Program-made: the position numbers and the translations under genes
DNA from: Caecibacter massiliensis
GTDB lineage: Bacteria; Bacillota; Negativicutes; Veillonellales; Megasphaeraceae
Direction of reading: 5' to 3'
Assembly: GCA_900095875.1 (NCBI GenBank)
Contig: LT608311.1
Span: forward strand, 1,364,001 to 1,428,000
DNA length: 64,000 nt
In this document: positions 1 to 64,000 of the stretch, in pieces
Numbering within the stretch: position 1 is the first letter of the stretch
Layout: the number at the start of each line of letters is the position of its first letter
Notes under the pieces: generated by a model
The model's input: only the letters and a program-made list of their open reading frames with translations
What the model was told of the DNA's origin: nothing
Databases searched by the model: none

Positions 1-1595
1 TCGAGGCTGGCGCTGAAAATGCCCTGTGCAATCGTTGTCATCAGCGTTGCCTGGGGAGCGGCGAGGGCCTGGGACGGGTCCATGCCGGAACGGGGAAGGG
101 CTCCCGTGAATCCATAAGCCTGATAGAGCAGATTCAGTACAGGCGCGATGGCGAAGGCACCGATGACAGAACCGAGAATCAGGGCTACCTGCTGTTTCCA
201 AGGCGTGGCGCCGACGATATAACCGGTTTTGAGGTCCTGCAAGTTATCGTTGGAAATAGCGGCGATACTGACGATGACGGCTGTGATAAAGATGGCCAGT
301 GCAGTAGCGAACTGAGTACCTTCTGGCGTGGCAAAGACGCCGAAGGATGAACCGATACCGAGGACAACCAGTGAAGAAACGATGATGCCCAGGATACCTA
401 TGCCAGAAATCGGGCTGGCTGATGTACCGATGAGACCTGCCATATAGCCGCAGGCTGCGGCAACAAAGAATCCCATGAGCATGGCGACCAGGATACCAAC
501 GACGATGTAAATAATGGTAACTGTCGTCGGGAGACCGGCGGCGCTGACGAACGAGTAGAATGTCACGAACAGTCCGGCCAGGATTACGAGGAATACAATG
601 CCGACCGATTTGGGCGACATGTCGATATCCGTATGATGAAGGATCTGTTTTTCTTCCGTGTCATTGGCCCGGATAGCGTTGATGGACATTTTGATACCGT
701 CAACGACCGGTTTGGCCAGACGAATCAGTGTCCAGATAGCAGCGATACCGATACAGCCGGCGCCGATGAAACGTACTTTCTGGGCCCAGATAGCCTAGGC
801 AAAGGCGGCAGCACTCTGACCTTCTGCCGGAGAGATGACCGATGTCAGGTAGGGTACGAAGATGACCCAGGCCAGCAGTGTCCCCGTCAAAATAGCGATG
901 CCACTGGCGATACCGATAAGGTAGCCGGCGCCGAGAAGCGCCATGGAAAAGCCCATGGGGAGCTGGGTGACCGCCTTGCCAATCTGTATCCAGTGACTGA
1001 ATTCAGAAGAAGCAATGTGCAGTCCGTTGGCACAGAAACTGAAGATACCGGCCATGCCAGTACCGAGAACGATATCTTTCATCCCTGTTTCTTTTTTGCT
1101 CGTATCTTCGCCGGCAGCTTCTTCGCGGCGGATTTCACTGCCTACTTTCAGGATTTCTGCTGCCGCCCGGCCTTCCGGATAGGGAAGGTCACTGTTGACG
1201 ACCATGGCGCGCCGCAGTGGTATAGTAAATAATACCCCTAATGAACCGCCGCATGCGCAGAGCAATAACGTTTGCCAGAATGGAAATCCCTGCCAGTATC
1301 CCAGCATGAGCAGACCAGGAAGAATAAAGATAATAGCTGATAAAGTGCCCGCGGCAGATGCCTGCGTCTGTACCATGTTATTTTCCAGAATATTGGAGTT
1401 TTTGAACATGCGCAGGATCGCCATGGAGATGACTGCCGCCGGAATAGATGACGAAAATGTCAGACCGACTTTGAGCCCCAGATAGACATTGGATGCCGTA
1501 AAGATAACGGTAATCAGCATGCCCAGGAACATGCCCCGGAATGTTAATTCCGGTAATGTGGGGGACGTGGCAGTCAGATTAAATTGACGTTTCAT
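1..1595 (-). pseudogene. OPT-family oligopeptide transporter, interrupted by in-frame TAG and cut by window edge
   Basis: The frame opens at the ATG at 1595 (GGGAGG ribosome site just upstream) and encodes 266 residues of a polytopic membrane protein starting MKRQFNLTATSPTLPELTF, typical of oligopeptide transporter (OPT/YSL-like) proteins. A TAG at 797-795 stops it. The same frame then continues without another stop to base 1 (264 further codons) and reads as the family's second half, including SNDNLQDLKTGYIVGATPWK and the GMDPSQALAAPQATLM stretch. This is one gene broken by a single nonsense codon, consistent with a CAG to TAG change, or by a sequencing error. The intact product would import oligopeptides across the inner membrane. 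Amber decoding as pyrrolysine is conceivable, but nothing here supports it. Divergent from pepD, a plausible functional partner in peptide use. Confidence 0.85.
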
Positions 1596-1770
1596 AATCA
1601 GACCTCCCGCATAAAAAATAAATAATTGGCCGTATAACAGCTAGCTTGTTTCACTATAGCATATTTTTTTTGAACTGTCATTCAAATCATAATGATTTAA
1701 AATATAACAAGAAACGGTTATATTATCTTTACTTATAGATAATTATGCAAGGAGAGAATAATAGCCGAGG

Positions 1771-1798
1771 TGTTTCTTTTGTATAAACGTGTTATAAT
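1771..1798 (+). promoter_or_regulatory. Probable pepD promoter
   Basis: A perfect TATAAT -10 box lies at 1793-1798, 41 bp before the pepD start. The -35 is poor (TGTTTC at 1771-1776, 16-bp spacing). The rest of 1596-1839 is AT-rich and shows no gene. Confidence 0.5.
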
Positions 1799-1839
1799 AC
1801 TCGCGTATGGATATTTCTAGACATAAGGAGGAATTTCCA

Positions 1840-3288
1840 ATGGAAAATGAAAAGATTATTGAAGGCGTTTTGCAGGAATTTGCAGGCCTTGCCCGGCATC
1901 CCCGCAAATCAGGTCATGAAAAAGAAGTCAGTGACTATATTGCTGCCCGGCTTCGTCAACTCGGTGCTTCCGTTGTTCAGGATGAAGTCAACAACATCAT
2001 TGCCGATGTACCGGCGACAAAAGGATATGAAGATGTGCCGCTGACGATTATACAAGGCCATATGGATATGGTCTGTGTGGCTAAACCAGGACGCGCGTAT
2101 GATCCGCTGAAAGATCCTATTACCATCAAACGGGATGGCAAGACGCTTTCTGCTGATGGGACGAGCCTGGGTGCTGATGACGGTATGGCTATTGCCATTT
2201 CTATGTTCCTCATTCAGCAGGATTTTGCCCATGGTCCGCTGCGCCTGATCTTTACAGTAGATGAAGAAGTAGGTATGACCGGTGCCACCCATCTGGATTC
2301 CCAATATGTTCAGGATGCCCATTATGTCATTAACTGTGACTCTGAATCTGTCGATGTTATCTGTGTGGCTTCTGCCGGCAGTGTTCATACCTATTTCAGC
2401 CGTCCTGTTTCCTGGCAGGAAGCAGAAGGGACAGCTGCTCTGAAGATAACGGCATCGGGCTTTATCGGAGGTCATTCGGGTGAAACAATCAATCAGGGAA
2501 AGAGCAATGCTATAAAAGCGCTGGCTCTCGTCCTGCAGCGTCTCCATCAGGCGGGTATTTCCTATACACTGGCTTCCTATGACGGCGGCGATGCGGCTAA
2601 TGCCATTCCGTCCCTTGCCCAGGCTGTCATTGTTCTTTCTGATGCAGATGCAGATAAGGCATGCCAGCTTACTGCCGAAGGAGAAGCGGCACATAAAGCC
2701 GTATATGGGGCTGTAGAAACGACGTTATCCCTGAAAGCAGAAAAAACAGATGTACCGGAAAAAACTATTTCTAAAGCAGACAGCCGTGCTGTCGTACAGA
2801 TCCTTAATCTGCTTCACTTCGGCGTCTTCGCTATGAATCAGCATTTGCCGAAACTGCCGGACCTGTCTTCTAATATTGGTACGATTCATATCGGTGCCGA
2901 TTCGGTGGACATCCAGTATTTCCCCCGTTCCTCTTCCGATGCCCGCCTGCAGGAAATGCTGTTGTCCCTGCCGGTATTTGCAGAAGTGACGGGATTTACT
3001 TTCAAAGCGTCTGCACCGGCTCCGGCCTGGTCAGAAAACACGCACAGTGTCCTGACTCCGGCCATGACTGCCGTTTATGAAAAAGAACTGGGCCGTACAC
3101 CCCGCATCGAAGCGATGCATGGCGGTCTGGAAACGGGGTATTTCTTTGCCATGAACCCGGATCTGGACATTGTTTCGGTCGGACCGACGACATTTGCTAT
3201 CCACAGTGCGGACGAATCAGTTGATCTGGAAACCGTTGCGGAAGTTACGCGTGTCATAGCCGGTACGCTGACGGCTCTTAAAAAATAA
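1840..3288 (+). CDS. pepD: Aminoacyl-histidine dipeptidase (Xaa-His dipeptidase, M20 family)
   Basis: 482 residues, the usual PepD length. It hydrolyses dipeptides such as Xaa-His in the cytoplasm using two metal ions. Visible metal-site motifs from the chosen start: GHMDM (about His74, Asp76), GADDGMA (about Asp113), VDEEVGMTGA (about Glu142-143), NCDSE (about Asp167), and a C-terminal HGGLETGYF. The ATG at 1840 was chosen because AAGGAGG (1825-1831) lies 8 bases before it. An in-frame ATG at 1807 would add 11 residues but has no ribosome site. Stands alone, divergent from the broken OPT peptide transporter, and ends in a terminator hairpin. Confidence 0.95.
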   Translation: MENEKIIEGVLQEFAGLARHPRKSGHEKEVSDYIAARLRQLGASVVQDEVNNIIADVPATKGYEDVPLTIIQGHMDMVCVAKPGRAYDPLKDPITIKRDGKTLSADGTSLGADDGMAIAISMFLIQQDFAHGPLRLIFTVDEEVGMTGATHLDSQYVQDAHYVINCDSESVDVICVASAGSVHTYFSRPVSWQEAEGTAALKITASGFIGGHSGETINQGKSNAIKALALVLQRLHQAGISYTLASYDGGDAANAIPSLAQAVIVLSDADADKACQLTAEGEAAHKAVYGAVETTLSLKAEKTDVPEKTISKADSRAVVQILNLLHFGVFAMNQHLPKLPDLSSNIGTIHIGADSVDIQYFPRSSSDARLQEMLLSLPVFAEVTGFTFKASAPAPAWSENTHSVLTPAMTAVYEKELGRTPRIEAMHGGLETGYFFAMNPDLDIVSVGPTTFAIHSADESVDLETVAEVTRVIAGTLTALKK

Positions 3289-3329
3289 TCTGGCATCAAT
3301 CTGGCATTTAATTATGTACCAGATGCAGG

Positions 3330-3371
3330 AACGCCTGTCAGTGCCTTTATTTGGGCATTGACAGGCGTTTT
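3330..3371 (+). terminator. Terminator of pepD
   Basis: Inverted repeat AACGCCTGTCA (3330-3340) / TGACAGGCGTT (3359-3369) with a short T tract, 42 bases after the pepD stop. Confidence 0.7.
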
Positions 3372-3528
3372 AGTCTGAAATGGGAGTCATGGTTGTTTAA
3401 AATGTGATCCCTATGGATTGCTTATACGTTTAACGGGACGTATACTATACATGTAAACACTTATTGCATAACACAATACAAGCGCTGTCCAGTCCGGTAA
3501 GGACCGGATATATATGTGTTTATGAACT

Positions 3529-3560
3529 GACGGGAGACAATCGGCCGATTGTCTCCCGTC
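3529..3560 (-). terminator. 32-base perfect palindrome after the xpt transcription unit
   Basis: A perfect inverted repeat with arms of 16 bases (GACGGGAGACAATCGG and its complement) begins 5 bases after the stop of the minus-strand gene at 3566. It forms a very stable hairpin but is followed by only a weak T tract on the minus strand. It may end transcription with Rho help, protect the 3' end, or bind a protein. Nothing else is evident in 3372-3528. Confidence 0.55.
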
Positions 3561-3565
3561 GGCTG

Positions 3566-4177
3566 TTAAAAGAGATATTTTGTATCGTAACTCAGGTCCA
3601 TATACTGGGCCAGCGTTTCATCGTCAAAACCATATTCTTCTGGTTTATTGAACCAGTGTGCGACGCGCAGCCGCAGTTTCTTTTCCGGTGGCAGGGGTTC
3701 CTTATATTCGATGCGCAGCTGACGGGCAGCTTCAGAGCGGTCTTCTACACGCACGAATAATCCCTGGTCAAAGGTGAGTTCATATACCTTTTTAAAGGCA
3801 TGGGGAATCTGGAATCCGAAAGGAACGAAATATTTCTGGATAAATCCATTGGCGATGAGAATAGAACCAGAGTAGGGAATGGCCAGCTCCAGGTCGTAGC
3901 GCAGATCACCGGCAGGGGAGTGGAACGGTACCGGTTCGATGCCATCTATAGACGGGGCAGGCCGGCCATTATTATTTGTGAATAATTTGTGCAGAGCCAG
4001 GTGTTTGTCTTCGGTGAAACCAAAAATGCAGGCATATCCCCGGAGACACGATTCATCGTAAATGACCGGATGCAGACCGTACTTTTCTATGTTAAAGAAT
4101 TCATCGACGTGTTCTACAGCGACGATACTGAATTTATATTCGGCAAAATCAAATCCGTCAAAAAATTGGGATCTCAT
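3566..4177 (-). CDS. Hypothetical protein, 203 aa
   Basis: Not recognised. It is a soluble protein with no signal peptide, membrane segment or cysteine cluster. It is rich in aromatic and charged residues (starts MRSQFFDGFDFAEYK, ends YMDLSYDTKYLF). It lies 84 bases downstream of xpt in the same direction with no terminator between, so it is probably cotranscribed. Base composition matches its neighbours, and a full-length open frame with a hairpin after the stop supports a real gene. Confidence 0.7.
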   Translation of the reverse strand: MRSQFFDGFDFAEYKFSIVAVEHVDEFFNIEKYGLHPVIYDESCLRGYACIFGFTEDKHLALHKLFTNNNGRPAPSIDGIEPVPFHSPAGDLRYDLELAIPYSGSILIANGFIQKYFVPFGFQIPHAFKKVYELTFDQGLFVRVEDRSEAARQLRIEYKEPLPPEKKLRLRVAHWFNKPEEYGFDDETLAQYMDLSYDTKYLF

Positions 4178-4261
4178 AAGGCAGCTCCTGTCTTTGGGGA
4201 ACGGGATTTTATGTATACATCTAATATGTATTATATAAGGGGCGACAAAGGAAATAAAGTA

Positions 4262-4837
4262 CTACTCCTTGAATACGGGCTTATTATCACGAAAAGCAGC
4301 AATGCGGGCTAATGATTCTACACGATAGCCGAGTGCTTCCAGCCGGCCGCGTCCGGGCTGGAATGATTTTTCAATGACAATGCCGATGCCTGCAGGGATA
4401 GCGCCGGCCTGTCTGACTAATTCGGTCAGGCCGACTGCTGCGGCGCCACTAGCCAGAAAGTCATCGATAATCAGTACGCGTTCGCCGGCATGCAGGTATG
4501 ATTTGCTGAGGCTGGCTGTATAGGTTTCTTCTTTTGTATACGAATAGATAGACGCTGTGTATACAGCATCCTGCATGAGAAGAGATTTTTTCTTGCGGGC
4601 AAAGACGACGGGAATATTTCCCATTGCGACGGCTGTCGCCAGTGCAATTGCGATACCGGATGATTCGATAGTCACGATCCGGTCAATCGGGCAGTCGGCG
4701 AACCGGCGGGCAAATTCCTGTCCCATTTTCATTACCAGTGATGGGTCAATCTGCTGATTGAGAAAATTATCCACCTTTAAAATACGGTTGTCGATAATCG
4801 TACCATCCTGCAAGATGCGTTTTTTCAATTCTTCCAT
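4262..4837 (-). CDS. xpt: Xanthine phosphoribosyltransferase
   Basis: 191 residues, standard for Xpt. Converts xanthine and PRPP to XMP in purine salvage, in the cytoplasm. The PRPP-binding loop reads VLIIDDFLASG (residues 121-131). The N terminus MEELKKRILQDG and the PVVFARKKKSLLM segment are characteristic. A good AGGAGG site precedes the ATG. Divergent from purL, so salvage and de novo purine genes share one intergenic region. I looked for a purine riboswitch there and did not find one. Confidence 0.95.
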   Translation of the reverse strand: MEELKKRILQDGTIIDNRILKVDNFLNQQIDPSLVMKMGQEFARRFADCPIDRIVTIESSGIAIALATAVAMGNIPVVFARKKKSLLMQDAVYTASIYSYTKEETYTASLSKSYLHAGERVLIIDDFLASGAAAVGLTELVRQAGAIPAGIGIVIEKSFQPGRGRLEALGYRVESLARIAAFRDNKPVFKE

Positions 4838-4866
4838 GAGGGGGCCTCCTAATAGTTATTATAACC

Positions 4867-4895
4867 AGTCTAATACGATTTGTGAGGGAAGTCAA
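4867..4895 (-). promoter_or_regulatory. Promoter of xpt
   Basis: On the minus strand: -35 TTGACT (4895-4890), 17-bp spacer, -10 TAGACT (4872-4867), about 30 bp before the xpt start. Confidence 0.6.
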
Positions 4896-4962
4896 CGCCT
4901 GATTTCAGAGGGTCAGGCCCGTCAGAATCACGGATTTGACGCTGTTTTACTGCAATTTTCCG

Positions 4963-4991
4963 TTTACTTATGAAAGCAAAACGGGTATACT
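4963..4991 (+). promoter_or_regulatory. Promoter of purL
   Basis: -35 TTTACT (4963-4968), 17-bp spacer, -10 TATACT (4986-4991), 47 bp before the purL ATG. No obvious PurR box. Confidence 0.55.
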
Positions 4992-5038
4992 AAAGTTGTG
5001 TCACTAATGCTTATATGTCTTTTAAGGAGGTTCATTGA

Positions 5039-8000
5039 ATGCAATCCATTCGACGTTTATATGTTACCAAAAAAGGTCCTTTTGCCCAGGATGCACAGAG
5101 GATGCTCAATGATTTGAAGAAAAACTTGCTTATTTCGGGTCTGACCGATGTCAAGATTTTCAATCGTTATGACGTAGGTGGTTTGGATGATGCAGCCTTT
5201 GAAGCAGCCAAGAATATGATTTTTTCGGAACCGCCTGTCGATGCCGTATACGATGAATTGCCGGCCGGTAAAGACGATACGGTACTGGCAATCGAATATC
5301 TGCCGGGGCAGTATGACCAGCGTGCCGATTCGGCGATGCAATGCCTGCAGATGCTCACTATGAACAGTGACAGCGCTGTCCGGACAGCACAGATTATTGT
5401 CTTATCAGGAACACTTTCCGCTGATGATATTGCCGCTATTAAGCATTATTGTATCAATCCGGTAGAAGCCAGGGAAGCATCGCTGGATCCGGTAACGGAC
5501 CTTTCCATGGCATGGGAAAAACCGGCTGACGTTCCGACTATCGATGGCTTCGATACGATGGATGATGCAGCACTCCGGGAATTATCTGCCCATATGGGTC
5601 TGGCTATGAGCTTTGATGATCTGAAATTTGTGCAGACTTATTTCCGCGATGAAGAAAAACGTAACCCGACGATTACAGAAATCCGGGTTATCGATACGTA
5701 TTGGTCTGACCATTGCCGCCATACGACGTTTATGACGGAATTGACCGACATTTCCTTTGAAGACGGCACATATACAGCTCCTATCCAGAGAGCCTACGAA
5801 GCATATAAAACGACGCGTGATGCATTAAAACGCAATAAACCACAGACGCTGATGGATATGGCAACCATTGCCGTAAAGGAATTAAAAGCAGCTGGCAAAT
5901 TACAGAATCTGGATGCCTCTGAAGAAATCAATGCCTGCACCATCATCATTCCTGTCGATGTGGATGGCAAAGAAGAAGAATGGCTTCTCCTCTTTAAAAA
6001 TGAAACACATAACCACCCGACGGAAATCGAACCGTTCGGCGGTGCTGCTACCTGCCTGGGCGGCTGTATCCGCGATCCTCTGAGCGGCCGGTCTTATGTA
6101 TATCAGGCTATGCGTGTTACCGGTGCAGGTGATCCACGGCAATCCATTAAAGATACACTGCCAGGGAAACTTCCGCAGCGTACGCTGACGACAGGCGCTG
6201 CTAAAGGATATAGCTCCTATGGCAACCAGATTGGCCTGGCGACAGGGGAAGTAAAAGAATATTATCACCAGGGATTTATTGCAAAACGCATGGAAATCGG
6301 TGCTGTTCTGGGGGCGGCTCCGCGGGCCAACGTTATCCGGGAAGAACCGGTTCCCGGAGACATAATCATCCTGCTGGGCGGCAAGACCGGCCGTGATGGC
6401 ATGGGCGGCGCAACTGGTTCTTCCAAAAAGCATACAGTAGAATCCTTGGAAACGTGTGGCGCCGAAGTCCAGAAAGGGAACGCCCTGACGGAACGGAAAA
6501 TCCAGCGCCTGTTCCGCCGCCATGAAGTGACAGTCCTCATCAAACGGTGCAATGATTTTGGCGCCGGCGGTGTATCCGTCGCCATTGGCGAACTGACCGA
6601 TGGCCTGGATATTAATCTCGATAAAGTCCCGAAGAAGTATGAAGGTCTGGATGGAACGGAACTGGCTATTTCTGAATCGCAGGAACGGATGGCCGTCGTA
6701 GTGGCTCCGGAACATGTAGAAGAATTCATGAAATACGCGGCGGAAGAAAATCTGGAAGCGACGATTGTTGCCGTCGCTACCGATACGAAACGACTGGTCA
6801 TGCACTGGCGCGACCAGAATGTCGTCAATATCACCCGGGCATTCCTCGATACTAATGGCGTAACGCAGAAGCGGAATGCCATTGTCACTGCTCCGGAAGA
6901 AAAAGATTTCTTTACGGCAGCTCCTGTAAGTGATGTCAAAGATGCATTCCTCAAGACGATGGCAACGCTGAATGTCGCGTCAGAACAGGGACTGGCAGAA
7001 CGCTTTGACAGCACTATCGGATCGCGGACGGTACTCATGCCCTTTGGCGGAAAGTATCAGAAGACGCCCGTAGAAGGCATGGTCGCCAAGATCCCTGTCC
7101 CGGGAAGTAAAACGACGACTGCCAGCATTTTCACGCACGGCTATGATCCGGACCTGGCCGTATGGAGTCCGTTCCACGGCGCATTGTATGCCGTACTCCA
7201 ATCGGTAGCGAAATTGGTTGCTCTCGGCGGTGACCGTCGTCAGGCTTATTTGACGATGCAGGAATTTTTCCAGAGCCTCGGCACCAATGAAAAAGCCTGG
7301 GGCCAGCCGGTCAGCGCGCTCCTCGGGGCATATGTGGCACAGAAAGAGCTGCAGATTGCTGCCATCGGCGGCAAAGACAGCATGAGTGGCACCTTTGAAA
7401 ATCTGACGGTTCCTCCTACGCTCGTATCCTTTGCTATCGTACCGGAAAAGACCAATCATATTATTTCTCCGGAATTCAAACAGGCTGGCGATATGGTTCT
7501 GCTCTTTGATCTGCCAAGGGATGCCGAAGATATGCCTGATTTTGATGTGTTCCGCCGTCATTGTGATTTCCTCCATCAGGCTGTTCTCGATGGCAAGGTC
7601 CGGGCTATGCATGCCGTAGGCCAGGGCGGGGCTGCTGCGGCGCTGGTACAAATGGCGTTTGGCAATCGCATTGGCTTTACCGTTGATGACCAGTTCCCCG
7701 TACAGGAACTCTTCAATCTCCGGTATGGAGCTATTCTTGTTGAAACTGATGAAGCTACTGCACGCATTTGGGAAAAAGAAGATCACGTGTGCCGCGTTGG
7801 CGTAACGAAAGAAGCTGCAGACATTACGGCAGCAGGTACCGCCATAGCCCTGACAGATTTGCAGAAGGCATGGGAAGAACCGCTCAGCAAAGTATTCCCG
7901 ATTAAGAGTGAAAGTTCTTCTGATGATCCTACACTGCCTCTCTTCACGACCTATGGTCCCAAACGCAGTGAATCTTTTGGCAAACCGCATGTGTTCATCC

Positions 8001-8782
8001 CGGTCTGCCCTGGAACGAACTGTGAATACGATTCTGCCGCTGCCTTTGAACGGGCTGGCGCGACGGCAGAAATCATGGTACTGCGTAATGAAACGCCACA
8101 GGATCTGGCGGAATCGATCGACGAAATGGCAAGACGCATTGCCCATGCGCAGATTATCATGTTCCCCGGTGGCTTCAGTGCTGGCGATGAACCAGAAGGT
8201 TCTGGCAAGTTTATTGCTACTTTATTCCGCAGTCCGGCGTTGAAAGAATCACTGAACGATTTGCTCTATAAACGGGATGGCCTGGCATTGGGTGTCTGCA
8301 ACGGATTCCAGGCGCTGATTAAACTGGGGCTCCTGCCTTATGGCCGGATCCAGCCTCTGCGTCCGGACAGCCCGACGCTGACATACAATACAATTGGCCG
8401 CCATCTGTCGCGGATGGTCAATACGAAGGTCGTTTCTGTCATGAGTCCCTGGTTCAGCAACATGAAAGCCGGCGATGTCCATACTATCGCTATTTCCCAC
8501 GGGGAAGGCCGTTTTGTAGCGACACCCCGGCAGATCAGGGAACTGGCTGCGAAAGGACAGATTGCGACACAGTATGTAGATCTTAGTGGCAATGCATCCA
8601 ATGACAGCGAATATAATCCTAACCAGTCCATTATGGCTGTCGAAGGGATTACCAGTCCCGATGGCCGCGTGCTCGGTAAGATGGCTCATACTGAACGGTT
8701 CAGCGGTCCCGATATTTTTGAAAATATTTCTGGCAATAAGCTGCAGCCTCTCTTTGCAGCCGGTGTTGCATATTTTGAATAA
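5039..8782 (+). CDS. purL: Phosphoribosylformylglycinamidine synthase, single-chain (synthetase plus glutaminase)
   Basis: 1247 residues. Converts FGAR, glutamine and ATP to FGAM in de novo purine synthesis. The synthetase half carries the NETHNHPTEIEPFGGAATC stretch and the glycine-rich GGKTGRDGMGGA. The C-terminal class I glutamine amidotransferase starts near residue 985 (HVFIPVCPGTNCEYD), with FPGGFSAGDEPEGSGK, nucleophile Cys in GVCNGFQAL (about residue 1086) and a late HGEGRF histidine. Domain order and length match the clostridial/negativicute single-chain form rather than the split PurS/PurQ/PurL set. AAGGAGG precedes the ATG. Monocistronic, with its own terminator. Confidence 0.95.
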   Translation: MQSIRRLYVTKKGPFAQDAQRMLNDLKKNLLISGLTDVKIFNRYDVGGLDDAAFEAAKNMIFSEPPVDAVYDELPAGKDDTVLAIEYLPGQYDQRADSAMQCLQMLTMNSDSAVRTAQIIVLSGTLSADDIAAIKHYCINPVEAREASLDPVTDLSMAWEKPADVPTIDGFDTMDDAALRELSAHMGLAMSFDDLKFVQTYFRDEEKRNPTITEIRVIDTYWSDHCRHTTFMTELTDISFEDGTYTAPIQRAYEAYKTTRDALKRNKPQTLMDMATIAVKELKAAGKLQNLDASEEINACTIIIPVDVDGKEEEWLLLFKNETHNHPTEIEPFGGAATCLGGCIRDPLSGRSYVYQAMRVTGAGDPRQSIKDTLPGKLPQRTLTTGAAKGYSSYGNQIGLATGEVKEYYHQGFIAKRMEIGAVLGAAPRANVIREEPVPGDIIILLGGKTGRDGMGGATGSSKKHTVESLETCGAEVQKGNALTERKIQRLFRRHEVTVLIKRCNDFGAGGVSVAIGELTDGLDINLDKVPKKYEGLDGTELAISESQERMAVVVAPEHVEEFMKYAAEENLEATIVAVATDTKRLVMHWRDQNVVNITRAFLDTNGVTQKRNAIVTAPEEKDFFTAAPVSDVKDAFLKTMATLNVASEQGLAERFDSTIGSRTVLMPFGGKYQKTPVEGMVAKIPVPGSKTTTASIFTHGYDPDLAVWSPFHGALYAVLQSVAKLVALGGDRRQAYLTMQEFFQSLGTNEKAWGQPVSALLGAYVAQKELQIAAIGGKDSMSGTFENLTVPPTLVSFAIVPEKTNHIISPEFKQAGDMVLLFDLPRDAEDMPDFDVFRRHCDFLHQAVLDGKVRAMHAVGQGGAAAALVQMAFGNRIGFTVDDQFPVQELFNLRYGAILVETDEATARIWEKEDHVCRVGVTKEAADITAAGTAIALTDLQKAWEEPLSKVFPIKSESSSDDPTLPLFTTYGPKRSESFGKPHVFIPVCPGTNCEYDSAAAFERAGATAEIMVLRNETPQDLAESIDEMARRIAHAQIIMFPGGFSAGDEPEGSGKFIATLFRSPALKESLNDLLYKRDGLALGVCNGFQALIKLGLLPYGRIQPLRPDSPTLTYNTIGRHLSRMVNTKVVSVMSPWFSNMKAGDVHTIAISHGEGRFVATPRQIRELAAKGQIATQYVDLSGNASNDSEYNPNQSIMAVEGITSPDGRVLGKMAHTERFSGPDIFENISGNKLQPLFAAGVAYFE

Positions 8783-8787
8783 TTGAA

Positions 8788-8836
8788 GAAAAAGGATGTC
8801 CCGTGAAAAGATCTTCTTTTGTGGGACATCCTTTTT
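8788..8836 (+). terminator. Terminator of purL
   Basis: Stem AAAAGGATGTCCC / GGGACATCCTTTT with a T run, directly after the purL stop. Confidence 0.85.
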
Positions 8837-8838
8837 AC

Positions 8839-8867
8839 TTGCTATGGCGGAGAATCTGTGATACAAT
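8839..8867 (+). promoter_or_regulatory. Promoter of rpsF-ssb-rpsR
   Basis: -35 TTGCTA (8839-8844), 17-bp spacer, -10 TACAAT (8862-8867). About 75 bases of leader follow before the rpsF GTG. Confidence 0.7.
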
Positions 8868-8943
8868 AATAAAGCTTGATTACTACAAGCTACCCTTGCC
8901 CTTTTGAAATGAAGGGCCATAGTCCAGAAGAGGAGGTGATTTC

Positions 8944-9228
8944 GTGAATAAGTACGAAGTCATGTTTATCGCAAAGCCGCTGGAAGACGCTGAAGTAGAT
9001 CCGATTGCTGAATTTGTTTCCAATCTGATCAAGAAGAATGGCGGCAATGTCGAAAAGGTTGATCGTTGGGGCAAACGCCACCTGGCATACCCTGTCAAAA
9101 AGCAGGCTGACGGTAACTACGTACTGATTAACTTTGAAGCTGATCCTGAAGTTATCAAAGAAATCGACCGTGTTATGAAGATCCAGGACGACATCCTGAA
9201 GCACTTGATCGTCAAGATTGACGAATAA
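8944..9228 (+). CDS. rpsF: 30S ribosomal protein S6
   Basis: 94 residues, starting MNKYEVMFIAKP and containing WGKRHLAYPVKKQADGNYV, both diagnostic of S6. Starts at GTG behind a strong GAGGAGGTGAT site. S6 pairs with S18 on the platform of the small subunit; the S18 gene is the third in this operon. Confidence 0.97.
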   Translation: MNKYEVMFIAKPLEDAEVDPIAEFVSNLIKKNGGNVEKVDRWGKRHLAYPVKKQADGNYVLINFEADPEVIKEIDRVMKIQDDILKHLIVKIDE

Positions 9229-9244
9229 CCGGAGGCGCAAAGGT

Positions 9245-9706
9245 ATGAATTCAGTACAGTTGTTAGGCAATTTGGCTCGTGACCCCGAAATCCGTTTTAC
9301 GAAGACTGGCAAGGCTGTTGCTATGTTTACCGTAGCCTGCACGACCACGTATATTCCATACGGAGCTACGGAACCACGGGAATTCACTGATTTTGTTCCT
9401 TGTGTTGCTTGGGGTAATTTGGCAGAAACCTGTGGTAACAACCTGGCTAAAGGCAGTCGTGTCTTTGTGGAAGGCCGTTTTAACACGCGTTCGTATGAAA
9501 CGCAGGACGGCCAGAAACGGTACAGGACGGAAGTCGTAGCTAATTTTGTGGCACAGACGATGGGAACGGAACGCCAGAATGGTACGGCGTCCTCTTCATA
9601 TACCGGTGCTGCGCAGCCGAGCGCGCCGCAGCCTAAACCGGCTGCTCCGGGGACCGGCTTTGACAGCATGGGCTCCAGCACATCGGATGAAGAAATCCCA
9701 TTCTAA
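9245..9706 (+). CDS. ssb: Single-stranded DNA-binding protein
   Basis: 153 residues: an N-terminal OB fold (MNSVQLLGNLARDPEIRF), a Pro/Ala/Ser-rich linker, and the acidic partner-binding tip DEEIPF. Binds ssDNA in replication and repair and recruits partners through the tip. The ATG at 9245 is preferred over an upstream in-frame start at 9218 because GGAGG (9231-9235) is correctly spaced for it. Lies 16 bases after rpsF in the conserved rpsF-ssb-rpsR order. Confidence 0.96.
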   Translation: MNSVQLLGNLARDPEIRFTKTGKAVAMFTVACTTTYIPYGATEPREFTDFVPCVAWGNLAETCGNNLAKGSRVFVEGRFNTRSYETQDGQKRYRTEVVANFVAQTMGTERQNGTASSSYTGAAQPSAPQPKPAAPGTGFDSMGSSTSDEEIPF

Positions 9707-9751
9707 TAGTCAAACACATCCCTTAATTATGTTTTAAAGGGAGGATATATA

Positions 9752-9982
9752 ATGAGAAGAGATCGCTCGAGAAAACCGAGAAGAAAAGTATGCAGCTTCT
9801 GTGTCGATCATGCTGAACAGATCGATTACAAAGACGTTGCAAAGCTCCGCCGTTTTACGACCGAACGTGGCAAAATCCTGCCGCGCCGTATCTCCGGCGT
9901 TTGCGCTAAACACCAGCGTAAACTGACGGTTGCTATCAAACGGGCCAGAGCTATCGCTCTGCTTCCGTACACAGCAGACTAA
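9752..9982 (+). CDS. rpsR: 30S ribosomal protein S18
   Basis: 76 residues, basic, with [30 protein letters not shown] and a C-terminal [13 protein letters not shown], all typical of S18. Last gene of the operon, with a GGGAGG ribosome site. Confidence 0.97.
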
Positions 9983-9991
9983 TCGGATATC

Positions 9992-10048
9992 AAAAAGAGG
10001 ATGCAGCAAAATGTGCTTTACAGCCATTTTGTTACATCCTCTTTTTTG
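9992..10048. terminator. Bidirectional terminator between rpsR and the lipid kinase
   Basis: Long stem AAAAAGAGGATG ... CATCCTCTTTTTT with an inner GCAAAATG/CATTTTG pairing. A-rich and T-rich flanks let it serve both converging genes. Confidence 0.85.
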
Positions 10049-10049
10049 T

Positions 10050-10988
10050 TTAACCTTTGTGAGGAAGCAGATGGACCAGTGGCAGACTGGAAGGAGGCGC
10101 AGATGGGACACAGACATTTAGGAAAGAAGGTAAAATTTCCAGATCCAACGGGAAATCAGGGCCTTTGTCACCATCCATGTTTGTCGTGAGGGTGCCATCG
10201 ATCAGCGTGATTTTCAGATGAGTCGTCGTAGACAGATTCATGTATTCTGAACTCAGGGGCGAGCCGGCAAGAAATTCCGGTATGGCTTTAATCATATCGA
10301 GATAGCTGCAATCCTTGAAGACGCCGACCCAGAGTTTACCATCATCGACCTGAGCAGCCGGTGCGAGATTTCGGAAGCTTCCGACGGAATTAGTCAGCAT
10401 GATGACGATGAGTGGAGAGCGATGGATATAAACGCCGTTATCGTTTTCTATCTTAAACAGGTATGTTTCATGATTTTGCAGGGCTTTCAGGCCCGTCAGA
10501 AAATAGGCAAGAGGGCCAAGCCGTGTTTTTTGCTCAATCGATACATGACTGACGGCTTCAGGCATAAAACCGGCAGCAATGGTGTTGACGAAATAGCGGT
10601 CATTGGCCCGGGCGATATCTACGCGCTGGATATGGGCGTTTTTAAGACCGGCAATGGCTGCTTCCGGATGCAGGGGCATAGAAAGAGCCCGCCCCAGGTC
10701 GTTGACCGTGCCCAGCGGGATGAAGCCAAACGTTATACTGCTCCGTCCGGCAAGGGCCAGACCGTTGACGGTTTCGTTCAATGTACCGTCGCCACCCATG
10801 CAGAAAACGGCATCAAATCCGGTAAGGGAGGCTTCACGGGCCCAGTCAGTCGCATCTCCCGGACCGGTCGTGATGCGCATTTCTACATCGTCATACATCG
10901 TATCCAGCTGGTTTTTTAATGGTTCTTTAAAATACTTGGCCCGTTCACGGCCGGCTGTCGGATTGACAATTAACAAGCACCGACTCAC
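10050..10988 (-). CDS. Diacylglycerol kinase family lipid kinase (YegS/BmrU-like)
   Basis: 312 residues. Signature MGGDGTLNE (residues 64-72) of the DAGK catalytic domain and an N-terminal VNPTAGRERAK nucleotide loop. Phosphorylates a lipid alcohol such as diacylglycerol, or a related lipid, at the inner membrane face; the exact substrate cannot be told. Starts at GTG behind AAGGAGG. Lone gene, convergent with rpsR and divergent from the gamma-glutamyltransferase-like gene. Confidence 0.85.
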   Translation of the reverse strand: MSRCLLIVNPTAGRERAKYFKEPLKNQLDTMYDDVEMRITTGPGDATDWAREASLTGFDAVFCMGGDGTLNETVNGLALAGRSSITFGFIPLGTVNDLGRALSMPLHPEAAIAGLKNAHIQRVDIARANDRYFVNTIAAGFMPEAVSHVSIEQKTRLGPLAYFLTGLKALQNHETYLFKIENDNGVYIHRSPLIVIMLTNSVGSFRNLAPAAQVDDGKLWVGVFKDCSYLDMIKAIPEFLAGSPLSSEYMNLSTTTHLKITLIDGTLTTNMDGDKGPDFPLDLEILPSFLNVCVPSAPPSSLPLVHLLPHKG

Positions 10989-11202
10989 GGTGATTCCTCC
11001 TTTTACGGCAGGACAGACAGAGCTGTCGCAGAAAGTTACATATACATTATTATAGACACAAAACAGATTTTCGGGAAGAGCAGGGACTGCTTTTTTTTAG
11101 AGTGTATTTTATCTGTTCTATACAAAAAGCAGGCTGGTTTTACTGACCCGTGTGAAGGAATGTGATATGATAATCGTATATACAAGGAAAGGGCGTGTTA
11201 AT

Positions 11203-12816
11203 ATGGCAATGACATGGGACGGACAGATATATCCCTATCCCTCGCGGAGAGAAGTCGTCTATGCCCGCCGCGGAATGGTCTGTACATCGCAGACCTTGGC
11301 GGCGCAGGCCGGGCTGGATATGCTGAAGTTGGGAGGCAATGCCGTCGATGCGGCATTGGCTACGGCGATAGCACTGACTGTACTGGAACCAACCAGTAAT
11401 GGCCTGGGCAGTGATGCCTTTGCACTGATATGGATGAAGGGAAAGTTATACGGTCTCAATGGCAGTGGTTGGTCGCCACGTACACTGACCTGGGAAACGC
11501 TGCATGAAAAAGGACTGTCGGAAATTCCCCTTCGCGGCTGGACTCCCGTTATGGTACCGGGGGCGCCGGCAGCATGGGCGGAAATACACAGCCGTTTTGG
11601 AAGACTTCCCTTTGAAGAACTATTTAAACCGGCTATTTCTTATGCAGAGGATGGCTATTCTGTCATGCCCAATCTGGCGGTCATGCTGAAAGAAGGTTAT
11701 GAAAGCTTTGCTCCGTACCGTCATGAACCGGCTTTTAAGGGCTTGTTCGATACCTTTTATGCTGGTGATGTCATTGCCGGTGCGGGAGATATCCTGCGCC
11801 TGCCTCAGCAGGCACGATCCCTGCGCCTCCTGGCCAGGAGCCGGTGCCGGGATCTTTATGAAGGGGAAATCGCTACAGCCATCGATGATTGGTCGAAAAA
11901 GACGGGCGGATATCTTCGCAAAGAGGATTTGATGGATTACCGGCCTCAGTGGGTCCAGCCAATCCATACGAATTACAGAGGCTATGATGTCTGGGAAATT
12001 CCGCCCAATGGCCATGGACTGGTCGTACTCATGGCTCTGAATATTGCCAGTGGTTTTTCCTTTGCAGAGCGGGATACGGTTGAAACGTTCCACCGCCAGA
12101 TTGAATCGATGAAACTGGCTTTTGCCGACGGGCGTGAATACATAGCCGATCCCCGTTTTATGAACACGTCTGTAGAAGACTGGCTTTCTGAATCCTATGC
12201 AGTCCGGAGGCGGGCAGAAATCGGGGATATGGCACTGATGCCCAGGCCAGTCAGTCCCAATAATGGCGGGACGGTCTATCTCTGTTCGGCTGATGGAGAA
12301 GGCAACATGGTATCGTATATCCAAAGTAATTATACGGGGTTTGGTTCGGGCATCGTCATTCCGGGATATGGAGTGGCCCTCAGTGACAGGGGCAATAATT
12401 TCAGCATGGACCCACGGAGCGACAATTGTGCCGGTCCGCGAAAAAAATCCTACCACACAATCATTCCCGGTTTTCTGTCACGGGACGGGCAGGCTGTAGG
12501 ACCGTTTGGTGTCATGGGAGCGTTCATGCAGCCCCAGGGACAGTTCCAGGTACTGATGAATACGATAGATTTCCATCTTAATCCTCAGGCGGCACTTGAT
12601 GCGCCACGCTGGCAGTGGGTAGGCGGTAAACGCATCGAAGTGGAAGCGGCCGTTCCGGCGGCGGTTGTTGAAGGGCTGCGCCGTAAAGGCCATGAGGTAA
12701 TAGTAAATGCTGATCCTATTCCCTATGGACGGGGGCAGATTATCTGGCGCAATGAACAGGGAGTTCTTTCCGGTGCGACAGAACCCCGGGCAGATGGTGC
12801 TGTTGCGGCATGGTAA
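11203..12816 (+). CDS. Gamma-glutamyltransferase family protein
   Basis: 537 residues from the ATG at 11203, which sits behind AAGGAAAGGG; an upstream in-frame ATG at 11152 would add 17 residues unlike the family. Ntn-hydrolase of the GGT superfamily: GGNAVDAALATAIALTVLEP near the N terminus, and the autoprocessing/nucleophile region NGGTVYLCSADGEGN with the presumed catalytic Thr at about residue 357. No signal peptide, so it is likely a cytoplasmic YwrD-type member. Possible roles are glutathione or gamma-glutamyl compound hydrolysis; the substrate is not predictable. Apparently monocistronic. Confidence 0.88.
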   Translation: MAMTWDGQIYPYPSRREVVYARRGMVCTSQTLAAQAGLDMLKLGGNAVDAALATAIALTVLEPTSNGLGSDAFALIWMKGKLYGLNGSGWSPRTLTWETLHEKGLSEIPLRGWTPVMVPGAPAAWAEIHSRFGRLPFEELFKPAISYAEDGYSVMPNLAVMLKEGYESFAPYRHEPAFKGLFDTFYAGDVIAGAGDILRLPQQARSLRLLARSRCRDLYEGEIATAIDDWSKKTGGYLRKEDLMDYRPQWVQPIHTNYRGYDVWEIPPNGHGLVVLMALNIASGFSFAERDTVETFHRQIESMKLAFADGREYIADPRFMNTSVEDWLSESYAVRRRAEIGDMALMPRPVSPNNGGTVYLCSADGEGNMVSYIQSNYTGFGSGIVIPGYGVALSDRGNNFSMDPRSDNCAGPRKKSYHTIIPGFLSRDGQAVGPFGVMGAFMQPQGQFQVLMNTIDFHLNPQAALDAPRWQWVGGKRIEVEAAVPAAVVEGLRRKGHEVIVNADPIPYGRGQIIWRNEQGVLSGATEPRADGAVAAW

Positions 12817-12886
12817 AGGTATAAATAGAAGGCAGTGATAAGGTAAAAGCTATTCTTTTTTAGCACATTGCAATGCCAACTTAGAA

Positions 12887-12915
12887 TTGACATTTTACAA
12901 TTGCAATTCTATAAT
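12887..12915 (+). promoter_or_regulatory. Consensus promoter of the UxaA/aldolase operon
   Basis: -35 TTGACA (12887-12892), 17-bp spacer, -10 TATAAT (12910-12915): a perfect sigma-70 type promoter, which implies repression when its substrate is absent. The operator lies just downstream. Confidence 0.9.
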
Positions 12916-12926
12916 GAGAGTATACA

Positions 12927-12960
12927 GGACGTATATACACAATAGGTCTTATATACAAAC
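12927..12960. promoter_or_regulatory. 34-bp palindromic operator, copy A
   Basis: Half-sites GGACGTATATAC (12927-12938) and, on the other strand, GTTTGTATATAA. Starts 11 bp after the -10 box, so a bound protein would cover the transcription start. One of six sites in the window with the same spacing and placement. Confidence 0.7.
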
Positions 12961-13046
12961 AGGAACTTGCCATAACCTGTCAGCTAAGGAGTGGTTATCC
13001 TGGGTGTATGGTATATTTTGAACTACAAGAGGGAGGTTTCATTTTC

Positions 13047-13331
13047 ATGATTAATGCAATGATTATCGATGAAAAAGACAACGTTGCTGTCGTCATCGAA
13101 CCGGTAAAGAAAGGCGATACGGTTTCTTACGTTGACAAAAACAAGAAGACCGTTTCCTTTACTGCCGTAGAAGATGTCCAGATTTATCACAAAATCGCCA
13201 TCAAAGATATTCCGGCCGATGCACCAATCGTTAAATATGGTGAACATATTGGTCATGCTGCCCGTGATATCAAACAAGGCGAACACGTACACGAACACAA
13301 TGTTAAATCCGTTCGTGAAAATTTGGGCTAA
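13047..13331 (+). CDS. UxaA-type hydro-lyase, small SAF-domain subunit
   Basis: 94 residues from the ATG at 13047, which has GAGGGAGG before it (an upstream in-frame ATG at 13008 lacks a site). Matches the N-terminal SAF domain of altronate/galactarate dehydratase-type enzymes: central GDTVSYVD and terminal YGEHIGHAARDIKQGEHVH. In split enzymes this chain pairs with a large UxaA subunit, encoded 15 bases downstream. Sulfolactate sulfo-lyase SuyA has the same architecture, so substrate assignment is open. First gene of an operator-controlled operon. Confidence 0.88.
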   Translation: MINAMIIDEKDNVAVVIEPVKKGDTVSYVDKNKKTVSFTAVEDVQIYHKIAIKDIPADAPIVKYGEHIGHAARDIKQGEHVHEHNVKSVRENLG

Positions 13332-13346
13332 GAGGAGGAAATCATA

Positions 13347-14507
13347 ATGAAATTTTGGGGTTATAAACGTCCGGATGGACGCGTAGGTGTCCGTAATCAT
13401 GTATTAATTCTGCCGGCCAGTGTCTGTGCTTCTGATACGACCCGTATCATTGCCTCCCAGGTCAATGGCGCCGTTACCTTCAACAATCAGAACGGCTGTT
13501 CCCAGGTACCGCCTGACCAGCAGCTTACCATGGATGTAGAAGCCGGTTATGCTGCTAATCCAAACGTCTATGGTACGGTCGTCGTTTCTCTGGGCTGCGA
13601 AAACTGTCAGATGGACCTGGTAGTCAAAGCTATCCAGGAACGGACGAACAAGCCGCTCAAACAGGTCATTATCCAGGAAGAAGGCGGCACGCTGAAAGCT
13701 ATTGACAAAGCGGTCCGCTATGCCAAGGAAATGGTACAGGAAGCCAGCATGCTGCGCCGTGAAGAATGCGACATGAGCAAACTCATCGTCGGTACCGAAT
13801 GCGGTGGTTCCGACCCGACATCTGGCCTGGCTGCCAACCCGACCATCGGTGAACTGAGCGACCGTCTCGTTGACCTCGGTGCTACGTCTATCCTGAGCGA
13901 AACGACGGAATTCATCGGTGCAGAACACATCCTCGCCCGCCGTGGTAAAGATGAAAAAGTAAAAGAACAGATCCTCGGTATCGTACACCGTTATGAACAT
14001 GCCCTGCAGCTCGTCGGCGAAGAAGTCCGTGAAGGCAATCCGAGCCCGGGCAATAAAGCCGGTGGTCTGACGACGCTGGAAGAAAAATCGCTGGGATGCA
14101 TCCATAAGGGCGGCCATCGCACGATTCAGGCTGTATATGACTATGGCAAACAGGTCGATACGACAGGCCTGGTCATCATGGATACTCCGGGGAACGACCC
14201 GTCTTCTGTAGCCGGCATGGTAGCAGGCGGCTGCCAGGTAGTTGTATTTTCTACGGGCCGTGGCACGCCGACAGGCAATCCAATCGTACCGGTCATCAAA
14301 ATCACGGGCAATAAACTGACATTCCAGAATATGGAAGACAATATCGATTACGATGCCAGCCCGGTTATCTATGGCAAAAAGACCATGGGTGAACAGGGCG
14401 ATGAACTCCTGGCTATGACTATGGAAGTCGTCAACGGCAAGCAGTCTAAAGCAGAATCTCTGGGCTATACGGAAATGGCTATTGCCCGTGTCTGCAACTA
14501 CGTTTAA
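13347..14507 (+). CDS. UxaA-type hydro-lyase, large subunit (altronate/galactarate dehydratase-like)
   Basis: 386 residues. C-terminal catalytic domain of the UxaA/GarD family: starts FWGYKRPDGRVGVRNHVLIL, then SLGCENCQMD, GTECGGSDPTSGLAANPT and a late GRGTPTGNPIVPVIKITGN. These iron-dependent enzymes dehydrate sugar acids to 2-keto-3-deoxy acids. Coupling to an HpcH/HpaI aldolase gene suggests a galactarate/altronate-like substrate, cleaved after dehydration. SuyB (sulfolactate) is the main alternative. Cytoplasmic. Confidence 0.88.
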   Translation: MKFWGYKRPDGRVGVRNHVLILPASVCASDTTRIIASQVNGAVTFNNQNGCSQVPPDQQLTMDVEAGYAANPNVYGTVVVSLGCENCQMDLVVKAIQERTNKPLKQVIIQEEGGTLKAIDKAVRYAKEMVQEASMLRREECDMSKLIVGTECGGSDPTSGLAANPTIGELSDRLVDLGATSILSETTEFIGAEHILARRGKDEKVKEQILGIVHRYEHALQLVGEEVREGNPSPGNKAGGLTTLEEKSLGCIHKGGHRTIQAVYDYGKQVDTTGLVIMDTPGNDPSSVAGMVAGGCQVVVFSTGRGTPTGNPIVPVIKITGNKLTFQNMEDNIDYDASPVIYGKKTMGEQGDELLAMTMEVVNGKQSKAESLGYTEMAIARVCNYV

Positions 14508-14518
14508 TCATTATGGCA

Positions 14519-14551
14519 TACAGGCGCAGCGGTACAGACGTTACGCCTGTA
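14519..14551 (+). other. Intercistronic hairpin
   Basis: Stem TACAGGCG (14519-14526) / CGCCTGTA (14544-14551) between the large UxaA subunit and the aldolase, without an immediate T run. May partly terminate or protect mRNA. A TATAAT-like stretch follows at about 14561 but has no matching -35. Confidence 0.5.
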
Positions 14552-14594
14552 CGCTATGTTATAATATTTTATATTCCAAGAGGAGTTTTGTCGC

Positions 14595-15356
14595 ATGAGC
14601 AAATTCAAAGAACGTTTAAAGAATGGTGAAAAGCTCTTTGGGCCTTTTATCAACATGAATTACCCCGCTGTCGTAGAAGTAGCCGGTATGGCTGGCTTTG
14701 ATTTCTGCATCATCGATAATGAACACGGTGAAATTCCGGTAGAAGGAACGCTGGATATGATCCGCGCCTGCAAACTTGCTGGCATTCCATCCATTGTCCG
14801 CGTCTATGAAGGAAACCCGGAACTCATTGATAAGGCCCTGGATCTCGGTGCCGATGGTGTACAGATTCCGAATATTGGATCCAAAGAAGCTGCTGAAATC
14901 GCTGTCAGCGCCGCTAAATTTGCGCCAGAAGGAAGCCGTGGATGCAACCGGTATGTTCGTGCTGGCAAATATGGCTCTATTGATAAAGCTGATTTCTTTG
15001 GCAAGGCAAATGACGAAACGGCTGTCATTCTCCAGGTTGAAGGTCAGGACGGTGTACAGGCTCTGCCAGATATCCTGAAAGTCAAAGGCTTTGATGTATT
15101 GTTTGTCGGACCCTATGATTTATCTGCTTCCCTGGGAATCCCGGGACAGGTCAATCATCCGAAAGTCATTGCCCAGATGGAAGAAATCATGCGTCAGGCT
15201 AAAGAAGTCGGCGTAGCTGTCGGTTTCTTCTGCGATGATGTGGCAACGGCTGTAGAATGGAAAAACCGTGGCGTTCAGTACGTTTCCTTCTCTTCTGATA
15301 TTGGACAGCTCTACGAACGCTTTAAAGAAGCAGCTGACGGATTTGCCAAAGGCTGA
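14595..15356 (+). CDS. HpcH/HpaI family aldolase (2-keto-3-deoxy acid aldolase)
   Basis: 253 residues of the metal-dependent class II pyruvate aldolases (HpaI, GarL, RhmA). Motifs: FCIIDNEHGEIP (catalytic His region), LDLGADGVQIPN, and LFVGPYDLSASLG. Cleaves 2-keto-3-deoxy sugar acids to pyruvate and an aldehyde. It follows the UxaA dehydratase pair, a dehydratase-aldolase sequence like galactarate or glucarate catabolism; the pyruvate would feed the PFOR encoded 8 kb on. Good AAGAGGAG site before the ATG. Confidence 0.9.
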   Translation: MSKFKERLKNGEKLFGPFINMNYPAVVEVAGMAGFDFCIIDNEHGEIPVEGTLDMIRACKLAGIPSIVRVYEGNPELIDKALDLGADGVQIPNIGSKEAAEIAVSAAKFAPEGSRGCNRYVRAGKYGSIDKADFFGKANDETAVILQVEGQDGVQALPDILKVKGFDVLFVGPYDLSASLGIPGQVNHPKVIAQMEEIMRQAKEVGVAVGFFCDDVATAVEWKNRGVQYVSFSSDIGQLYERFKEAADGFAKG

Positions 15357-15371
15357 TTATAGAAACGGTAA

Positions 15372-15408
15372 GGCAAAGAAAGGCACTGGCGTGTGCTTTT
15401 CTTTGTCC
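15372..15408 (+). other. Intercistronic hairpin
   Basis: Imperfect stem between GGCAAAGAAAGGCAC and GTGCTTTTCTTTGTCC, in the 95-base gap before the next gene. Likely tunes relative expression inside the operon. Confidence 0.45.
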
Positions 15409-15451
15409 CTGCCTTTGTGAAATTTAGCACATTAAAGGAGTCGATTCACCT

Positions 15452-16900
15452 ATGATGACAGGTAAGGAATATAAAGAAAGCTTGCGGAAACGTAATATCG
15501 TCGTATATCTTCAGGGCAAACAGATTCCGGCTAAAGAATTGCCGGACCATCCCTTCATCCGTGGCCATGTTAATTCCGCTTCCGTAACGTATGACCTGGC
15601 CTTTGACCCGGCATATGAAAACCTGATGACGGCGACATCCCACCTGACGGGCAAAAAAATCAACCGCTTCACCCATATTCACCAGAGTGTGGAAGATCTG
15701 GTCAAAAAAGTCAAAATGCTGCGCATGCTCTCCCTCAAAACGGGGACCTGCTATCAGCGCTGCGTCGGCTTTGATGCCATGAATGCCACCTATGGCACGA
15801 CCTTTGAAATGGACCAGAAATATGGAACCCATTATCATGAACGGTTCAAGAAGTTCCTCGAATACATCCAGGATACGGACTTCATGGTATCCGGTGCCAT
15901 GACCGATCCGAAAGGCGACCGCAGCAAACGGCCGAGCCAGCAGAGTGACCCTGATTTGTTCGTCCACGTCGTGGAAAAGAATGACAAGGGTATCGTCATC
16001 CGCGGCGCCAAGGCCCATATGACGGGGATGGTCAACAGCCATGAAATGCTGATTATGCCGACCATGAGCCTGAAACCGGAAGACAAAGATTACGCTGTCT
16101 GCTGTGCGCTGCCAGTCGATGCACCGGGGGTACTGCACATCTTCGGCCGCCAGAGCAATGATGGCCGTAAACTGGAAGGAGATATCGATCAGGGCAATGC
16201 CAAGTACGGTATCGTCGGCGGCGAATGCCTGACGGTCCTGAATGACGTCTTCGTACCGTGGGAACGGGTATTCATGTGCGGGGAAACGGATTTTGCCGGC
16301 ATGCTGGTAACGCGGTTTGCCAGCTACCACCGCCAGAACTACGGCGGCTGTAAGGGCGGCGTATCGGATATCGTCATCGGTGCAGCGGCAGCTATGGCCG
16401 ATATGAACGGCTATGCCAAAGCCAGCCACATCAAATCGAAGATTAACGAAATGATCCACCTGACAGAAACGCTGTATGCGTGCTCCATCGCATGCTCAGC
16501 CGAAGGGGTACAGCTGCCGAGCGGCCAGTATTTCGTCAACATGCTGCTGGCAAACGTAAGCAAGCACAACGTCACGCGGTATATCTATGAAATCGACCGG
16601 CTGGCCCAGGATATTGCCGGCGGGTTCATTGCCACACTTCCGAGCCAGGCAGACCTGGAAAGCCCGGAAATAGGTAAATACGTAGAAAAATACTTCAAAG
16701 GCGTCGACGGCGTATCGACGGCAGACCGCATGCGGGTAGCCCGTCTGATCGAAGTGATGACAGGTGGCACGGCATTGGTAGAAAGCATGCATGGCGCGGG
16801 CAGCCCGCAGGCCCAGGAAGTTATGTACTCCAAACTGGCAAATCTGGAAGCGAAAAAGAAAGCAGCTCTCAAGATTGCCGGCGTTAAAGTAGAAGACTGA
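15452..16900 (+). CDS. 4-hydroxybutyryl-CoA dehydratase / HpaB-family paralogue
   Basis: 482 residues, collinear with 4-hydroxybutyryl-CoA dehydratase (AbfD), a flavin and [4Fe-4S] radical dehydratase. The four cluster ligands known from AbfD are kept: Cys100 and Cys104 (TCYQRCVG), His293 and Cys300 (YHRQNYGGC). The FAD-site AMTDPKGDR and RGAKAH are present. It is clearly more divergent than the second copy at 50399: the C-terminal RTESMHGAGSPQAQR of true AbfD reads LVESMHGAGSPQAQE. Its place after an aldolase, without MaoC or acyl-CoA dehydrogenase, suggests a different substrate. It might act on a hydroxyacyl-CoA or a free hydroxy acid; neither is proven. Confidence 0.85.
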   Translation: MMTGKEYKESLRKRNIVVYLQGKQIPAKELPDHPFIRGHVNSASVTYDLAFDPAYENLMTATSHLTGKKINRFTHIHQSVEDLVKKVKMLRMLSLKTGTCYQRCVGFDAMNATYGTTFEMDQKYGTHYHERFKKFLEYIQDTDFMVSGAMTDPKGDRSKRPSQQSDPDLFVHVVEKNDKGIVIRGAKAHMTGMVNSHEMLIMPTMSLKPEDKDYAVCCALPVDAPGVLHIFGRQSNDGRKLEGDIDQGNAKYGIVGGECLTVLNDVFVPWERVFMCGETDFAGMLVTRFASYHRQNYGGCKGGVSDIVIGAAAAMADMNGYAKASHIKSKINEMIHLTETLYACSIACSAEGVQLPSGQYFVNMLLANVSKHNVTRYIYEIDRLAQDIAGGFIATLPSQADLESPEIGKYVEKYFKGVDGVSTADRMRVARLIEVMTGGTALVESMHGAGSPQAQEVMYSKLANLEAKKKAALKIAGVKVED

Positions 16901-16907
16901 GGCGCGT

Positions 16908-17204
16908 ATGATTGTCGGTGTTAAGTTCTGTGGTAATTGCAATCCTTTCATCGAAACGCCAACACTGCTTAAAAGGCTGATAGCGGCGGCCCCGGACTTA
17001 GAATTCCGCATTATCAGCCGTACGCTGCCGCATTGGGATGTTACCCTACTTTTGAACGCCTGCCCGGCAGGCTGTCTGAAAGAGAAAGAATATAGGAATC
17101 CTGTCGTTGTCAGCGGATTGTCAGTGGAGCATTGGGATGTAGATGAAGGAGAATTGGTGCAGAAAGTTATTGCGGCCATCCGTTGTAAATTACCGGCAAT
17201 GTAA
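16908..17204 (+). CDS. Small CGNC-motif protein, 98 aa
   Basis: Not assigned. The N terminus MIVGVKFCGNCNP has a beta strand followed by a CxxC pair (Cys8, Cys11), reminiscent of thioredoxin-like or small metal-binding proteins, then two more cysteines (NACPAGCLKEKEY). Starts 7 bases after the AbfD-like gene, so it is almost certainly cotranscribed and may be an accessory (iron-sulfur or redox) factor for it. Last gene before a strong terminator. Confidence 0.7.
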   Translation: MIVGVKFCGNCNPFIETPTLLKRLIAAAPDLEFRIISRTLPHWDVTLLLNACPAGCLKEKEYRNPVVVSGLSVEHWDVDEGELVQKVIAAIRCKLPAM

Positions 17205-17265
17205 CAGGCAGAGTATGTTTGCATATAGTGCAAAAATATACAAAAAAATAGTATAAAGCAAATAT

Positions 17266-17313
17266 CAAATCCCTGAACTTTACTTCATAAGTAAAGTTCA
17301 GGGATTTGTTTTG
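17266..17313 (+). terminator. Terminator of the UxaA/aldolase operon
   Basis: Perfect 20-bp stem (17266-17285 with 17290-17309), CATA loop, then TTTTG. Confidence 0.9.
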
Positions 17314-17374
17314 TCAAGTGATATAATCCATGTTGATAAAAAGTCGATACAAAAAATGCATGGATGGGTACGGG

Positions 17375-17447
17375 GCATTGCTTATTTATAAAGATTGAAA
17401 AAATATAAATTCTAAGTATTGACGCTATAGGGAGAAAAACGTATAAT
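17375..17447 (+). promoter_or_regulatory. MFS1 promoter with conserved upstream block
   Basis: -35 TTGACG (17419-17424), 17-bp spacer, -10 TATAAT (17442-17447). The 44 bases upstream of the -35 (17375-17418) are nearly identical to those of MFS2 (19383-19426) and are AT-rich, like an UP element or activator site. Confidence 0.85.
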
Positions 17448-17460
17448 ATACGTGTAATCA

Positions 17461-17494
17461 ATTCGCATATACGTTATGTTTCTTATATATGAAT
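17461..17494. promoter_or_regulatory. 34-bp palindromic operator, copy B
   Basis: Half-sites ATTCGCATATAC and, reversed, ATTCATATATAA. Begins 13 bp after the -10 box. Confidence 0.75.
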
Positions 17495-17802
17495 AATGAC
17501 ATGTATGCAGAGATGAGATGCAGACGAAAGTTTTTATTTAAAAATGGGATACTAGTGTTACTAAAAAGAATCCCATGGACAGACGTTGTAGATAACACGA
17601 TGCAACACAAAACAATCCGGCGTTTTTAGTATTGATAGGAAAGCGGGGTGAATCCGAATCTGGTTTCGATGTTCTTTATTTATGTATTATAAGATTGTGA
17701 AATAGAGAACGCAGGATGTAGCATTTGTGATGCAGGTGACTATCGACCCCGTATTAAACGGGCTCACTATAGAAGGTATGAATCTTAGTGGAGGTGGCTG
17801 TT
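17495..17802 (+). other. Long structured 5' leader of MFS1
   Basis: About 350 bases separate the promoter from the start codon. Blocks shared with the MFS2 leader are GGGATACTAGTGTTA (17547-17561), GTAGATAACACGATGCA (from 17588), a GGGGTGAAT block with a possible 14-codon leader peptide (GTG 17648 to TAA 17692), and a hairpin 17748-17762 (CCCGT/ACGGG) inside a TGCAG-GTG-TATCGA ... GGGCTCA frame. This looks like a cis-regulatory RNA or a set of DNA sites; no known riboswitch class was recognised. Confidence 0.5.
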
Positions 17803-19119
17803 TTGTCTAACGAATTAGCTATTGAAAAATCGTGTATGAGAAAGTGCTCAAGCCGGCTCTTGCCGTACTTGCTCTTTATGTTCCTGCTTTGCTATATTGA
17901 CCGTACAAACTTAGGCTTTGCTGGTATCCAGATGTCTCCGGAATTAGGTCTGACGGCTTCTACGTTTGGTTTTGGTGCTGGCCTGTTCTTTATTGGTTAT
18001 TTTATTTTCGAAGTTCCGTCCAACCTGTGCCTGGCCAAGTTCGGCGCCCGCCGCTGGATTGCCCGTATCATGGTTACCTGGGGTGCCGTAGCGGCTCTTA
18101 TGTGCATGATTAACGGTACGACGAGCTTCCTCGTCATGCGTTTCTTACTCGGTGCATCTGAAGCTGGCTTCTATCCTGGCGTTACGTATTTCATCGGCGA
18201 ATGGTTTCCTAACAAATATCGTGCAGCAGCGCTCTCCCGTTTCAATCTGGCTCAGCCTGTTGCTCTCGTCGTCGGTTCTCTCGTTTCCGGGTTCCTTATC
18301 AGTTCTCTCGATGGCGTCATGGGCTGGTCCGGCTGGCGCTGGTTGTTCCTCGTCGAAGGGATTCCGACTATATTCTTCGGCTTTGTAACTCTCTACTATC
18401 TGACAGATAAACCGGCTGATGCCACATGGCTTACGGAAGAAGAACGCAATTGGCTCACAAACCGTATGGCTGAAGAAGCTGCGGCCATTAAAGGTGCTAA
18501 CGCCGACTACTCTATTATGAAAGCTCTTACGCACCCGGCTGTTCTGGTCCTCGGGATTGCTTACTTCCTTGCTATCTGTGAAGGTGTATACGGCATTAAC
18601 ATGTGGATTCCTCAGATGCTTAAATCCTGGTCCAATATGTCTTCCATGGAAATTGGCTTTATCGGTGCACTTCCGTTCGTATGTGCATTCATTTCCGTTA
18701 TTATCTTTGGTCATAGTTCCCAGGTTCGTCAGGAACGTAAATGGCATCTGACTGTAGCTCTCGGCATGGCTACTGTTGCTCTGTGCGCAAGTATGTTTGT
18801 TACAGGAACTATTCCTACCATGATTTGTGTCTGCGTAGGTGCTGCTGGTATGTTCGCAGCTATTCCGCTGTTCTGGACGATTCCGGCCCAGTTCCTTACT
18901 GGTACGGCTGCTGCAACGGGTATCGCCGTTATCAACTCTATCGGCAACCTCGGCGGTTTCTTCGGACCGACGGCTGTTGGTATGGTTAAAGATGCGACAG
19001 GCGATTTCCATTATGGCCTGCTGCTCCTCGGTGTCTGCGTATTCATAGGCCTTGTCCTGTGCCATATCATGAACAATATCTATGGCAAGAAAGTTGACTA
19101 CAGCAAGATTGAAAAATAA
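17803..19119 (+). CDS. MFS transporter, anion:cation symporter (ACS) type, MFS1
   Basis: 438 residues, twelve predicted membrane helices. Family marks: YIDRTNLGFAG in helix 1, FGARRWIARIMVTWG, and LLGASEAGFYPGVTYFIGEW in the first half. ACS carriers import organic anions such as hexonates, hexuronates or tartrate with protons. The TTG at 17803 was chosen because GGAGGTGG (17790-17797) is spaced for it; the in-frame GTG at 17788 would place the ribosome site inside the gene. Diverged paralogue of the two identical copies that follow, and under the 34-bp operator. Likely imports the substrate of the regulon. Confidence 0.9.
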   Translation: MSNELAIEKSCMRKCSSRLLPYLLFMFLLCYIDRTNLGFAGIQMSPELGLTASTFGFGAGLFFIGYFIFEVPSNLCLAKFGARRWIARIMVTWGAVAALMCMINGTTSFLVMRFLLGASEAGFYPGVTYFIGEWFPNKYRAAALSRFNLAQPVALVVGSLVSGFLISSLDGVMGWSGWRWLFLVEGIPTIFFGFVTLYYLTDKPADATWLTEEERNWLTNRMAEEAAAIKGANADYSIMKALTHPAVLVLGIAYFLAICEGVYGINMWIPQMLKSWSNMSSMEIGFIGALPFVCAFISVIIFGHSSQVRQERKWHLTVALGMATVALCASMFVTGTIPTMICVCVGAAGMFAAIPLFWTIPAQFLTGTAAATGIAVINSIGNLGGFFGPTAVGMVKDATGDFHYGLLLLGVCVFIGLVLCHIMNNIYGKKVDYSKIEK

Positions 19120-19155
19120 TAGTTTCATAAAATAGTTACTTTTTAGAAAATAATG

Positions 19156-19206
19156 AAGAGACTGCTAAAATGAGATTAAAAAACTCAGCAGTCTCTTTTT
19201 TTTTTT
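19156..19206 (+). terminator. Terminator of MFS1
   Basis: Stem AAGAGACTGCT (19156-19166) / AGCAGTCTCTT (19187-19197) and a long T run. Confidence 0.9.
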
Positions 19207-19382
19207 GCAAAGAAGAAAACCATACATTTTTATATATTTATACTATATAGTGCATAACGAAAAACAAAGCCTTTGCTTGAAAATACAAATCATCTGCATT
19301 ATAGCAACTCGTATTAGCGGTAAATACAGAGAAGTGTGGCATCACTTAATTATGATACGAAAAAATCATAGAAAACACAATT

Positions 19383-19455
19383 GCATTGCTTATTTATAAA
19401 GATTGATAAAATATAAATTTTAACTCTTGACGATGTGTTGTTAAATCCGTATAAT
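19383..19455 (+). promoter_or_regulatory. MFS2 promoter with conserved upstream block
   Basis: -35 TTGACG (19427-19432), 17-bp spacer, -10 TATAAT (19450-19455). The 44 bases upstream match those of MFS1 closely, so the two promoters are duplicates. Confidence 0.85.
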
Positions 19456-19468
19456 ATCCCTGTACTTG

Positions 19469-19502
19469 ATTCGCATATACGACATATTGCTTATATATGA
19501 AT
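19469..19502. promoter_or_regulatory. 34-bp palindromic operator, copy C
   Basis: Half-sites identical to copy B; begins 13 bp after the -10 box. The central 14 bases differ from B, so the arms, not the centre, are conserved. Confidence 0.75.
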
Positions 19503-19830
19503 TATTCCTTACATGATAAAAGGAATAAGTGATGTGCTGATACATGTGAAATTTTTCATAAAGTCAACAATAAGGGATACTAGTGTTATCAGCTTTATGA
19601 TGTCGTGAAAATGGTTATGCGTAAAATTTGTAGATAACATGATGCAGTCAGATTGGTATCTTTAAAAGGGGTGAATTTGGATTTTAAGCATTATATTCTT
19701 CACATACAATCATAATTAATGTGAAATATAAAAGGTACCAGTTTTGTTTTTTGTACTGCAGCGTGTATATCGAACTCGTCAGAGGACGGGCTCAATATAA
19801 GAGGTAAAGAATTTAGTGGAGGTGGCTGTT
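19503..19830 (+). other. Long structured 5' leader of MFS2
   Basis: Carries the same blocks as the MFS1 leader: GGGATACTAGTGTTA (19574-19588), GTAGATAACATGATGCA (from 19630), AAAAGGGGTGAAT with a possible 14-codon peptide (GTG 19671 to TAA 19715), and hairpin CTCGTC/GACGGG (19775-19780 with 19785-19790), extended by TATAT/ATATA. Confidence 0.5.
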
Positions 19831-21165
19831 TTGGCTTATTCAGCTTCAGTGGAAAAATCCTGTATGGATAAGTGTTCCCGCAGATTATTACCGTATCTGC
19901 TCTTTATGTTTTTACTTTGCTACATCGACCGTACGAACTTAGGGTTCGCCGGCATCCAGATGTCCCCGGAACTGGGACTGACAGCTTCGACATTCGGTTT
20001 TGGTGCAGGTCTGTTCTTTATTGGTTATTTCATTTTCGAAGTTCCGTCTAACCTGTGTCTGGCAAAATTTGGTGCCCGCCGCTGGATTGCCCGTATCATG
20101 GTAACCTGGGGTGCCGTAGCAACACTCATGTGTATGATCAACGGCACGACGAGCTTCCTCGTCATGCGGTTCCTGCTCGGCGCATCGGAAGCCGGCTTCT
20201 ATCCTGGCGTTATTTATTTCATCGGCGAATGGTTCCCGAACAAATATCGTGCAAAGGCTCTGTCCCGGTTCAACATGGCCCAGCCTTGCGCATTGATTCT
20301 GGGCTCCATCATTTCGGGCTATCTGATCAGTGCCCTTGATGGTGCTATGGGATATTCAGGCTGGCGCTGGCTGTTCTTCGTCGAAGGTATTCCTACGGTT
20401 CTCTTCGGTTTCGTAACGCTGTATTATCTGACGGACAAACCGTCTGATGCAGAATGGCTGACAGATGAAGAACGGGAATGGCTGACGAATGAAATGGCAA
20501 CAGAAGCAGCTGCCATCAAAGGGGCAAACGAAGATTATTCTATCATGAAAGCCCTCACCCATCCGTCCGTACTGTTCCTGGGTGTAGCCTACTTCCTGGT
20601 AGTCTGTGAAGGCACGTACGGTATCAACATGTGGATTCCGCAGATGCTCAAACAGTGGTCCAACATGAGCACGACAGAAATCGGCTTCATCGGAGCCCTG
20701 CCGTTCCTGTGCGCACTGATTTCGGTATACATCTTCGGATGGAGCTCGCAGAAACATCAGGAAAGCAAATGGCATCTGAACGTAGCCGTACTGATGGCAT
20801 CGATTTCGCTGATTGCCGCAATGTTCGTTGAAGGCACGGTGGCAACGATGGTCTGCCTGTGCATCGGCGCAGCCGGCATTTTCGCCTGCACACCGCTGTT
20901 CTGGACGATTCCGGCCCAGTTCCTCACCGGCACAGCTGCTGCAACGGGTATCGCCGTTATCAACTCCATTGGTAACCTCGGCGGCTTCTTCGGCCCGACG
21001 GCTGTCGGCATGGTAAAAGATGCGACAGGCGACTTCCGTTATGGCCTGCTGCTCCTGGGTGTATCCGTACTGATTGGCGGTATTATGTGCTTCTACATGA
21101 ACAACCGTTACCAGGGCAAAGTAAACTTTGATAAAGCCCATGAAGATGCCAGCAAGTTAGACTGA
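19831..21165 (+). CDS. MFS transporter, ACS type, MFS2
   Basis: 444 residues, twelve helices, same family marks as MFS1, of which it is a close paralogue (N terminus MAYSASVEKSCMDKCSRRLL). The TTG at 19831 is taken as the start because GGAGGTGG precedes it; the in-frame GTG at 19816 is the alternative. Under the 34-bp operator and preceded by a long leader. Likely an organic anion importer of the catabolic regulon. Confidence 0.9.
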   Translation: MAYSASVEKSCMDKCSRRLLPYLLFMFLLCYIDRTNLGFAGIQMSPELGLTASTFGFGAGLFFIGYFIFEVPSNLCLAKFGARRWIARIMVTWGAVATLMCMINGTTSFLVMRFLLGASEAGFYPGVIYFIGEWFPNKYRAKALSRFNMAQPCALILGSIISGYLISALDGAMGYSGWRWLFFVEGIPTVLFGFVTLYYLTDKPSDAEWLTDEEREWLTNEMATEAAAIKGANEDYSIMKALTHPSVLFLGVAYFLVVCEGTYGINMWIPQMLKQWSNMSTTEIGFIGALPFLCALISVYIFGWSSQKHQESKWHLNVAVLMASISLIAAMFVEGTVATMVCLCIGAAGIFACTPLFWTIPAQFLTGTAAATGIAVINSIGNLGGFFGPTAVGMVKDATGDFRYGLLLLGVSVLIGGIMCFYMNNRYQGKVNFDKAHEDASKLD

Positions 21166-21198
21166 TTGGGCTTACTTGACAAGTAGTTTTCATAATAG

Positions 21199-21245
21199 AA
21201 GGTCCATGTTTTCCGATAGGGAAGACATGGACCTTTGTTATTTTT
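21199..21245 (+). terminator. Terminator of MFS2
   Basis: Stem AAGGTCCATGT (21199-21209) / ACATGGACCTT (21225-21235), extended inward by TTCC/GGAA, then TTATTTTT. Confidence 0.85.
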
Positions 21246-21571
21246 ATCACAATTCGTGGATAAAGGCAATAATACAAATATGGATGTCAAAATATTAAAA
21301 ACCATCAGTACAATATTTATGATATTCTTATTACAGATAAAAAACATTCTATTTTTAGATAGGATAACTGATTCTTGCTGAAAGTAGATAACACGAGGTA
21401 GTTTTCACAAGCTGGTTCATGAAAAGGGGGGAATATATTAAAGAAAGGTGCTTAATTAATGTCTCGGTTAAAAAGGCACCAGCTTTGTTTTAAGTACTGC
21501 AGCGTGTATATCGAACTCGTCAGAGGACGGGCTCAATATAAGAGGTAAGGAATTTAGTGGAGGTGGCTGTT
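21246..21571 (+). other. Upstream region and leader of MFS3
   Basis: Lacks the promoter and 34-bp operator of MFS1 and MFS2. Positions 21262-21296 are about 85 percent identical to 22992-23026 upstream of PFOR, sharing ATGTCAAAA. TATGAT and TATTCT stretches at 21318-21328 could be -10 boxes, but no proper -35 is present, so an activator is probably needed. AGATAACACGAGG (from 21386) resembles blocks in the other leaders. The hairpin at 21516-21531 is identical to that of MFS2. Confidence 0.5.
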
Positions 21572-22906
21572 TTGGCTTATTCAGCTTCAGTGGAAAAATC
21601 CTGTATGGATAAGTGTTCCCGCAGATTATTACCGTATCTGCTCTTTATGTTTTTACTTTGCTACATCGACCGTACGAACTTAGGGTTCGCCGGCATCCAG
21701 ATGTCCCCGGAACTGGGACTGACAGCTTCGACATTCGGTTTTGGTGCAGGTCTGTTCTTTATTGGTTATTTCATTTTCGAAGTTCCGTCTAACCTGTGTC
21801 TGGCAAAATTTGGTGCCCGCCGCTGGATTGCCCGTATCATGGTAACCTGGGGTGCCGTAGCAACACTCATGTGTATGATCAACGGCACGACGAGCTTCCT
21901 CGTCATGCGGTTCCTGCTCGGCGCATCGGAAGCCGGCTTCTATCCTGGCGTTATTTATTTCATCGGCGAATGGTTCCCGAACAAATATCGTGCAAAGGCT
22001 CTGTCCCGGTTCAACATGGCCCAGCCTTGCGCATTGATTCTGGGCTCCATCATTTCGGGCTATCTGATCAGTGCCCTTGATGGTGCTATGGGATATTCAG
22101 GCTGGCGCTGGCTGTTCTTCGTCGAAGGTATTCCTACGGTTCTCTTCGGTTTCGTAACGCTGTATTATCTGACGGACAAACCGTCTGATGCAGAATGGCT
22201 GACAGATGAAGAACGGGAATGGCTGACGAATGAAATGGCAACAGAAGCAGCTGCCATCAAAGGGGCAAACGAAGATTATTCTATCATGAAAGCCCTCACC
22301 CATCCGTCCGTACTGTTCCTGGGTGTAGCCTACTTCCTGGTAGTCTGTGAAGGCACGTACGGTATCAACATGTGGATTCCGCAGATGCTCAAACAGTGGT
22401 CCAACATGAGCACGACAGAAATCGGCTTCATCGGAGCCCTGCCGTTCCTGTGCGCACTGATTTCGGTATACATCTTCGGATGGAGCTCGCAGAAACATCA
22501 GGAAAGCAAATGGCATCTGAACGTAGCCGTACTGATGGCATCGATTTCGCTGATTGCCGCAATGTTCGTTGAAGGCACGGTGGCAACGATGGTCTGCCTG
22601 TGCATCGGCGCAGCCGGCATTTTCGCCTGCACACCGCTGTTCTGGACGATTCCGGCCCAGTTCCTCACCGGCACAGCTGCTGCAACGGGTATCGCCGTTA
22701 TCAACTCCATTGGTAACCTCGGCGGCTTCTTCGGCCCGACGGCTGTCGGCATGGTAAAAGATGCGACAGGCGACTTCCGTTATGGCCTGCTGCTCCTGGG
22801 TGTATCCGTACTGATTGGCGGTATTATGTGCTTCTACATGAACAACCGTTACCAGGGCAAAGTAAACTTTGATAAAGCTCATGAAGATGCCAGCAAATTA
22901 GACTAA
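21572..22906 (+). CDS. MFS transporter, ACS type, MFS3 (protein identical to MFS2)
   Basis: 444 residues, amino-acid identical to MFS2, with the same TTG start (21572) and ribosome site. Its upstream control region differs: no 34-bp operator, and PFOR-like upstream sequence. So the same carrier is made under two regulatory regimes. Ends in its own terminator. Confidence 0.9.
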   Translation: MAYSASVEKSCMDKCSRRLLPYLLFMFLLCYIDRTNLGFAGIQMSPELGLTASTFGFGAGLFFIGYFIFEVPSNLCLAKFGARRWIARIMVTWGAVATLMCMINGTTSFLVMRFLLGASEAGFYPGVIYFIGEWFPNKYRAKALSRFNMAQPCALILGSIISGYLISALDGAMGYSGWRWLFFVEGIPTVLFGFVTLYYLTDKPSDAEWLTDEEREWLTNEMATEAAAIKGANEDYSIMKALTHPSVLFLGVAYFLVVCEGTYGINMWIPQMLKQWSNMSTTEIGFIGALPFLCALISVYIFGWSSQKHQESKWHLNVAVLMASISLIAAMFVEGTVATMVCLCIGAAGIFACTPLFWTIPAQFLTGTAAATGIAVINSIGNLGGFFGPTAVGMVKDATGDFRYGLLLLGVSVLIGGIMCFYMNNRYQGKVNFDKAHEDASKLD

Positions 22907-22930
22907 TTATTGATGGCCATATGTCTATAC

Positions 22931-22979
22931 GCAATCCCTGCTTTTCGTAATCAGAAAAGCAGGGATTGCTGTTATATTT
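22931..22979 (+). terminator. Terminator of MFS3
   Basis: 16-bp perfect stem (22931-22946 with 22954-22969) followed by TGTTATATTTT. Confidence 0.85.
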
Positions 22980-22991
22980 TATAACTGATAA

Positions 22992-23152
22992 AAAGGTAAT
23001 AATACTAACATGTATGTCAAAAAATTGCAAACGAAACGAATATGGTTTGTAGTATGCTTATACAAGATAAATTAAATCCCATCCAAAGATGATGAGATTT
23101 GCAGATTACAGAAGGGATTCTGCATTATTTTTTTAGGAGAGGTGTCAATAGA
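22992..23152 (+). promoter_or_regulatory. Upstream region of PFOR
   Basis: Contains AAAGGTAATAATAC and ATGTCAAAA, shared with the MFS3 upstream region, and a TATGCT/TATACA stretch around 23054-23064 as a possible -10. No 34-bp operator. A GATTTGCAGATTACAG stretch of unknown meaning precedes the ribosome site. Confidence 0.4.
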
Positions 23153-26100
23153 ATGGAAAAAGTGTTTAAGACTATGGATGGCAATACGGCGGCTGCGTAT
23201 GTGGCATATGCATTCACAGAAGTAGCATCTGTATTCCCTATCACACCATCGTCCCCGATGGCGGAACACATTGACGAATGGGCTGCGCAGGGCCGAAAAA
23301 ATTTATTCGGTCATACTGTTAAAATGCAGGAAATGCAGTCTGAAGGCGGTGCCGTAGCTGCTATGCATGGTGCATTACAGTGCGGGGCACTGGCTAATAC
23401 GTTTACGTCTTCCCAGGGCCTGATGCTGATGATTCCGAGCATGTTTAAAATTGCTGGTGAATTGCTCCCCGGGGTTTTCCATGTCGCATCTCGTACAGTT
23501 GCTTCGCATGCACTGACTATTTTTGCGGAACACAATGATGTCATGACCACACGCAGCACGGGCATTGCCATGCTGGCTGAATCGAGCGTACAGGAAGTCA
23601 TGGATTTGTCTGCCGTAGCTCATGCTGCTGCCATTTCCAGCCGGGTTCCTTTTATGAACTTCTTTGACGGCTTCCGTACGTCTCATGAAATCCAGAAAAT
23701 TGAAGTCATTGATTACAAAGATTTGGAAAAATTCCTTGATAAAGATGCACTGCTTGCCTTCCGTCAGCGCGCTTTAAATCCGGATAATCCGGTTTGGCGT
23801 GGCGCCTGTGAAACCGGTGACATTTATATGCAGCATCTTGAATCGCGTAATAAATTCTACGATGTCATTCCCGATATGGTAGAAGAATATATGAAAAAGG
23901 TACAGGAAATCACTGGCCGCGAATATCATCTCTTTAATTATACCGGCGCGCCCGATGCTGAAGATGTCATTGTTATCATGGGCAGTGGGGCAGAAGTTAC
24001 AGAAGAAGCTGTACGCCGTCTCGTTTCCCAGGGTCGTAAAGTTGGCTGTGTCAATATTCATTTATTCCGTCCGTGGTCGGAAAAACATTTCCTGGCTGCT
24101 TTGCCGGAAACGGTCAAACGTATTGCCGTCCTCGATCGTTCGAAAGAACCGGGTGCTAACGGTGATCCTGTATACCTTAGCGTAGCTGCCAGCTTTGCAA
24201 CGGCTGCCAATGCACCGCAGGTATATGCCGGACGTTTTGGCCTGGGCGGAAAAGAATATTTGCCGGCTGATGTCGTAGCTGTATTTGATAATCTTGCAAA
24301 AGAAACTCCGAAGAATCACTTTGTCGTCGGCATCGTGGATGATGTTACGAACCTTTCGCTCGAACGCACGAGTGATCTGAATCTGGGACAGGAAGGATTA
24401 CATGCCTGCAAATTCTGGGGATTCGGTTCTGACGGTACGGTCGGAGCCAATAAATCGGCTATTAAGATTATTGGCGATAATACCGATCTGTACGCTCAGG
24501 GATATTTTGCTTATGACTCGAAAAAATCTGGTGGTGTCACTGTATCCCATCTCCGCTTTGGTAAAGAACCAATCCGTATGCCGTATCTGGTTCACCAGGC
24601 TGATTTTATCGCATGCCATCGTCAATCGTATGTTCATAATTTCGATTTGCTTCAGGGCATTAAAGATGGTGGTACCTTCCTTCTGAATTGCACTTGGTCT
24701 GAAGACGAATTAGAAGAAAAGTTACCGGCCTCTTTAAAACGCAGCATTGCCCGGAATCATGTGAAATTCTATATTCTCGACGCGGTTGGGATTGCCCGTA
24801 AGATTGGTCTGGGCGGCCGTATCAATATGGTTATGCAGTCGGCATTCTTTAAATTGGCGAACGTCATTCCTCTGGATCTGGCTATCAGCAAGTTGAAAGA
24901 TTCTGTCGTTACTTCGTATGGCAAAAAAGGTCAGCATGTTGTTGACATGAACTGGGCGGCTATCGATGCTGGTGTTAAAGCTATCGTTCCTGTGGATTAT
25001 CCCGCTTCCTGGGCAGATGCTGTAGATGCTCCGGCAGAACCAGTAAAACATAGCAAATTCTTTGAACAATTTGCTGCTCCGATGGAAGCCCTCCAGGGCG
25101 ACACGTTCCCCGTTTCCATTTATGATGGCTGGGAAGATGGCACATATCCTCTGGACACAGCGAAAGAAGAAAAACGCGGTGCGTCCGTCTTTGTTCCTAA
25201 ATGGGATGTGACAAAGTGCGTTCAGTGTAATAAATGTTCCTTCGTATGCCCGCATGCAGCTATCCGTCCATTCCTGACAACGGCGGAAGAAGCTGAAAAA
25301 GCTCCAGAAGGATTGACCTATAAAGAAACGTTAGGTGCGAAAGAATATAACTTCACCATTGCTGTTTCAGTAAAAGACTGCCTGGGCTGTACATCCTGCG
25401 TGAAAGTCTGCCCGGCTGGTGCACTGGAAATGGCCAATTTCGATGATGAAGAATATAAAGCCAAGCTTTGGGATTATCTGGTTGATCTTCCGCAGAAACA
25501 GAACTTCATGGATAAGAAGACTGTCAAAGGTTCACAGTTTGAAATGCCCTATCTCGAATTTACCGGGGCTTGTGCTGGTTGTGCTGAAACACCGTACGCT
25601 AAAGTCATTACACAGCTTTATGGTGACCGCATGATTATTGCCAATGCCCACGGCTGTTCCAACGTTTGGGGCGGCAGCGCGCCGACACAGGGCTATAAGA
25701 TGAACCAGCAGGGCCATGGTCCTGCATGGGGAAATTCCCTCTTTGAAGATAATGCCGAATATGGCTTCGGTTTCTTCCTCGGTGACCGCAGCAACAGGGA
25801 ACTCCTGAAAGGATACGTTGATGATGCCAAAGAAGTGGCTTCTCCGGAACTTCGCGCTATCCTGCAGGATTGGGAAGACAATATGGAAGTAGCCGAAGGT
25901 ACGCGGAAACGTTCTGATGCCGTCATCGCAGCACTGGAAAAAGAAAAAGATGGCAAGTTTGAACTGGAACGCGTTTACAGCATGAAACAGTATCTGATTA
26001 AGCGCAGCACCTGGATCTTTGGCGGTGACGGCTGGGCTTACGATATTGGCTACGGTGGCCTGGATCATGTCCTGGCACTGGATGAAAATGTCAATGTGTT

Positions 26101-26674
26101 TATTTTCGATACGGAAGTATATTCTAATACAGGTGGTCAGCCGTCCAAAGCTACGCCGACGGCAGCCGTAGGCAAATTTGCAACCATGGGGAAACGCACG
26201 AAGAAGAAAGACCTCGGCATGATGTGCATGAGCTATGGTTACATCTATGTAGCCCAGGTTGCCATGGGTGCTGATCCGAATCAGTTTATGAAGGCTATCA
26301 CAGAAGCAGAAGCATATAACGGTCCTTCTATCATCATCGGATATGCACCGTGCATTAACCACGGTTTGAAAGCCGGTCAGGGCAGCAGCCAGCTGGAACA
26401 GAAACGTGCCGTCGATGCCGGATATTGGCAGCTGTACCGCTATAATCCGGATCTTCTGGATCAGGGCAAGAATCCATTCAGCCTGGATTCCAAAGAACCG
26501 AAAGCCAATTTCCGTGATTTCCTTATGGGTGAAGTGCGGTTTGCTTCTCTGCAGAAGGTGGATCCCGATCAGGCCGAAGCGTTGTACAAGAAGACTGAAA
26601 AAGACGCTAAAGACCGTTACGAAAGCTACGTACGCACAAAAGAAGCTTTCGATTGGCAGTTAAATAATAAATAA
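23153..26674 (+). CDS. nifJ: Pyruvate:ferredoxin (flavodoxin) oxidoreductase, single chain
   Basis: 1173 residues from the ATG at 23153 (AGGAGAGGTG site upstream; an upstream in-frame start at 23099 has none). Homodimeric PFOR: N-terminal pyrimidine-binding domain (FPITPSSPMAEHIDEW), two [4Fe-4S] motifs CVQCNKCSFVCP and CLGCTSCVKVCP near residues 689-755, a further ACAGCAETPYAK cluster ligand region, and the thiamine diphosphate site GGDGWAYDIGYGG near residue 955. Decarboxylates pyruvate to acetyl-CoA and reduces ferredoxin. Inside this island it is the natural sink for pyruvate made by the aldolase. Confidence 0.96.
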   Translation: MEKVFKTMDGNTAAAYVAYAFTEVASVFPITPSSPMAEHIDEWAAQGRKNLFGHTVKMQEMQSEGGAVAAMHGALQCGALANTFTSSQGLMLMIPSMFKIAGELLPGVFHVASRTVASHALTIFAEHNDVMTTRSTGIAMLAESSVQEVMDLSAVAHAAAISSRVPFMNFFDGFRTSHEIQKIEVIDYKDLEKFLDKDALLAFRQRALNPDNPVWRGACETGDIYMQHLESRNKFYDVIPDMVEEYMKKVQEITGREYHLFNYTGAPDAEDVIVIMGSGAEVTEEAVRRLVSQGRKVGCVNIHLFRPWSEKHFLAALPETVKRIAVLDRSKEPGANGDPVYLSVAASFATAANAPQVYAGRFGLGGKEYLPADVVAVFDNLAKETPKNHFVVGIVDDVTNLSLERTSDLNLGQEGLHACKFWGFGSDGTVGANKSAIKIIGDNTDLYAQGYFAYDSKKSGGVTVSHLRFGKEPIRMPYLVHQADFIACHRQSYVHNFDLLQGIKDGGTFLLNCTWSEDELEEKLPASLKRSIARNHVKFYILDAVGIARKIGLGGRINMVMQSAFFKLANVIPLDLAISKLKDSVVTSYGKKGQHVVDMNWAAIDAGVKAIVPVDYPASWADAVDAPAEPVKHSKFFEQFAAPMEALQGDTFPVSIYDGWEDGTYPLDTAKEEKRGASVFVPKWDVTKCVQCNKCSFVCPHAAIRPFLTTAEEAEKAPEGLTYKETLGAKEYNFTIAVSVKDCLGCTSCVKVCPAGALEMANFDDEEYKAKLWDYLVDLPQKQNFMDKKTVKGSQFEMPYLEFTGACAGCAETPYAKVITQLYGDRMIIANAHGCSNVWGGSAPTQGYKMNQQGHGPAWGNSLFEDNAEYGFGFFLGDRSNRELLKGYVDDAKEVASPELRAILQDWEDNMEVAEGTRKRSDAVIAALEKEKDGKFELERVYSMKQYLIKRSTWIFGGDGWAYDIGYGGLDHVLALDENVNVFIFDTEVYSNTGGQPSKATPTAAVGKFATMGKRTKKKDLGMMCMSYGYIYVAQVAMGADPNQFMKAITEAEAYNGPSIIIGYAPCINHGLKAGQGSSQLEQKRAVDAGYWQLYRYNPDLLDQGKNPFSLDSKEPKANFRDFLMGEVRFASLQKVDPDQAEALYKKTEKDAKDRYESYVRTKEAFDWQLNNK

Positions 26675-26740
26675 ATATAGTTCTGTCACATCTGCAGAGA
26701 GTATACTCTGATTAGATGACGATTGCATTGCAGATTGTAG

Positions 26741-26798
26741 TTCCTGCCGGTATTTTCGTTTCTCCCTTTCTCCGGCAGGGACGAATTCTGCTTTTTTT
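26741..26798 (+). terminator. Terminator of PFOR
   Basis: Stem TTCCTGCCGG (26741-26750) / CCGGCAGGGA (26772-26781), then a seven-T run at 26792-26798. Confidence 0.75.
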
Positions 26799-26857
26799 AG
26801 ACAAAATGTATGATTAAAACACATGATAAAAATCTAAAATACAGATAGGAGCTAATT

Positions 26858-28273
26858 ATGACTCAATACAATCCCGTAACCGATGAAATAATGAAAGCTT
26901 TGAAACACATTGTAGGAGACCGTTTTGCATCGAATAATCCCGATAAATTAGTAGCGTATAAAACGGACCAGGAAGAAAATGTGATCTTTCAGCACATGCC
27001 GGAAGCCGTAGTATATCCGGAAACGACGGAACAAGTTGCGGAAATCATGAAGCTGGCGAACGAAAAATGCATCCCTGTTACGCCGCGCAGCGGTGGTACC
27101 GGTCTTGCCGGTGGAGCAATTCCTGTCCGTGGTGGTATCGTTCTGGTTTTTGACCGCATGAATAAAATTCTTGAACTGGACCCGGAAAATCTCTATGTCC
27201 GCGTGCAGGCCGGGACTCCCACGTTGGAAATCCAGAATGCGGCTAAAGCACATGGACTTTTATATGCCGGAGATCCCTGTAGTACCGATGCCGGTTGTGA
27301 AATCGGTGGCAATATTTCTACAAATGCCGGTGGAAATAAAGCTGTCCGCTTTGGTACGACGCGGAATCAGGTATATTCGCTCCGTTGCGTTACAGCCCAG
27401 GGAGAAATCATGGATGTAGGCGCCCGGTTAAAAAAACAGAGTACAGGCTATGCATTGGAACAACTGATTATTGGCTCTGAAGGAACGCTGGCTATCGTTA
27501 CAGAAGCGACGCTAAAATTACAGGCCTTACCACAAAATACCATTGACATGCTGGCTATTTTTAATGATGTAGATAAGGCTTTGAAATTGCCAAATAAAAT
27601 ATTGAAAGCCGGCATTAATCCTATTTCGTTGGAACTTATGGATACGAATTGTATCCGTTTGTGCAAAAAGAATCTGGAAATCGATCTCCCTCACGCCGAT
27701 GAAAAGGGTGTAACGTATGTCATTATTACTATCGATGGGCTTACGGCAGATGAAGCGGACGAAAAAATGGAAAAAATAGCAGACATCTGCGATACTGTCG
27801 GTGTGGTAGACATGCTTATGGCGGATCAGGACCGTATCTGGAGAGCAAGAAGAGATATTGCAGAAGCTACCCGTATTGAAAGTCTTGTCTTCTATGCGGA
27901 AGATATTGTCGTTCCTGTCGATAAAATCAGTGATCTGATGAAAAAATTGACGGAATTGGAGGCGGCATACGGAATTCGCACGATGACAGCAGCTCATATC
28001 GGTGATGGAAATATCCATGTCCATGCCATGCAGTGCGACACTCCCGATGAAGTATGGAACAGCAAACTGGATGATTTCCATGCAGATCTCTATGGGTATG
28101 TATACCAGTTAGGAGGACGTCTTTCGGGCGAACACGGCATCGGTTCTAAAAAAATCAGGGAAATGGAAATGTTTACCCCGGAAGTTCCGCTTCAGTATAT
28201 GCGGGCAATAAAGAAAGTATTCGACCCCAAAAACATATTGAACCCAGGGAAAATATTTACAGTCGAAGAATAA
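26858..28273 (+). CDS. FAD-linked 2-hydroxy acid dehydrogenase, GlcD / D-lactate dehydrogenase type (copy 1)
   Basis: 471 residues. FAD-binding PCMH domain with PRSGGTGLAGGAIPV and EIGGNISTNAGGNK, then the C-terminal FAD oxidase domain with HIGDGNIHVHA and SGEHGIGSKK. Oxidises a D-2-hydroxy acid (lactate, glycolate or a sugar-acid derivative) to the 2-keto acid. The electron acceptor, probably an ETF or membrane quinone, is not encoded nearby. A close paralogue lies at 36413, so two substrates or growth conditions are served. AGGAG site before the ATG. Confidence 0.9.
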   Translation: MTQYNPVTDEIMKALKHIVGDRFASNNPDKLVAYKTDQEENVIFQHMPEAVVYPETTEQVAEIMKLANEKCIPVTPRSGGTGLAGGAIPVRGGIVLVFDRMNKILELDPENLYVRVQAGTPTLEIQNAAKAHGLLYAGDPCSTDAGCEIGGNISTNAGGNKAVRFGTTRNQVYSLRCVTAQGEIMDVGARLKKQSTGYALEQLIIGSEGTLAIVTEATLKLQALPQNTIDMLAIFNDVDKALKLPNKILKAGINPISLELMDTNCIRLCKKNLEIDLPHADEKGVTYVIITIDGLTADEADEKMEKIADICDTVGVVDMLMADQDRIWRARRDIAEATRIESLVFYAEDIVVPVDKISDLMKKLTELEAAYGIRTMTAAHIGDGNIHVHAMQCDTPDEVWNSKLDDFHADLYGYVYQLGGRLSGEHGIGSKKIREMEMFTPEVPLQYMRAIKKVFDPKNILNPGKIFTVEE

Positions 28274-28530
28274 GGTATCCAGTATATCCTTTGTTTTACG
28301 ATTAACGTAGCCGCCGGTGCTATCCTAATTTCTAACAGAGCAATAAAATTAAAGTAGAAGTCAAGATATTATGGAGAAAAAAACAGATAACATGGTATCC
28401 TTTTAACAAAGGTATTCAGAAATCAGATGTGAGACATGCAATTTTCTATATGCAAGAGGTATTGGTTCCGTGAGTACTAGGAAATGATTAAGTATGTGAA
28501 ATTTATCATTTAAAGGAGACTTGTAAAAAA
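28274..28530 (+). promoter_or_regulatory. Intergenic region before the IlvD-MaoC-acyl-CoA dehydrogenase operon
   Basis: No clear terminator and no consensus promoter. AGATAACATGGTATCC (28384-28399) matches the GATAACAY block of the MFS leaders and contains a GATA...TATC palindrome. AAGTCAAGATATT at about 28359 resembles the ATGTCAAAATATT of the MFS3/PFOR upstream regions. Confidence 0.35.
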
Positions 28531-30198
28531 ATGAGAAGCGAAATTACGACAAAAGGCATTGAACGGGCTACCCATCGTGCTCTGTATTATTCCATGGGCT
28601 TCCTTCCGGAAGACTTGGAAAAACCGATCGTAGCAGTTGTAAATACCCAGAACGAATCCATGCCGGGACATGTTCATCTGGATACGATTGCCAAAGCTGT
28701 CAAGGAAGGTATTATTGCTGCAGGAGGTACGCCGGTAGAATTTCCGACCATTGCTATTTGTGACGGTATTGCCCAGGGTCATTTTGGTATGCATTACCCA
28801 CTGGCCAGCCGTGAACTCATTGCTGATTCTGTTGAATGCATGATGAACGCTCATCAGTACGATGCAATGGTCATGATTTCTAACTGTGATAAAATTACTC
28901 CGGGGATGCTCCTGGCTGCAGTACGGCTGAACGTACCGGCTATTCTGATCAGCGGTGGTACGATGGCAACCGGATGCATTGATGGCAAAAAAATCAATTA
29001 TACAGATTTGATGGCTGATCAGGGCGATGTCGTCCGCGGTATCATCACCCGGGAAGAATTGTCCCGCCGTGAACAGGTAGCCCTTCCGGGATGCGGCGCA
29101 TGTAATCTGCTTGGTACAGGCAATACGATGAATTATATGACCGAAGCCCTGGGCATGTGCCTGCCTGGTTCGGATAATCTGGCCGCAACTGGCCAGCGTC
29201 TGGCACTGGCTAAACGGACGGGCATGAAAATCATGGAACTTCTTAAAAAGAATATCCTGCCTCGTCAGATTGTTACGAAAGAAGCTATTGAAAATGCCAT
29301 TACTCTCGATATGGCAATCGGCGGCTCTACCAATACGGTACTTCATCTGACTGCACTGGCCCATGCGGCAGGCATTGATTTTGATATTAATACATTCAAT
29401 GAACTGGCAGAAAAAGTTCCTCATCTTGTCAAAATCAGACCAGCAACTAATGGATGCTATCCGGCTGATTTCCATTATGCCGGTGGTGTAAAAGCTGTGA
29501 TGAAAGAATTGGATGATCTCGGCCTGATCCATGGTGACTGCATGACCGTAACGACGGAAACGATGAAAGAAAATATTGCCGATGGAAAAGTCATTGATGA
29601 CACGGTAATCCGCGATATTGATCATGCGTACTCCAAGACCGGTGGTCTGGAAGTTCTCTATGGAAGCCTGGCTCCTGCAGGCGCCGTATGCAAAAAAGCT
29701 GCCGTTGCTCCTGAAATGATGCATCATCAGGGTCCTGCCCGCGTGTTCAATCAGGAAGAAGAAGCCGTTAAAGCTATTTATGGCGGCCAGATTAATCCGG
29801 GGGACGTCGTCGTCGTCCGCTATGAAGGTCCGAAAGGCGGTCCGGGTATGCGTGAAATGCTGACTGCTACAGCAGCTATCGTTGGGATGGGTCTTTCTAA
29901 AGAAGTAGGCCTTGTTACGGATGGCCGTTTCTCCGGTGCTACTTCCGGGGCTTGTGTAGGACATGTATCTCCTGAAGCGGCAGAAGGCGGTCCTATTGCC
30001 CTCGTAGAAGAAGGCGATATGATTGAAATCGATTTGAATACACGCCGCGTAGAATTGCACGTGCCGGAAGAAGAACTTCAGCGCCGCAAGGCTGCCTGGA
30101 AACGTCCGGAACAGGATTATCTGCAGAAGGGCAGTTATCTCGACCGGTATTCCAAACTGGTAACATCCGCTATGGAAGGTGCCGTATTTAAGGACTAA
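28531..30198 (+). CDS. IlvD/Edd family dehydratase, copy 1 (dihydroxy-acid dehydratase-like)
   Basis: 555 residues. Iron-sulfur ligands visible: [11 protein letters not shown] and [15 protein letters not shown]-terminal [22 protein letters not shown] and [12 protein letters not shown] are family signatures. The N terminus [18 protein letters not shown] resembles dihydroxy-acid dehydratase (IlvD), but the cluster segment [12 protein letters not shown] is unusual, and the neighbours are MaoC and acyl-CoA dehydrogenase, not branched-chain amino acid genes. It may therefore dehydrate an aldonic or 2,3-dihydroxy acid in catabolism. First gene of a three-gene operon. Confidence 0.85.
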
Positions 30199-30232
30199 CC
30201 ATTTTATCAGAGTAAAATAAGGAGTGAATCTC

Positions 30233-30679
30233 ATGGTAATGCATAGAGAATTTGTAGCAGAAAGAGCCTATGAAGACATTGAATTGGGCGAAACTGCTAG
30301 TATTACAAAAATGATCAGTGAAGCCGATGTTGTAAACTTTGCAGGTATCATCGGTGATTTTAACCCGCTCCATGTGAATCCTGTTTATGCCAAGGACAGC
30401 ATGTTTGGCGAACGGATTTGCCATGGCATGCTGACTGCATCCTTTATTTCGACGCTTGTCGGCTGTGGTATTCCCGGCCGGAATGGACTGTATTTATCAC
30501 AGGAAGTGAAATTCGTAAAACCTGTAAAAATTGGCGATACGATTACAGCTACGGCTGAAGTTGTTGAAAAAATTGATGCAAAACGCAGGATTGTCATGCA
30601 TACGGTTATCAAGAACCAGCGTGATGAAGTCGTCGTAGACGGCAAAGCGGTAGTCATGGTTATGAAGAAAAAACAGTAA
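30233..30679 (+). CDS. MaoC-like (R)-specific enoyl-CoA hydratase (copy 1)
   Basis: 148 residues, hot-dog fold with the hydratase dyad in GDFNPLHVN (Asp42, His47) and RICHGML. Adds water to trans-2-enoyl-CoA to give (R)-3-hydroxyacyl-CoA, or the reverse. The ATG at 30233 was chosen because AAGGAG (30219-30224) is 8 bases upstream; the GTG at 30224 overlaps that site. 34 bases after the IlvD-type gene and 57 before the acyl-CoA dehydrogenase. Confidence 0.9.
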   Translation: MVMHREFVAERAYEDIELGETASITKMISEADVVNFAGIIGDFNPLHVNPVYAKDSMFGERICHGMLTASFISTLVGCGIPGRNGLYLSQEVKFVKPVKIGDTITATAEVVEKIDAKRRIVMHTVIKNQRDEVVVDGKAVVMVMKKKQ

Positions 30680-30736
30680 TACTGTTTTTTCTTTTCCATA
30701 ACATACATTTAGATTTACATTTATGGAGGTTTGAAT

Positions 30737-31879
30737 ATGTCATTTTTGAATGAAGAACAGGCAGATTTGATTAAAGTCGTAGCAGATTTTGCTAAAAAGG
30801 AAATAGCTCCTAATGCAGCACATTATGATGAAACAGAAGAATTTCCTTGGGATGATATTCACAAAATGGCTGAATTAGGCCTTATGGGAATGCCTGTACC
30901 GGAAAGTCTTGGTGGCGCTGAAACGGACACGGTAACGTACGTTGCAGCTATCGAAGAAATTGCAAAAGCAGATGCTGCTATGGGTGGCATCATGGCAATT
31001 CATACTTCAACAGGCATTATGCCGATTCTCATGAACGGCACAGAAGAACAGAAGAAAAAATATATTCCCGATCTTGCTACGGGTAAAAAAGTCGGTGCCT
31101 TTGCTCTTACAGAACCAAATGCCGGTTCTGATGCGGCTGGCGTACAGACAACCGCTGTTCTTGATGGCGATGAATATGTATTGAATGGCAGCAAATGCTT
31201 TATCAGTAACGGTGGTGAAGCAGAAGTTTACACGGTCCTCGCAAGTACAGATAAAAGCAAAGGTACAAAAGGGATTTCCGCTTTCATCGTAGAAAAAGGA
31301 ACACCGGGCTTTACCTTTGGCAAAAAGGAACACAAACTGGGTATCCGTGCTTCGGCTACACGCGAACTGGTATTCCAGGATTGCCGGATTCCGAAAGAAA
31401 ATCTTCTCGGTGTTGAAGGCAAAGGCTTCTCCGGTGCAATGGCTGTCCTTGATGGCGCACGCATTGGTATTGCTTCCCAGGCTGTTGGTATTGCGCAGGC
31501 CGCTTATGAAGCCGCTCTGGAATATTCCAAGGTTCGTATTCAGTTTGGCAAACCTATCGCTAAACAGCAGGCTATCAGCTTTATGCTTGCCGATATGGCT
31601 ATCCAGATTGAAGCGTCCCGCCAGCTGGTACGTCATGCAGCTGAATTAAAAGATGCTGGCAAACCATTCGCAAAAGAAGCCGCTATGGCTAAGACAATGG
31701 CATCCGATACGGCTGTAAAAGTGGCTTTGGATGCTGTACAGGTCCTTGGCGGTTACGGCTATACACGGGAATATCCGGTAGAACGGTATCTGCGTGATGC
31801 TAAGATTACACAGATTTACGAAGGCACGAACCAGATTCAGCGCCTTGTTATTTCCCGTGCAATTCTTGGCAGATTCTAA
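30737..31879 (+). CDS. Acyl-CoA dehydrogenase (copy 1, short-chain/butyryl type)
   Basis: 380 residues from the ATG at 30737 (GGAGG upstream). FAD-binding ALTEPNAGSDAAG, and the catalytic glutamate in QIYEGTNQIQR (about Glu362), the position used by butyryl-CoA dehydrogenases. Interconverts acyl-CoA and 2-enoyl-CoA with electron-transferring flavoprotein; etfAB are not in the window. With MaoC it makes a reduce/hydrate pair on a CoA ester. The same pair recurs at 48747-50330. Confidence 0.93.
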   Translation: MSFLNEEQADLIKVVADFAKKEIAPNAAHYDETEEFPWDDIHKMAELGLMGMPVPESLGGAETDTVTYVAAIEEIAKADAAMGGIMAIHTSTGIMPILMNGTEEQKKKYIPDLATGKKVGAFALTEPNAGSDAAGVQTTAVLDGDEYVLNGSKCFISNGGEAEVYTVLASTDKSKGTKGISAFIVEKGTPGFTFGKKEHKLGIRASATRELVFQDCRIPKENLLGVEGKGFSGAMAVLDGARIGIASQAVGIAQAAYEAALEYSKVRIQFGKPIAKQQAISFMLADMAIQIEASRQLVRHAAELKDAGKPFAKEAAMAKTMASDTAVKVALDAVQVLGGYGYTREYPVERYLRDAKITQIYEGTNQIQRLVISRAILGRF

Positions 31880-31903
31880 ATAAAATAAGGCAAATATGAT
31901 AAT

Positions 31904-31960
31904 AAAAGGCCCAGAATGATGAGCAGTACTTCTGCTTGTCCCTCTGGGTCTTTTGTTTTT
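31904..31960 (+). terminator. Terminator of the IlvD1-MaoC1-acyl-CoA dehydrogenase operon
   Basis: Stem AAAAGGCCCAGA (31904-31915) / TCTGGGTCTTTT (31943-31954), one G-U pair, then TTTTT. The remaining bases to 32187 hold the promoter of the next operon. Confidence 0.85.
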
Positions 31961-32038
31961 AGATGACAATCCTATACATTTCTCTCATAGAAAGAGTTGA
32001 GATGTATCGGCCTCCTATCGTTAATCGGGTTTTATGTC

Positions 32039-32066
32039 TTGAAATTTGTCATTAAACTGATACAAT
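32039..32066 (+). promoter_or_regulatory. Promoter of the PocR two-component operon
   Basis: -35 TTGAAA (32039-32044), 16-bp spacer, -10 TACAAT (32061-32066), followed by a leader of about 115 bases. Confidence 0.55.
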
Positions 32067-32187
32067 TGATATTACATATAATATGATTTTGATAATGGAG
32101 AATGGCTGGTTGGATTGAAAATTTGACTGCCGGAACCCACGGGATTTTTATACGTTGTAAAGGAAAAGTTTTGTCAGGAGAGTAACT

Positions 32188-33747
32188 ATGACAAGGAAAA
32201 CCATAAATTATATTAAAGATTTTTATGGCGTCGATGTTATACGCGATGTTGTCCGGGACTGGGGGGAACAACATTGGCTCCAGCTTGAACCGGACAGGAC
32301 AAAAAATCAGCCCATTGTCTCTGTGGCAACCATTTATCCGCGTAAGGGACAGCCGTTTCATGGCCATTTTGGTTATCATGAAATTATTATTGGTATAAGT
32401 GGCCGCTGTGTTCATTGGTGTAATGATCGTGAGATTGTACTGACAAAGGGAAAAATCGGCCATATCAGCAGTGATTGCAATCATCGTTTTGTCAATACAA
32501 CTGATGAACCCGCTTCCTTTATCAGTATTATCTATTCAGATATAACAAAACCACTGGAGGAAAGTGAATATTTAGAACATATTGACATTGACATCATGGC
32601 AAAAAAGCTGAATCTGAATCAGCTTATCTCTAACTTTGCCGATTTAGTGCATATGAAATGTTTCCTATTGTATCCTACGGGACAGGTATATGGCAGCCAG
32701 AAGGACCTTCCTGATTTATGTAAATATTGCATAAATCATCAAGAGGGAAATTGTCTATTGCATAAGGATATGCAGCAACCGCAATTAGGTACATTCCAGT
32801 GTCATTTTGGCGTGGCGGTCAACCAGATTCCCGTTCTTGTAAAAGGCGTTCCTTTAGGATATCTTATTTGTGGTTTTGGCAGACTATCGGATATTCTCGA
32901 CCATGAATTATTACATACCATGGAAGGTACAATGCAGGTTGCGTATAATGCCCTGCCTCTATTATCTCCCAATCACCTTATCTCTATAGCTAGAGATTTA
33001 TCATTACTGACTAATAATTTAATTGATCTGTTTCTGAATTCACAAAGAGAAGATGAATTAAAAACTTACAAAAATAATTTAAACCGTGAACGGGAAGCAC
33101 AAAGCCGGTTGGAAGAGTTATTGAATAAGACGCAATTGAAATTCCTGGAATCCCAGATAAATGTACATTTTTTATTTAACACATTAAATACGATTGCACA
33201 GCAGGCTTATCTGGAAGGTGCGGACACAGTAGCGTCGCTGACTTATGCATTATCTAATCTGCTGCGTCTTAGCCTGGGTAAAGAAGAAGCACAAGTAACC
33301 ATTCAGGAAGAACTCAATTATATACGGGATTATTTGTATATTCAAAACACACGGTTCCCCAATAAATTTAAGGCAGAAATTCATGTGAATCCAAAAATCA
33401 TGGGAGTCAGGATTCCGTTGATGAGTCTTATGGTAATGGTAGAAAATGCTATCTTACACGGCTTTCAAAATATTGATTATCCGGGGAAACTCATTATATC
33501 AGGGGATATAGAAGGAGATTATATCCTTTTGCAAGTAGAAGATAACGGATGTGGTATTTCACCTGAAATCTCTGAAATGGTCCGGAAGCTGCCCGAGACC
33601 GATGATATTAAGATACACCTCAGTGGTATAGGTTTGAAAAATATCTATTTAAGACTGAAGTTGTTTTTTAAAGGGAATTTTACATTATTGTTGGAACCGT
33701 TGCCGCATAAGGGAACGCTGGCGACATTAAAAATTCCCAAATCATAG
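32188..33747 (+). CDS. Sensor histidine kinase with cupin-like and PocR domains (YesM/LytS-type kinase core)
   Basis: 519 residues, no membrane segment. Residues 35-115 look like an AraC-type cupin sensor (PFHGHFGYHEIII). Residues 140-285 form a PocR ligand domain with the usual cysteines (Cys178, Cys181, Cys189, Cys205). A coiled coil (285-315) leads to a His_kinase domain with phospho-acceptor His327 in QINVHFLFNTLN (Val where Pro is usual), and an ATPase domain with VENAILHGF and DNGCGI. PocR domains sense small organic molecules such as diols. A soluble double-sensor kinase suggests an internal metabolite of this island as signal. Paired with the regulator 22 bases downstream. Confidence 0.88.
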   Translation: MTRKTINYIKDFYGVDVIRDVVRDWGEQHWLQLEPDRTKNQPIVSVATIYPRKGQPFHGHFGYHEIIIGISGRCVHWCNDREIVLTKGKIGHISSDCNHRFVNTTDEPASFISIIYSDITKPLEESEYLEHIDIDIMAKKLNLNQLISNFADLVHMKCFLLYPTGQVYGSQKDLPDLCKYCINHQEGNCLLHKDMQQPQLGTFQCHFGVAVNQIPVLVKGVPLGYLICGFGRLSDILDHELLHTMEGTMQVAYNALPLLSPNHLISIARDLSLLTNNLIDLFLNSQREDELKTYKNNLNREREAQSRLEELLNKTQLKFLESQINVHFLFNTLNTIAQQAYLEGADTVASLTYALSNLLRLSLGKEEAQVTIQEELNYIRDYLYIQNTRFPNKFKAEIHVNPKIMGVRIPLMSLMVMVENAILHGFQNIDYPGKLIISGDIEGDYILLQVEDNGCGISPEISEMVRKLPETDDIKIHLSGIGLKNIYLRLKLFFKGNFTLLLEPLPHKGTLATLKIPKS

Positions 33748-33769
33748 TGATAAACGAGGGGGTGATGGG

Positions 33770-35341
33770 ATGTATAATCTCGTGATAGCCGATGATGAAC
33801 AGTTGGTATTTCAGTATATAAAAGCAGTTATAGAAAAAAATCACCTGCCGTTACATGTTTGCGGCACCGCAAGTAATGGAAAAGAGGCTTTACGGTTAGT
33901 ACAAATATATCATCCAGAATTTGTTATGTTGGATATTAATATGCCTGAAATTAATGGGCTGGATGTGGCTGAAAAAATACGGGAATCGAACCCGGATACC
34001 TTTATTTATATTTTGACGGCATACAAGGAATTTGAATATGCACACCGGGCGATGCATGCACGGGTCACGGACTATTTAGTCAAACCAATTAAGCCACATG
34101 ATTTGATCAGGACATTGAAGGCCGGTATTGGTCAGGCTTTAAAAATGAGAATAGATAAAACTCATTTGGAACGAGTAGAAAAGAAATTGGAAGAACAATA
34201 TCCTGTTGTTATAAAGGAACAGCTGGTAGAGTTATTACGAATCAGAAGTAATGACGAAAAAGTGTTACCATTGCTGCGCGCCCTGTCACATCGCCATACG
34301 TTTACGCCTATAGCTGTATGTGCTGTAGGAGGATGGCATAATAAAGAAGATGGAACGGGTATTCCCGTGCGGATTCATCACGGTGCGTTCCGGCAACTGG
34401 GCGAGTATGCCGTTATCATTGCAAAAGGTGATTTGCTGGTCTTTATCTTCGATTGCTGGAATAGTCAGATCCGGGGCATGCTGCAGGCTTCTATTAAAAA
34501 ATATGAAAGTGATTATGATGTGTTTTTATCTGCCGTAGTTTATATGCATCATGAAGACACACTTAGTCAGACCTATAAAAAAGCCGTAGAAACGTGTTAT
34601 ATAGGCCTGTTTTGGCAGCTTCGGCGTTTTTCTATTCTGGGGACGTGTACACTCAAAGAGAAACGCGAAAATTCAAAAGCAGACCTGTCACAGACGTATG
34701 AACAATTTCAGCAATTTTTACTTAACAATGAACTGCCGGCAGGAAAAAAATTTATATATGATATTTTCAAGGAAATGCAGCAATTAGAATATCCACGTAA
34801 TTTGTTCATAGTCAATATCATTAAATTTGGATGTGATTTGCTGGATAAATACGGTCGGAATGTACTTACTGATGAAGAAGCAGGACGGGCTAAAAAGAAA
34901 TATATATATGATATTAACAATGCCCTTAGTGCACAGGAAGCACTGAACTATGTCAATAATCTGGTTGATATACTTACATATGACATGGTTTCTGTTCAAA
35001 ATAATGCAGATAAGCTCGTCGAATCTGTCATGGACTATATTGAAGCCAATTATGATAAGGAACTGACCTTAGATCAGGTGACAAAAGAATATTTCGTGAG
35101 TAAAGGGTATTTTTGCCGTGTTTTCAAAAAATATACAGGGAAACGATTTGTTCCGTATCTGACAGAAGTGAGGATGAAAAAGGCCAGAGAACTTTTGAGC
35201 AGTGGCAAGTTTACCATCACAGAAGTGGCTTGTAAAATAGGTTTTAAGGATGCCAGTTATTTTAGCACCGTATTTAGGAAATTTTATGATTGTTCTCCTA
35301 GCGATGTCCTTCCACAGAACAAGCTAAAAGAAAAATCATAG
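33770..35341 (+). CDS. AraC-type response regulator (YesN-like)
   Basis: 523 residues. Receiver domain 1-120 with phospho-acceptor Asp55 (MLDINMPEING) and acidic pocket IADDE. A long middle region of unknown fold follows, then a C-terminal AraC-type double helix-turn-helix (EANYDKELTLDQVTKEYFVSKGYFCRVFKKY, positions about 420-520). Activated by the adjacent soluble kinase; likely an activator of transport or catabolic genes in the island, for example promoters that lack a good -35 such as those before MFS3 and PFOR (inference). Confidence 0.9.
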   Translation: MYNLVIADDEQLVFQYIKAVIEKNHLPLHVCGTASNGKEALRLVQIYHPEFVMLDINMPEINGLDVAEKIRESNPDTFIYILTAYKEFEYAHRAMHARVTDYLVKPIKPHDLIRTLKAGIGQALKMRIDKTHLERVEKKLEEQYPVVIKEQLVELLRIRSNDEKVLPLLRALSHRHTFTPIAVCAVGGWHNKEDGTGIPVRIHHGAFRQLGEYAVIIAKGDLLVFIFDCWNSQIRGMLQASIKKYESDYDVFLSAVVYMHHEDTLSQTYKKAVETCYIGLFWQLRRFSILGTCTLKEKRENSKADLSQTYEQFQQFLLNNELPAGKKFIYDIFKEMQQLEYPRNLFIVNIIKFGCDLLDKYGRNVLTDEEAGRAKKKYIYDINNALSAQEALNYVNNLVDILTYDMVSVQNNADKLVESVMDYIEANYDKELTLDQVTKEYFVSKGYFCRVFKKYTGKRFVPYLTEVRMKKARELLSSGKFTITEVACKIGFKDASYFSTVFRKFYDCSPSDVLPQNKLKEKS

Positions 35342-35451
35342 AGCCTTTGTAGTAAAAAGAAAAAATTCAATATAGAAGTGAATATATTCCTGGTTTATTT
35401 TTGAAAATCAGTGTATAATTCCAGATTATCAAAATAAATGGGGGAGAAAAC

Positions 35452-36171
35452 GTGGTTGGAATTGGAACGTTATTAAATATGGCGGGCATAATTGTTGGTG
35501 GTGGTCTGGGCTTAACCATTGGAAATCGGATTTCTGATGCTTATAGACAAATGGTTATGACTGCCTGTGGCATCTGCCTTGTTTTTATTGGTGCAGCGGG
35601 TGTTCTGGCAGAAATGCTGGTCTTTAAAGACGGGCGGCTGGTATCGACGGGAGCCGTAACTTTGCTTGTCTGTATGTCCGTCGGTAGTTTTTTGGGAGAA
35701 TTGATTGACATTGAAGGCCGGGTCCTGAAATTAGGATCATGGCTCAGGGCACATAGTGGAAATAGTGATGATGCACGATTTATCAATGCCTTTGTATCGG
35801 CATCCTTGATGGTCAGTATCGGATCGTTGGCCGTTATGGGACCGTTATCCGAAAGTATTTATGGAGACAGTTCCCTGCTGATTACTAAAACGGTGATTGA
35901 TTTTTTAACTATCATGGTGATTACAATTCCCAATGGAAAAGGCTGCTTGTTTGCAGCTATCCCGATGGGAATCATACAAGGACTGATTACGCTGTTGGGA
36001 ATGTGGTTTAAAGCGTCTGCATCGGCTGCTGTTCTATCTAATATAGTTTTAACCGGGTCTGTTATGATCTTTTGTGTTGGATTAAATTTGGCATTTGATA
36101 AAAAAATACGCGTTTCCAATATGTTTCCGGCAATTGGCATTGGTATTTTATATGCATGTATTCCCTGGTGA
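35452..36171 (+). CDS. DUF554 family membrane protein (YdfK/YqgA-like)
   Basis: 239 residues with about six to seven membrane helices. The family pattern is visible: MVGIGTLLNMAGIIVGGGLG at the start, GDSSLLITKTVIDFLTIMV and GVGLNLAFDKK-type C-terminal segments. Function unknown. Starts at GTG (35452) behind GGGGGAG. Own TATAAT at 35414-35419 and own terminator. Confidence 0.85.
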   Translation: MVGIGTLLNMAGIIVGGGLGLTIGNRISDAYRQMVMTACGICLVFIGAAGVLAEMLVFKDGRLVSTGAVTLLVCMSVGSFLGELIDIEGRVLKLGSWLRAHSGNSDDARFINAFVSASLMVSIGSLAVMGPLSESIYGDSSLLITKTVIDFLTIMVITIPNGKGCLFAAIPMGIIQGLITLLGMWFKASASAAVLSNIVLTGSVMIFCVGLNLAFDKKIRVSNMFPAIGIGILYACIPW

Positions 36172-36174
36172 AAG

Positions 36175-36210
36175 AAAAGTTCTTGCGCATTGAGTGCAAG
36201 AGCTTTTTTT
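36175..36210 (+). terminator. Terminator of the DUF554 gene
   Basis: Stem AAAAGTTCTTGC (36175-36186) / GCAAGAGCTTTT (36196-36207) with T run. Confidence 0.85.
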
Positions 36211-36271
36211 ATGAATAGTGTGACTAGTTTTCATGGCACATTAGTAGTTAATGCTTTATTTTCATACTATA

Positions 36272-36306
36272 TTGACAAATAAATCATAATAAACTAACAT
36301 GTTAGT
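36272..36306 (+). promoter_or_regulatory. Promoter of GlcD copy 2 with overlapping palindrome
   Basis: -35 TTGACA (36272-36277), 17-bp spacer, -10 TAACAT (36295-36300). A perfect 14-bp palindrome ACTAACATGTTAGT (36293-36306) overlaps the -10, as a repressor site would; TATCC follows it. A second TATAAT lies at about 36332. Confidence 0.65.
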
Positions 36307-36412
36307 ATCCAATGATATATATCACAAGGGGTATAATATACTGTGACATGTATCGTTTTGTAGGAAAGGATGATTTGCTAATCGTTCTATTTTAAACGGG
36401 GAGGGCTGACTT

Positions 36413-37822
36413 ATGCCTAAATACAACAAAGTAACACCTGAACTGATTCAGAAACTGCTTGATTTACTTGGAAAACACAACATGACGACAGATCCGGAAA
36501 AACTGGATGTTTATAAGACGGACGAGGAAACCAATCCGGCCTATTTCCACACGCCGGAAGTGGTAGTCTTCCCGGAAACGACGGAACAGGTAGCGGCTAT
36601 TATGAAGCTGGCCAACGAATACATGGTTCCTGTAACACCACGTGGCGGTGGCAGCAGCCTTGCCTGCCAGGCAATTCCTGTTTATAATGGAATTGTTCTC
36701 TGCCTGGAAAAAATGAATAAAATCATTGAAGTCAATAAAGAAGCACTGTATATGATCGTAGAAGCAGGCGCCGTTACGACGGCCGTACAGTCTGCCGCTA
36801 AAGAAGCTGGCTTGTATTACGCCGGAGATCCCAGCTCAAAAGCGTCCAGTGAAATCGGTGGCAACGTGGCTACTAATGCCGGCGGCAGCCGCGTCGTAAA
36901 ATACGGGACGACCCGCGATCAGGTGTACTGGGCTGAAATCGTAACGCCGACAGGTGAAATTACCCAGGTAGGCAAGCGACTGCAGAAAAATACGACCGGA
37001 TATGCTCTGGAAAAACTCATCTGCGGCAGTGAAGGCACGTTGGGAATCATTACTAAATTATGCCTGAAACTCCGTCCTATCGCTCCGTATCACTTTGATA
37101 TGGTTGCCATCTTTACGGATGAAACAAAAGCCCTGGCTGTACCGAACCAGCTCCTTATGGCTGGTGTTCAGCCGACAGCTATTGAATTCCTGGACAATAA
37201 AGGGATTCAGAGTGAAGAACGATTCATGAATATGACCCTTCCTCATTCTAAAGATAATGGGAACTATATCATTATTACTATTGATTCCTATGATCAGGAC
37301 GACCTGGACAATCGTGTGGCTACGGCTGATGAAATATGCGAAAAGAACGGTTCCGTTGAAACATTGGTTGCGGACGACCGTATCTGGGGCGCACGGTATA
37401 ATATCGGGGAAGCGGCCCGCAATGACAGCCAGATCTGGCTTGCCGAAGATATCGTCGTTCCTGTCGATAAAATTGCCGATCTCATGGCCCAGATTCCGGC
37501 TATTGAAAAGAAATATGGCATTGCTACGACTACATCTGCCCATATCGGTGATGGCAATATCCATGTCAATGCCCTGAAGATGGACATGCCTATGGAACAG
37601 TGGAATGAAGTCATTCCTAAATATCACAACGAATTGTATACACTGGTTTACAGCCTGGGCGGATGCCTCTCTGGTGAACATGGCATCGGTCTGCGGAAAA
37701 TCAATGAAATGAAGAAATTTACCGATCCGGTTTCTCTCGATATGATGAAGGCCATCAAGAAGGCACTGGACCCGAATCTGATTTTGAATCCAGGAAAAAT
37801 TTTCACATACGACGAAGACTAA
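36413..37822 (+). CDS. FAD-linked 2-hydroxy acid dehydrogenase, GlcD type (copy 2)
   Basis: 469 residues, same architecture as the copy at 26858: PRGGGSSLACQAIPV, EIGGNVATNAGGSR, HIGDGNIHVNA, SGEHGIGLRK. Differences in the FAD loop (SSLACQ versus TGLAGG) and substrate domain suggest a different D-2-hydroxy acid. Lone gene with its own promoter palindrome and strong terminator. GGGAGGG site before the ATG. Confidence 0.9.
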   Translation: MPKYNKVTPELIQKLLDLLGKHNMTTDPEKLDVYKTDEETNPAYFHTPEVVVFPETTEQVAAIMKLANEYMVPVTPRGGGSSLACQAIPVYNGIVLCLEKMNKIIEVNKEALYMIVEAGAVTTAVQSAAKEAGLYYAGDPSSKASSEIGGNVATNAGGSRVVKYGTTRDQVYWAEIVTPTGEITQVGKRLQKNTTGYALEKLICGSEGTLGIITKLCLKLRPIAPYHFDMVAIFTDETKALAVPNQLLMAGVQPTAIEFLDNKGIQSEERFMNMTLPHSKDNGNYIIITIDSYDQDDLDNRVATADEICEKNGSVETLVADDRIWGARYNIGEAARNDSQIWLAEDIVVPVDKIADLMAQIPAIEKKYGIATTTSAHIGDGNIHVNALKMDMPMEQWNEVIPKYHNELYTLVYSLGGCLSGEHGIGLRKINEMKKFTDPVSLDMMKAIKKALDPNLILNPGKIFTYDED

Positions 37823-37840
37823 ACCGTCCTTCACTTCAGA

Positions 37841-37873
37841 GCTGCTGCACTGTTTGGTGCAGCAGCTTTTTTT
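37841..37873 (+). terminator. Terminator of GlcD copy 2
   Basis: Perfect stem GCTGCTGCAC (37841-37850) / GTGCAGCAGC (37857-37866) and seven T. Confidence 0.93.
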
Positions 37874-37935
37874 AATTCCTATATTGCATGGTAGTCAGGT
37901 TCTGCATGCGTAATTTGCAGGTTAAGGTGATTTCA

Positions 37936-37964
37936 TTGACTTTACGCTGTGGCTATGATATTCT
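37936..37964 (+). promoter_or_regulatory. Promoter of the IclR1-SDR-SDR operon
   Basis: -35 TTGACT (37936-37941), 17-bp spacer, -10 TATTCT (37959-37964). Confidence 0.75.
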
Positions 37965-37974
37965 ATACCTGAAG

Positions 37975-38008
37975 TTAGAATATACGAACTAATGTTGCGT
38001 ATTCGAAC
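37975..38008. promoter_or_regulatory. 34-bp palindromic operator, copy D
   Basis: Half-sites TTAGAATATACG and, reversed, GTTCGAATACGC. Starts 10 bp after the -10 box and ends 15 bp before the IclR1 start. The weakest match of the six, but in the same place; it suggests autoregulation of IclR1. Confidence 0.6.
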
Positions 38009-38023
38009 AAAAGGAGGGGAGAT

Positions 38024-38794
38024 ATGGAAGAGGAAAAGTTACATAATCCGACTGTCCGCGTTCTGGATATTCTGGAAACGGCGTATAGTCATGAAAATGG
38101 GATATCCTTTACAGAGTTATCCCGGCAGACGGGAATTTCTAAAGGTACCTTGCACCCCATTGTCATGACTCTCGTAGCAAAAGGATATCTGCAATGCCAG
38201 CATTCGCTTTTTACACTAGGCAAAAGCTGTTTCCGTCTGGGATATGCATACACCCGCACACTGAGCTGCCTCGATATTGTCAAAGCACATATGGAAGAAA
38301 TCGTTACGGCTTGTAATGAAATTTGTCAGCTCGGTGTTTTGGAAGGGATGAATGTCCTGTACATTGCTAAAATGGAACCTCAGCAGGCTATCCGGGTCAG
38401 TTCATCTGTAGGGGCGACGCTGGCTGCCTATGCCACGAGTCTGGGAAAAAGCCTTCTCAGTTGCTATACAGACGAAGAAGTACGCCGTATCTGCCCGCCT
38501 GTACTGCAACAGTATACGGAACAGACCGTGCGCACGGTCGATGAACTTCTGAGTCAGCTGCATACGATCCGTAAACAGGGATATGCGCTGGAAAATGGGG
38601 AAGTAAATAAGGATATTGAATGTATTTCCATTCCCATCCAGGTGGCAGACCAGACGATGGCCATCAGTGTCAGCCTGCCGATTTACCGTTCTACGCCAGA
38701 AAAACAGCAGGAAATACTCCGCATCCTGAAGCGCCATAAAAGTGAAATTGCCGAGCAGACAGCAGGATTACAACAGGATTTAAGCTTCATTTAA
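38024..38794 (+). CDS. IclR family transcriptional regulator (IclR1)
   Basis: 256 residues. N-terminal winged helix (TVRVLDILETAYS, TELSRQTGISKGTLHPIV, about residues 8-62), then the IclR effector domain (ITACNEICQLGVLEGMNVLYIAKMEP-type segment and LAAYATSLGKSLLS). IclR proteins bind palindromes and respond to small acids. Its own promoter carries copy D of the 34-bp palindrome, making it a prime candidate for the regulator of all six sites. AAAGGAGGGG precedes the ATG. Cotranscribed with two SDR genes. Confidence 0.92.
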   Translation: MEEEKLHNPTVRVLDILETAYSHENGISFTELSRQTGISKGTLHPIVMTLVAKGYLQCQHSLFTLGKSCFRLGYAYTRTLSCLDIVKAHMEEIVTACNEICQLGVLEGMNVLYIAKMEPQQAIRVSSSVGATLAAYATSLGKSLLSCYTDEEVRRICPPVLQQYTEQTVRTVDELLSQLHTIRKQGYALENGEVNKDIECISIPIQVADQTMAISVSLPIYRSTPEKQQEILRILKRHKSEIAEQTAGLQQDLSFI

Positions 38795-38833
38795 TGATAG
38801 ATATTTCTATGGAAAAGGAAGGTATGGATCAGT

Positions 38834-39592
38834 ATGAATGATTTCAAAGACAAAGTTGTAGTAGTAACCGGTGGCGGCCGCGGTATCGGCGCCATGACAG
38901 CCCGTCGTTTTTGTGAAGAAGGAGCTCACTGCGTCATTTCCAGCAATGTCCTGTCTGAATGTGAAGAATGTGCTGCCGAATTAAAAAAAGACGGCTTTTC
39001 AGCCAGCGTTATGGCATGTGATGTCAGCAAGCCGGCCGATGTAGATGCCCTCATAGCAGATACGGAAAAGAAATTTGGCCGTATTGATATTTTTGCCAAT
39101 ATTGCCGGTATTTGTACCAGTGGTATGAATTTCCTTGGCGTTACGCCGGAAAGCTGGGACCGGGTCATGAAAATCAATGCCTTCGGAACGTTATATACTA
39201 ACCAGAAGGCCATCGAATCCATGATGCGCACGGGAACAAAGGGAAATATTGTCAATGTTACATCTATTGCGGCCAAGACTGGCTCTGGTGCTGTCGGTGT
39301 CGATTACTCGGCCAGCAAGGCAGCTATCGTCAATGTGACGATTTCGGCGGCTACCTTTGCGGCCCGTTATGGCATCCGCGTCAATGCCGTTGCACCTGGA
39401 CCTATCCAGACGAAAATGACTGCCGTATGGGATCCCAAAATGTGTGCAAAACTCGTTAAGACTATCCCTCTGGGCCGCAAATTTGGTGAACCCGATGATA
39501 TCAGCGAAGCGATTATTTTCCTTGCCAGTGATAAGGCGAAATATATTTCTGGAGAAATCCTGGATGTAAACGGCGCTGCCTGGTGCGATTAA
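38834..39592 (+). CDS. Short-chain dehydrogenase/reductase (SDR1)
   Basis: 252 residues. Nucleotide loop VTGGGRGIGAM (residues 11-21), catalytic Ser144, Tyr158 and Lys162 (DYSASK). Classical NAD(P)-dependent SDR of the kind that oxidises sugar acids, sugars or hydroxyacyl compounds. 39 bases after IclR1 and 16 before SDR2, so in one operon under the operator. Substrate not predictable. Confidence 0.92.
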   Translation: MNDFKDKVVVVTGGGRGIGAMTARRFCEEGAHCVISSNVLSECEECAAELKKDGFSASVMACDVSKPADVDALIADTEKKFGRIDIFANIAGICTSGMNFLGVTPESWDRVMKINAFGTLYTNQKAIESMMRTGTKGNIVNVTSIAAKTGSGAVGVDYSASKAAIVNVTISAATFAARYGIRVNAVAPGPIQTKMTAVWDPKMCAKLVKTIPLGRKFGEPDDISEAIIFLASDKAKYISGEILDVNGAAWCD

Positions 39593-39608
39593 GAGAGGAG
39601 ACAGACAC

Positions 39609-40370
39609 ATGTTTGAAAAATTGCAACTTACAGGGAAAACCGCTATTGTTACAGGCGGTACGAAGGGGATTGGCAAAGGTATTGTGGAAGGTCTGGCCCA
39701 GAGTGGTGCCAATGTCGTCGTAGTCAGCCGTCATCAGGATGAATGCGATGCCGTAGCAAAAGAAATGGAACAATACGGCGTCAAGGGACTGGGCGTCAAA
39801 TGCGATGTTACCATTGCCAGCGATGTCGCCAATCTGATGCAGAAGACGATGGATGCGTTTGGACATATTGACATTCTCGTCAATAATGCCGGCAGTGCAA
39901 TTACGAAAAAGGCAGAAGATTTGACAGAAGCTGACTGGGACCGTGTGATTGATATGGATATGAAAGCCGTATTCTTCATGGCACAGGCTGCCGGAAAATA
40001 TATGATTGCCCAGAAGAGCGGAAAAATCATTAATATCGCTTCCATGCTTGGCCTTGTTGCAGAAAAACAGGTTCTGCCATATTGCGTCGCCAAAGGCGGC
40101 GTCCTGCAGATGACAAAGGCTCTGGCGCTGGAATGGGCCAAATACAATATTCAGGTCAACGCTATCTGCCCGGGGTATGTCATTACAGATATCAACAAAG
40201 ACGCATTGAGTGAAGAAAAAATCTATAAACACATTACAGGAAAGATTCCCATGCGCCGCTTCGGTGAAGTAGGGGATATTGCAGGTGCTGCTGTTTTCCT
40301 GGCATCGCCGGCCTCTGATTATATGACGGGACAGCCCATCGTTCTCGATGGTGGCTGGACCATGCAGTAA
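39609..40370 (+). CDS. Short-chain dehydrogenase/reductase (SDR2, gluconate 5-dehydrogenase-like)
   Basis: 253 residues. TGGTKGIGKG (residues 15-24), NNAG (92-95), catalytic Ser145, Tyr158, Lys162 (PYCVAK). Overall pattern is like IdnO/KduD-type dehydrogenases that interconvert sugar acids and their keto forms, fitting the sugar-acid theme; this is family-level inference. Ends the IclR1 operon. Confidence 0.9.
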   Translation: MFEKLQLTGKTAIVTGGTKGIGKGIVEGLAQSGANVVVVSRHQDECDAVAKEMEQYGVKGLGVKCDVTIASDVANLMQKTMDAFGHIDILVNNAGSAITKKAEDLTEADWDRVIDMDMKAVFFMAQAAGKYMIAQKSGKIINIASMLGLVAEKQVLPYCVAKGGVLQMTKALALEWAKYNIQVNAICPGYVITDINKDALSEEKIYKHITGKIPMRRFGEVGDIAGAAVFLASPASDYMTGQPIVLDGGWTMQ

Positions 40371-40386
40371 TTCCTTATGATAAGTA

Positions 40387-40434
40387 TGCAGGAATTATAT
40401 TGTTAATGTTAACAATATAATTCCTGCATTTTTT
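40387..40434 (+). terminator. Terminator of the IclR1-SDR-SDR operon
   Basis: 19-20 bp perfect stem (40387-40406 with 40409-40428) followed by T6. Confidence 0.95.
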
Positions 40435-40502
40435 ATGTACAAATAGAATGGTAACAATAAAAAATTGGGATACAAGAATGCTGAAAATACCCGGTCTGCT
40501 AC

Positions 40503-40580
40503 TTGCTAAACAAAATAATGGTGCTATAATAGGTACACCACTTCTATGAATGATGGCTATAGAAAATATATATTTTCTAT
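40503..40580 (+). promoter_or_regulatory. Promoter of MFS4 with downstream palindrome
   Basis: -35 TTGCTA (40503-40508), 16-bp spacer, -10 TATAAT (40525-40530). A perfect 22-bp palindrome (40559-40580, core AGAAAATATATATTTTCT) follows 28 bp later. It is unlike the 34-bp site, so MFS4 seems to have its own regulator. Confidence 0.65.
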
Positions 40581-40675
40581 TCTTTAAATGAATATAAAGG
40601 ACGTATTTATAATTTTATTTTCTATGATATGGCCATTATACCTTGTGGTTATTTTATTAGAAGGATGTGTTAAGT

Positions 40676-41941
40676 ATGGCATCAACAGAAGCTATCCCGG
40701 CTAAACGCTGGGGGCGTATTATTCCACCGGCGATCCTCGTCTATATTTTCGGATTTATGGATCGCACTAATATCGGTTTTGCTATGGCCGGCGGCATGAG
40801 CGATGCGTTGCAGATGACGGCAACCTTATCCGGCCTGGCAGCAGGTATCTTCTTTATCGGCTATATGGTTCTCCAGGTACCGGGCGGACATATTGCTGAA
40901 ACGGGCAATGCCAAAAAGTTCATAGCTGTTTCCATTCTTGCCTGGAGTATTATTTGTACCAGCCTCGGGTTTGTGCAGACAGCTACCCAGCTTTTGGTCC
41001 TGCGTTTTCTCGTCGGCGTTGCTGAAGGCGGTGTATGGCCGGCTATCCTGGTCATCATCAGTCACTGGTTCCCTTCGTCTGAACGTGGCCGGGCCAATTC
41101 CTACTTCATCATGAATGTAGCTATTGCTTCTATCATCACCGGTCCTATTTCCGGCTGGCTGGTTACGACCTTTGGCTGGCGTTCCGTTTTCATCGCCGAA
41201 GGTGCCGTTTCTTTCCTGCTCATTTTCGTGTGGTGGCCTCTTATCAGCAACCGTCCGTCGGAAGCCAAATGGATTTCCAAAGAAGAACGGGAATACCTGG
41301 AAACGACGCTGGCTGCTGAACAGAAAGAACTCAGCTCGGAAGATGATGCGCCTACGTCTCTTTCCACTATTCTCAGCAGTGTCAATATGTGGAAACTGAT
41401 CCTCATCTATTTCTTCTATCAGGTAGGTATCTATGGTTTTGCTATGTGGCTGCCGACTATCCTCAAAAGCCTTACTAATAGCGGCATGACCAGCATTGGT
41501 TTCCTCTCCACCATTCCGTATTTCGCCTGCATGGCCGGTTTGTATATCTTTGGGCATTTGTCTGACCGCAGCGGTAACCGTAAAAAATATGTTGCCCTGC
41601 CCCTCCTGGGATTTGCTCTTTGCTTCCTGGCATCGGCTTTCCTGAAAGATTACACTTGGGTTTCCTTTGCCTTCCTCTGCGGCTGCGGTCTGTTCCTGCA
41701 GTGCGCATCGGGGATTTTCTGGACTATCCCGACCATGCTTTTCCCGGCTAAAGTTGCTGGCGACAGCCTGGGCATCATCAACGCTCTCGGCAACCTCGGC
41801 GGTTTCGTCGGTCCGTTCATCGTTGGCTGGCTGACCACGCAGTTCATGTCCATTTATGCGGGCATTTATTTCCTGGCAGCTATGCTTGCCTGCGGCTTCT
41901 TCCTGACACTGAGCCTGCCGAAGAAGACAGAAGGTAAATAA
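40676..41941 (+). CDS. MFS transporter, ACS type (MFS4)
   Basis: 421 residues, twelve helices. Helix 1 FMDRTNIGFAMAGG, then FIGYMVLQVPGGHIAE and FLVGVAEGGVWPAILVIISHWF, typical of anion:cation symporters (for example 4-hydroxyphenylacetate, phthalate or tartrate carriers). The ATG at 40676 is chosen for its spacing from GAAGGATG; an in-frame GTG at 40667 overlaps that site. Convergent with IlvD-type gene 2; the two share a terminator. Confidence 0.9.
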   Translation: MASTEAIPAKRWGRIIPPAILVYIFGFMDRTNIGFAMAGGMSDALQMTATLSGLAAGIFFIGYMVLQVPGGHIAETGNAKKFIAVSILAWSIICTSLGFVQTATQLLVLRFLVGVAEGGVWPAILVIISHWFPSSERGRANSYFIMNVAIASIITGPISGWLVTTFGWRSVFIAEGAVSFLLIFVWWPLISNRPSEAKWISKEEREYLETTLAAEQKELSSEDDAPTSLSTILSSVNMWKLILIYFFYQVGIYGFAMWLPTILKSLTNSGMTSIGFLSTIPYFACMAGLYIFGHLSDRSGNRKKYVALPLLGFALCFLASAFLKDYTWVSFAFLCGCGLFLQCASGIFWTIPTMLFPAKVAGDSLGIINALGNLGGFVGPFIVGWLTTQFMSIYAGIYFLAAMLACGFFLTLSLPKKTEGK

Positions 41942-41956
41942 TTTCTTTCATAAACA

Positions 41957-41996
41957 GCAAAAAAGAGCATCCCGCAGCAGGGATGCTCTTTTTTGC
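41957..41996. terminator. Bidirectional terminator
   Basis: Stem AAAAGAGCATCCC / GGGATGCTCTTTT with A-rich and T-rich flanks, between the convergent MFS4 and IlvD-type genes. Confidence 0.93.
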
Positions 41997-41998
41997 TA

Positions 41999-43681
41999 TT
42001 ATTCGTTTAAATCGAGGATAGCGCCAGTGGCGGCTGATTTTGCAATGCGGGAATAGAGGCCGAGCCATCCATGTGTAAATTTCGGTTTGGGGCGGACCCA
42101 ATTCTTTTTGCGCTGTGCCAGTTCTTCATCTGATACATGAAGCGTCAGGGTATTGTTAGGGATATCAATGGTGATTTTATCGCCGTCTTTGACGAGGGCA
42201 ATGGGGCCGCCATCTGCGGCTTCAGGTGAAACGTGACCGACAAAACAGCCGTTGTTGGTACCGGAGAAACGTCCATCCGTAACGAGGGCTGTCGATTTTG
42301 CCAGTCCCCGGCCGTACAGATACTTCATGGCCTTGAACATTTCCCGCATACCAGGACCGCCTTTTGGCCCTTCATAACGGATGACGACGACGTCGCCGGC
42401 TACGATATCGCCGCCCAAGATGGCTTTTTCAGCTTCTTCTTCCGAATTATAACATTTGGCCGTTCCCGTAAACGTCAGGATCGACGGGTCAATAGCAGCC
42501 GGCTTGGTGACGCCCGTTTCCGGAGCCAGATTTCCCCGGAGAATAGCCAGGCCCTTGCGGGATTCGAACGGTTCAGCCATGGTTTTGATGACCTGGGGGT
42601 TAAATTCGTATTTGTAGGTATAGTTCTGCAGATTTTCGGAAACGGTCATGCCCGTAACGGTCATGCAGTCTTTGTGAAGCAGCGGCAGGATTTCTGTCAT
42701 GACTTTGGGGATACCGCCGGCCTTATAGAAATCTTCCATATCATAGGATGATGCCGGGTTGACTTTGGCAATGAGTGGTGTTGTGGCGCTGAGTCTATCA
42801 AAGACGGCCAGCATCGTTTCATGATCAATGCCTAATTCATGAGCCATAGCGGTCAGATGGAGTACGCCATTCGTAGAGCCTCCCGTTGCCATAAGGACGC
42901 GTATGCCGTTTTCAATGGCGTCCATCGTCAGGATGTCATGACTGGTGATGCCCTGTTGGGTAAGGCGTACGATTGCTTCACCGGTTTGTTCGGCACAGCG
43001 CGTACGATCAGCATAGACGGCCGGAATCAGAGCGGCACCGGGAAGTGAGATCCCCATGGCTTCGGCGACACAGTTCATCGTATTGGCTGAGCCATAGAAT
43101 GAACAGGACCCGCAGGTCGGACCACAGACGTCTTCCAGACTGTTAAATGTAGGTTCGTCTATTTTTCCGGCACGCAGCATTCCCAGCCCTTCCGACATAG
43201 AAGTCAGATCGGATTTGCGGTTGTCGAATACCTTGCCTCCCAGCATGGGACCGCCACCCATAAATATGACTGGAATATCGAGGCGGGCTGCCGCAAGGAG
43301 CATACCCGGCACGATTTTGTCACAGGAGCCGAGCAGCACGACGGCATCCAGATGATGGATTTCTACCATCGTTTCGATGTCATTGGCAATCAGGTCGCGG
43401 GAAGGCAGAATATAATGCATGCCAGCGTGGCCCTGGGCCGTGCCGTCACAGCCGGCGATGACGCCAAATTCACAGGCTGTACCGCCTGCCCGGTATATTC
43501 CCTTTTTGACGGCTTCGGCCATCTGGCGCAGGTTGTAGTGTCCCGGCACGAGTTCATTCCAGGAGTTGGCAATGCCAATCAGCGGGCGCTTCAGATCGTC
43601 ATCGGAATAGCCGATGGATTTAAATACACTGCGATTAAAAGACCATTCCGGCCTTCCTAAAATTTCTTTACTTCTGTACAT
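41999..43681 (-). CDS. IlvD/Edd family dehydratase, copy 2
   Basis: 560 residues. Cluster ligands in LLGSCDKIVPGM and GPTCGSCSFYGSANTMNC; family signatures [37 protein letters not shown]. Could be a dihydroxy-acid dehydratase or an aldonate dehydratase; the surroundings favour a sugar-acid substrate. The ATG at 43681 (4th residue of the longest frame) is chosen because AAAGG is 8 bases before it, whereas the ATG at 43690 touches that site. Monocistronic, transcribed opposite to the rest of the island. Confidence 0.87.
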   Translation of the reverse strand: MYRSKEILGRPEWSFNRSVFKSIGYSDDDLKRPLIGIANSWNELVPGHYNLRQMAEAVKKGIYRAGGTACEFGVIAGCDGTAQGHAGMHYILPSRDLIANDIETMVEIHHLDAVVLLGSCDKIVPGMLLAAARLDIPVIFMGGGPMLGGKVFDNRKSDLTSMSEGLGMLRAGKIDEPTFNSLEDVCGPTCGSCSFYGSANTMNCVAEAMGISLPGAALIPAVYADRTRCAEQTGEAIVRLTQQGITSHDILTMDAIENGIRVLMATGGSTNGVLHLTAMAHELGIDHETMLAVFDRLSATTPLIAKVNPASSYDMEDFYKAGGIPKVMTEILPLLHKDCMTVTGMTVSENLQNYTYKYEFNPQVIKTMAEPFESRKGLAILRGNLAPETGVTKPAAIDPSILTFTGTAKCYNSEEEAEKAILGGDIVAGDVVVIRYEGPKGGPGMREMFKAMKYLYGRGLAKSTALVTDGRFSGTNNGCFVGHVSPEAADGGPIALVKDGDKITIDIPNNTLTLHVSDEELAQRKKNWVRPKPKFTHGWLGLYSRIAKSAATGAILDLNE

Positions 43682-43759
43682 TTTCTTCATCCTTTCCCAC
43701 CATCAGGTGTCAGCAGAAAGCTGTGCTTTCTAAATGAAATAGTACATGTCCCTTTCTTC

Positions 43760-43788
43760 ACTATAACTTTTTTTCATTTTATTTGCAA
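43760..43788 (-). promoter_or_regulatory. Promoter of IlvD-type gene 2
   Basis: Minus strand: -35 TTGCAA (43788-43783), 17-bp spacer, -10 TATAGT (43765-43760). No 34-bp operator follows. Confidence 0.6.
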
Positions 43789-43953
43789 CTATTTTGTATG
43801 AATAATTGTAAAACCGGTGTCTCAGTTTTGAGACAGAATCAGATGAGTCCGTTCAAATGAGCAAATGTGAAAACAATAACGTAAAACCGATGAATGATGC
43901 CAGAAAAATCATATTAGTTATGATTTTTCTATAGACTAGGATACTAGAATATG

Positions 43954-43973
43954 CTAATATGTACGTATATTAG
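43954..43973. promoter_or_regulatory. Palindrome in the divergent IlvD2-LarA intergenic region
   Basis: CTAATAT (43954-43960) and ATATTAG (43967-43973) with GTACGT between; GGATACTAG lies just upstream (43940-43948). It may be a regulator site. The rest of 43682-44245 is AT-rich with promoters at both ends and no gene. Confidence 0.4.
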
Positions 43974-44101
43974 ATGCGTTATAACAGATGTGTCATTTTT
44001 TGATAAAATTGCCGTCGGATTCCGGTATTCATAAGGGTTGATGGCTGTTTTATATATGTGATTTTCTCATAGCGAACGAACATAAGGTGCAATCCCGTTA
44101 T

Positions 44102-44129
44102 TTGACAGACACTGCCATTCTAGTACAAT
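44102..44129 (+). promoter_or_regulatory. Promoter of the LarA-IlvD operon
   Basis: -35 TTGACA (44102-44107), 16-bp spacer, -10 TACAAT (44124-44129). Confidence 0.8.
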
Positions 44130-44141
44130 AATAGTATGTGA

Positions 44142-44175
44142 ATTCGTAAATGTATACACATGTGTATATGCGAAT
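44142..44175. promoter_or_regulatory. 34-bp palindromic operator, copy G
   Basis: Half-sites ATTCGTAAATGT and, reversed, ATTCGCATATAC; the arms end in ATTCG/CGAAT. Starts 12 bp after the -10 box. The centre is itself a palindrome (TATACACATGTGTATA, 44153-44168). Confidence 0.75.
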
Positions 44176-44245
44176 TAATGTGCAATTGCATGAGGCAGGA
44201 ACTGGTACAAATTCGTTCTGTTGCTGTAAAGAGAGGAGTAGTAGT

Positions 44246-45565
44246 ATGAAACAAGGTACAGGTGTTGTAGGAGAATTATGTAAAGACGTATTTATTCCTA
44301 AAATGGTGAAAGTACATCAGAAATTTGATTTATCGTACATTAAACCGGAAGATATTCCCGGTGTTGTCCAGGCTCAGCTCGATCGTGACATCATCGCATC
44401 CAAAATAAAACCGGGCATGACGATTGCCATTACCTGCGGCAGCCGCGGCGTATCCAATACGGCTCTTATTATCAAGACCATTGCATCGTATGTTAAGGAA
44501 AAAGGTGCTAAACCGTTCGTATTCCCGGCTATGGGCAGTCATGGCGGTGCTACACCGGAAGGACAGACTCAGATCGTCAATGGCTATGGCGTCGTGGAAG
44601 ACTATGTAGGATGCCCGATTCGTGCGACTATGGAAACGAAACAGATTGGCACGACCGATGATGGCCGTCCTGTTTTCATTGATAAATATGCAGCTGAATC
44701 GGATGGTATCATCATGCTGGGCCGTATCAAAGCCCATACGCAGTTCGTTGGCCCTTATGAAAGCGGCCTGATGAAGATGGCTGTTATCGGCATGGGCAAA
44801 CAGCATGGCGCCGAAGGTGTCCATGAACAAGGCTTTGTCCATATGGCAGAAAACATCCAGCGCTATGGCAAAGTCATTCTGAAAAACGCTCCGATTATTT
44901 GTGGCGTCGGCCTTTTGGAAAATGCGGCAGATCAGACGCATACCATTGTCGCCCTCACGCCGGATGAAATCATCGAACAGGAACCGGAATACCTGAAAAA
45001 AGCAAAAGCTCTCATGGGACATATCATGATCAAACATGCCGACCTTCTCATCATCGATGAAATTGGCAAAAACATCAGTGGCGACGGCCATGACCCCAAC
45101 GTTTCCAATATGCTGCCCCGTGAAACGGGCGTCCCCTTTGGCCCGAACGGTGAATTCCCGTCCAAGTGTGAATTCAATGCCGACCGCAAAATTGTCCTGG
45201 ATCTCACGGAAGAAACTCATGGCAACGCCAATGGCCTGGGCTTGGCAGATGTAACGACACAGCGTTGCGTTGACAAGATTGTCAATGCTGCAGCATATCC
45301 GAATGCCGTTACCTCGACGATTCTGGAAATGGTCAAGATTCCGTTCTGGACGGAAAATGATAAACTGGCTATCCAGGTTGCACTGAAAACGGCTACGAAA
45401 GCTGATAAGACAGCTCCGAAAATCGTCCGCATCAAGAATACGATGGAAGTGCAGGATATTTACGTATCAGAAGCACTGCTTCCGGAAGTTGAAGCTAACC
45501 CGGATATGGAAGTAGCCGGGGAACTGGCTCCTATGCCGTTTGATGAAAATGGCAACCTGTTTTAA
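44246..45565 (+). CDS. LarA-family (DUF2088) nickel-pincer-type racemase/epimerase
   Basis: 439 residues from the ATG at 44246, which has GAGAGGAG before it; the open frame extends 32 codons upstream into the operator and is not coding there. Likely equivalents of LarA catalytic residues: His99 (GSHGGATPEG), His164 (IKAHTQF), Lys177 in GLMK (cofactor-bound lysine) and His187. Family members racemise lactate, malate or phenyllactate, or epimerise aldonates at C2. Expected role: bring a 2-hydroxy acid into the right configuration for the IlvD-type dehydratase encoded next. The cofactor genes larB, larC and larE are absent from the window. Confidence 0.85.
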   Translation: MKQGTGVVGELCKDVFIPKMVKVHQKFDLSYIKPEDIPGVVQAQLDRDIIASKIKPGMTIAITCGSRGVSNTALIIKTIASYVKEKGAKPFVFPAMGSHGGATPEGQTQIVNGYGVVEDYVGCPIRATMETKQIGTTDDGRPVFIDKYAAESDGIIMLGRIKAHTQFVGPYESGLMKMAVIGMGKQHGAEGVHEQGFVHMAENIQRYGKVILKNAPIICGVGLLENAADQTHTIVALTPDEIIEQEPEYLKKAKALMGHIMIKHADLLIIDEIGKNISGDGHDPNVSNMLPRETGVPFGPNGEFPSKCEFNADRKIVLDLTEETHGNANGLGLADVTTQRCVDKIVNAAAYPNAVTSTILEMVKIPFWTENDKLAIQVALKTATKADKTAPKIVRIKNTMEVQDIYVSEALLPEVEANPDMEVAGELAPMPFDENGNLF

Positions 45566-45580
45566 TCCGTCATGACGATA

Positions 45581-45617
45581 GGAGACCGTATGCTGTATCT
45601 GGCAGCATACGGCCTCT
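45581..45617 (+). other. Intercistronic hairpin
   Basis: Stem CCGTATGCTG (45586-45595) / CAGCATACGG (45603-45612), extended by GGAG/CTCT, no T run; between the LarA-type and IlvD-type genes. Confidence 0.5.
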
Positions 45618-45678
45618 CATATATAACATATTATATTTATATTTTGTTTCCCAATCCCTAAAACAAGGAGGAACATGA

Positions 45679-47400
45679 ATGGAACAGAGATGTAAAGGCG
45701 TACGCAAAGTATGGGCCCAGTCGGATGCATTGAAACTCGGCACCGAATTCTCCGAAGGCGATCTCGCGAAACCGCAGATTTTGATTGATGATGTATGGGG
45801 TGAAAGCCATCCCGGCAGTGTTCACCTCGATAAGTATGCTAAGCAGGCATCTATCGGCGTCTATGAAACGGGTGGCAAACCTGCTAATTTCCATGTCACT
45901 GATATCTGTGACGGATGGGCTCAGGGCCATGATGGCATGAACTTTATCCTTCCCAGCCGTGAAGTCATTGCCGATATGGTAGAAATCCATGCCAATGTCA
46001 TTCCCTGGGATGGCGTTATTCTGATTTCCAGCTGTGATAAAGCCGTACCGGCTCACCTGGAAGTAGCTGCCCGTCTCGATATGCCGGTCATCCACATTCC
46101 CGGCGGTTCTATGCGCAGCGGCCCGGGGTGCACGACATCCGACCTCGCCGGCCCGATTACGGCCCGTGATAAACGCGGTCTGGTCAGCAAAGATGAAATG
46201 CGTGATTATAAACTGACGGGCTGTCCGACCTGTGGTTCCTGTCAGTTCATGGGAACGGCCAGCACGATGCAGTGCATGTCTGAAGCACTTGGTATGGCCC
46301 TTCCCGGCAATGCTGTCGTACCGGCTACATTGATGGAAAGTCAGCGCTATGCCCGTCTGGCAGGTCAGAAGATTATGGAACTGGCTGAAAAAGGCATCAC
46401 CACGTCAAAAATCATGACGAAAGCGGCCTTCATCAACGCCATTAAAGTCCATCAGGCTATCAGTGGTTCTACCAATGCTACCATTCATTTTCCGGCTATT
46501 GCCCATCAGCTGGGCATTGATATTCATCCGCGCATGTTCGATGAAATCGGCAAGAATATCAAATATCTGACGAATGTACAGCCTAGCGGCAAATACATTA
46601 CAGAATTCCTCTGGTATGCCGGCGGGATTCCCATGATCCAGATGTATCTCAAAGACGAACTGGATCTCAACGTCATGACCGTTACGGGCCGCACGCTGGG
46701 TGAAAACCTGGAAATGATTGAAAAGAGCGACTTCTTTGAACGCGGCCTTGGCTATCTCAAGACTTATGGCATTAATCCGGAAGATATCATCCGCAAACCG
46801 GAACATTCGAATAAATATGGTTCTCTGGCTGTACTGGACGGCAATATTGCTCCTGATGGCAGTGTCGTTAAATTCTCGGCTATCAAGAATCCCGATATGA
46901 TGCATCATATTGGACCGGCACGGGTATTCAATTCGGAAGAAGACTGCCAGCAGGCTATCATTACTGGTCAGGTCAATCAGGGCGACATCTTATTTATCCG
47001 TTATGAAGGCCCGAAAGGTGCTGGTATGCCTGAAAGCCTCATGACGACCGATGCCATTGCCTTTGATGAACGCCTGGATGGCACGGTTGCACTGGTAACG
47101 GACGGCCGTTTCTCCGGTGCTACCCAGGGCCCGGCTATCGGCCACGTATCACCGGAAGCCGTAGAAGGCGGCCCCATTGCGCTCCTGGAAGACGGCGATA
47201 TGATTGAAATCGACATTCCGAACCGCAAAATCAATATGATTGGCGTAAAAGGTGAAAAGAAGACGGCGGAAGAAGTAGATGCTATTCTGGCTGAACGTAA
47301 AAAGAACTGGAAGATGCCTGATTTCCCGAAGAAAAAAGGCTATCTGGCTCGCTATAGCAAATATGCGACATCGGCAATGTCCGGCGGATATCTTCAGTAA
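45679..47400 (+). CDS. IlvD/Edd family dehydratase, copy 3 (aldonate dehydratase-like)
   Basis: 573 residues. Cluster ligands in [10 protein letters not shown] and [20 protein letters not shown]-terminal [35 protein letters not shown]. The loop [16 protein letters not shown] (instead of CDKxxPGM) and N terminus [12 protein letters not shown] mark a subgroup different from copies 1 and 2, closer to sugar-acid dehydratases than to IlvD. Second gene after the LarA-type epimerase, in the 34-bp regulon. AAGGAGG precedes the ATG. Confidence 0.88.
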
Positions 47401-47423
47401 TTCATATTAGTTTGCAGCTAATA

Positions 47424-47469
47424 AAAAAGGTATCGTACGAAGCAGTGGTGCTTTGTACGATACCTTTTT
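47424..47469 (+). terminator. Terminator of the LarA-IlvD operon
   Basis: Perfect 15-bp stem AAAAAGGTATCGTAC / GTACGATACCTTTTT. Confidence 0.93.
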
Positions 47470-47509
47470 AGCTGTACGTTTATAGTAAATAACAACAAAA
47501 TTCAGATAT

Positions 47510-47543
47510 AAAAAAGACCTGTTGCTGAGAACAGGTCTTTTTT
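47510..47543 (-). terminator. Terminator of IclR2
   Basis: Perfect stem AAAAAAGACCTGTT / AACAGGTCTTTTTT, 22 bases beyond the IclR2 stop. Confidence 0.9.
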
Positions 47544-47565
47544 ATACATGTAGTGACTTAACATC

Positions 47566-48369
47566 TTATATTGGCTGGGACTGGAATGATTTGGCAAAGA
47601 AATCAATATCGTTGATGTTCAGTTCCGTAAAGGTGTGTTCCAGTTTTTCCTTCGATGTCTTCAATGCGTCAATGGTTTTTTCCTTCTTTTCTTCTGTCAG
47701 GCGGAAAGAAGGGATGCTGACGCTCATGGCAGCGATATAATGACCGTGATACGCCAGGGGAACGGAGAAACAATTGATGCCGGGAGAAATTTCTTCTTTA
47801 TCCGTGAAATATCCAAGCGTCTTGCCCTGCTGGCATTCATCATAGAAACGGTTAAAGTCCGTACAGGTCCGTTCTGTTACCGGGGCCAGCCCCTGGGGAT
47901 AGAGTGTTTGCAGGCCCTGCAGGGTGTATTCGCTTAGCAGTGCCTTTCCGATAGCCGTGCTGTAAGCAGGAAGCCGTTTGCCGACGAAAGAAATGAGCCG
48001 TATCGGTTCGGGAGATTCTTCTTTTGCCAGATAGAGTACATCACCGCCTACCAGAACACCGAGCTGGCAGGCTTCCGATGTGGCATTGACGATGCGTTTC
48101 ATCTGGGCTTTGAAAAGTTCTAGTATGTCCATGTCCTGCAGGCAGGCGGATCCGACGATGAGAGCGCTGATGCCGACTGTATACTTGTTGGATCCATGCT
48201 GGGTGATAAAGCGGCGTTCACACAGTGTGCGGATAATGGGAACAATCGTACTTTTGGGGACAGAGATAGCCGTGGCAATTTCTGTCAGGGAGCAGCCTTC
48301 CTTCGATGTGGAAAGAAGCTGCATAATGTCCAATACACGGGCTGTAGGGCGGTGCGTGGTATAGGGCAT
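47566..48369 (-). CDS. IclR family transcriptional regulator (IclR2)
   Basis: 267 residues. Winged helix (TARVLDIMQLLS, LTEIATAISVPKSTIVPIIRT, about residues 8-60) and IclR effector domain (EACQLGVLVGGDVLYLAKEE, LPAYSTAIGKALLSEY). Paralogue of IclR1. Divergent from the acyl-CoA dehydrogenase-MaoC-AbfD operon, whose promoter carries a 34-bp site, so it is the second candidate for the regulon's regulator. AAAGGAGG before the ATG. Confidence 0.92.
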   Translation of the reverse strand: MPYTTHRPTARVLDIMQLLSTSKEGCSLTEIATAISVPKSTIVPIIRTLCERRFITQHGSNKYTVGISALIVGSACLQDMDILELFKAQMKRIVNATSEACQLGVLVGGDVLYLAKEESPEPIRLISFVGKRLPAYSTAIGKALLSEYTLQGLQTLYPQGLAPVTERTCTDFNRFYDECQQGKTLGYFTDKEEISPGINCFSVPLAYHGHYIAAMSVSIPSFRLTEEKKEKTIDALKTSKEKLEHTFTELNINDIDFFAKSFQSQPI

Positions 48370-48441
48370 CCTATATTACCTCCTTTAAAATATATATGAT
48401 GACGGTAAATCGCAGGCAGTACATTGAAGTTCACAATCATC

Positions 48442-48470
48442 AGTATAGCGAAAATGGGACATACTTGCAA
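48442..48470 (-). promoter_or_regulatory. Promoter of IclR2
   Basis: Minus strand: -35 TTGCAA (48470-48465), 17-bp spacer, -10 TATACT (48447-48442). No 34-bp site follows, unlike IclR1. Confidence 0.65.
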
Positions 48471-48552
48471 ATGGAAATAGGTGATACAAGACTGAGAAGT
48501 CTAGTTATAGCACGGGCAGATATAAACCACAAAAGGAATTTATCGGCGAATA

Positions 48553-48581
48553 TTGCTATTTTATGTGAAAAATGGTAGAAT
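48553..48581 (+). promoter_or_regulatory. Promoter of the acyl-CoA dehydrogenase-MaoC-AbfD operon
   Basis: -35 TTGCTA (48553-48558), 17-bp spacer, -10 TAGAAT (48576-48581). Confidence 0.7.
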
Positions 48582-48590
48582 ATAGACGTA

Positions 48591-48624
48591 AAACGTATAT
48601 ACAAATTATAACTCATATACGAAC
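48591..48624. promoter_or_regulatory. 34-bp palindromic operator, copy E
   Basis: Half-sites AAACGTATATAC and, reversed, GTTCGTATATGA. Starts 9 bp after the -10 box. The rest of the 377-base gap (48370-48746) holds only the two divergent promoters. Confidence 0.75.
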
Positions 48625-48746
48625 AAATTGCAAAAGAAATTGTCATATTTATCTATTCCGATATAGAAGTAATTCTGCTTTAAAACTATGAAAATAGTTT
48701 TGAATAAATGCCTTACGAGGCGTATAATTTAAGGAGGTATTTTTTT

Positions 48747-49886
48747 ATGAATTTTGAATTCTCTGATGAACAGCAGGCGATTCAGAAATTGGTACGCGAA
48801 TTTGCAGAAAAGGAAATTGCACCGACTGTCCAGGAACGGGATGAAAAAGCAGAATTTTCCCGTGAAATCTTTGATAAAATTGGTGAATTAGGCTTGTGCG
48901 GCATCTTTTTCCCCGAAAAATACGGTGGAAGTGATGGCAGTTATGTAAGCTATATCCTGGCTAATGAAGAATTATCCAAGGTTGATGATGCCGTAGCTGC
49001 CGGGTATGCCTCCAGCATTTCTCTGTGCGCATGGCCTATCTGGAAATTTGGTACAGAAGAACAGAAGAAAAAATACCTCACACCGCTGGCAGAAGGAACG
49101 AAACTGGGTGCTTTCGGCCTGACAGAACCCAATGCCGGTTCTGATGCTGCCCGTCAGCAGAGCACGGCTGTCCGTAAAGGCGACCATTATATCCTCAACG
49201 GCAGCAAAATCTTTATCACCAATGGCGGGGAAGCAGACATTTATGTCGTCTTTGCTATGACGGATAAGACAAAAGGCACAAAAGGGATTTCCGCGTTCAT
49301 CCTTGAAAAAGGAATGGAAGGCTTCACTTTTGGCAAAGAAGAACAGAAGATGGGGATTCATGCTTCCAAGACGAGAGAACTGATTTTCCAGGATGTTAAA
49401 GTTCCGGTAGAAAATCTTCTCGGTGAAGAAGGCAAAGGCTTCAAAATCGCTATGCAGGGCCTCGATGGCGGCCGTATCGGTGTTGCTGCCCAGGGCCTGG
49501 GCATCGCCGGTGCTGCGCTGGAAGCGGCCATCAAGTATTCCAAGGAACGGGAACAGTTTGGCAAACCGGTCTGCAAATTCCAGTCTATTTCCTTTATGCT
49601 TGCCGACATGGCAACGAAACTGGATGCAGCCCGTCTTCTCGTGTACCGTGCAGCAGCCCTCAAAGAACAGGGCAAACCGTGCACGAAAGAATCGTGCATG
49701 GCCAAGCTGTATGCGACCGATGCGGCTATGTCCATTGCAACGGACGCCGTACAGATTCTCGGCGGTTATGGCTACATCCGCGAATATCCGGTAGAACGGC
49801 TCATGCGCGATGCCAAGATTACCCAGATTTATGAAGGTACGAACCAGATTCAGAGACTGATTATTTCCGGCCAGCTTTTACAGTAA
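48747..49886 (+). CDS. Acyl-CoA dehydrogenase (copy 2)
   Basis: 379 residues from the ATG at 48747 (AAGGAGGT upstream; the longer open frame lacks a site). FAD loop GLTEPNAGSDAA and catalytic glutamate in QIYEGTNQIQR (about Glu363). Close relative of the copy at 30737. In an operon with MaoC and AbfD it probably reduces or oxidises a C4-type acyl-CoA; AbfD yields crotonyl-CoA, which this enzyme could reduce to butyryl-CoA. The electron partner EtfAB is not in the window. Confidence 0.93.
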   Translation: MNFEFSDEQQAIQKLVREFAEKEIAPTVQERDEKAEFSREIFDKIGELGLCGIFFPEKYGGSDGSYVSYILANEELSKVDDAVAAGYASSISLCAWPIWKFGTEEQKKKYLTPLAEGTKLGAFGLTEPNAGSDAARQQSTAVRKGDHYILNGSKIFITNGGEADIYVVFAMTDKTKGTKGISAFILEKGMEGFTFGKEEQKMGIHASKTRELIFQDVKVPVENLLGEEGKGFKIAMQGLDGGRIGVAAQGLGIAGAALEAAIKYSKEREQFGKPVCKFQSISFMLADMATKLDAARLLVYRAAALKEQGKPCTKESCMAKLYATDAAMSIATDAVQILGGYGYIREYPVERLMRDAKITQIYEGTNQIQRLIISGQLLQ

Positions 49887-49913
49887 ATCGTTCATACAGA
49901 AAGGGAGATAACG

Positions 49914-50330
49914 ATGAGTGATGTATTAACCTATGATGAAATGAAAGTCGGCGATAAGACCACTTTCGGCAAAACAATTGGTGAATGTGATGTATATGCT
50001 TTTGCAGGTGTTACGGGTGATTTCAACCCGATGCATGTCAATGAAGTAGAAGCATCGAAGACCATGTTCAAAGGCCGTATTGCCCATGGCATGCTCAGTG
50101 CCGGCATCATCTCCACGACCATGACGAAAGCTGCTCATGGCGGCACGCCGATTTACTGCTCACAGGAATTAAAATTTAAGGCTCCTGTACATATTGGTGA
50201 TACCATTACCTGCACGGCAGAACTCATTGAAAAGATTCCGGAAAAACATCGTCTGATTTACCGCACCGTCGTTACCAATCAGGACGGCGTAGTCGTTACA
50301 GACGGTAAAGCAATGATTTTAAAATTCTAA
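49914..50330 (+). CDS. MaoC-like enoyl-CoA hydratase (copy 2)
   Basis: 138 residues, hot-dog fold with GDFNPMHVN (Asp36, His41) and GRIAHGML. Hydrates 2-enoyl-CoA such as crotonyl-CoA, or dehydrates (R)-3-hydroxyacyl-CoA. 27 bases after acyl-CoA dehydrogenase 2, AAGGGAG site before the ATG. Paralogue of the copy at 30233. Confidence 0.92.
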   Translation: MSDVLTYDEMKVGDKTTFGKTIGECDVYAFAGVTGDFNPMHVNEVEASKTMFKGRIAHGMLSAGIISTTMTKAAHGGTPIYCSQELKFKAPVHIGDTITCTAELIEKIPEKHRLIYRTVVTNQDGVVVTDGKAMILKF

Positions 50331-50339
50331 GTTGATTTG

Positions 50340-50369
50340 ACGCGCAGGGGGCCCGGGCTCCTTGTGCGT
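50340..50369 (+). other. Intercistronic hairpin
   Basis: GC-rich imperfect stem (ACGCGCAGG with CCTTGTGCGT) between MaoC2 and AbfD, no T run; an mRNA processing or stability element is likely. Confidence 0.4.
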
Positions 50370-50398
50370 TATCTGAAAAGCACAAGGAGGTTATACTC

Positions 50399-51850
50399 AT
50401 GGCATTAATGACTGGTGAACAGTATATCGAAAGCATGCGCAAGCTCAATCTGCAGGTGTACATGTTCGGCAAAAAAATCGACAACGTCGTCGATGACCCC
50501 ATCCTGCGTCCGTCCCTGAACTCGGTCCGCATGACCTACGACCTGGCCCAGATGCCGGAATACGAAGATCTCATGACGGCTACGTCGTCCCTGACCGGTG
50601 AAAAGATCAACCGTTTCACCCATATCCACCAGAGCACCCAGGACCTCATCAACAAAGTCCGGATGCAGCGTCTCCTCGGACAGAAGACGGCAGCCTGCTT
50701 CCAGCGCTGCGTCGGCATGGATGCATCCAACGCCGTATTCTCCACGACCTATGAAATCGACCAGAAATACGGCACTCATTATCATGAAAACTTCAAGAAA
50801 TTCCTGACCCGGGTACAGCAGAACGACTTTACCGTCGATGGCGCCATGACCGACCCGAAAGGCGACCGCGGCAAGGCTCCTCATGCCCAGGATGATCCCG
50901 ATTTGTATCTCCACGTCGTCGAACGCCGTCCCGACGGTGTCGTCGTACGCGGTGCCAAAGCCCATCAGACAGGCTTCATCAACTCCCACGAAGTCATCGT
51001 TATGCCGACCATCGCCATGCGGGAAGCTGATAAGGATTACGCTATTTCCTTCTGCTGTCCGACCGATGCCGAAGGCATTTTCATGATCGTCGGCCGTCAG
51101 TCCTGCGATACGCGGAAACTGGAAGGAGCTCCCATGGATACGGGCAACCCTGAATTCGGCGGCACGGAAGCATTGGTTATCTTCGATAACGTATTTATCC
51201 CCAATGACCAGATTTTCCTCAACGGCGAAGTGGAATTTGCCGGCATGATGGTCGAACGCTTTGCCGGATATCACCGTCAGTCCTATGGCGGCTGCAAAGT
51301 CGGCGTAGGCGACGTCCTCATCGGGGCCGCGGCACTGGCAGCCGATTATAACGGCTGTGCCAAGGCATCGCACATCAAAGACAAGATCATCGAAATGCAG
51401 CACCTGAACGAAACGCTCTTCGGCTGCGGCATCGCCTGCTCGGCCCTGGGCAAACCGACGAAATCGGGCAACTACCTCATCGACCTGCTGCTGGCCAACG
51501 TGTGCAAGCAGAACGTCACCCGTTTCCCCTATGAAATCGTCCGCCTGGCCGAAGATATTGCTGGCGGCCTGGTCGTCACGGCGCCGTCGGAAATCGACCT
51601 GCGGGATCCGAAAATCGGGCCGTATGTCGATAAATACCTCAAAGGCGTATCGTCCGTATCGACGGAAAACCGCCTGAAAGTCCTGCGTCTCATCGAAAAC
51701 CTCTGCCTGGGCACGGCCGCCGTCGGCTACCGGACAGAATCCATGCACGGTGCCGGCAGCCCGCAGGCACAGCGCATCATGATTTCCCGTCAGGGGAACC
51801 TGGAAATGAAGAAAGAACTGGCCAAGAAGATTGCCCATATTGAAGAATAA
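50399..51850 (+). CDS. abfD: 4-hydroxybutyryl-CoA dehydratase / vinylacetyl-CoA isomerase
   Basis: 483 residues, collinear with clostridial AbfD over its whole length. All cluster ligands kept: Cys100 and Cys104 (ACFQRCVG), His292 and Cys299 (YHRQSYGGC). DGAMTDPKGDRG, RGAKAHQTG and YRTESMHGAGSPQAQR match the true dehydratase. Converts 4-hydroxybutyryl-CoA to crotonyl-CoA by a ketyl-radical route using FAD and [4Fe-4S]; oxygen-sensitive. With MaoC and acyl-CoA dehydrogenase it completes a C4 CoA branch to 3-hydroxybutyryl- or butyryl-CoA. CoA transferase and 4-hydroxybutyrate dehydrogenase are not in the window. Confidence 0.93.
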   Translation: MALMTGEQYIESMRKLNLQVYMFGKKIDNVVDDPILRPSLNSVRMTYDLAQMPEYEDLMTATSSLTGEKINRFTHIHQSTQDLINKVRMQRLLGQKTAACFQRCVGMDASNAVFSTTYEIDQKYGTHYHENFKKFLTRVQQNDFTVDGAMTDPKGDRGKAPHAQDDPDLYLHVVERRPDGVVVRGAKAHQTGFINSHEVIVMPTIAMREADKDYAISFCCPTDAEGIFMIVGRQSCDTRKLEGAPMDTGNPEFGGTEALVIFDNVFIPNDQIFLNGEVEFAGMMVERFAGYHRQSYGGCKVGVGDVLIGAAALAADYNGCAKASHIKDKIIEMQHLNETLFGCGIACSALGKPTKSGNYLIDLLLANVCKQNVTRFPYEIVRLAEDIAGGLVVTAPSEIDLRDPKIGPYVDKYLKGVSSVSTENRLKVLRLIENLCLGTAAVGYRTESMHGAGSPQAQRIMISRQGNLEMKKELAKKIAHIEE

Positions 51851-51885
51851 CCTCTGAGCCATGGCAACATGCCCCGCATAGGGGT

Positions 51886-51937
51886 ATAAACAGAGAGTCC
51901 CATGATAGCTCCGGCTGTCATGGGATTTTCTGTTTAT
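51886..51937 (+). terminator. Terminator of the acyl-CoA dehydrogenase-MaoC-AbfD operon
   Basis: Stem TCCCATGA (51898-51905) / TCATGGGA (51918-51925), outer pairing ATAAACAGA / CTGTTTAT, with TTTTC between the arms. Confidence 0.75.
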
Positions 51938-51978
51938 CTGTATTTTGGATGCAATAATACAAATTGTGCATAACCGGA

Positions 51979-52037
51979 TTGACAATTATGGATAATCGAC
52001 GTATAATTAAATCACTAGCATACCAATATATTGGTAT
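51979..52037 (+). promoter_or_regulatory. Promoter of MFS5 with downstream palindrome
   Basis: -35 TTGACA (51979-51984), 17-bp spacer, -10 TATAAT (52002-52007). A perfect 18-bp palindrome ATACCAATATATTGGTAT (52020-52037) begins 12 bp after the -10, the same position as the 34-bp operators but with a different sequence. Confidence 0.8.
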
Positions 52038-52087
52038 ATCTCCGATCGGAACAAGTGAATAGGAATGAATGAGAGAGGTGAAGTAAC

Positions 52088-53389
52088 ATGACTACGTTAC
52101 AATCAGAAAAGCCGACGAAAGTCCGCTGGATGGTCTTCGGCTCCTTACTGGCATTATGTACGGTAAACTATATCGACCGTGCCGTTATTTCTATTTGTAT
52201 GCCTTCCATTGAAGCAGATCTCCACTTTGGTCCTGCTCTGGTAGGGGTCATTCTCAGTGCCTTTTTCTGGGGCTATACGCTGATGCAGATTCCTTCAGGC
52301 TGGATTGCGGACCGTCTGGGGCCGGGCAAGACAATCCTGGGGTCCGGGATTTTGTGGGGTGTATTTCAGGTCATCACCGGCTTTTTGAGCAGCAGTTCTG
52401 CTTTTATGGCTGTACGGGCACTACTCGGTGCATCGGAAGCCCCGATTTATCCGGCCAGCAGCAAGCTCCAGTCTGTGTGGCTGACGAAGAATGAACGTAC
52501 CCGTGGTGCAGCTATTGTCGATGCCGGATCGGCTCTCGGCACAGCTATTGGCGGGCCACTCATTATTGCCTTCCTTGCCTGGTTTGGCGGCTGGCGTGGT
52601 GCCTTGATGGGGGCCGGTGTCTTTACGATGGTAGTAGTCCTCATTTGTTATAAATTCGTTCATACGACACCGGATACGAATAAAATGATCGACAAGGCTG
52701 AACGGGAATATATCGATAATGCCCTGAAAGCTGAATACGAAAGCGAACAGATGGCCAGTGGCGGCAAAACGTCACTGGGATTGCCACGGTATCTGCGCAG
52801 TGTCACTTTCTGGGGCATGGTCCTGGGATTTGTCTGCTATGACTGCTTCTGGTATGGTCTAATGACATGGGGGCCTATGTATTTATCCCAGGTATTTAAA
52901 GTCAATTTCATGGCTGTTGGCGGTTCTATTTTCATTATCTTTGGCTGTGGTGTTATTGGTTCTCTCTTTGGCGGCTATATGATTGATACGATGTGCATGA
53001 AATATGACCCCAGCAAAGTCGTTAAGTATGCCCTGGCAGGTCTGGGAATCGTGATGGCAATCGCCATGTATCTTCTCAGTACGGCTACATCCATGACGCT
53101 GGCTATCGTGTATATGTCTGTTGCCATGTTCTGTGAAAAATGGGTTGGTGCGACGTTCTGGATGATGCCGGCTGCTATTTCGCAAAAAGATGATGTCGGC
53201 ATTGTTGCCGGTGCCATGAACTTTATGGGCAATATCGGCGGCGCCATCGTACCGATTCTCGTCGGTATGATTGTCACACTGACGGGATCGTATTACTGGG
53301 CTATTATCCTCTTTATGGCCTTTGCCATCGGACTCTGCATTTTCCCGATTGGCATCAATATGAACAAAAAAGTCGGTTCTGCTTCCTGA
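52088..53389 (+). CDS. MFS transporter, ACS type (MFS5)
   Basis: 433 residues, twelve helices: VNYIDRAVISICMPSIE, SGWIADRLGPGKTILG, LLGASEAPIYPASSKL. Resembles hexuronate/glucarate-type carriers of the anion:cation symporter family. Own consensus promoter and palindromic operator, GAGAGGTG site before the ATG. Lies after AbfD, so it may import the precursor of that branch, but it is separately regulated. Confidence 0.9.
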   Translation: MTTLQSEKPTKVRWMVFGSLLALCTVNYIDRAVISICMPSIEADLHFGPALVGVILSAFFWGYTLMQIPSGWIADRLGPGKTILGSGILWGVFQVITGFLSSSSAFMAVRALLGASEAPIYPASSKLQSVWLTKNERTRGAAIVDAGSALGTAIGGPLIIAFLAWFGGWRGALMGAGVFTMVVVLICYKFVHTTPDTNKMIDKAEREYIDNALKAEYESEQMASGGKTSLGLPRYLRSVTFWGMVLGFVCYDCFWYGLMTWGPMYLSQVFKVNFMAVGGSIFIIFGCGVIGSLFGGYMIDTMCMKYDPSKVVKYALAGLGIVMAIAMYLLSTATSMTLAIVYMSVAMFCEKWVGATFWMMPAAISQKDDVGIVAGAMNFMGNIGGAIVPILVGMIVTLTGSYYWAIILFMAFAIGLCIFPIGINMNKKVGSAS

Positions 53390-53409
53390 TTATCGTACTT
53401 TGCTCTAGT

Positions 53410-53449
53410 AAAAACCCTCTATTCCATGTATACTGGATAGAGGGTTTTT
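53410..53449 (+). terminator. Terminator of MFS5
   Basis: Stem AAAAACCCTCTAT / ATAGAGGGTTTTT. Confidence 0.93.
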
Positions 53450-53465
53450 CTCTGCCGGCTGTTAA

Positions 53466-53509
53466 GCGGAACCAACCTGCGGGGCGGTTTTGTTCCAGCT
53501 GCTTTTTTT
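53466..53509 (+). terminator. Second terminator hairpin
   Basis: Imperfect stem GGAACCAACC / GGTTTTGTTCC, then a seven-T run at about 53503-53509; back-up for MFS5. Confidence 0.55.
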
Positions 53510-53530
53510 GGGAATCAGGGATATAAAAAA

Positions 53531-53575
53531 TGTTACAGGCCTGTTTAGGTTTTGTTTAGATAGAAGCTGTATACT
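53531..53575 (+). promoter_or_regulatory. Triple direct repeat (PhoP/PhoB-type box) and promoter of the Arn-like genes
   Basis: TGTTAC (53531-53536), TGTTTA (53542-53547) and TGTTTA (53553-53558) are spaced by 5 bases each (11-base period). An 11-base gap and the -10 TATACT (53570-53575) follow. TGTTTA-N5-TGTTTA 11 bp before a -10 is the layout of PhoP-activated promoters in enterobacteria; there is no independent -35. Confidence 0.65.
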
Positions 53576-53609
53576 GTCACTATATAGGATACAGTGGGAG
53601 GAAATGAAT

Positions 53610-55286
53610 ATGAATTGTGCCATACGGCGTCATCAGCGTCTGATTTTTTTTGTTTTATTGTTTGCTGCGGTTTTCCTGTACCTGGCTCATATTGGTTCCT
53701 ATCATCTGATTGAATTAGATGAGGGAAGATATCACCGGGTAGCCATGGAAATGGTTCTTTCCGGCGATTACATTACGCCTCATTTTGACTATATGCCGTA
53801 TTTTGAAAAACCAATCTTTCAGTATTGGATAACGGCTCTTTCCATGGAACTCTTTGGTTTCCGCGAATTTACGGGACGTGTCCTGCCGGCCCTTTCGGGA
53901 TTGGGGAATGTCCTGCTGGCCTTCTGGCTTGCCCGGGTAATGTACAACCGTCGTACGGGCGTTATGGCGGCCGTCATTCTGGCAACGTCAGCATTGCAGC
54001 TCATCGTCGCTTCCATCGGTGTCCTCGACATGGCGCTGACTTTTTTTATTGATGCCTGCCTGGTCACCTTTTATGTATTTGAGAGAACGGAAAATAAGAA
54101 ATATCTGCTGCTATTTTATGCATTCATGGGGTTCGGAATGTTAACCAAAGGGCTGATTGCCATCGTGTTTCCCTGCGGGATTATTTTTTGGTATGCCCTT
54201 TGTACGAAACGGCCCCGCCTGTTCCTGAAATTGTTTTATCTGCCGGGAATCCTGCTGTTCCTTGTCATCACTGTGCCGTGGTATTATATGGTATGCCAGC
54301 GGAATCCTGACTTTTTTTACTTTTTCTTTATCCGTGAACACTTTCTCCGCTTTGCTACCAAGATGCATGAACGGTTTCATCCCTGGTATTATTTTGTGCC
54401 GGTCCTGCTGGCTGGCACGATGCCCTGGACCGGATTTTTATTGACTTTTTTCAGCAAAAAAGGCATCCTGCGCCGGCCGGGTACCCTGCGGCATCGGCAG
54501 GATATTTTGTTCCTCGGACTTTGGGCAGGCCTTATTTATGTTTTTTACAGCATTTCTGATTCCAAACTGCCGACCTATATTCTTCCCTGCTGGCTGCCGT
54601 TATCGGTCCTTCTGGCAGCATCACTGGAACGGTGCCGGAGAGAAAAAGACTGGCTATGCCACAGCTTTTTTGTAAACTCCGTGCTCTGTTTGTTATTTAC
54701 GGCTGGCGGGATTGCCTATCTCATGCATACGGATTTCCTGACTGTGCCAGATTTCCTGAAAAATGGCGGCCTGCTCATCGCGTCCCTTCTTGCAGGTACG
54801 CTGGCAGCCTGCTGGTCTTATAAAAAGCGCCGCAGTTTCTTTGCTGTTTTCCTGATTCTAAGCTGTATGGCCTATGGCTTCGGACTTGGCGCCCATCAGG
54901 TGCAGGGGCAGATCCATGATCACCAGTCAGCTTATCAGGTCAGCCAGGATATTAAGACTCTGCATCCGTCGGAAGATACGCCGATTATTATGTACGGTTC
55001 TTTCATTCCGGGGCTGGTATATTATCTGGACCGGCCCGTGGCGGCTGCCAATTTTATGGGTGAACTGGAGTTCGGCATTCACCATACGGATCGTACGGGG
55101 ATGTATTATGGCAGTAAGGAACTGTATGATGTCTGGCATAGCAGCCAGCCGGTCATTGTCGTAGTACAGCCGAAATACCTTGAAGAGGCACTGAGTGTCC
55201 TTGACGGGAATATATACCAGCGTATGGAAGAAGAGGATTATACCGTATTGATTAACCGGCCGTTGAAAGAGGGCGTATTGCCATGA
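53610..55286 (+). CDS. GT39-type glycosyltransferase, ArnT-like
   Basis: 558 residues from the ATG at 53610 (GGGAGG 8 bases upstream; ATG 53604 is too close). About eleven membrane helices. The first periplasmic loop has the DEGRYHRVAMEM motif of ArnT/PMT-fold lipid A glycosyltransferases, then GVLDMALTFFID and FGMLTKGLIAIV. Would transfer a sugar from an undecaprenyl-phosphate donor to lipid A or another envelope target on the periplasmic side. Overlaps the donor-making ArnC-like gene by 4 bases. Other Arn sugar-synthesis genes (arnA, arnB, arnD) are absent here, so the sugar is unknown. Confidence 0.87.
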   Translation: MNCAIRRHQRLIFFVLLFAAVFLYLAHIGSYHLIELDEGRYHRVAMEMVLSGDYITPHFDYMPYFEKPIFQYWITALSMELFGFREFTGRVLPALSGLGNVLLAFWLARVMYNRRTGVMAAVILATSALQLIVASIGVLDMALTFFIDACLVTFYVFERTENKKYLLLFYAFMGFGMLTKGLIAIVFPCGIIFWYALCTKRPRLFLKLFYLPGILLFLVITVPWYYMVCQRNPDFFYFFFIREHFLRFATKMHERFHPWYYFVPVLLAGTMPWTGFLLTFFSKKGILRRPGTLRHRQDILFLGLWAGLIYVFYSISDSKLPTYILPCWLPLSVLLAASLERCRREKDWLCHSFFVNSVLCLLFTAGGIAYLMHTDFLTVPDFLKNGGLLIASLLAGTLAACWSYKKRRSFFAVFLILSCMAYGFGLGAHQVQGQIHDHQSAYQVSQDIKTLHPSEDTPIIMYGSFIPGLVYYLDRPVAAANFMGELEFGIHHTDRTGMYYGSKELYDVWHSSQPVIVVVQPKYLEEALSVLDGNIYQRMEEEDYTVLINRPLKEGVLP

Positions 55287-56227
55287 AGCGTATAGACATT
55301 CTCGTACCCTGCTACAATGAAGAAGCAGTACTCCACCAGTTTTATGAACGGACCAGCTCGGTTCTGGAACAGATAGAAAATTACCAGTTCACTTTTATCT
55401 TTGTCAACGACGGCAGCCGCGATCGTACAATATCGATTATCCGGGAGCTTTATGAAAAAGACGCCCGCGTTTCTTATATTTCTCTATCCCGTAACTTTGG
55501 AAAGGAAGCGGCTATGCTGGCTGGTATGGATTATGCTGATGGCGATGCCCTGGTCATCATGGATGCTGATTTACAGGATCCGCCGGAACTTCTGCCGGAA
55601 ATGATTGCCTGGTGGGAAAAAGGATACCGTGATGTCTCAGCCCGCCGCCGCTGCCGGGAAGGAGAAACATTTTTCAAAAAATGGTCGAGCCACGTATATT
55701 ATAAATTGTTGAAAAAACTGACGTCCGTTCCCGTTCAGCAGGATGTGGGCGACTTCCGCCTTCTGGACCGCCGCTGCGTCCAGGCTTTGTGCAGTCTGCG
55801 GGAATGTCAGCGCTATACCAAAGGGCTTTTCAGCTGGATCGGTTTTGAAAAGAAAGAAATTCTCTTTGATCGTCCGCCCCGGGCCGCGGGCAAAACGAAA
55901 TGGAATTACTGGCAGCTTTTTAACCTCGCTGTAGATGGCATTACCAGTTTTACGACGGCCCCATTGCGGGCGGCTTCTTTTGCAGGCTGTCTGCTGGCCT
56001 TTCTGGCGGCTTTATATATGTGTTTCATCGTCGTACGTACACTCGTACACGGCGGTGATGTAGCCGGGTATCCGTCCCTTATTTCGGTCATCTTGTTTAT
56101 CGGCGGCGTACAACTCATGTTCATGGGAATTATGGGGGAATATATCGGCCGTATTTATAATGAAAGCAAGGGCCGCCCGCCTTATATAGCAGAGGAAAGA
56201 GGCGTAAAAAGAAAAGAGAAATCATAG
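55283..56227 (+). CDS. GT2 glycosyltransferase, ArnC/DPM1-like, membrane-anchored
   Basis: 314 residues. GT2 domain (VPCYNEEAVLHQFY, FVNDGSRDRT, IMDADLQDPPEL), then two C-terminal membrane helices (about residues 230-290). Such enzymes load a nucleotide sugar onto undecaprenyl phosphate; the product would be used by the ArnT-like enzyme just upstream. Its ATG overlaps the ArnT-like stop (ATGA), so the two are translationally coupled. Confidence 0.9.
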   Translation: MKRIDILVPCYNEEAVLHQFYERTSSVLEQIENYQFTFIFVNDGSRDRTISIIRELYEKDARVSYISLSRNFGKEAAMLAGMDYADGDALVIMDADLQDPPELLPEMIAWWEKGYRDVSARRRCREGETFFKKWSSHVYYKLLKKLTSVPVQQDVGDFRLLDRRCVQALCSLRECQRYTKGLFSWIGFEKKEILFDRPPRAAGKTKWNYWQLFNLAVDGITSFTTAPLRAASFAGCLLAFLAALYMCFIVVRTLVHGGDVAGYPSLISVILFIGGVQLMFMGIMGEYIGRIYNESKGRPPYIAEERGVKRKEKS

Positions 56228-56236
56228 GAAGTGAAA

Positions 56237-56288
56237 TGAACTGACCCCCATTCGTTAGATTTTTAGGTCTAACTTTTGGGGGTCACTA
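56237..56288. mobile_element. Palindromic remnant resembling paired IS3-family ends
   Basis: TGAACTGACCCCC at the left and GGGGGTCA at the right, with GTTAGA / TCTAAC inside and only about 8 bases between: two IS-end-like inverted repeats back to back without a transposase. The likeness to IS3/IS150-type termini is from memory. It may be a deletion scar or miniature element. As RNA it would be a hairpin. Confidence 0.4.
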
Positions 56289-56290
56289 CA

Positions 56291-56316
56291 AAACCGCCTC
56301 ACGGGCGGTTTCTTTT
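56291..56316 (+). terminator. Terminator of the Arn-like operon
   Basis: Stem AAACCGCC (56291-56298) / GGCGGTTT (56304-56311), then CTTTT. Confidence 0.8.
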
Positions 56317-56396
56317 ATTTTCCGCGGCAAACATGGTACAATACAACTAGTATGTATCCAAGTCCGCCCTGGCAGACGAGAAAGAAGGGGACCGCC

Positions 56397-58790
56397 ATGA
56401 TCGATAGAGATAAGTTGAAGGACATTCTGACTGAATATAAAAGGGATTTTCCCCAGCGCTGGCCGTTGGAAAAGTATAAGTGGGAAGCTGTGCGCTGTTT
56501 TCAGACGGCATGGGACTTTACGGCCCGGGATTTTGAAGAAATGTTTACGGCTGCTACGGCCCGGACAAAGGATTTGCTTACGTCGGTTAATTATTATCCC
56601 CGCGGGGTTATGCGTGGCTTTGCGGCCGTCAACCGGGATGCGACCAAGGCTATGTTTTCTAATCTTTTTGACGAAAAAAAGGACCTGGCGGTCCGCGTAG
56701 AACGGTTCCGGGAAGATGCCGAACATATCCGGCGGGAATATGGGGAAGGCATCTGGAAGCAGCATTATCAGAAATTGAACGCCATCAGTACGTATTTGTG
56801 GCTCCGTTATCCCGACCGGTATTACCTGTACAATTATTCCGATTGCCGTGTCGTAGCGAAAGAACTTCATAGTTCATTTATGCCTCACCGCGGTGCTCAT
56901 GCAGGAAATCTCATCGGTGCCTATGGCCTTTTTGATGAAATCTGTGATGCCATTCAACAAGACAGCGAACTGCAGACGGTGTACAGGGCGCAGCGCCATG
57001 ACAACTGCTGGGCTGACACCTCGTGCCATACGCTGACCGTCGACCTTTGCATGTATATCAGTCGTATTTATTCGAAAAAAGGCATCGGCAGTGGCGATCC
57101 GGACTGGCTGCCCATTGGGTACAGCCCGGAATTGTCTGTTCAGGACTGGGTCGCTTTATTGCAGGATGATGCCGTATTTACGGAAAGCAGCCTGGAAGTG
57201 ATGCGGCGGTTCCTCGATTTTGGAGGAATGGCAACATGCCGGCAGTTGGCCAATAAATATGGTGAGCCTAAAAATTTTTATAATTTCTGTTCTGTTTCCC
57301 TGGCAAAACGGGTAGCGGAAAAAACGGATTGCAACGTCCTGACTACAGAAGACGAAAGCGCCAAATGGTGGCCTATTTTATACGTGGGAAAGATAGATGA
57401 ACACAATGCCGATGGCGGATATATCTGGAAATTGCGGGATGAACTGGCAGAGGCCCTGCAACAGGTCGATTTGTCGCGGGTAAATTTATATGCGCATGTA
57501 TCGCTTCCTGAAGGAAGGCATGCGGCCTGGTGGTTTAGTGTCAACCCCGTGTTGTGGAGCTTTTCTTCTATGGGCATAGGGGAACCGCGCAGCTTTTCCC
57601 TGTATAATGAAAACGGCAATAAGCGGCGCGTTTTTGAAAATTTCCTGGCTGCACGAAGCGGGGACTTCCTTATTTGTTATGAATCATCGCCGGTGCGCCA
57701 GATTGTAGCTATTGGAAAAATTGTCAAAGAAAGCGACGGTGAAAATATCTATCTGGAAAAAGTGGAAGGTCTGGTACATCCTATTGGATATACGGCAGTG
57801 CAGGCTGTGCCAGAGCTCCGGCGGATGGAATATTTTGAAAATCCCCAGGGAAATTTATTTAAATTGACCCGAAGTGAGTATACGTCTATCATGGATCTTA
57901 TCCGTGATGAAAACCCGGTGGATCACCAACGGGTGGTTAAGCCTTATACCCATGATGATTTTATCCGGGAAGTCTATATGAGCCGTGGCCATTTTGCTAC
58001 TCTCATTTCTCTTTTGAAGCATAAACAAAATATTATTCTGCAGGGGGCCCCCGGCGTGGGTAAGACCTACACAGCACGGCGCATTGCTTATGCGATGATG
58101 AGAGAACGGGATGACAGCCGCATTGAATTTGTCCATTTTCACGAAAGCTTTGGGTACGACGACTTTGTGGCAGGGTATAAACCTCAGGATACAGGCTATG
58201 TGTTCCGGTACGGCATTTTTTACCGGTTCTGCCAGCGGGCCGCCAATATGCCAAACAAGCCTTTTTTCTTCATTATCGACGATATCAACCGGGGGAATAT
58301 CAGCAAAATTTTTGGCGAATTACTGATGCTCATTGAAAAACCATACCGCGGTACATCTGTAACCCTTTCCTGCAACGGAATGCCTTTTTCTGTACCGAAA
58401 AATATATATATCATCGGTATGATGAATATGGCGGATACGGTTTCCATCCGCGATTATATCCTGCGCCGCCGCTTTGGATTTTTTGAACTGATTCCCGAAT
58501 TTGATTCTGATGGATTTCAAGAGTATATGAAGAAGCTCGATAGTGATACATTTACGGCCTTGATTACCCGCATAAAAAAACTCAATGCAGAGATTTCCGA
58601 GGATCCCCGGCTGGGACGGGGCTTTTGCATCGGTCATGGGTATTTCTGTGGTCAGACGGAATATACTGAAGAATGGCTCATGGAAATCGTCGATTATGAA
58701 ATCATGCCACTTCTTTTAGAATACTGGCCGGACAAGCCTGATAAAGTGCGGCATTGGGGACATGTTCTGCGCAGTGTATTTTATGATTGA
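56397..58790 (+). CDS. McrB-like AAA+ ATPase with EVE-like domain, no McrC partner
   Basis: 797 residues from the ATG at 56397; the upstream 15 codons lack a ribosome site. Residues 1-400: unrecognised helical N-terminal region. About 405-500: a PUA/EVE-like segment (SGDFLICYESSPVRQIVAIGKI ... VHPIGYTAVQAVPEL), the kind of domain that reads modified bases. About 520-797: AAA+ motor with Walker A GAPGVGKT (550-557), Walker B IIDDINRGN (about 625-633), and MMNMADTVSIRDYILRRRF, the counterpart of the McrB NTAD guanine-specificity motif. Probably senses modified nucleic acid. The McrC nuclease is missing on both sides. Flanked by an IS-like scar. Confidence 0.8.
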   Translation: MIDRDKLKDILTEYKRDFPQRWPLEKYKWEAVRCFQTAWDFTARDFEEMFTAATARTKDLLTSVNYYPRGVMRGFAAVNRDATKAMFSNLFDEKKDLAVRVERFREDAEHIRREYGEGIWKQHYQKLNAISTYLWLRYPDRYYLYNYSDCRVVAKELHSSFMPHRGAHAGNLIGAYGLFDEICDAIQQDSELQTVYRAQRHDNCWADTSCHTLTVDLCMYISRIYSKKGIGSGDPDWLPIGYSPELSVQDWVALLQDDAVFTESSLEVMRRFLDFGGMATCRQLANKYGEPKNFYNFCSVSLAKRVAEKTDCNVLTTEDESAKWWPILYVGKIDEHNADGGYIWKLRDELAEALQQVDLSRVNLYAHVSLPEGRHAAWWFSVNPVLWSFSSMGIGEPRSFSLYNENGNKRRVFENFLAARSGDFLICYESSPVRQIVAIGKIVKESDGENIYLEKVEGLVHPIGYTAVQAVPELRRMEYFENPQGNLFKLTRSEYTSIMDLIRDENPVDHQRVVKPYTHDDFIREVYMSRGHFATLISLLKHKQNIILQGAPGVGKTYTARRIAYAMMRERDDSRIEFVHFHESFGYDDFVAGYKPQDTGYVFRYGIFYRFCQRAANMPNKPFFFIIDDINRGNISKIFGELLMLIEKPYRGTSVTLSCNGMPFSVPKNIYIIGMMNMADTVSIRDYILRRRFGFFELIPEFDSDGFQEYMKKLDSDTFTALITRIKKLNAEISEDPRLGRGFCIGHGYFCGQTEYTEEWLMEIVDYEIMPLLLEYWPDKPDKVRHWGHVLRSVFYD

Positions 58791-58801
58791 GGAGACTTAC
58801 G

Positions 58802-59977
58802 ATGAAACGATATTTGTATCTGCTTTCGCTTGGCCATTTTTGTACTGACTTAAGCGGAGGAGCGCTGCCAGCCCTGTTGCCGTTCCTCGTACTGTATTAC
58901 GATCTCGATTATGCCGCCGTCGGTGGGCTCATGTTTGCCTCGTCCTTTTTGTCATCGGTCATTCAGCCTGTCTTTGGTTACCTGTCCGATAAGTTGTCCC
59001 AATCATGGTTTCTGGTAGCGGGCGTCTTTTTGTCGGGAGCCTGTTTTTCCCTGACGGGATTTTTTTCAGATTACTGGGCTATTTTTACCGTCGTTGCACT
59101 CATGGGGGTCGGAGGTTCTATGTTTCATCCCGAGGCAGCCCGTCTGGTTCATGCCGTTTCCGGAAGGAACGAAGGCAAAGCGATGGGTATTTTTTCTGTT
59201 GGTGGCAACGGGGGATTTGGCGTAGGGCCGCTCCTGGTCGTCGGGGTTATCACTTCGTTTGGCATGCATGGCATGGTCGTTTTTGCCGGCATTGCGGCTA
59301 TTATGTCATTGCTTTTCGTACGGACTCTTCCATCGCTCCGGCAGGCTGCACAGCTTGTGTCTCCTTCTCTGACTTCCCGGGAAACCGTTCCAGATAGTAC
59401 TGTCACAGGAAAAAATGACTGGCGACAGTTTTCCAAGCTTACGGTCGTCATCATATTCCGGGCCATTGCCGTCTCGTCGCTATTTAGTTTTTTGCCCCTG
59501 TTCTGTATCAATATGCTGGGAGCATCGGAAGCGGTAGGAAGTCTGGTCCTGTCGGTTCTTTCTCTTTCTGGTATCGTCATGACGCTCTGGGGTGGCAATC
59601 TGGCTGACCGGTATGGCTGTGTATGGACACTCCGCCTGTGTTGTATCCTGTTTGTACCTCTCATGATACTGGTCACGATTTCTACGCAAATCTGGATGGT
59701 CTATGCTCTGCTGCTGCCACTCAGTTTCTGCGTGAGCGGTGCCTATTCGGCTTATGTCGTCCTGGGACAGCGCTACCTGGCACGCAGCATCGGATTTGCA
59801 TCGGGCGTTACCATGGGGCTGGCTTTCAGTATTGGAGGCATGCTCGTTCCCGTCCTGGGATGGTTTGCTGATATATATGGACTGATAGCAGCGATGGAAA
59901 TCATTACGGCATGCACGATAGGGGCCGCAGCCTGTTCATTCCTGTTGCCTGAGCCGGCAAATCATGGAGCTGCCTGA
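58802..59977 (+). CDS. MFS efflux transporter, fosmidomycin-resistance (Fsr) type
   Basis: 391 residues, twelve helices: LSLGHFCTDLSGGALPALLPFL, FGYLSDKL, GVGGSMFHPEAARLVH and FSVGGNGGFGVGPLL are typical of Fsr-like exporters. The ATG at 58802 is behind GAGGAG (58789-58794). Starts 11 bases after the McrB-like gene, so cotranscription is likely although no functional link is known. Exports drugs or metabolites; substrate unknown. Confidence 0.87.
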   Translation: MKRYLYLLSLGHFCTDLSGGALPALLPFLVLYYDLDYAAVGGLMFASSFLSSVIQPVFGYLSDKLSQSWFLVAGVFLSGACFSLTGFFSDYWAIFTVVALMGVGGSMFHPEAARLVHAVSGRNEGKAMGIFSVGGNGGFGVGPLLVVGVITSFGMHGMVVFAGIAAIMSLLFVRTLPSLRQAAQLVSPSLTSRETVPDSTVTGKNDWRQFSKLTVVIIFRAIAVSSLFSFLPLFCINMLGASEAVGSLVLSVLSLSGIVMTLWGGNLADRYGCVWTLRLCCILFVPLMILVTISTQIWMVYALLLPLSFCVSGAYSAYVVLGQRYLARSIGFASGVTMGLAFSIGGMLVPVLGWFADIYGLIAAMEIITACTIGAAACSFLLPEPANHGAA

Positions 59978-60215
59978 TAACAAATGCCTGATATGGATAC
60001 CGGCACAGTATTCTTTCCCGTATGCGCCAGATGAAATGCGGTGATGGTGCTGCAGTAGCCGTTTCTGCCAAAGAAGAAGCCGTCAAAGGCGTATCGACCA
60101 TTTCCCATCATCATTAATCGCCGTTTATTCCATGTATAGCATAGGATGCAAAATAGAAGACGGACCTGTCAAAATATAGCAGGCCCGTCTGTTGCATGTC
60201 CGGATATATAAAAGA
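59978..60215 (+). other. Intergenic region with a possible gene remnant and a hairpin
   Basis: An ATG frame at about 60022-60117 reads 32 codons ending VKGVSTISHHH without a ribosome site, perhaps the relic of a lost gene. AGACGGACCTG / CAGGCCCGTCT (about 60160-60192) forms a hairpin that probably ends the minus-strand gene at 60216. Confidence 0.35.
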
Positions 60216-60611
60216 TTATTTTTCCTGGAAAAATTCGATTTCTTCACCGCAGGGACCGATAGCAAAGGCGATGCGGGCTGGAAAGGGCGGCTGGGAAGCG
60301 ATAGTGATATCTTTAGGCTCCACAGCAATGGTATAACCTGCTTGACGTACAGCGGCGATGCAGGCATCGGCATCATCCGTTGCCAGAGCAAAGTGATTGA
60401 CCGACCCGGTTGTGCAGCCGGCACTTCCGCTGGCAAAGATTTCGATGAGGCCGTCCCCCGTATCAAACATAATACCTGCTTTTTCTTCATTACCCCAACG
60501 GCGCAGGACCGGAAGGCCAAGGACATCCCGGTAAAAACGAACGGTTTCATGGAATTTTTCTAAATCGGCACATTTTAATGCGGCATGGTGGATTCCTTTG
60601 ATTAAATTCAT
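60216..60611 (-). CDS. VOC-superfamily (glyoxalase/bleomycin-resistance fold) protein
   Basis: 131 residues: IHHAALKCADLEKFHETVRFY at the N terminus and VNHFALATDD, FAIGPCGEEIEFFQ in the second half, the paired beta-alpha-beta-beta-beta units of lactoylglutathione-lyase-like proteins. Probable metal ligands are His8 and the glutamates of IEIF and IEFF. Could isomerise an adduct or bind a small molecule; function not assignable. AGGGGATC before the ATG. Confidence 0.85.
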   Translation of the reverse strand: MNLIKGIHHAALKCADLEKFHETVRFYRDVLGLPVLRRWGNEEKAGIMFDTGDGLIEIFASGSAGCTTGSVNHFALATDDADACIAAVRQAGYTIAVEPKDITIASQPPFPARIAFAIGPCGEEIEFFQEK

Positions 60612-60714
60612 GCTAAGATCCCCTGATCAATGATATATACTTATTGTATCATAGGAATTGTCTGATTGTTACTGCCAGATCAGAAGGAAAATAAAAAACG
60701 ATCATTCCGGGGCA

Positions 60715-60743
60715 TTGCCTTTTAGGTGGTCCCATGCTATAAT
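60715..60743 (+). promoter_or_regulatory. Promoter of rseC
   Basis: -35 TTGCCT (60715-60720), 17-bp spacer, -10 TATAAT (60738-60743). Confidence 0.7.
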
Positions 60744-60795
60744 GTATACAATGAATAATGATTATTAATTAATATATGATAAAGGAGGAATCCTT

Positions 60796-61230
60796 ATGCG
60801 TATAGGTGAAGGTACGATTGAAGAAATCAAGGAAAACGGTCTGGCAAAAGTAAAAGTAAGCCGGGATTTCCTGTATGTAGCCTGCAGTGCCTGTGCCGGA
60901 GCCGAACATGTCATGATTATGGCTTATAATGGGCTGGGAGCCCGGGAAGGAGACCGCGTCCGTTACGAAGTAGATGATTCCCACCTGGCCATGAGCTCGT
61001 TTATTTGCTTTATCATGCCCCTTCTCCTGGCGGCCGCTGGTGCGCTGGCCGGATATGGTCTGGGAACAGAGACTATGTGGGGGATTGCCGGCGCCGTTAT
61101 CGGCCTGGCGTTTGGCGTTGCCGGAGTCAAATACTATGACAACCGGTTGGGAAAGGTGATTGATACAAAAGCTTCCATTACGGCCATCCTGGAGGATGGA
61201 GAAGATGATAATGAATCCGTAACAGCATAG
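60796..61230 (+). CDS. RseC/MucC family protein
   Basis: 144 residues: an N-terminal domain with YVACSACAG (Cys30, Cys33), two membrane helices (about 70-90 and 96-115) and a soluble C-terminal tail. RseC is linked to envelope stress control and, with Rnf complexes, to reduction of SoxR or redox balance. Here it stands alone with its own promoter and terminator. AAAGGAGG precedes the ATG. Confidence 0.85.
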   Translation: MRIGEGTIEEIKENGLAKVKVSRDFLYVACSACAGAEHVMIMAYNGLGAREGDRVRYEVDDSHLAMSSFICFIMPLLLAAAGALAGYGLGTETMWGIAGAVIGLAFGVAGVKYYDNRLGKVIDTKASITAILEDGEDDNESVTA

Positions 61231-61233
61231 AAG

Positions 61234-61266
61234 AACGAGCCTGCCGTATTGATGGCAGGCTCGTTT
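61234..61266. terminator. Terminator between rseC and the FAH-family gene
   Basis: Perfect stem AACGAGCCTGCC / GGCAGGCTCGTT with TTT; can serve both convergent genes. Confidence 0.85.
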
Positions 61267-61301
61267 ACTAATAACGTATATGAGTGAACCGGGTAAAACG
61301 G

Positions 61302-62156
61302 TTATTTTGTCAGGGTATTGGTCAGTTCGCCGATGCCATCGATTTTTACGGTGACCGTATCGCCGGCTTTCAGCCAGACTTGCTTGTCTTCCGGATATCC
61401 GAGGATGACTCCTGAAGGCGTACCGGTGAAAATGACGTCTCCCGGTTTCAGTGTCATATATTGGGAGAGGTAACTGACGATAGTGGCACAGTCGAAAATC
61501 AGGTCATTTGTATTGGAGTCCTGACGCGGCTGTCCATTGACAAAGCTCTGGACCTGGAAATGAGCCGGATCTGCTTCTGATGCGGGTACGATGTATGGTC
61601 CCAGAGGAGCAAAGCCGTCAAAGGTTTTGCCGATAAGCCACTGGGGGGTACGCATCTGCAGATCACGGGCAGAGAAATCGTTTCCGATGGTATAGCCGAA
61701 AACATAATCGAGGGCATCTTCTTTACGTACCATGTGGGCTGTTTTCCCAATGACGATGACCAGTTCGACTTCATAATCGTATTTATACGCCGTGTCAGGC
61801 AGGACGATATTTTCCTTGTGGGCATTCAATGCATTATTGAACTTGCTGAACAGCGTAGGATAGTCGGGAATAGGCAGCTTGGATTCTTTGGCATGAGCCG
61901 CGTAATTGAGGCCGATGCAGAGAATTTTTTCGGGATTGAGTACGGCCGGGGCAAAGCGTACCGTATCTGTATCGACAACCGGTCCGTTTCCGGCAGCTGT
62001 ACGAATGGCGTCCAGGGTATACGTCCCATCTATGTCAGATTGCATTGTGGCTGGAATAGCCGGGTATCCACCGGCAGTAGCGTCGCGGGCCGTGCCGTTT
62101 TCGTCCATGACGCCGAGATGGATTTCGGTGCCTTTGTAGAAATTAAATAGTTTCAT
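61302..62156 (-). CDS. Fumarylacetoacetate hydrolase family protein
   Basis: 284 residues. Signature segments ILCIGLNYAAHAKE, YDYEVELVIVIGK (metal-binding Glu pair), GYTIGNDFSARDLQ and GDVIFTGTPSGV. The family hydrolyses or decarboxylates beta-diketo acids such as fumarylpyruvate and acylpyruvates, or oxaloacetate. Isolated from other catabolic genes. GAGGAGGGG before the ATG; a TATAAT lies about 45 bases upstream. Confidence 0.9.
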   Translation of the reverse strand: MKLFNFYKGTEIHLGVMDENGTARDATAGGYPAIPATMQSDIDGTYTLDAIRTAAGNGPVVDTDTVRFAPAVLNPEKILCIGLNYAAHAKESKLPIPDYPTLFSKFNNALNAHKENIVLPDTAYKYDYEVELVIVIGKTAHMVRKEDALDYVFGYTIGNDFSARDLQMRTPQWLIGKTFDGFAPLGPYIVPASEADPAHFQVQSFVNGQPRQDSNTNDLIFDCATIVSYLSQYMTLKPGDVIFTGTPSGVILGYPEDKQVWLKAGDTVTVKIDGIGELTNTLTK

Positions 62157-62244
62157 AAATGAATCCCCTCCTCTGGCTTTCTAGAATACTAGTTCATTCC
62201 ATTATAGCATATTAAACATAAGAAATATAGAAATAAATACTTTG

Positions 62245-62712
62245 TCAGAAAGAAATGGGTGAGAATTCTGTAATTTCTTCCAGTGTCCGGACAAATGATT
62301 CGAGTTCCTTCTGATCATTTTCTGAAAAGCGGTTGTAGATGGGACTGTCCATATCGAGAAGAGCTACGACTTTGCCGTCATGGTGGATAGGGATGACGAG
62401 TTCTGAATTGGAAGCGCTATCACAGGCGATATGACCTGGAAAAAGATGAACATTGTCAATCCGCTGGGTAGCATCTTCCAATACGGCCGTACCACAAACG
62501 CCCTTGCCGATAGGGATGCGGATGCAGGCGACTTTTCCCTGAAACGGCCCCAGAAGCAGACTGCCCTGATTGACGATATAGAAACCTGCCCAGTTGATGG
62601 AAGGAAAGCAGTCCCAGAGCAGGGCAGACGCGTTGGCAAAAACAGGAAGCCAGGAGGTATCGGCTTCTGCCAGCGCCCGCAGCTGTTTATTCATCAATTC
62701 GAAATTTATCAT
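62245..62712 (-). CDS. msrC: Free methionine-(R)-sulfoxide reductase (GAF domain)
   Basis: 155 residues, one GAF domain. The three family cysteines are present with the right spacing: Cys63 (VACIRIP), Cys73 (GVCGTA) and Cys97 (HIACDSASNSE), the last being the catalytic one in fRMsr. Reduces free Met-R-SO with thioredoxin. AAGGGAG before the ATG. Confidence 0.92.
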   Translation of the reverse strand: MINFELMNKQLRALAEADTSWLPVFANASALLWDCFPSINWAGFYIVNQGSLLLGPFQGKVACIRIPIGKGVCGTAVLEDATQRIDNVHLFPGHIACDSASNSELVIPIHHDGKVVALLDMDSPIYNRFSENDQKELESFVRTLEEITEFSPISF

Positions 62713-62866
62713 GGTATTGTACTCCCTTATTATAAAAAATTGAGTGAATCAGTTCAGACCTTATTATACTACAGGTAGCGCTGATTCTGCATCCCTTTCT
62801 GTGTAAAGAAACACTGCATTTCATACTAAGTACATGGATATGTTGTCAGTAGACTGCAGGATACCC

Positions 62867-62894
62867 CTTGCCAGTCCTTCTATTCGTGTTAGAA
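62867..62894 (+). promoter_or_regulatory. Promoter of the metallophosphoesterase gene
   Basis: -35 TTGCCA (62867-62872), 16-bp spacer, -10 TAGAAT (62889-62894). Confidence 0.55.
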
Positions 62895-62931
62895 TAGGTC
62901 ATGCAGTATAAGATAAGAAAGGAACATTGTG

Positions 62932-64000
62932 ATGAAATATAATCATATCATAGCAGGGATACTATCTGTCTTCTGGTGCGCTTCTCTGATGCCGGTTCTG
63001 GCGGATACGATTCCTGTCAATAATCTGGTGCAGATAGTGGCCTCCGATTCGGCGACGGCCAAGACTGTGGCCTGGCAGGATGACAGCGGACGCCGTGACT
63101 ATACCGTTACGTATCGTCAGAAAGGCAGCAGGGAAACAGAAAGGGCCTTTGTCACCAGCCCTAAACGCCCGCCTGTATACGATGCGGACTGGGTCCCGCC
63201 GTATACGTATGGTGCCTATATGCAGGGACTCCGGCCCGATACGGATTATGAATATGAAATTGCCGATGGGGACGGGGAAAGCGGCTGGTTTCCCTTCCAT
63301 ACGACGACGGAACAGCTCAACCGGTATGAGGTACTCGTCTTCAGTGATACCCAGTCATCAGATTACAGCGTCTGGGGACAGACGGCGCAGTCTGCCTATG
63401 AAGCCCATCCCGGAGCCGCTTTTTTTACGGTCGTAGGAGATTTGAGCGATAATGGCCAGTCCTGGTATCAGTGGAAAGAGTGGTACGAAAATACTGATAT
63501 CCTTACGTCCTATATGCCGATAGCACCGGTCCTGGGGAACCATGAAGCCTATTCTCTGGACTGGAAATTCTGTGAACCCTATACCTATAAGGCGCTGTTT
63601 CCCGTACCGTACGGGGCCCCGGAAGGACAGAGCCGCCTGGCCTACTCTTTTGATTATGGCGACGTTCATTACGCAGCTCTTAATACGGATTATGAAGAAT
63701 TGCACGAGTTATATCCGGACATGATGGAACATGAAGTGACTTGGCTGGATCGGGATCTGGCAGATGCACAGAAACGGGGGAAAAGGCTGGTTGTGCTCAT
63801 GCACCGGCCGGCAGTAACGGCTACATATCGGGCACTTCCTGATATCAACGGGACATATTTCATGCCCCTTTTTGATAAGTACCATGTGCCACTGGTTTTT
63901 ACGGCCCATGAACACTGCTATGCCCGTACGGAACCGCTGATAGATGGCAGGCCCGGCACAGGAGGCACGACGTATATTTCAACAGGCCGTGCTGGGACGG
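62932..64000 (+). CDS. Secreted metallophosphoesterase, purple acid phosphatase type (partial, runs off the window)
   Basis: 356 codons to the window end, no stop. Signal peptide MKYNHIIAGILSVFWCASLM with a probable cleavage near VLA-DT. A fibronectin-like N-terminal domain of purple acid phosphatases follows (about 25-125; GLRPDTDYEYEI), then the catalytic domain: FSDTQ, VGDLSDNG, LGNHEAY, VLMHRP and FTAHEHCYAR, the dinuclear metal motifs in order. Exported to the periplasm or surface; hydrolyses phosphate esters. GAAAGGA precedes the ATG. Confidence 0.9.
   Translation, partial: MKYNHIIAGILSVFWCASLMPVLADTIPVNNLVQIVASDSATAKTVAWQDDSGRRDYTVTYRQKGSRETERAFVTSPKRPPVYDADWVPPYTYGAYMQGLRPDTDYEYEIADGDGESGWFPFHTTTEQLNRYEVLVFSDTQSSDYSVWGQTAQSAYEAHPGAAFFTVVGDLSDNGQSWYQWKEWYENTDILTSYMPIAPVLGNHEAYSLDWKFCEPYTYKALFPVPYGAPEGQSRLAYSFDYGDVHYAALNTDYEELHELYPDMMEHEVTWLDRDLADAQKRGKRLVVLMHRPAVTATYRALPDINGTYFMPLFDKYHVPLVFTAHEHCYARTEPLIDGRPGTGGTTYISTGRAGT

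Follow-up and report, generated by a model that had tools for sequence, protein, structure and literature searches.

The DNA analysed here, hereafter the window, is a stretch of 64,000 nt from the 2.65-Mb genome of Caecibacter massiliensis (labelled G000 below; GCA_900095875.1, contig LT608311.1, positions 1,364,001–1,428,000 of the forward strand). It carries a two-gene operon on the forward strand, the first gene of which (53610..55286) encodes an ArnT-like GT-C glycosyltransferase of 558 aa, termed ArnT1, that scores over the Pfam cut-offs for both PMT_2 and Arnt_C. ArnT1 matches the solved ArnT structure 5EZM with an E-value of 2e-60, retains the DEGRY and YFEKP motifs, and is 25% identical to E. 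coli ArnT over 557 aligned positions; its score against the NCBIfam ArnT equivalog is 259 bits, under the cut-off of 567. The second gene (55283..56227), whose start overlaps the ArnT1 stop by 4 nt, encodes a GtrB/ArnC-like GT2 polyprenyl-phosphate sugar transferase (Pfam Glycos_transf_2). A terminator-like hairpin located by hairpin scan (56291..56311, forward strand) marks the end of the operon. On the upstream side, a terminator-like hairpin with a T tail (53410..53449, forward strand) follows an MFS transporter gene and sets the promoter described below apart from it; this hairpin was identified by direct reading of the sequence and is missing from the output of the scanner, which has a loop limit of 8. 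Downstream, positions 56367–58790 contain an McrB-like AAA ATPase gene (NCBIfam PRK11331, 243 bits, under the cut-off of 637), followed directly by an MFS transporter gene and not by McrC.

Between the upstream hairpin and ArnT1, three tandem half-sites are found on the forward strand with a period of 11 bp: a degenerate distal TGTTAC (unit 1, 53531..53536) and two TGTTTA hexamers (unit 2, 53542..53547; unit 3, 53553..53558), so that only two of the three half-sites are perfect. A gap of 11 nt (53559–53569) separates unit 3 from a −10 element, TATACT (53570..53575), and a ribosome-binding site, GGGAGG, is located at 53596..53601. The repeat ends 51 nt upstream of the ArnT1 ATG at 53610. The direct repeats are thus spaced one helical turn apart and the box, through unit 3, replaces the −35 element, as in the tandem boxes of the OmpR/PhoB family. 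A preliminary description of this DNA had placed three hexamers with an 11-base period 11 bp before a −10 element, and these positions are confirmed in the sequence.

The pair TGTTTA-N5-TGTTTA occurs once in the window, compared to an average of 0.015 copies per window in 200 dinucleotide shuffles, and the fuller pattern T[AG]TTTA-N5-T[AG]TTTA-N11-TATACT was absent from all 200 dinucleotide shuffles of the window. At the scale of the genome, the bare repeat with at most one mismatch was found at 9 places versus 17 for the reversed control, and a loose box followed by TANNNT at 7 versus 5; as neither showed a clear excess over the reversed control, both counts were dropped as evidence. The bare repeat alone is poor evidence in the genome, and the case is carried by conservation and gene context. 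The only other exact genomic copy of TGTTTA-N5-TGTTTA (G000:C2:1721253-1721269, minus strand; L002 and L102) is located upstream of, and points away from, a large gene resembling by eye a trimeric autotransporter adhesin, and has no matching −10 element at 8–12 nt.

Upstream of ArnT1, the box and −10 element are retained in 7/7 cases (the gene itself and six genus orthologs, the proteins being 62–80% identical), with 0–3 mismatches over 18 positions and the −10 element ending 29–34 nt before the start codon in all seven rows. In the three rows with 3 mismatches, both half-sites are perfect and the −10 element is weak. For every ArnT1 row, shuffled upstream regions equalled the observed match in 0/200 trials. 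The second fragment of a broken gene in G014 was left out of these rows. In four records from Megasphaera relatives, ArnT1 is 77–79% identical to that of C. massiliensis. Across 15 Megasphaera genomes, a 34-nt motif comprising the box and −10 element yielded 18 matches with at most one mismatch, compared to 5 for the reversed control, and 43 compared to 29 with at most two; the genomes are related, so these counts are not independent, and five of the genomes are 78–89% complete. Matches with at most one mismatch were present in 10/15 genomes and lacking in G001, G005, G010, G012 and G014, four of which carry only weaker boxes with 2–3 mismatches.

A logo was constructed from 36 boxes, hand-picked from the matches with no criterion applied to unit 1. 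Both unit 2 and unit 3 have the form T[AG]TTTA in this logo, and TATACT is the most common −10 element. In unit 1, T is kept at columns −9 and −8 in 86% and 92% of boxes, respectively, compared to 28–47% T at columns −14 to −10 and −5 to −3; the rows are related, so these percentages are not independent counts. Because these Ts are conserved even though unit 1 played no part in the selection, unit 1 is a real, if degenerate, third half-site, and the repeat is properly described as triple.

All 18 strong matches (at most one mismatch) in the genus stand before envelope or two-component genes. The boxed genes are ArnT1 (G000, G006), a second ArnT-like gene termed ArnT2 (G002, G006, G008, G009, G013), epimerase-ArnT units designated SDR-ArnT2 (G007, G008, G011), a PepSY-type membrane protein (G003, G004, G011), the undecaprenyl-PP phosphatase UppP/BacA (G007, G008), an OlsG/PmtA-like lipid N-methyltransferase (G011, below NCBIfam cut-offs), an RND pump adaptor (G008, with the box 368 nt upstream of the gene) and a sensor kinase (G011). 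For the PepSY-type proteins of G003 and G004, which themselves match no Pfam family, the name was taken over from the similar protein in G011.

A tally of 35 loci was compiled, of which 29 were fetched by homology and six (L148, L155, L157, L158, L159, L162) were first noticed through pattern matches, the ArnT in four of the latter being also found by homology; the pattern-derived loci supply 3/4 SDR rows, 2/7 boxed PepSY-type genes, 1/9 ArnT2 rows and 1/2 boxed acyltransferase (AcylT) genes. The box precedes 9/9 operon-opening ArnT2 genes, 4/4 SDR genes located before ArnT2, 7/8 PepSY-type genes and 4/16 histidine kinase genes, and 3/143 other ORFs, one of these three being the methyltransferase. 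The reversed motif precedes 1/143 other ORFs and no gene in any other class. The ArnT2 label covers 22 genes, 13 of which were set aside (four as second genes behind SDR and nine within ArnT3 operons). Two of the remaining nine boxes are weak: that of G001 (1 mismatch in the box, 2 in the −10 element, gap of 8) and that of G004 (3 mismatches), where three tandem half-sites without a good −10 element are found just upstream. The PepSY-type count leaves out a G014 gene with a competing ORF and a frame that stops early (62 aa), which was named by its start only, and the single unboxed match, from G012, has 29% identity and may not be an ortholog. The zeros for ArnT3 (0/19), DedA (0/15), response regulator (0/12) and UDG-like (0/15) genes are weak controls, as these genes lie mostly inside operons.

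The box was rejected as a general marker of ArnT genes, as the AcylT lead genes of ArnT3 operons are boxed in only 2/12 cases. UppP and the RND adaptor were likewise rejected as genus-wide core targets, with boxes in 2/15 and 2/6 rows, respectively; the UppP rows exclude G012 (100 nt of contig upstream) and a 34% identical paralog in G005. The operon DedA-ArnT3(-ArnT)-UDG superfamily (L084, G000:C2:964500-969500; relatives L162 and L207–L219) is itself present in 15/15 genus genomes, is headed by an acyltransferase gene in 13/15, and is mostly without a box; the position of DedA (VTT_dom) next to ArnT suggests a role in carrier-lipid recycling.

In C. massiliensis itself, the box is convincing at three places: ArnT1, ArnT2 (with a gap to the −10 element of only 8 nt) and an RND operon encoding an adaptor and an AcrB-type pump, where the box has 2 mismatches. 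The remaining loose matches in this genome fall in coding sequence or before genes without an evident envelope role, such as an MFS-like gene and a methyltransferase-like gene. The expectation that the same box would recur before other envelope genes is thus borne out by only two further convincing cases in this genome and by many in the genus.

In 46 genomes from outside the genus, 18 matches with at most one mismatch were obtained, compared to 10 for the controls. Three of these, found in G015 and G016 of the sister genus, are part of the regulon described here; eight, from one genus of family 4, precede a gene for a PG_binding_1/3D-domain protein, three precede an IclR-type regulator gene, and four precede other genes, with one representative each of the PG_binding_1/3D and IclR-type groups checked against Pfam. 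For this reason no claim is made for an order-wide spread of the regulon. In seven genomes of the family-4 genus (L227, L228, L230–L234), a near-identical box, GGTTTATA[GA]ATTATTTA-N11-TATACT, precedes the gene for an exported protein in which PG_binding_1 and 3D domains were found in the one tested. This box possibly serves a separate cell-wall regulon that uses the same code.

The C. massiliensis genome encodes seven Trans_reg_C regulators. One of these belongs to a kinase-regulator operon (G000:C2 1,596,721-1,598,888; L083 3722-5889) divergent from ArnT2, and the intergenic region between ArnT2 and the kinase gene contains a perfect two-unit box. The candidate regulator (L083:5158-5886) matches both Response_reg and Trans_reg_C over the Pfam cut-offs and is 49–70% identical to its genus relatives. 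By manual reading of locus maps, ArnT2 or a PepSY-type gene is the neighbour of the kinase-regulator pair in 13/14 genus genomes with the regulator clade, own genome included; G012 is the exception. G010, which is without the clade (best match 38%), ArnT1 and ArnT2, has no box match with at most one mismatch. Kinases of the clade have a box of their own in G005, G011, G015 and G016. In the latter two genomes the regulator is 54% identical to the candidate, and the pair is flanked by divergent boxes, one facing a PAP2 phosphatase gene (with 1 mismatch in G015 and 2 in G016) and the other facing the kinase gene (1 mismatch each). No sensor domain was detected in the candidate kinase by Pfam, and its sensor half is unlike that of most relatives. 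In a regulator tree of 35 rows, a single clade of 25 (support 100/99) unites the candidate, the ArnT2-linked and PepSY-linked regulators and an orphan group, with a common recognition pattern of ATVxVHxNR[LI]R; G000_163k and others form long branches in this tree, and their placement is unsure. The suggestion of an OmpR-family regulator has thus gained a specific candidate, with a regulator operon that adjoins boxed genes in this genome and in most relatives, and the OmpR/PhoB-family regulator of this operon likely reads the box.

To account for the box, its conservation, the gene set it precedes and its linkage to the kinase-regulator pair, we propose that the box is the site of a phosphorylated OmpR/PhoB-family regulator, most likely that of the operon at G000:C2 1,596,721-1,598,888, which would activate the ArnT-GtrB operon; we assign this reading a probability of roughly three in four. 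Protomers would bind head to tail to two or three T[AG]TTTA half-sites on one face of the DNA, following the 11-bp period. The proximal half-site would stand in for the −35 element and the regulator would contact the sigma subunit of RNA polymerase at TATACT, in a class II activation of the kind exerted by PhoP at mgtA. The common regulon would respond to envelope damage by way of lipid-linked sugars and undecaprenyl phosphate. Binding, activation and the inducing signal are predicted elements of this model, and so is the attachment of a sugar other than Ara4N to lipid A or to a different acceptor in the envelope.

A different regulator of the same clade may instead read the box, for example the orphan OmpR-family regulator encoded behind a dacA-like gene (L043, G000:C2 about 1,663,129-1,663,842), acting alone or sharing the box with the ArnT2-linked regulator. 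The orphan falls within the 25-row clade and keeps the pattern ATVxVHxNR[LI]R, so the assignment within the clade is not unique and the orphan stays a rival reader. We consider it an unlikely one, as no box is present within the surrounding 3.2 kb, whereas the ArnT2- or PepSY-linked regulators adjoin boxes in this, the sister and other species. No kinase gene is seen as a neighbour of the orphan. Considerably less probable is an ordinary constitutive promoter, in which a T-rich stretch happens to form a repeat before a good −10 element. The lack of enrichment of TGTTTA pairs alone in the genome would fit such a promoter; against it stand the conservation of the box at all seven ArnT1 genes and across unrelated gene families, the failure of any shuffled upstream region to reach the observed match, and the 140/143 other ORFs that have no box.

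ArnT1 corresponds to the ArnT transferase of the Arn (Ara4N) pathway. The nearest solved structure to the GT2 transferase is GtrB sll0501 (5EKP, E = 1e-94), with ArnC at 1e-44; the protein is 29% identical to E. coli ArnC over 312 positions and is nearer to GtrB and PgfS. An ArnA-like formyltransferase was not found among the genome's two formyltransferase-domain genes, of 204 aa and 310 aa, which by eye resemble PurN and Fmt in length and in the first part of their sequence; E. coli ArnA, by comparison, has two domains fused in one protein of about 660 aa. ArnA appears to be absent from the genome, and because neither formyltransferase looks like ArnA, the transferred sugar is probably not Ara4N. 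With the partner being GtrB-like, a hexose or hexosamine linked to undecaprenyl phosphate is the likelier donor. Some ArnT enzymes transfer galactosamine, glucosamine or glucose, according to the available part of PMC8306577, and the available part of a Selenomonas paper (PMC13339959) cites another bacterium of the class whose lipid A contains galactosamine. Glucose would be neutral and an amino sugar positive, so the control of envelope charge put forward in the preliminary description is only partly supported; its ArnT assignment holds well, while the partner is closer to GtrB than to ArnC, and no ArnA-like protein accompanies them among the two formyltransferase-domain genes.

To our knowledge, outer-membrane regulation in diderm Firmicutes is largely an open subject. 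Judged by titles, the open-licence literature yielded no two-component system for LPS modification in Megasphaera or elsewhere in the Negativicutes. On balance we lean slightly towards the broader view of an envelope-stress regulon that arose in diderm Firmicutes separately from PhoP and shares its DNA code and promoter geometry; a PhoB/BasR-like regulator would read triple T[AG]TTTA repeats, and the PepSY-type protein may be an accessory sensor. If true, this regulon would link the transfer of lipid-linked sugars (ArnT, GtrB, epimerase) with the recycling of undecaprenyl phosphate (UppP, PAP2), would also take in lipid methylation, efflux and the PepSY-type membrane protein, and would be, as far as the literature search reaches, the first of its kind to be described in the Negativicutes. 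With the box defined and a regulator and a set of targets proposed, the question of regulation becomes directly testable.

Several known systems invite comparison. By profile, among the 25 shown of 95, and by solved structure, the candidate regulator is nearest to the VanR / RegX3 / WalR type, with none of the 25 profiles reaching its curated cut-off; regulators of this type have different targets. The PmrAB (BasRS) system resembles the one proposed here as an OmpR-family pair controlling ArnT, and among the four E. coli regulators compared only PhoB is nearer to the candidate than BasR (PhoB 36% identity, BasR 32%, CpxR 28%, PhoP 28%). The PmrA box, CTTAAG-N5-CTTAAG, differs from T[AG]TTTA. 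The ColRS/RaxRH operon of Pseudomonas and Xanthomonas is located beside ArnT or a divergent lipid phosphatase gene, as described in the accessible portion of PMC8306577. The present pair is similarly located beside ArnT, or divergent from the PAP2 gene in G015 and G016, and on both sides, as far as that portion covers it, ArnT occurs without a full arn operon. Of 11 kinases checked for the periplasmic Glu-X-X-Glu metal motif of ColS, 10 lack it, among them that of C. massiliensis, and its sole instance is at residue 192.

The closest resemblance in DNA code is to PhoP. The PhoP-box geometry claimed for this promoter agrees with the published one: in the sections of PMC3335776 available, the box of Salmonella architecture I promoters is located 12 nt (11 in yrbL) before the −10 element, and these promoters are predicted to be class II, as shown for mgtA. 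The E. coli phoP promoter, read directly, fits the same geometry. Within the scope of those sections, both systems have direct TGTTTA hexamers fitting (T/G)GTTTA-N5-(T/G)GTTTA, 11–12 nt to the −10 element, a class II layout and envelope targets, the gap before ArnT1 being 11 and not about 12 nt. The Yersinia box, given as TGTTTAW-N4-TGTTTAW in the available text of PMC2322996, has W after each hexamer, whereas the window box has G. The PhoP regulon uses two half-sites, the Megasphaera box three, and the Megasphaera targets are mainly ArnT, undecaprenyl-phosphate and PepSY genes, unlike the PhoPQ regulon. That a PhoPQ regulon responding to low Mg2+ was inherited or transferred is highly improbable despite the shared hexamer, N5 spacing, distance to the −10 element and similar type of target, as the regulator is nearer to PhoB and BasR than to PhoP and does not qualify as a PhoP ortholog among the four E. 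coli regulators compared, the kinase aligns with PhoQ over the kinase core only (residues 246–471) with no PhoQ-type sensor domain by sequence comparison, and none of the boxed genes examined was recognised as encoding an Mg2+ transporter. Of the two origins first offered, convergence or common descent, the former fits better, as a convergence inside the OmpR/PhoB family, because the candidate regulator is closer to PhoB and BasR than to PhoP. The same hexamer, spacing and distance, read by a predicted regulator from another OmpR/PhoB branch, suggest convergence on one promoter code.
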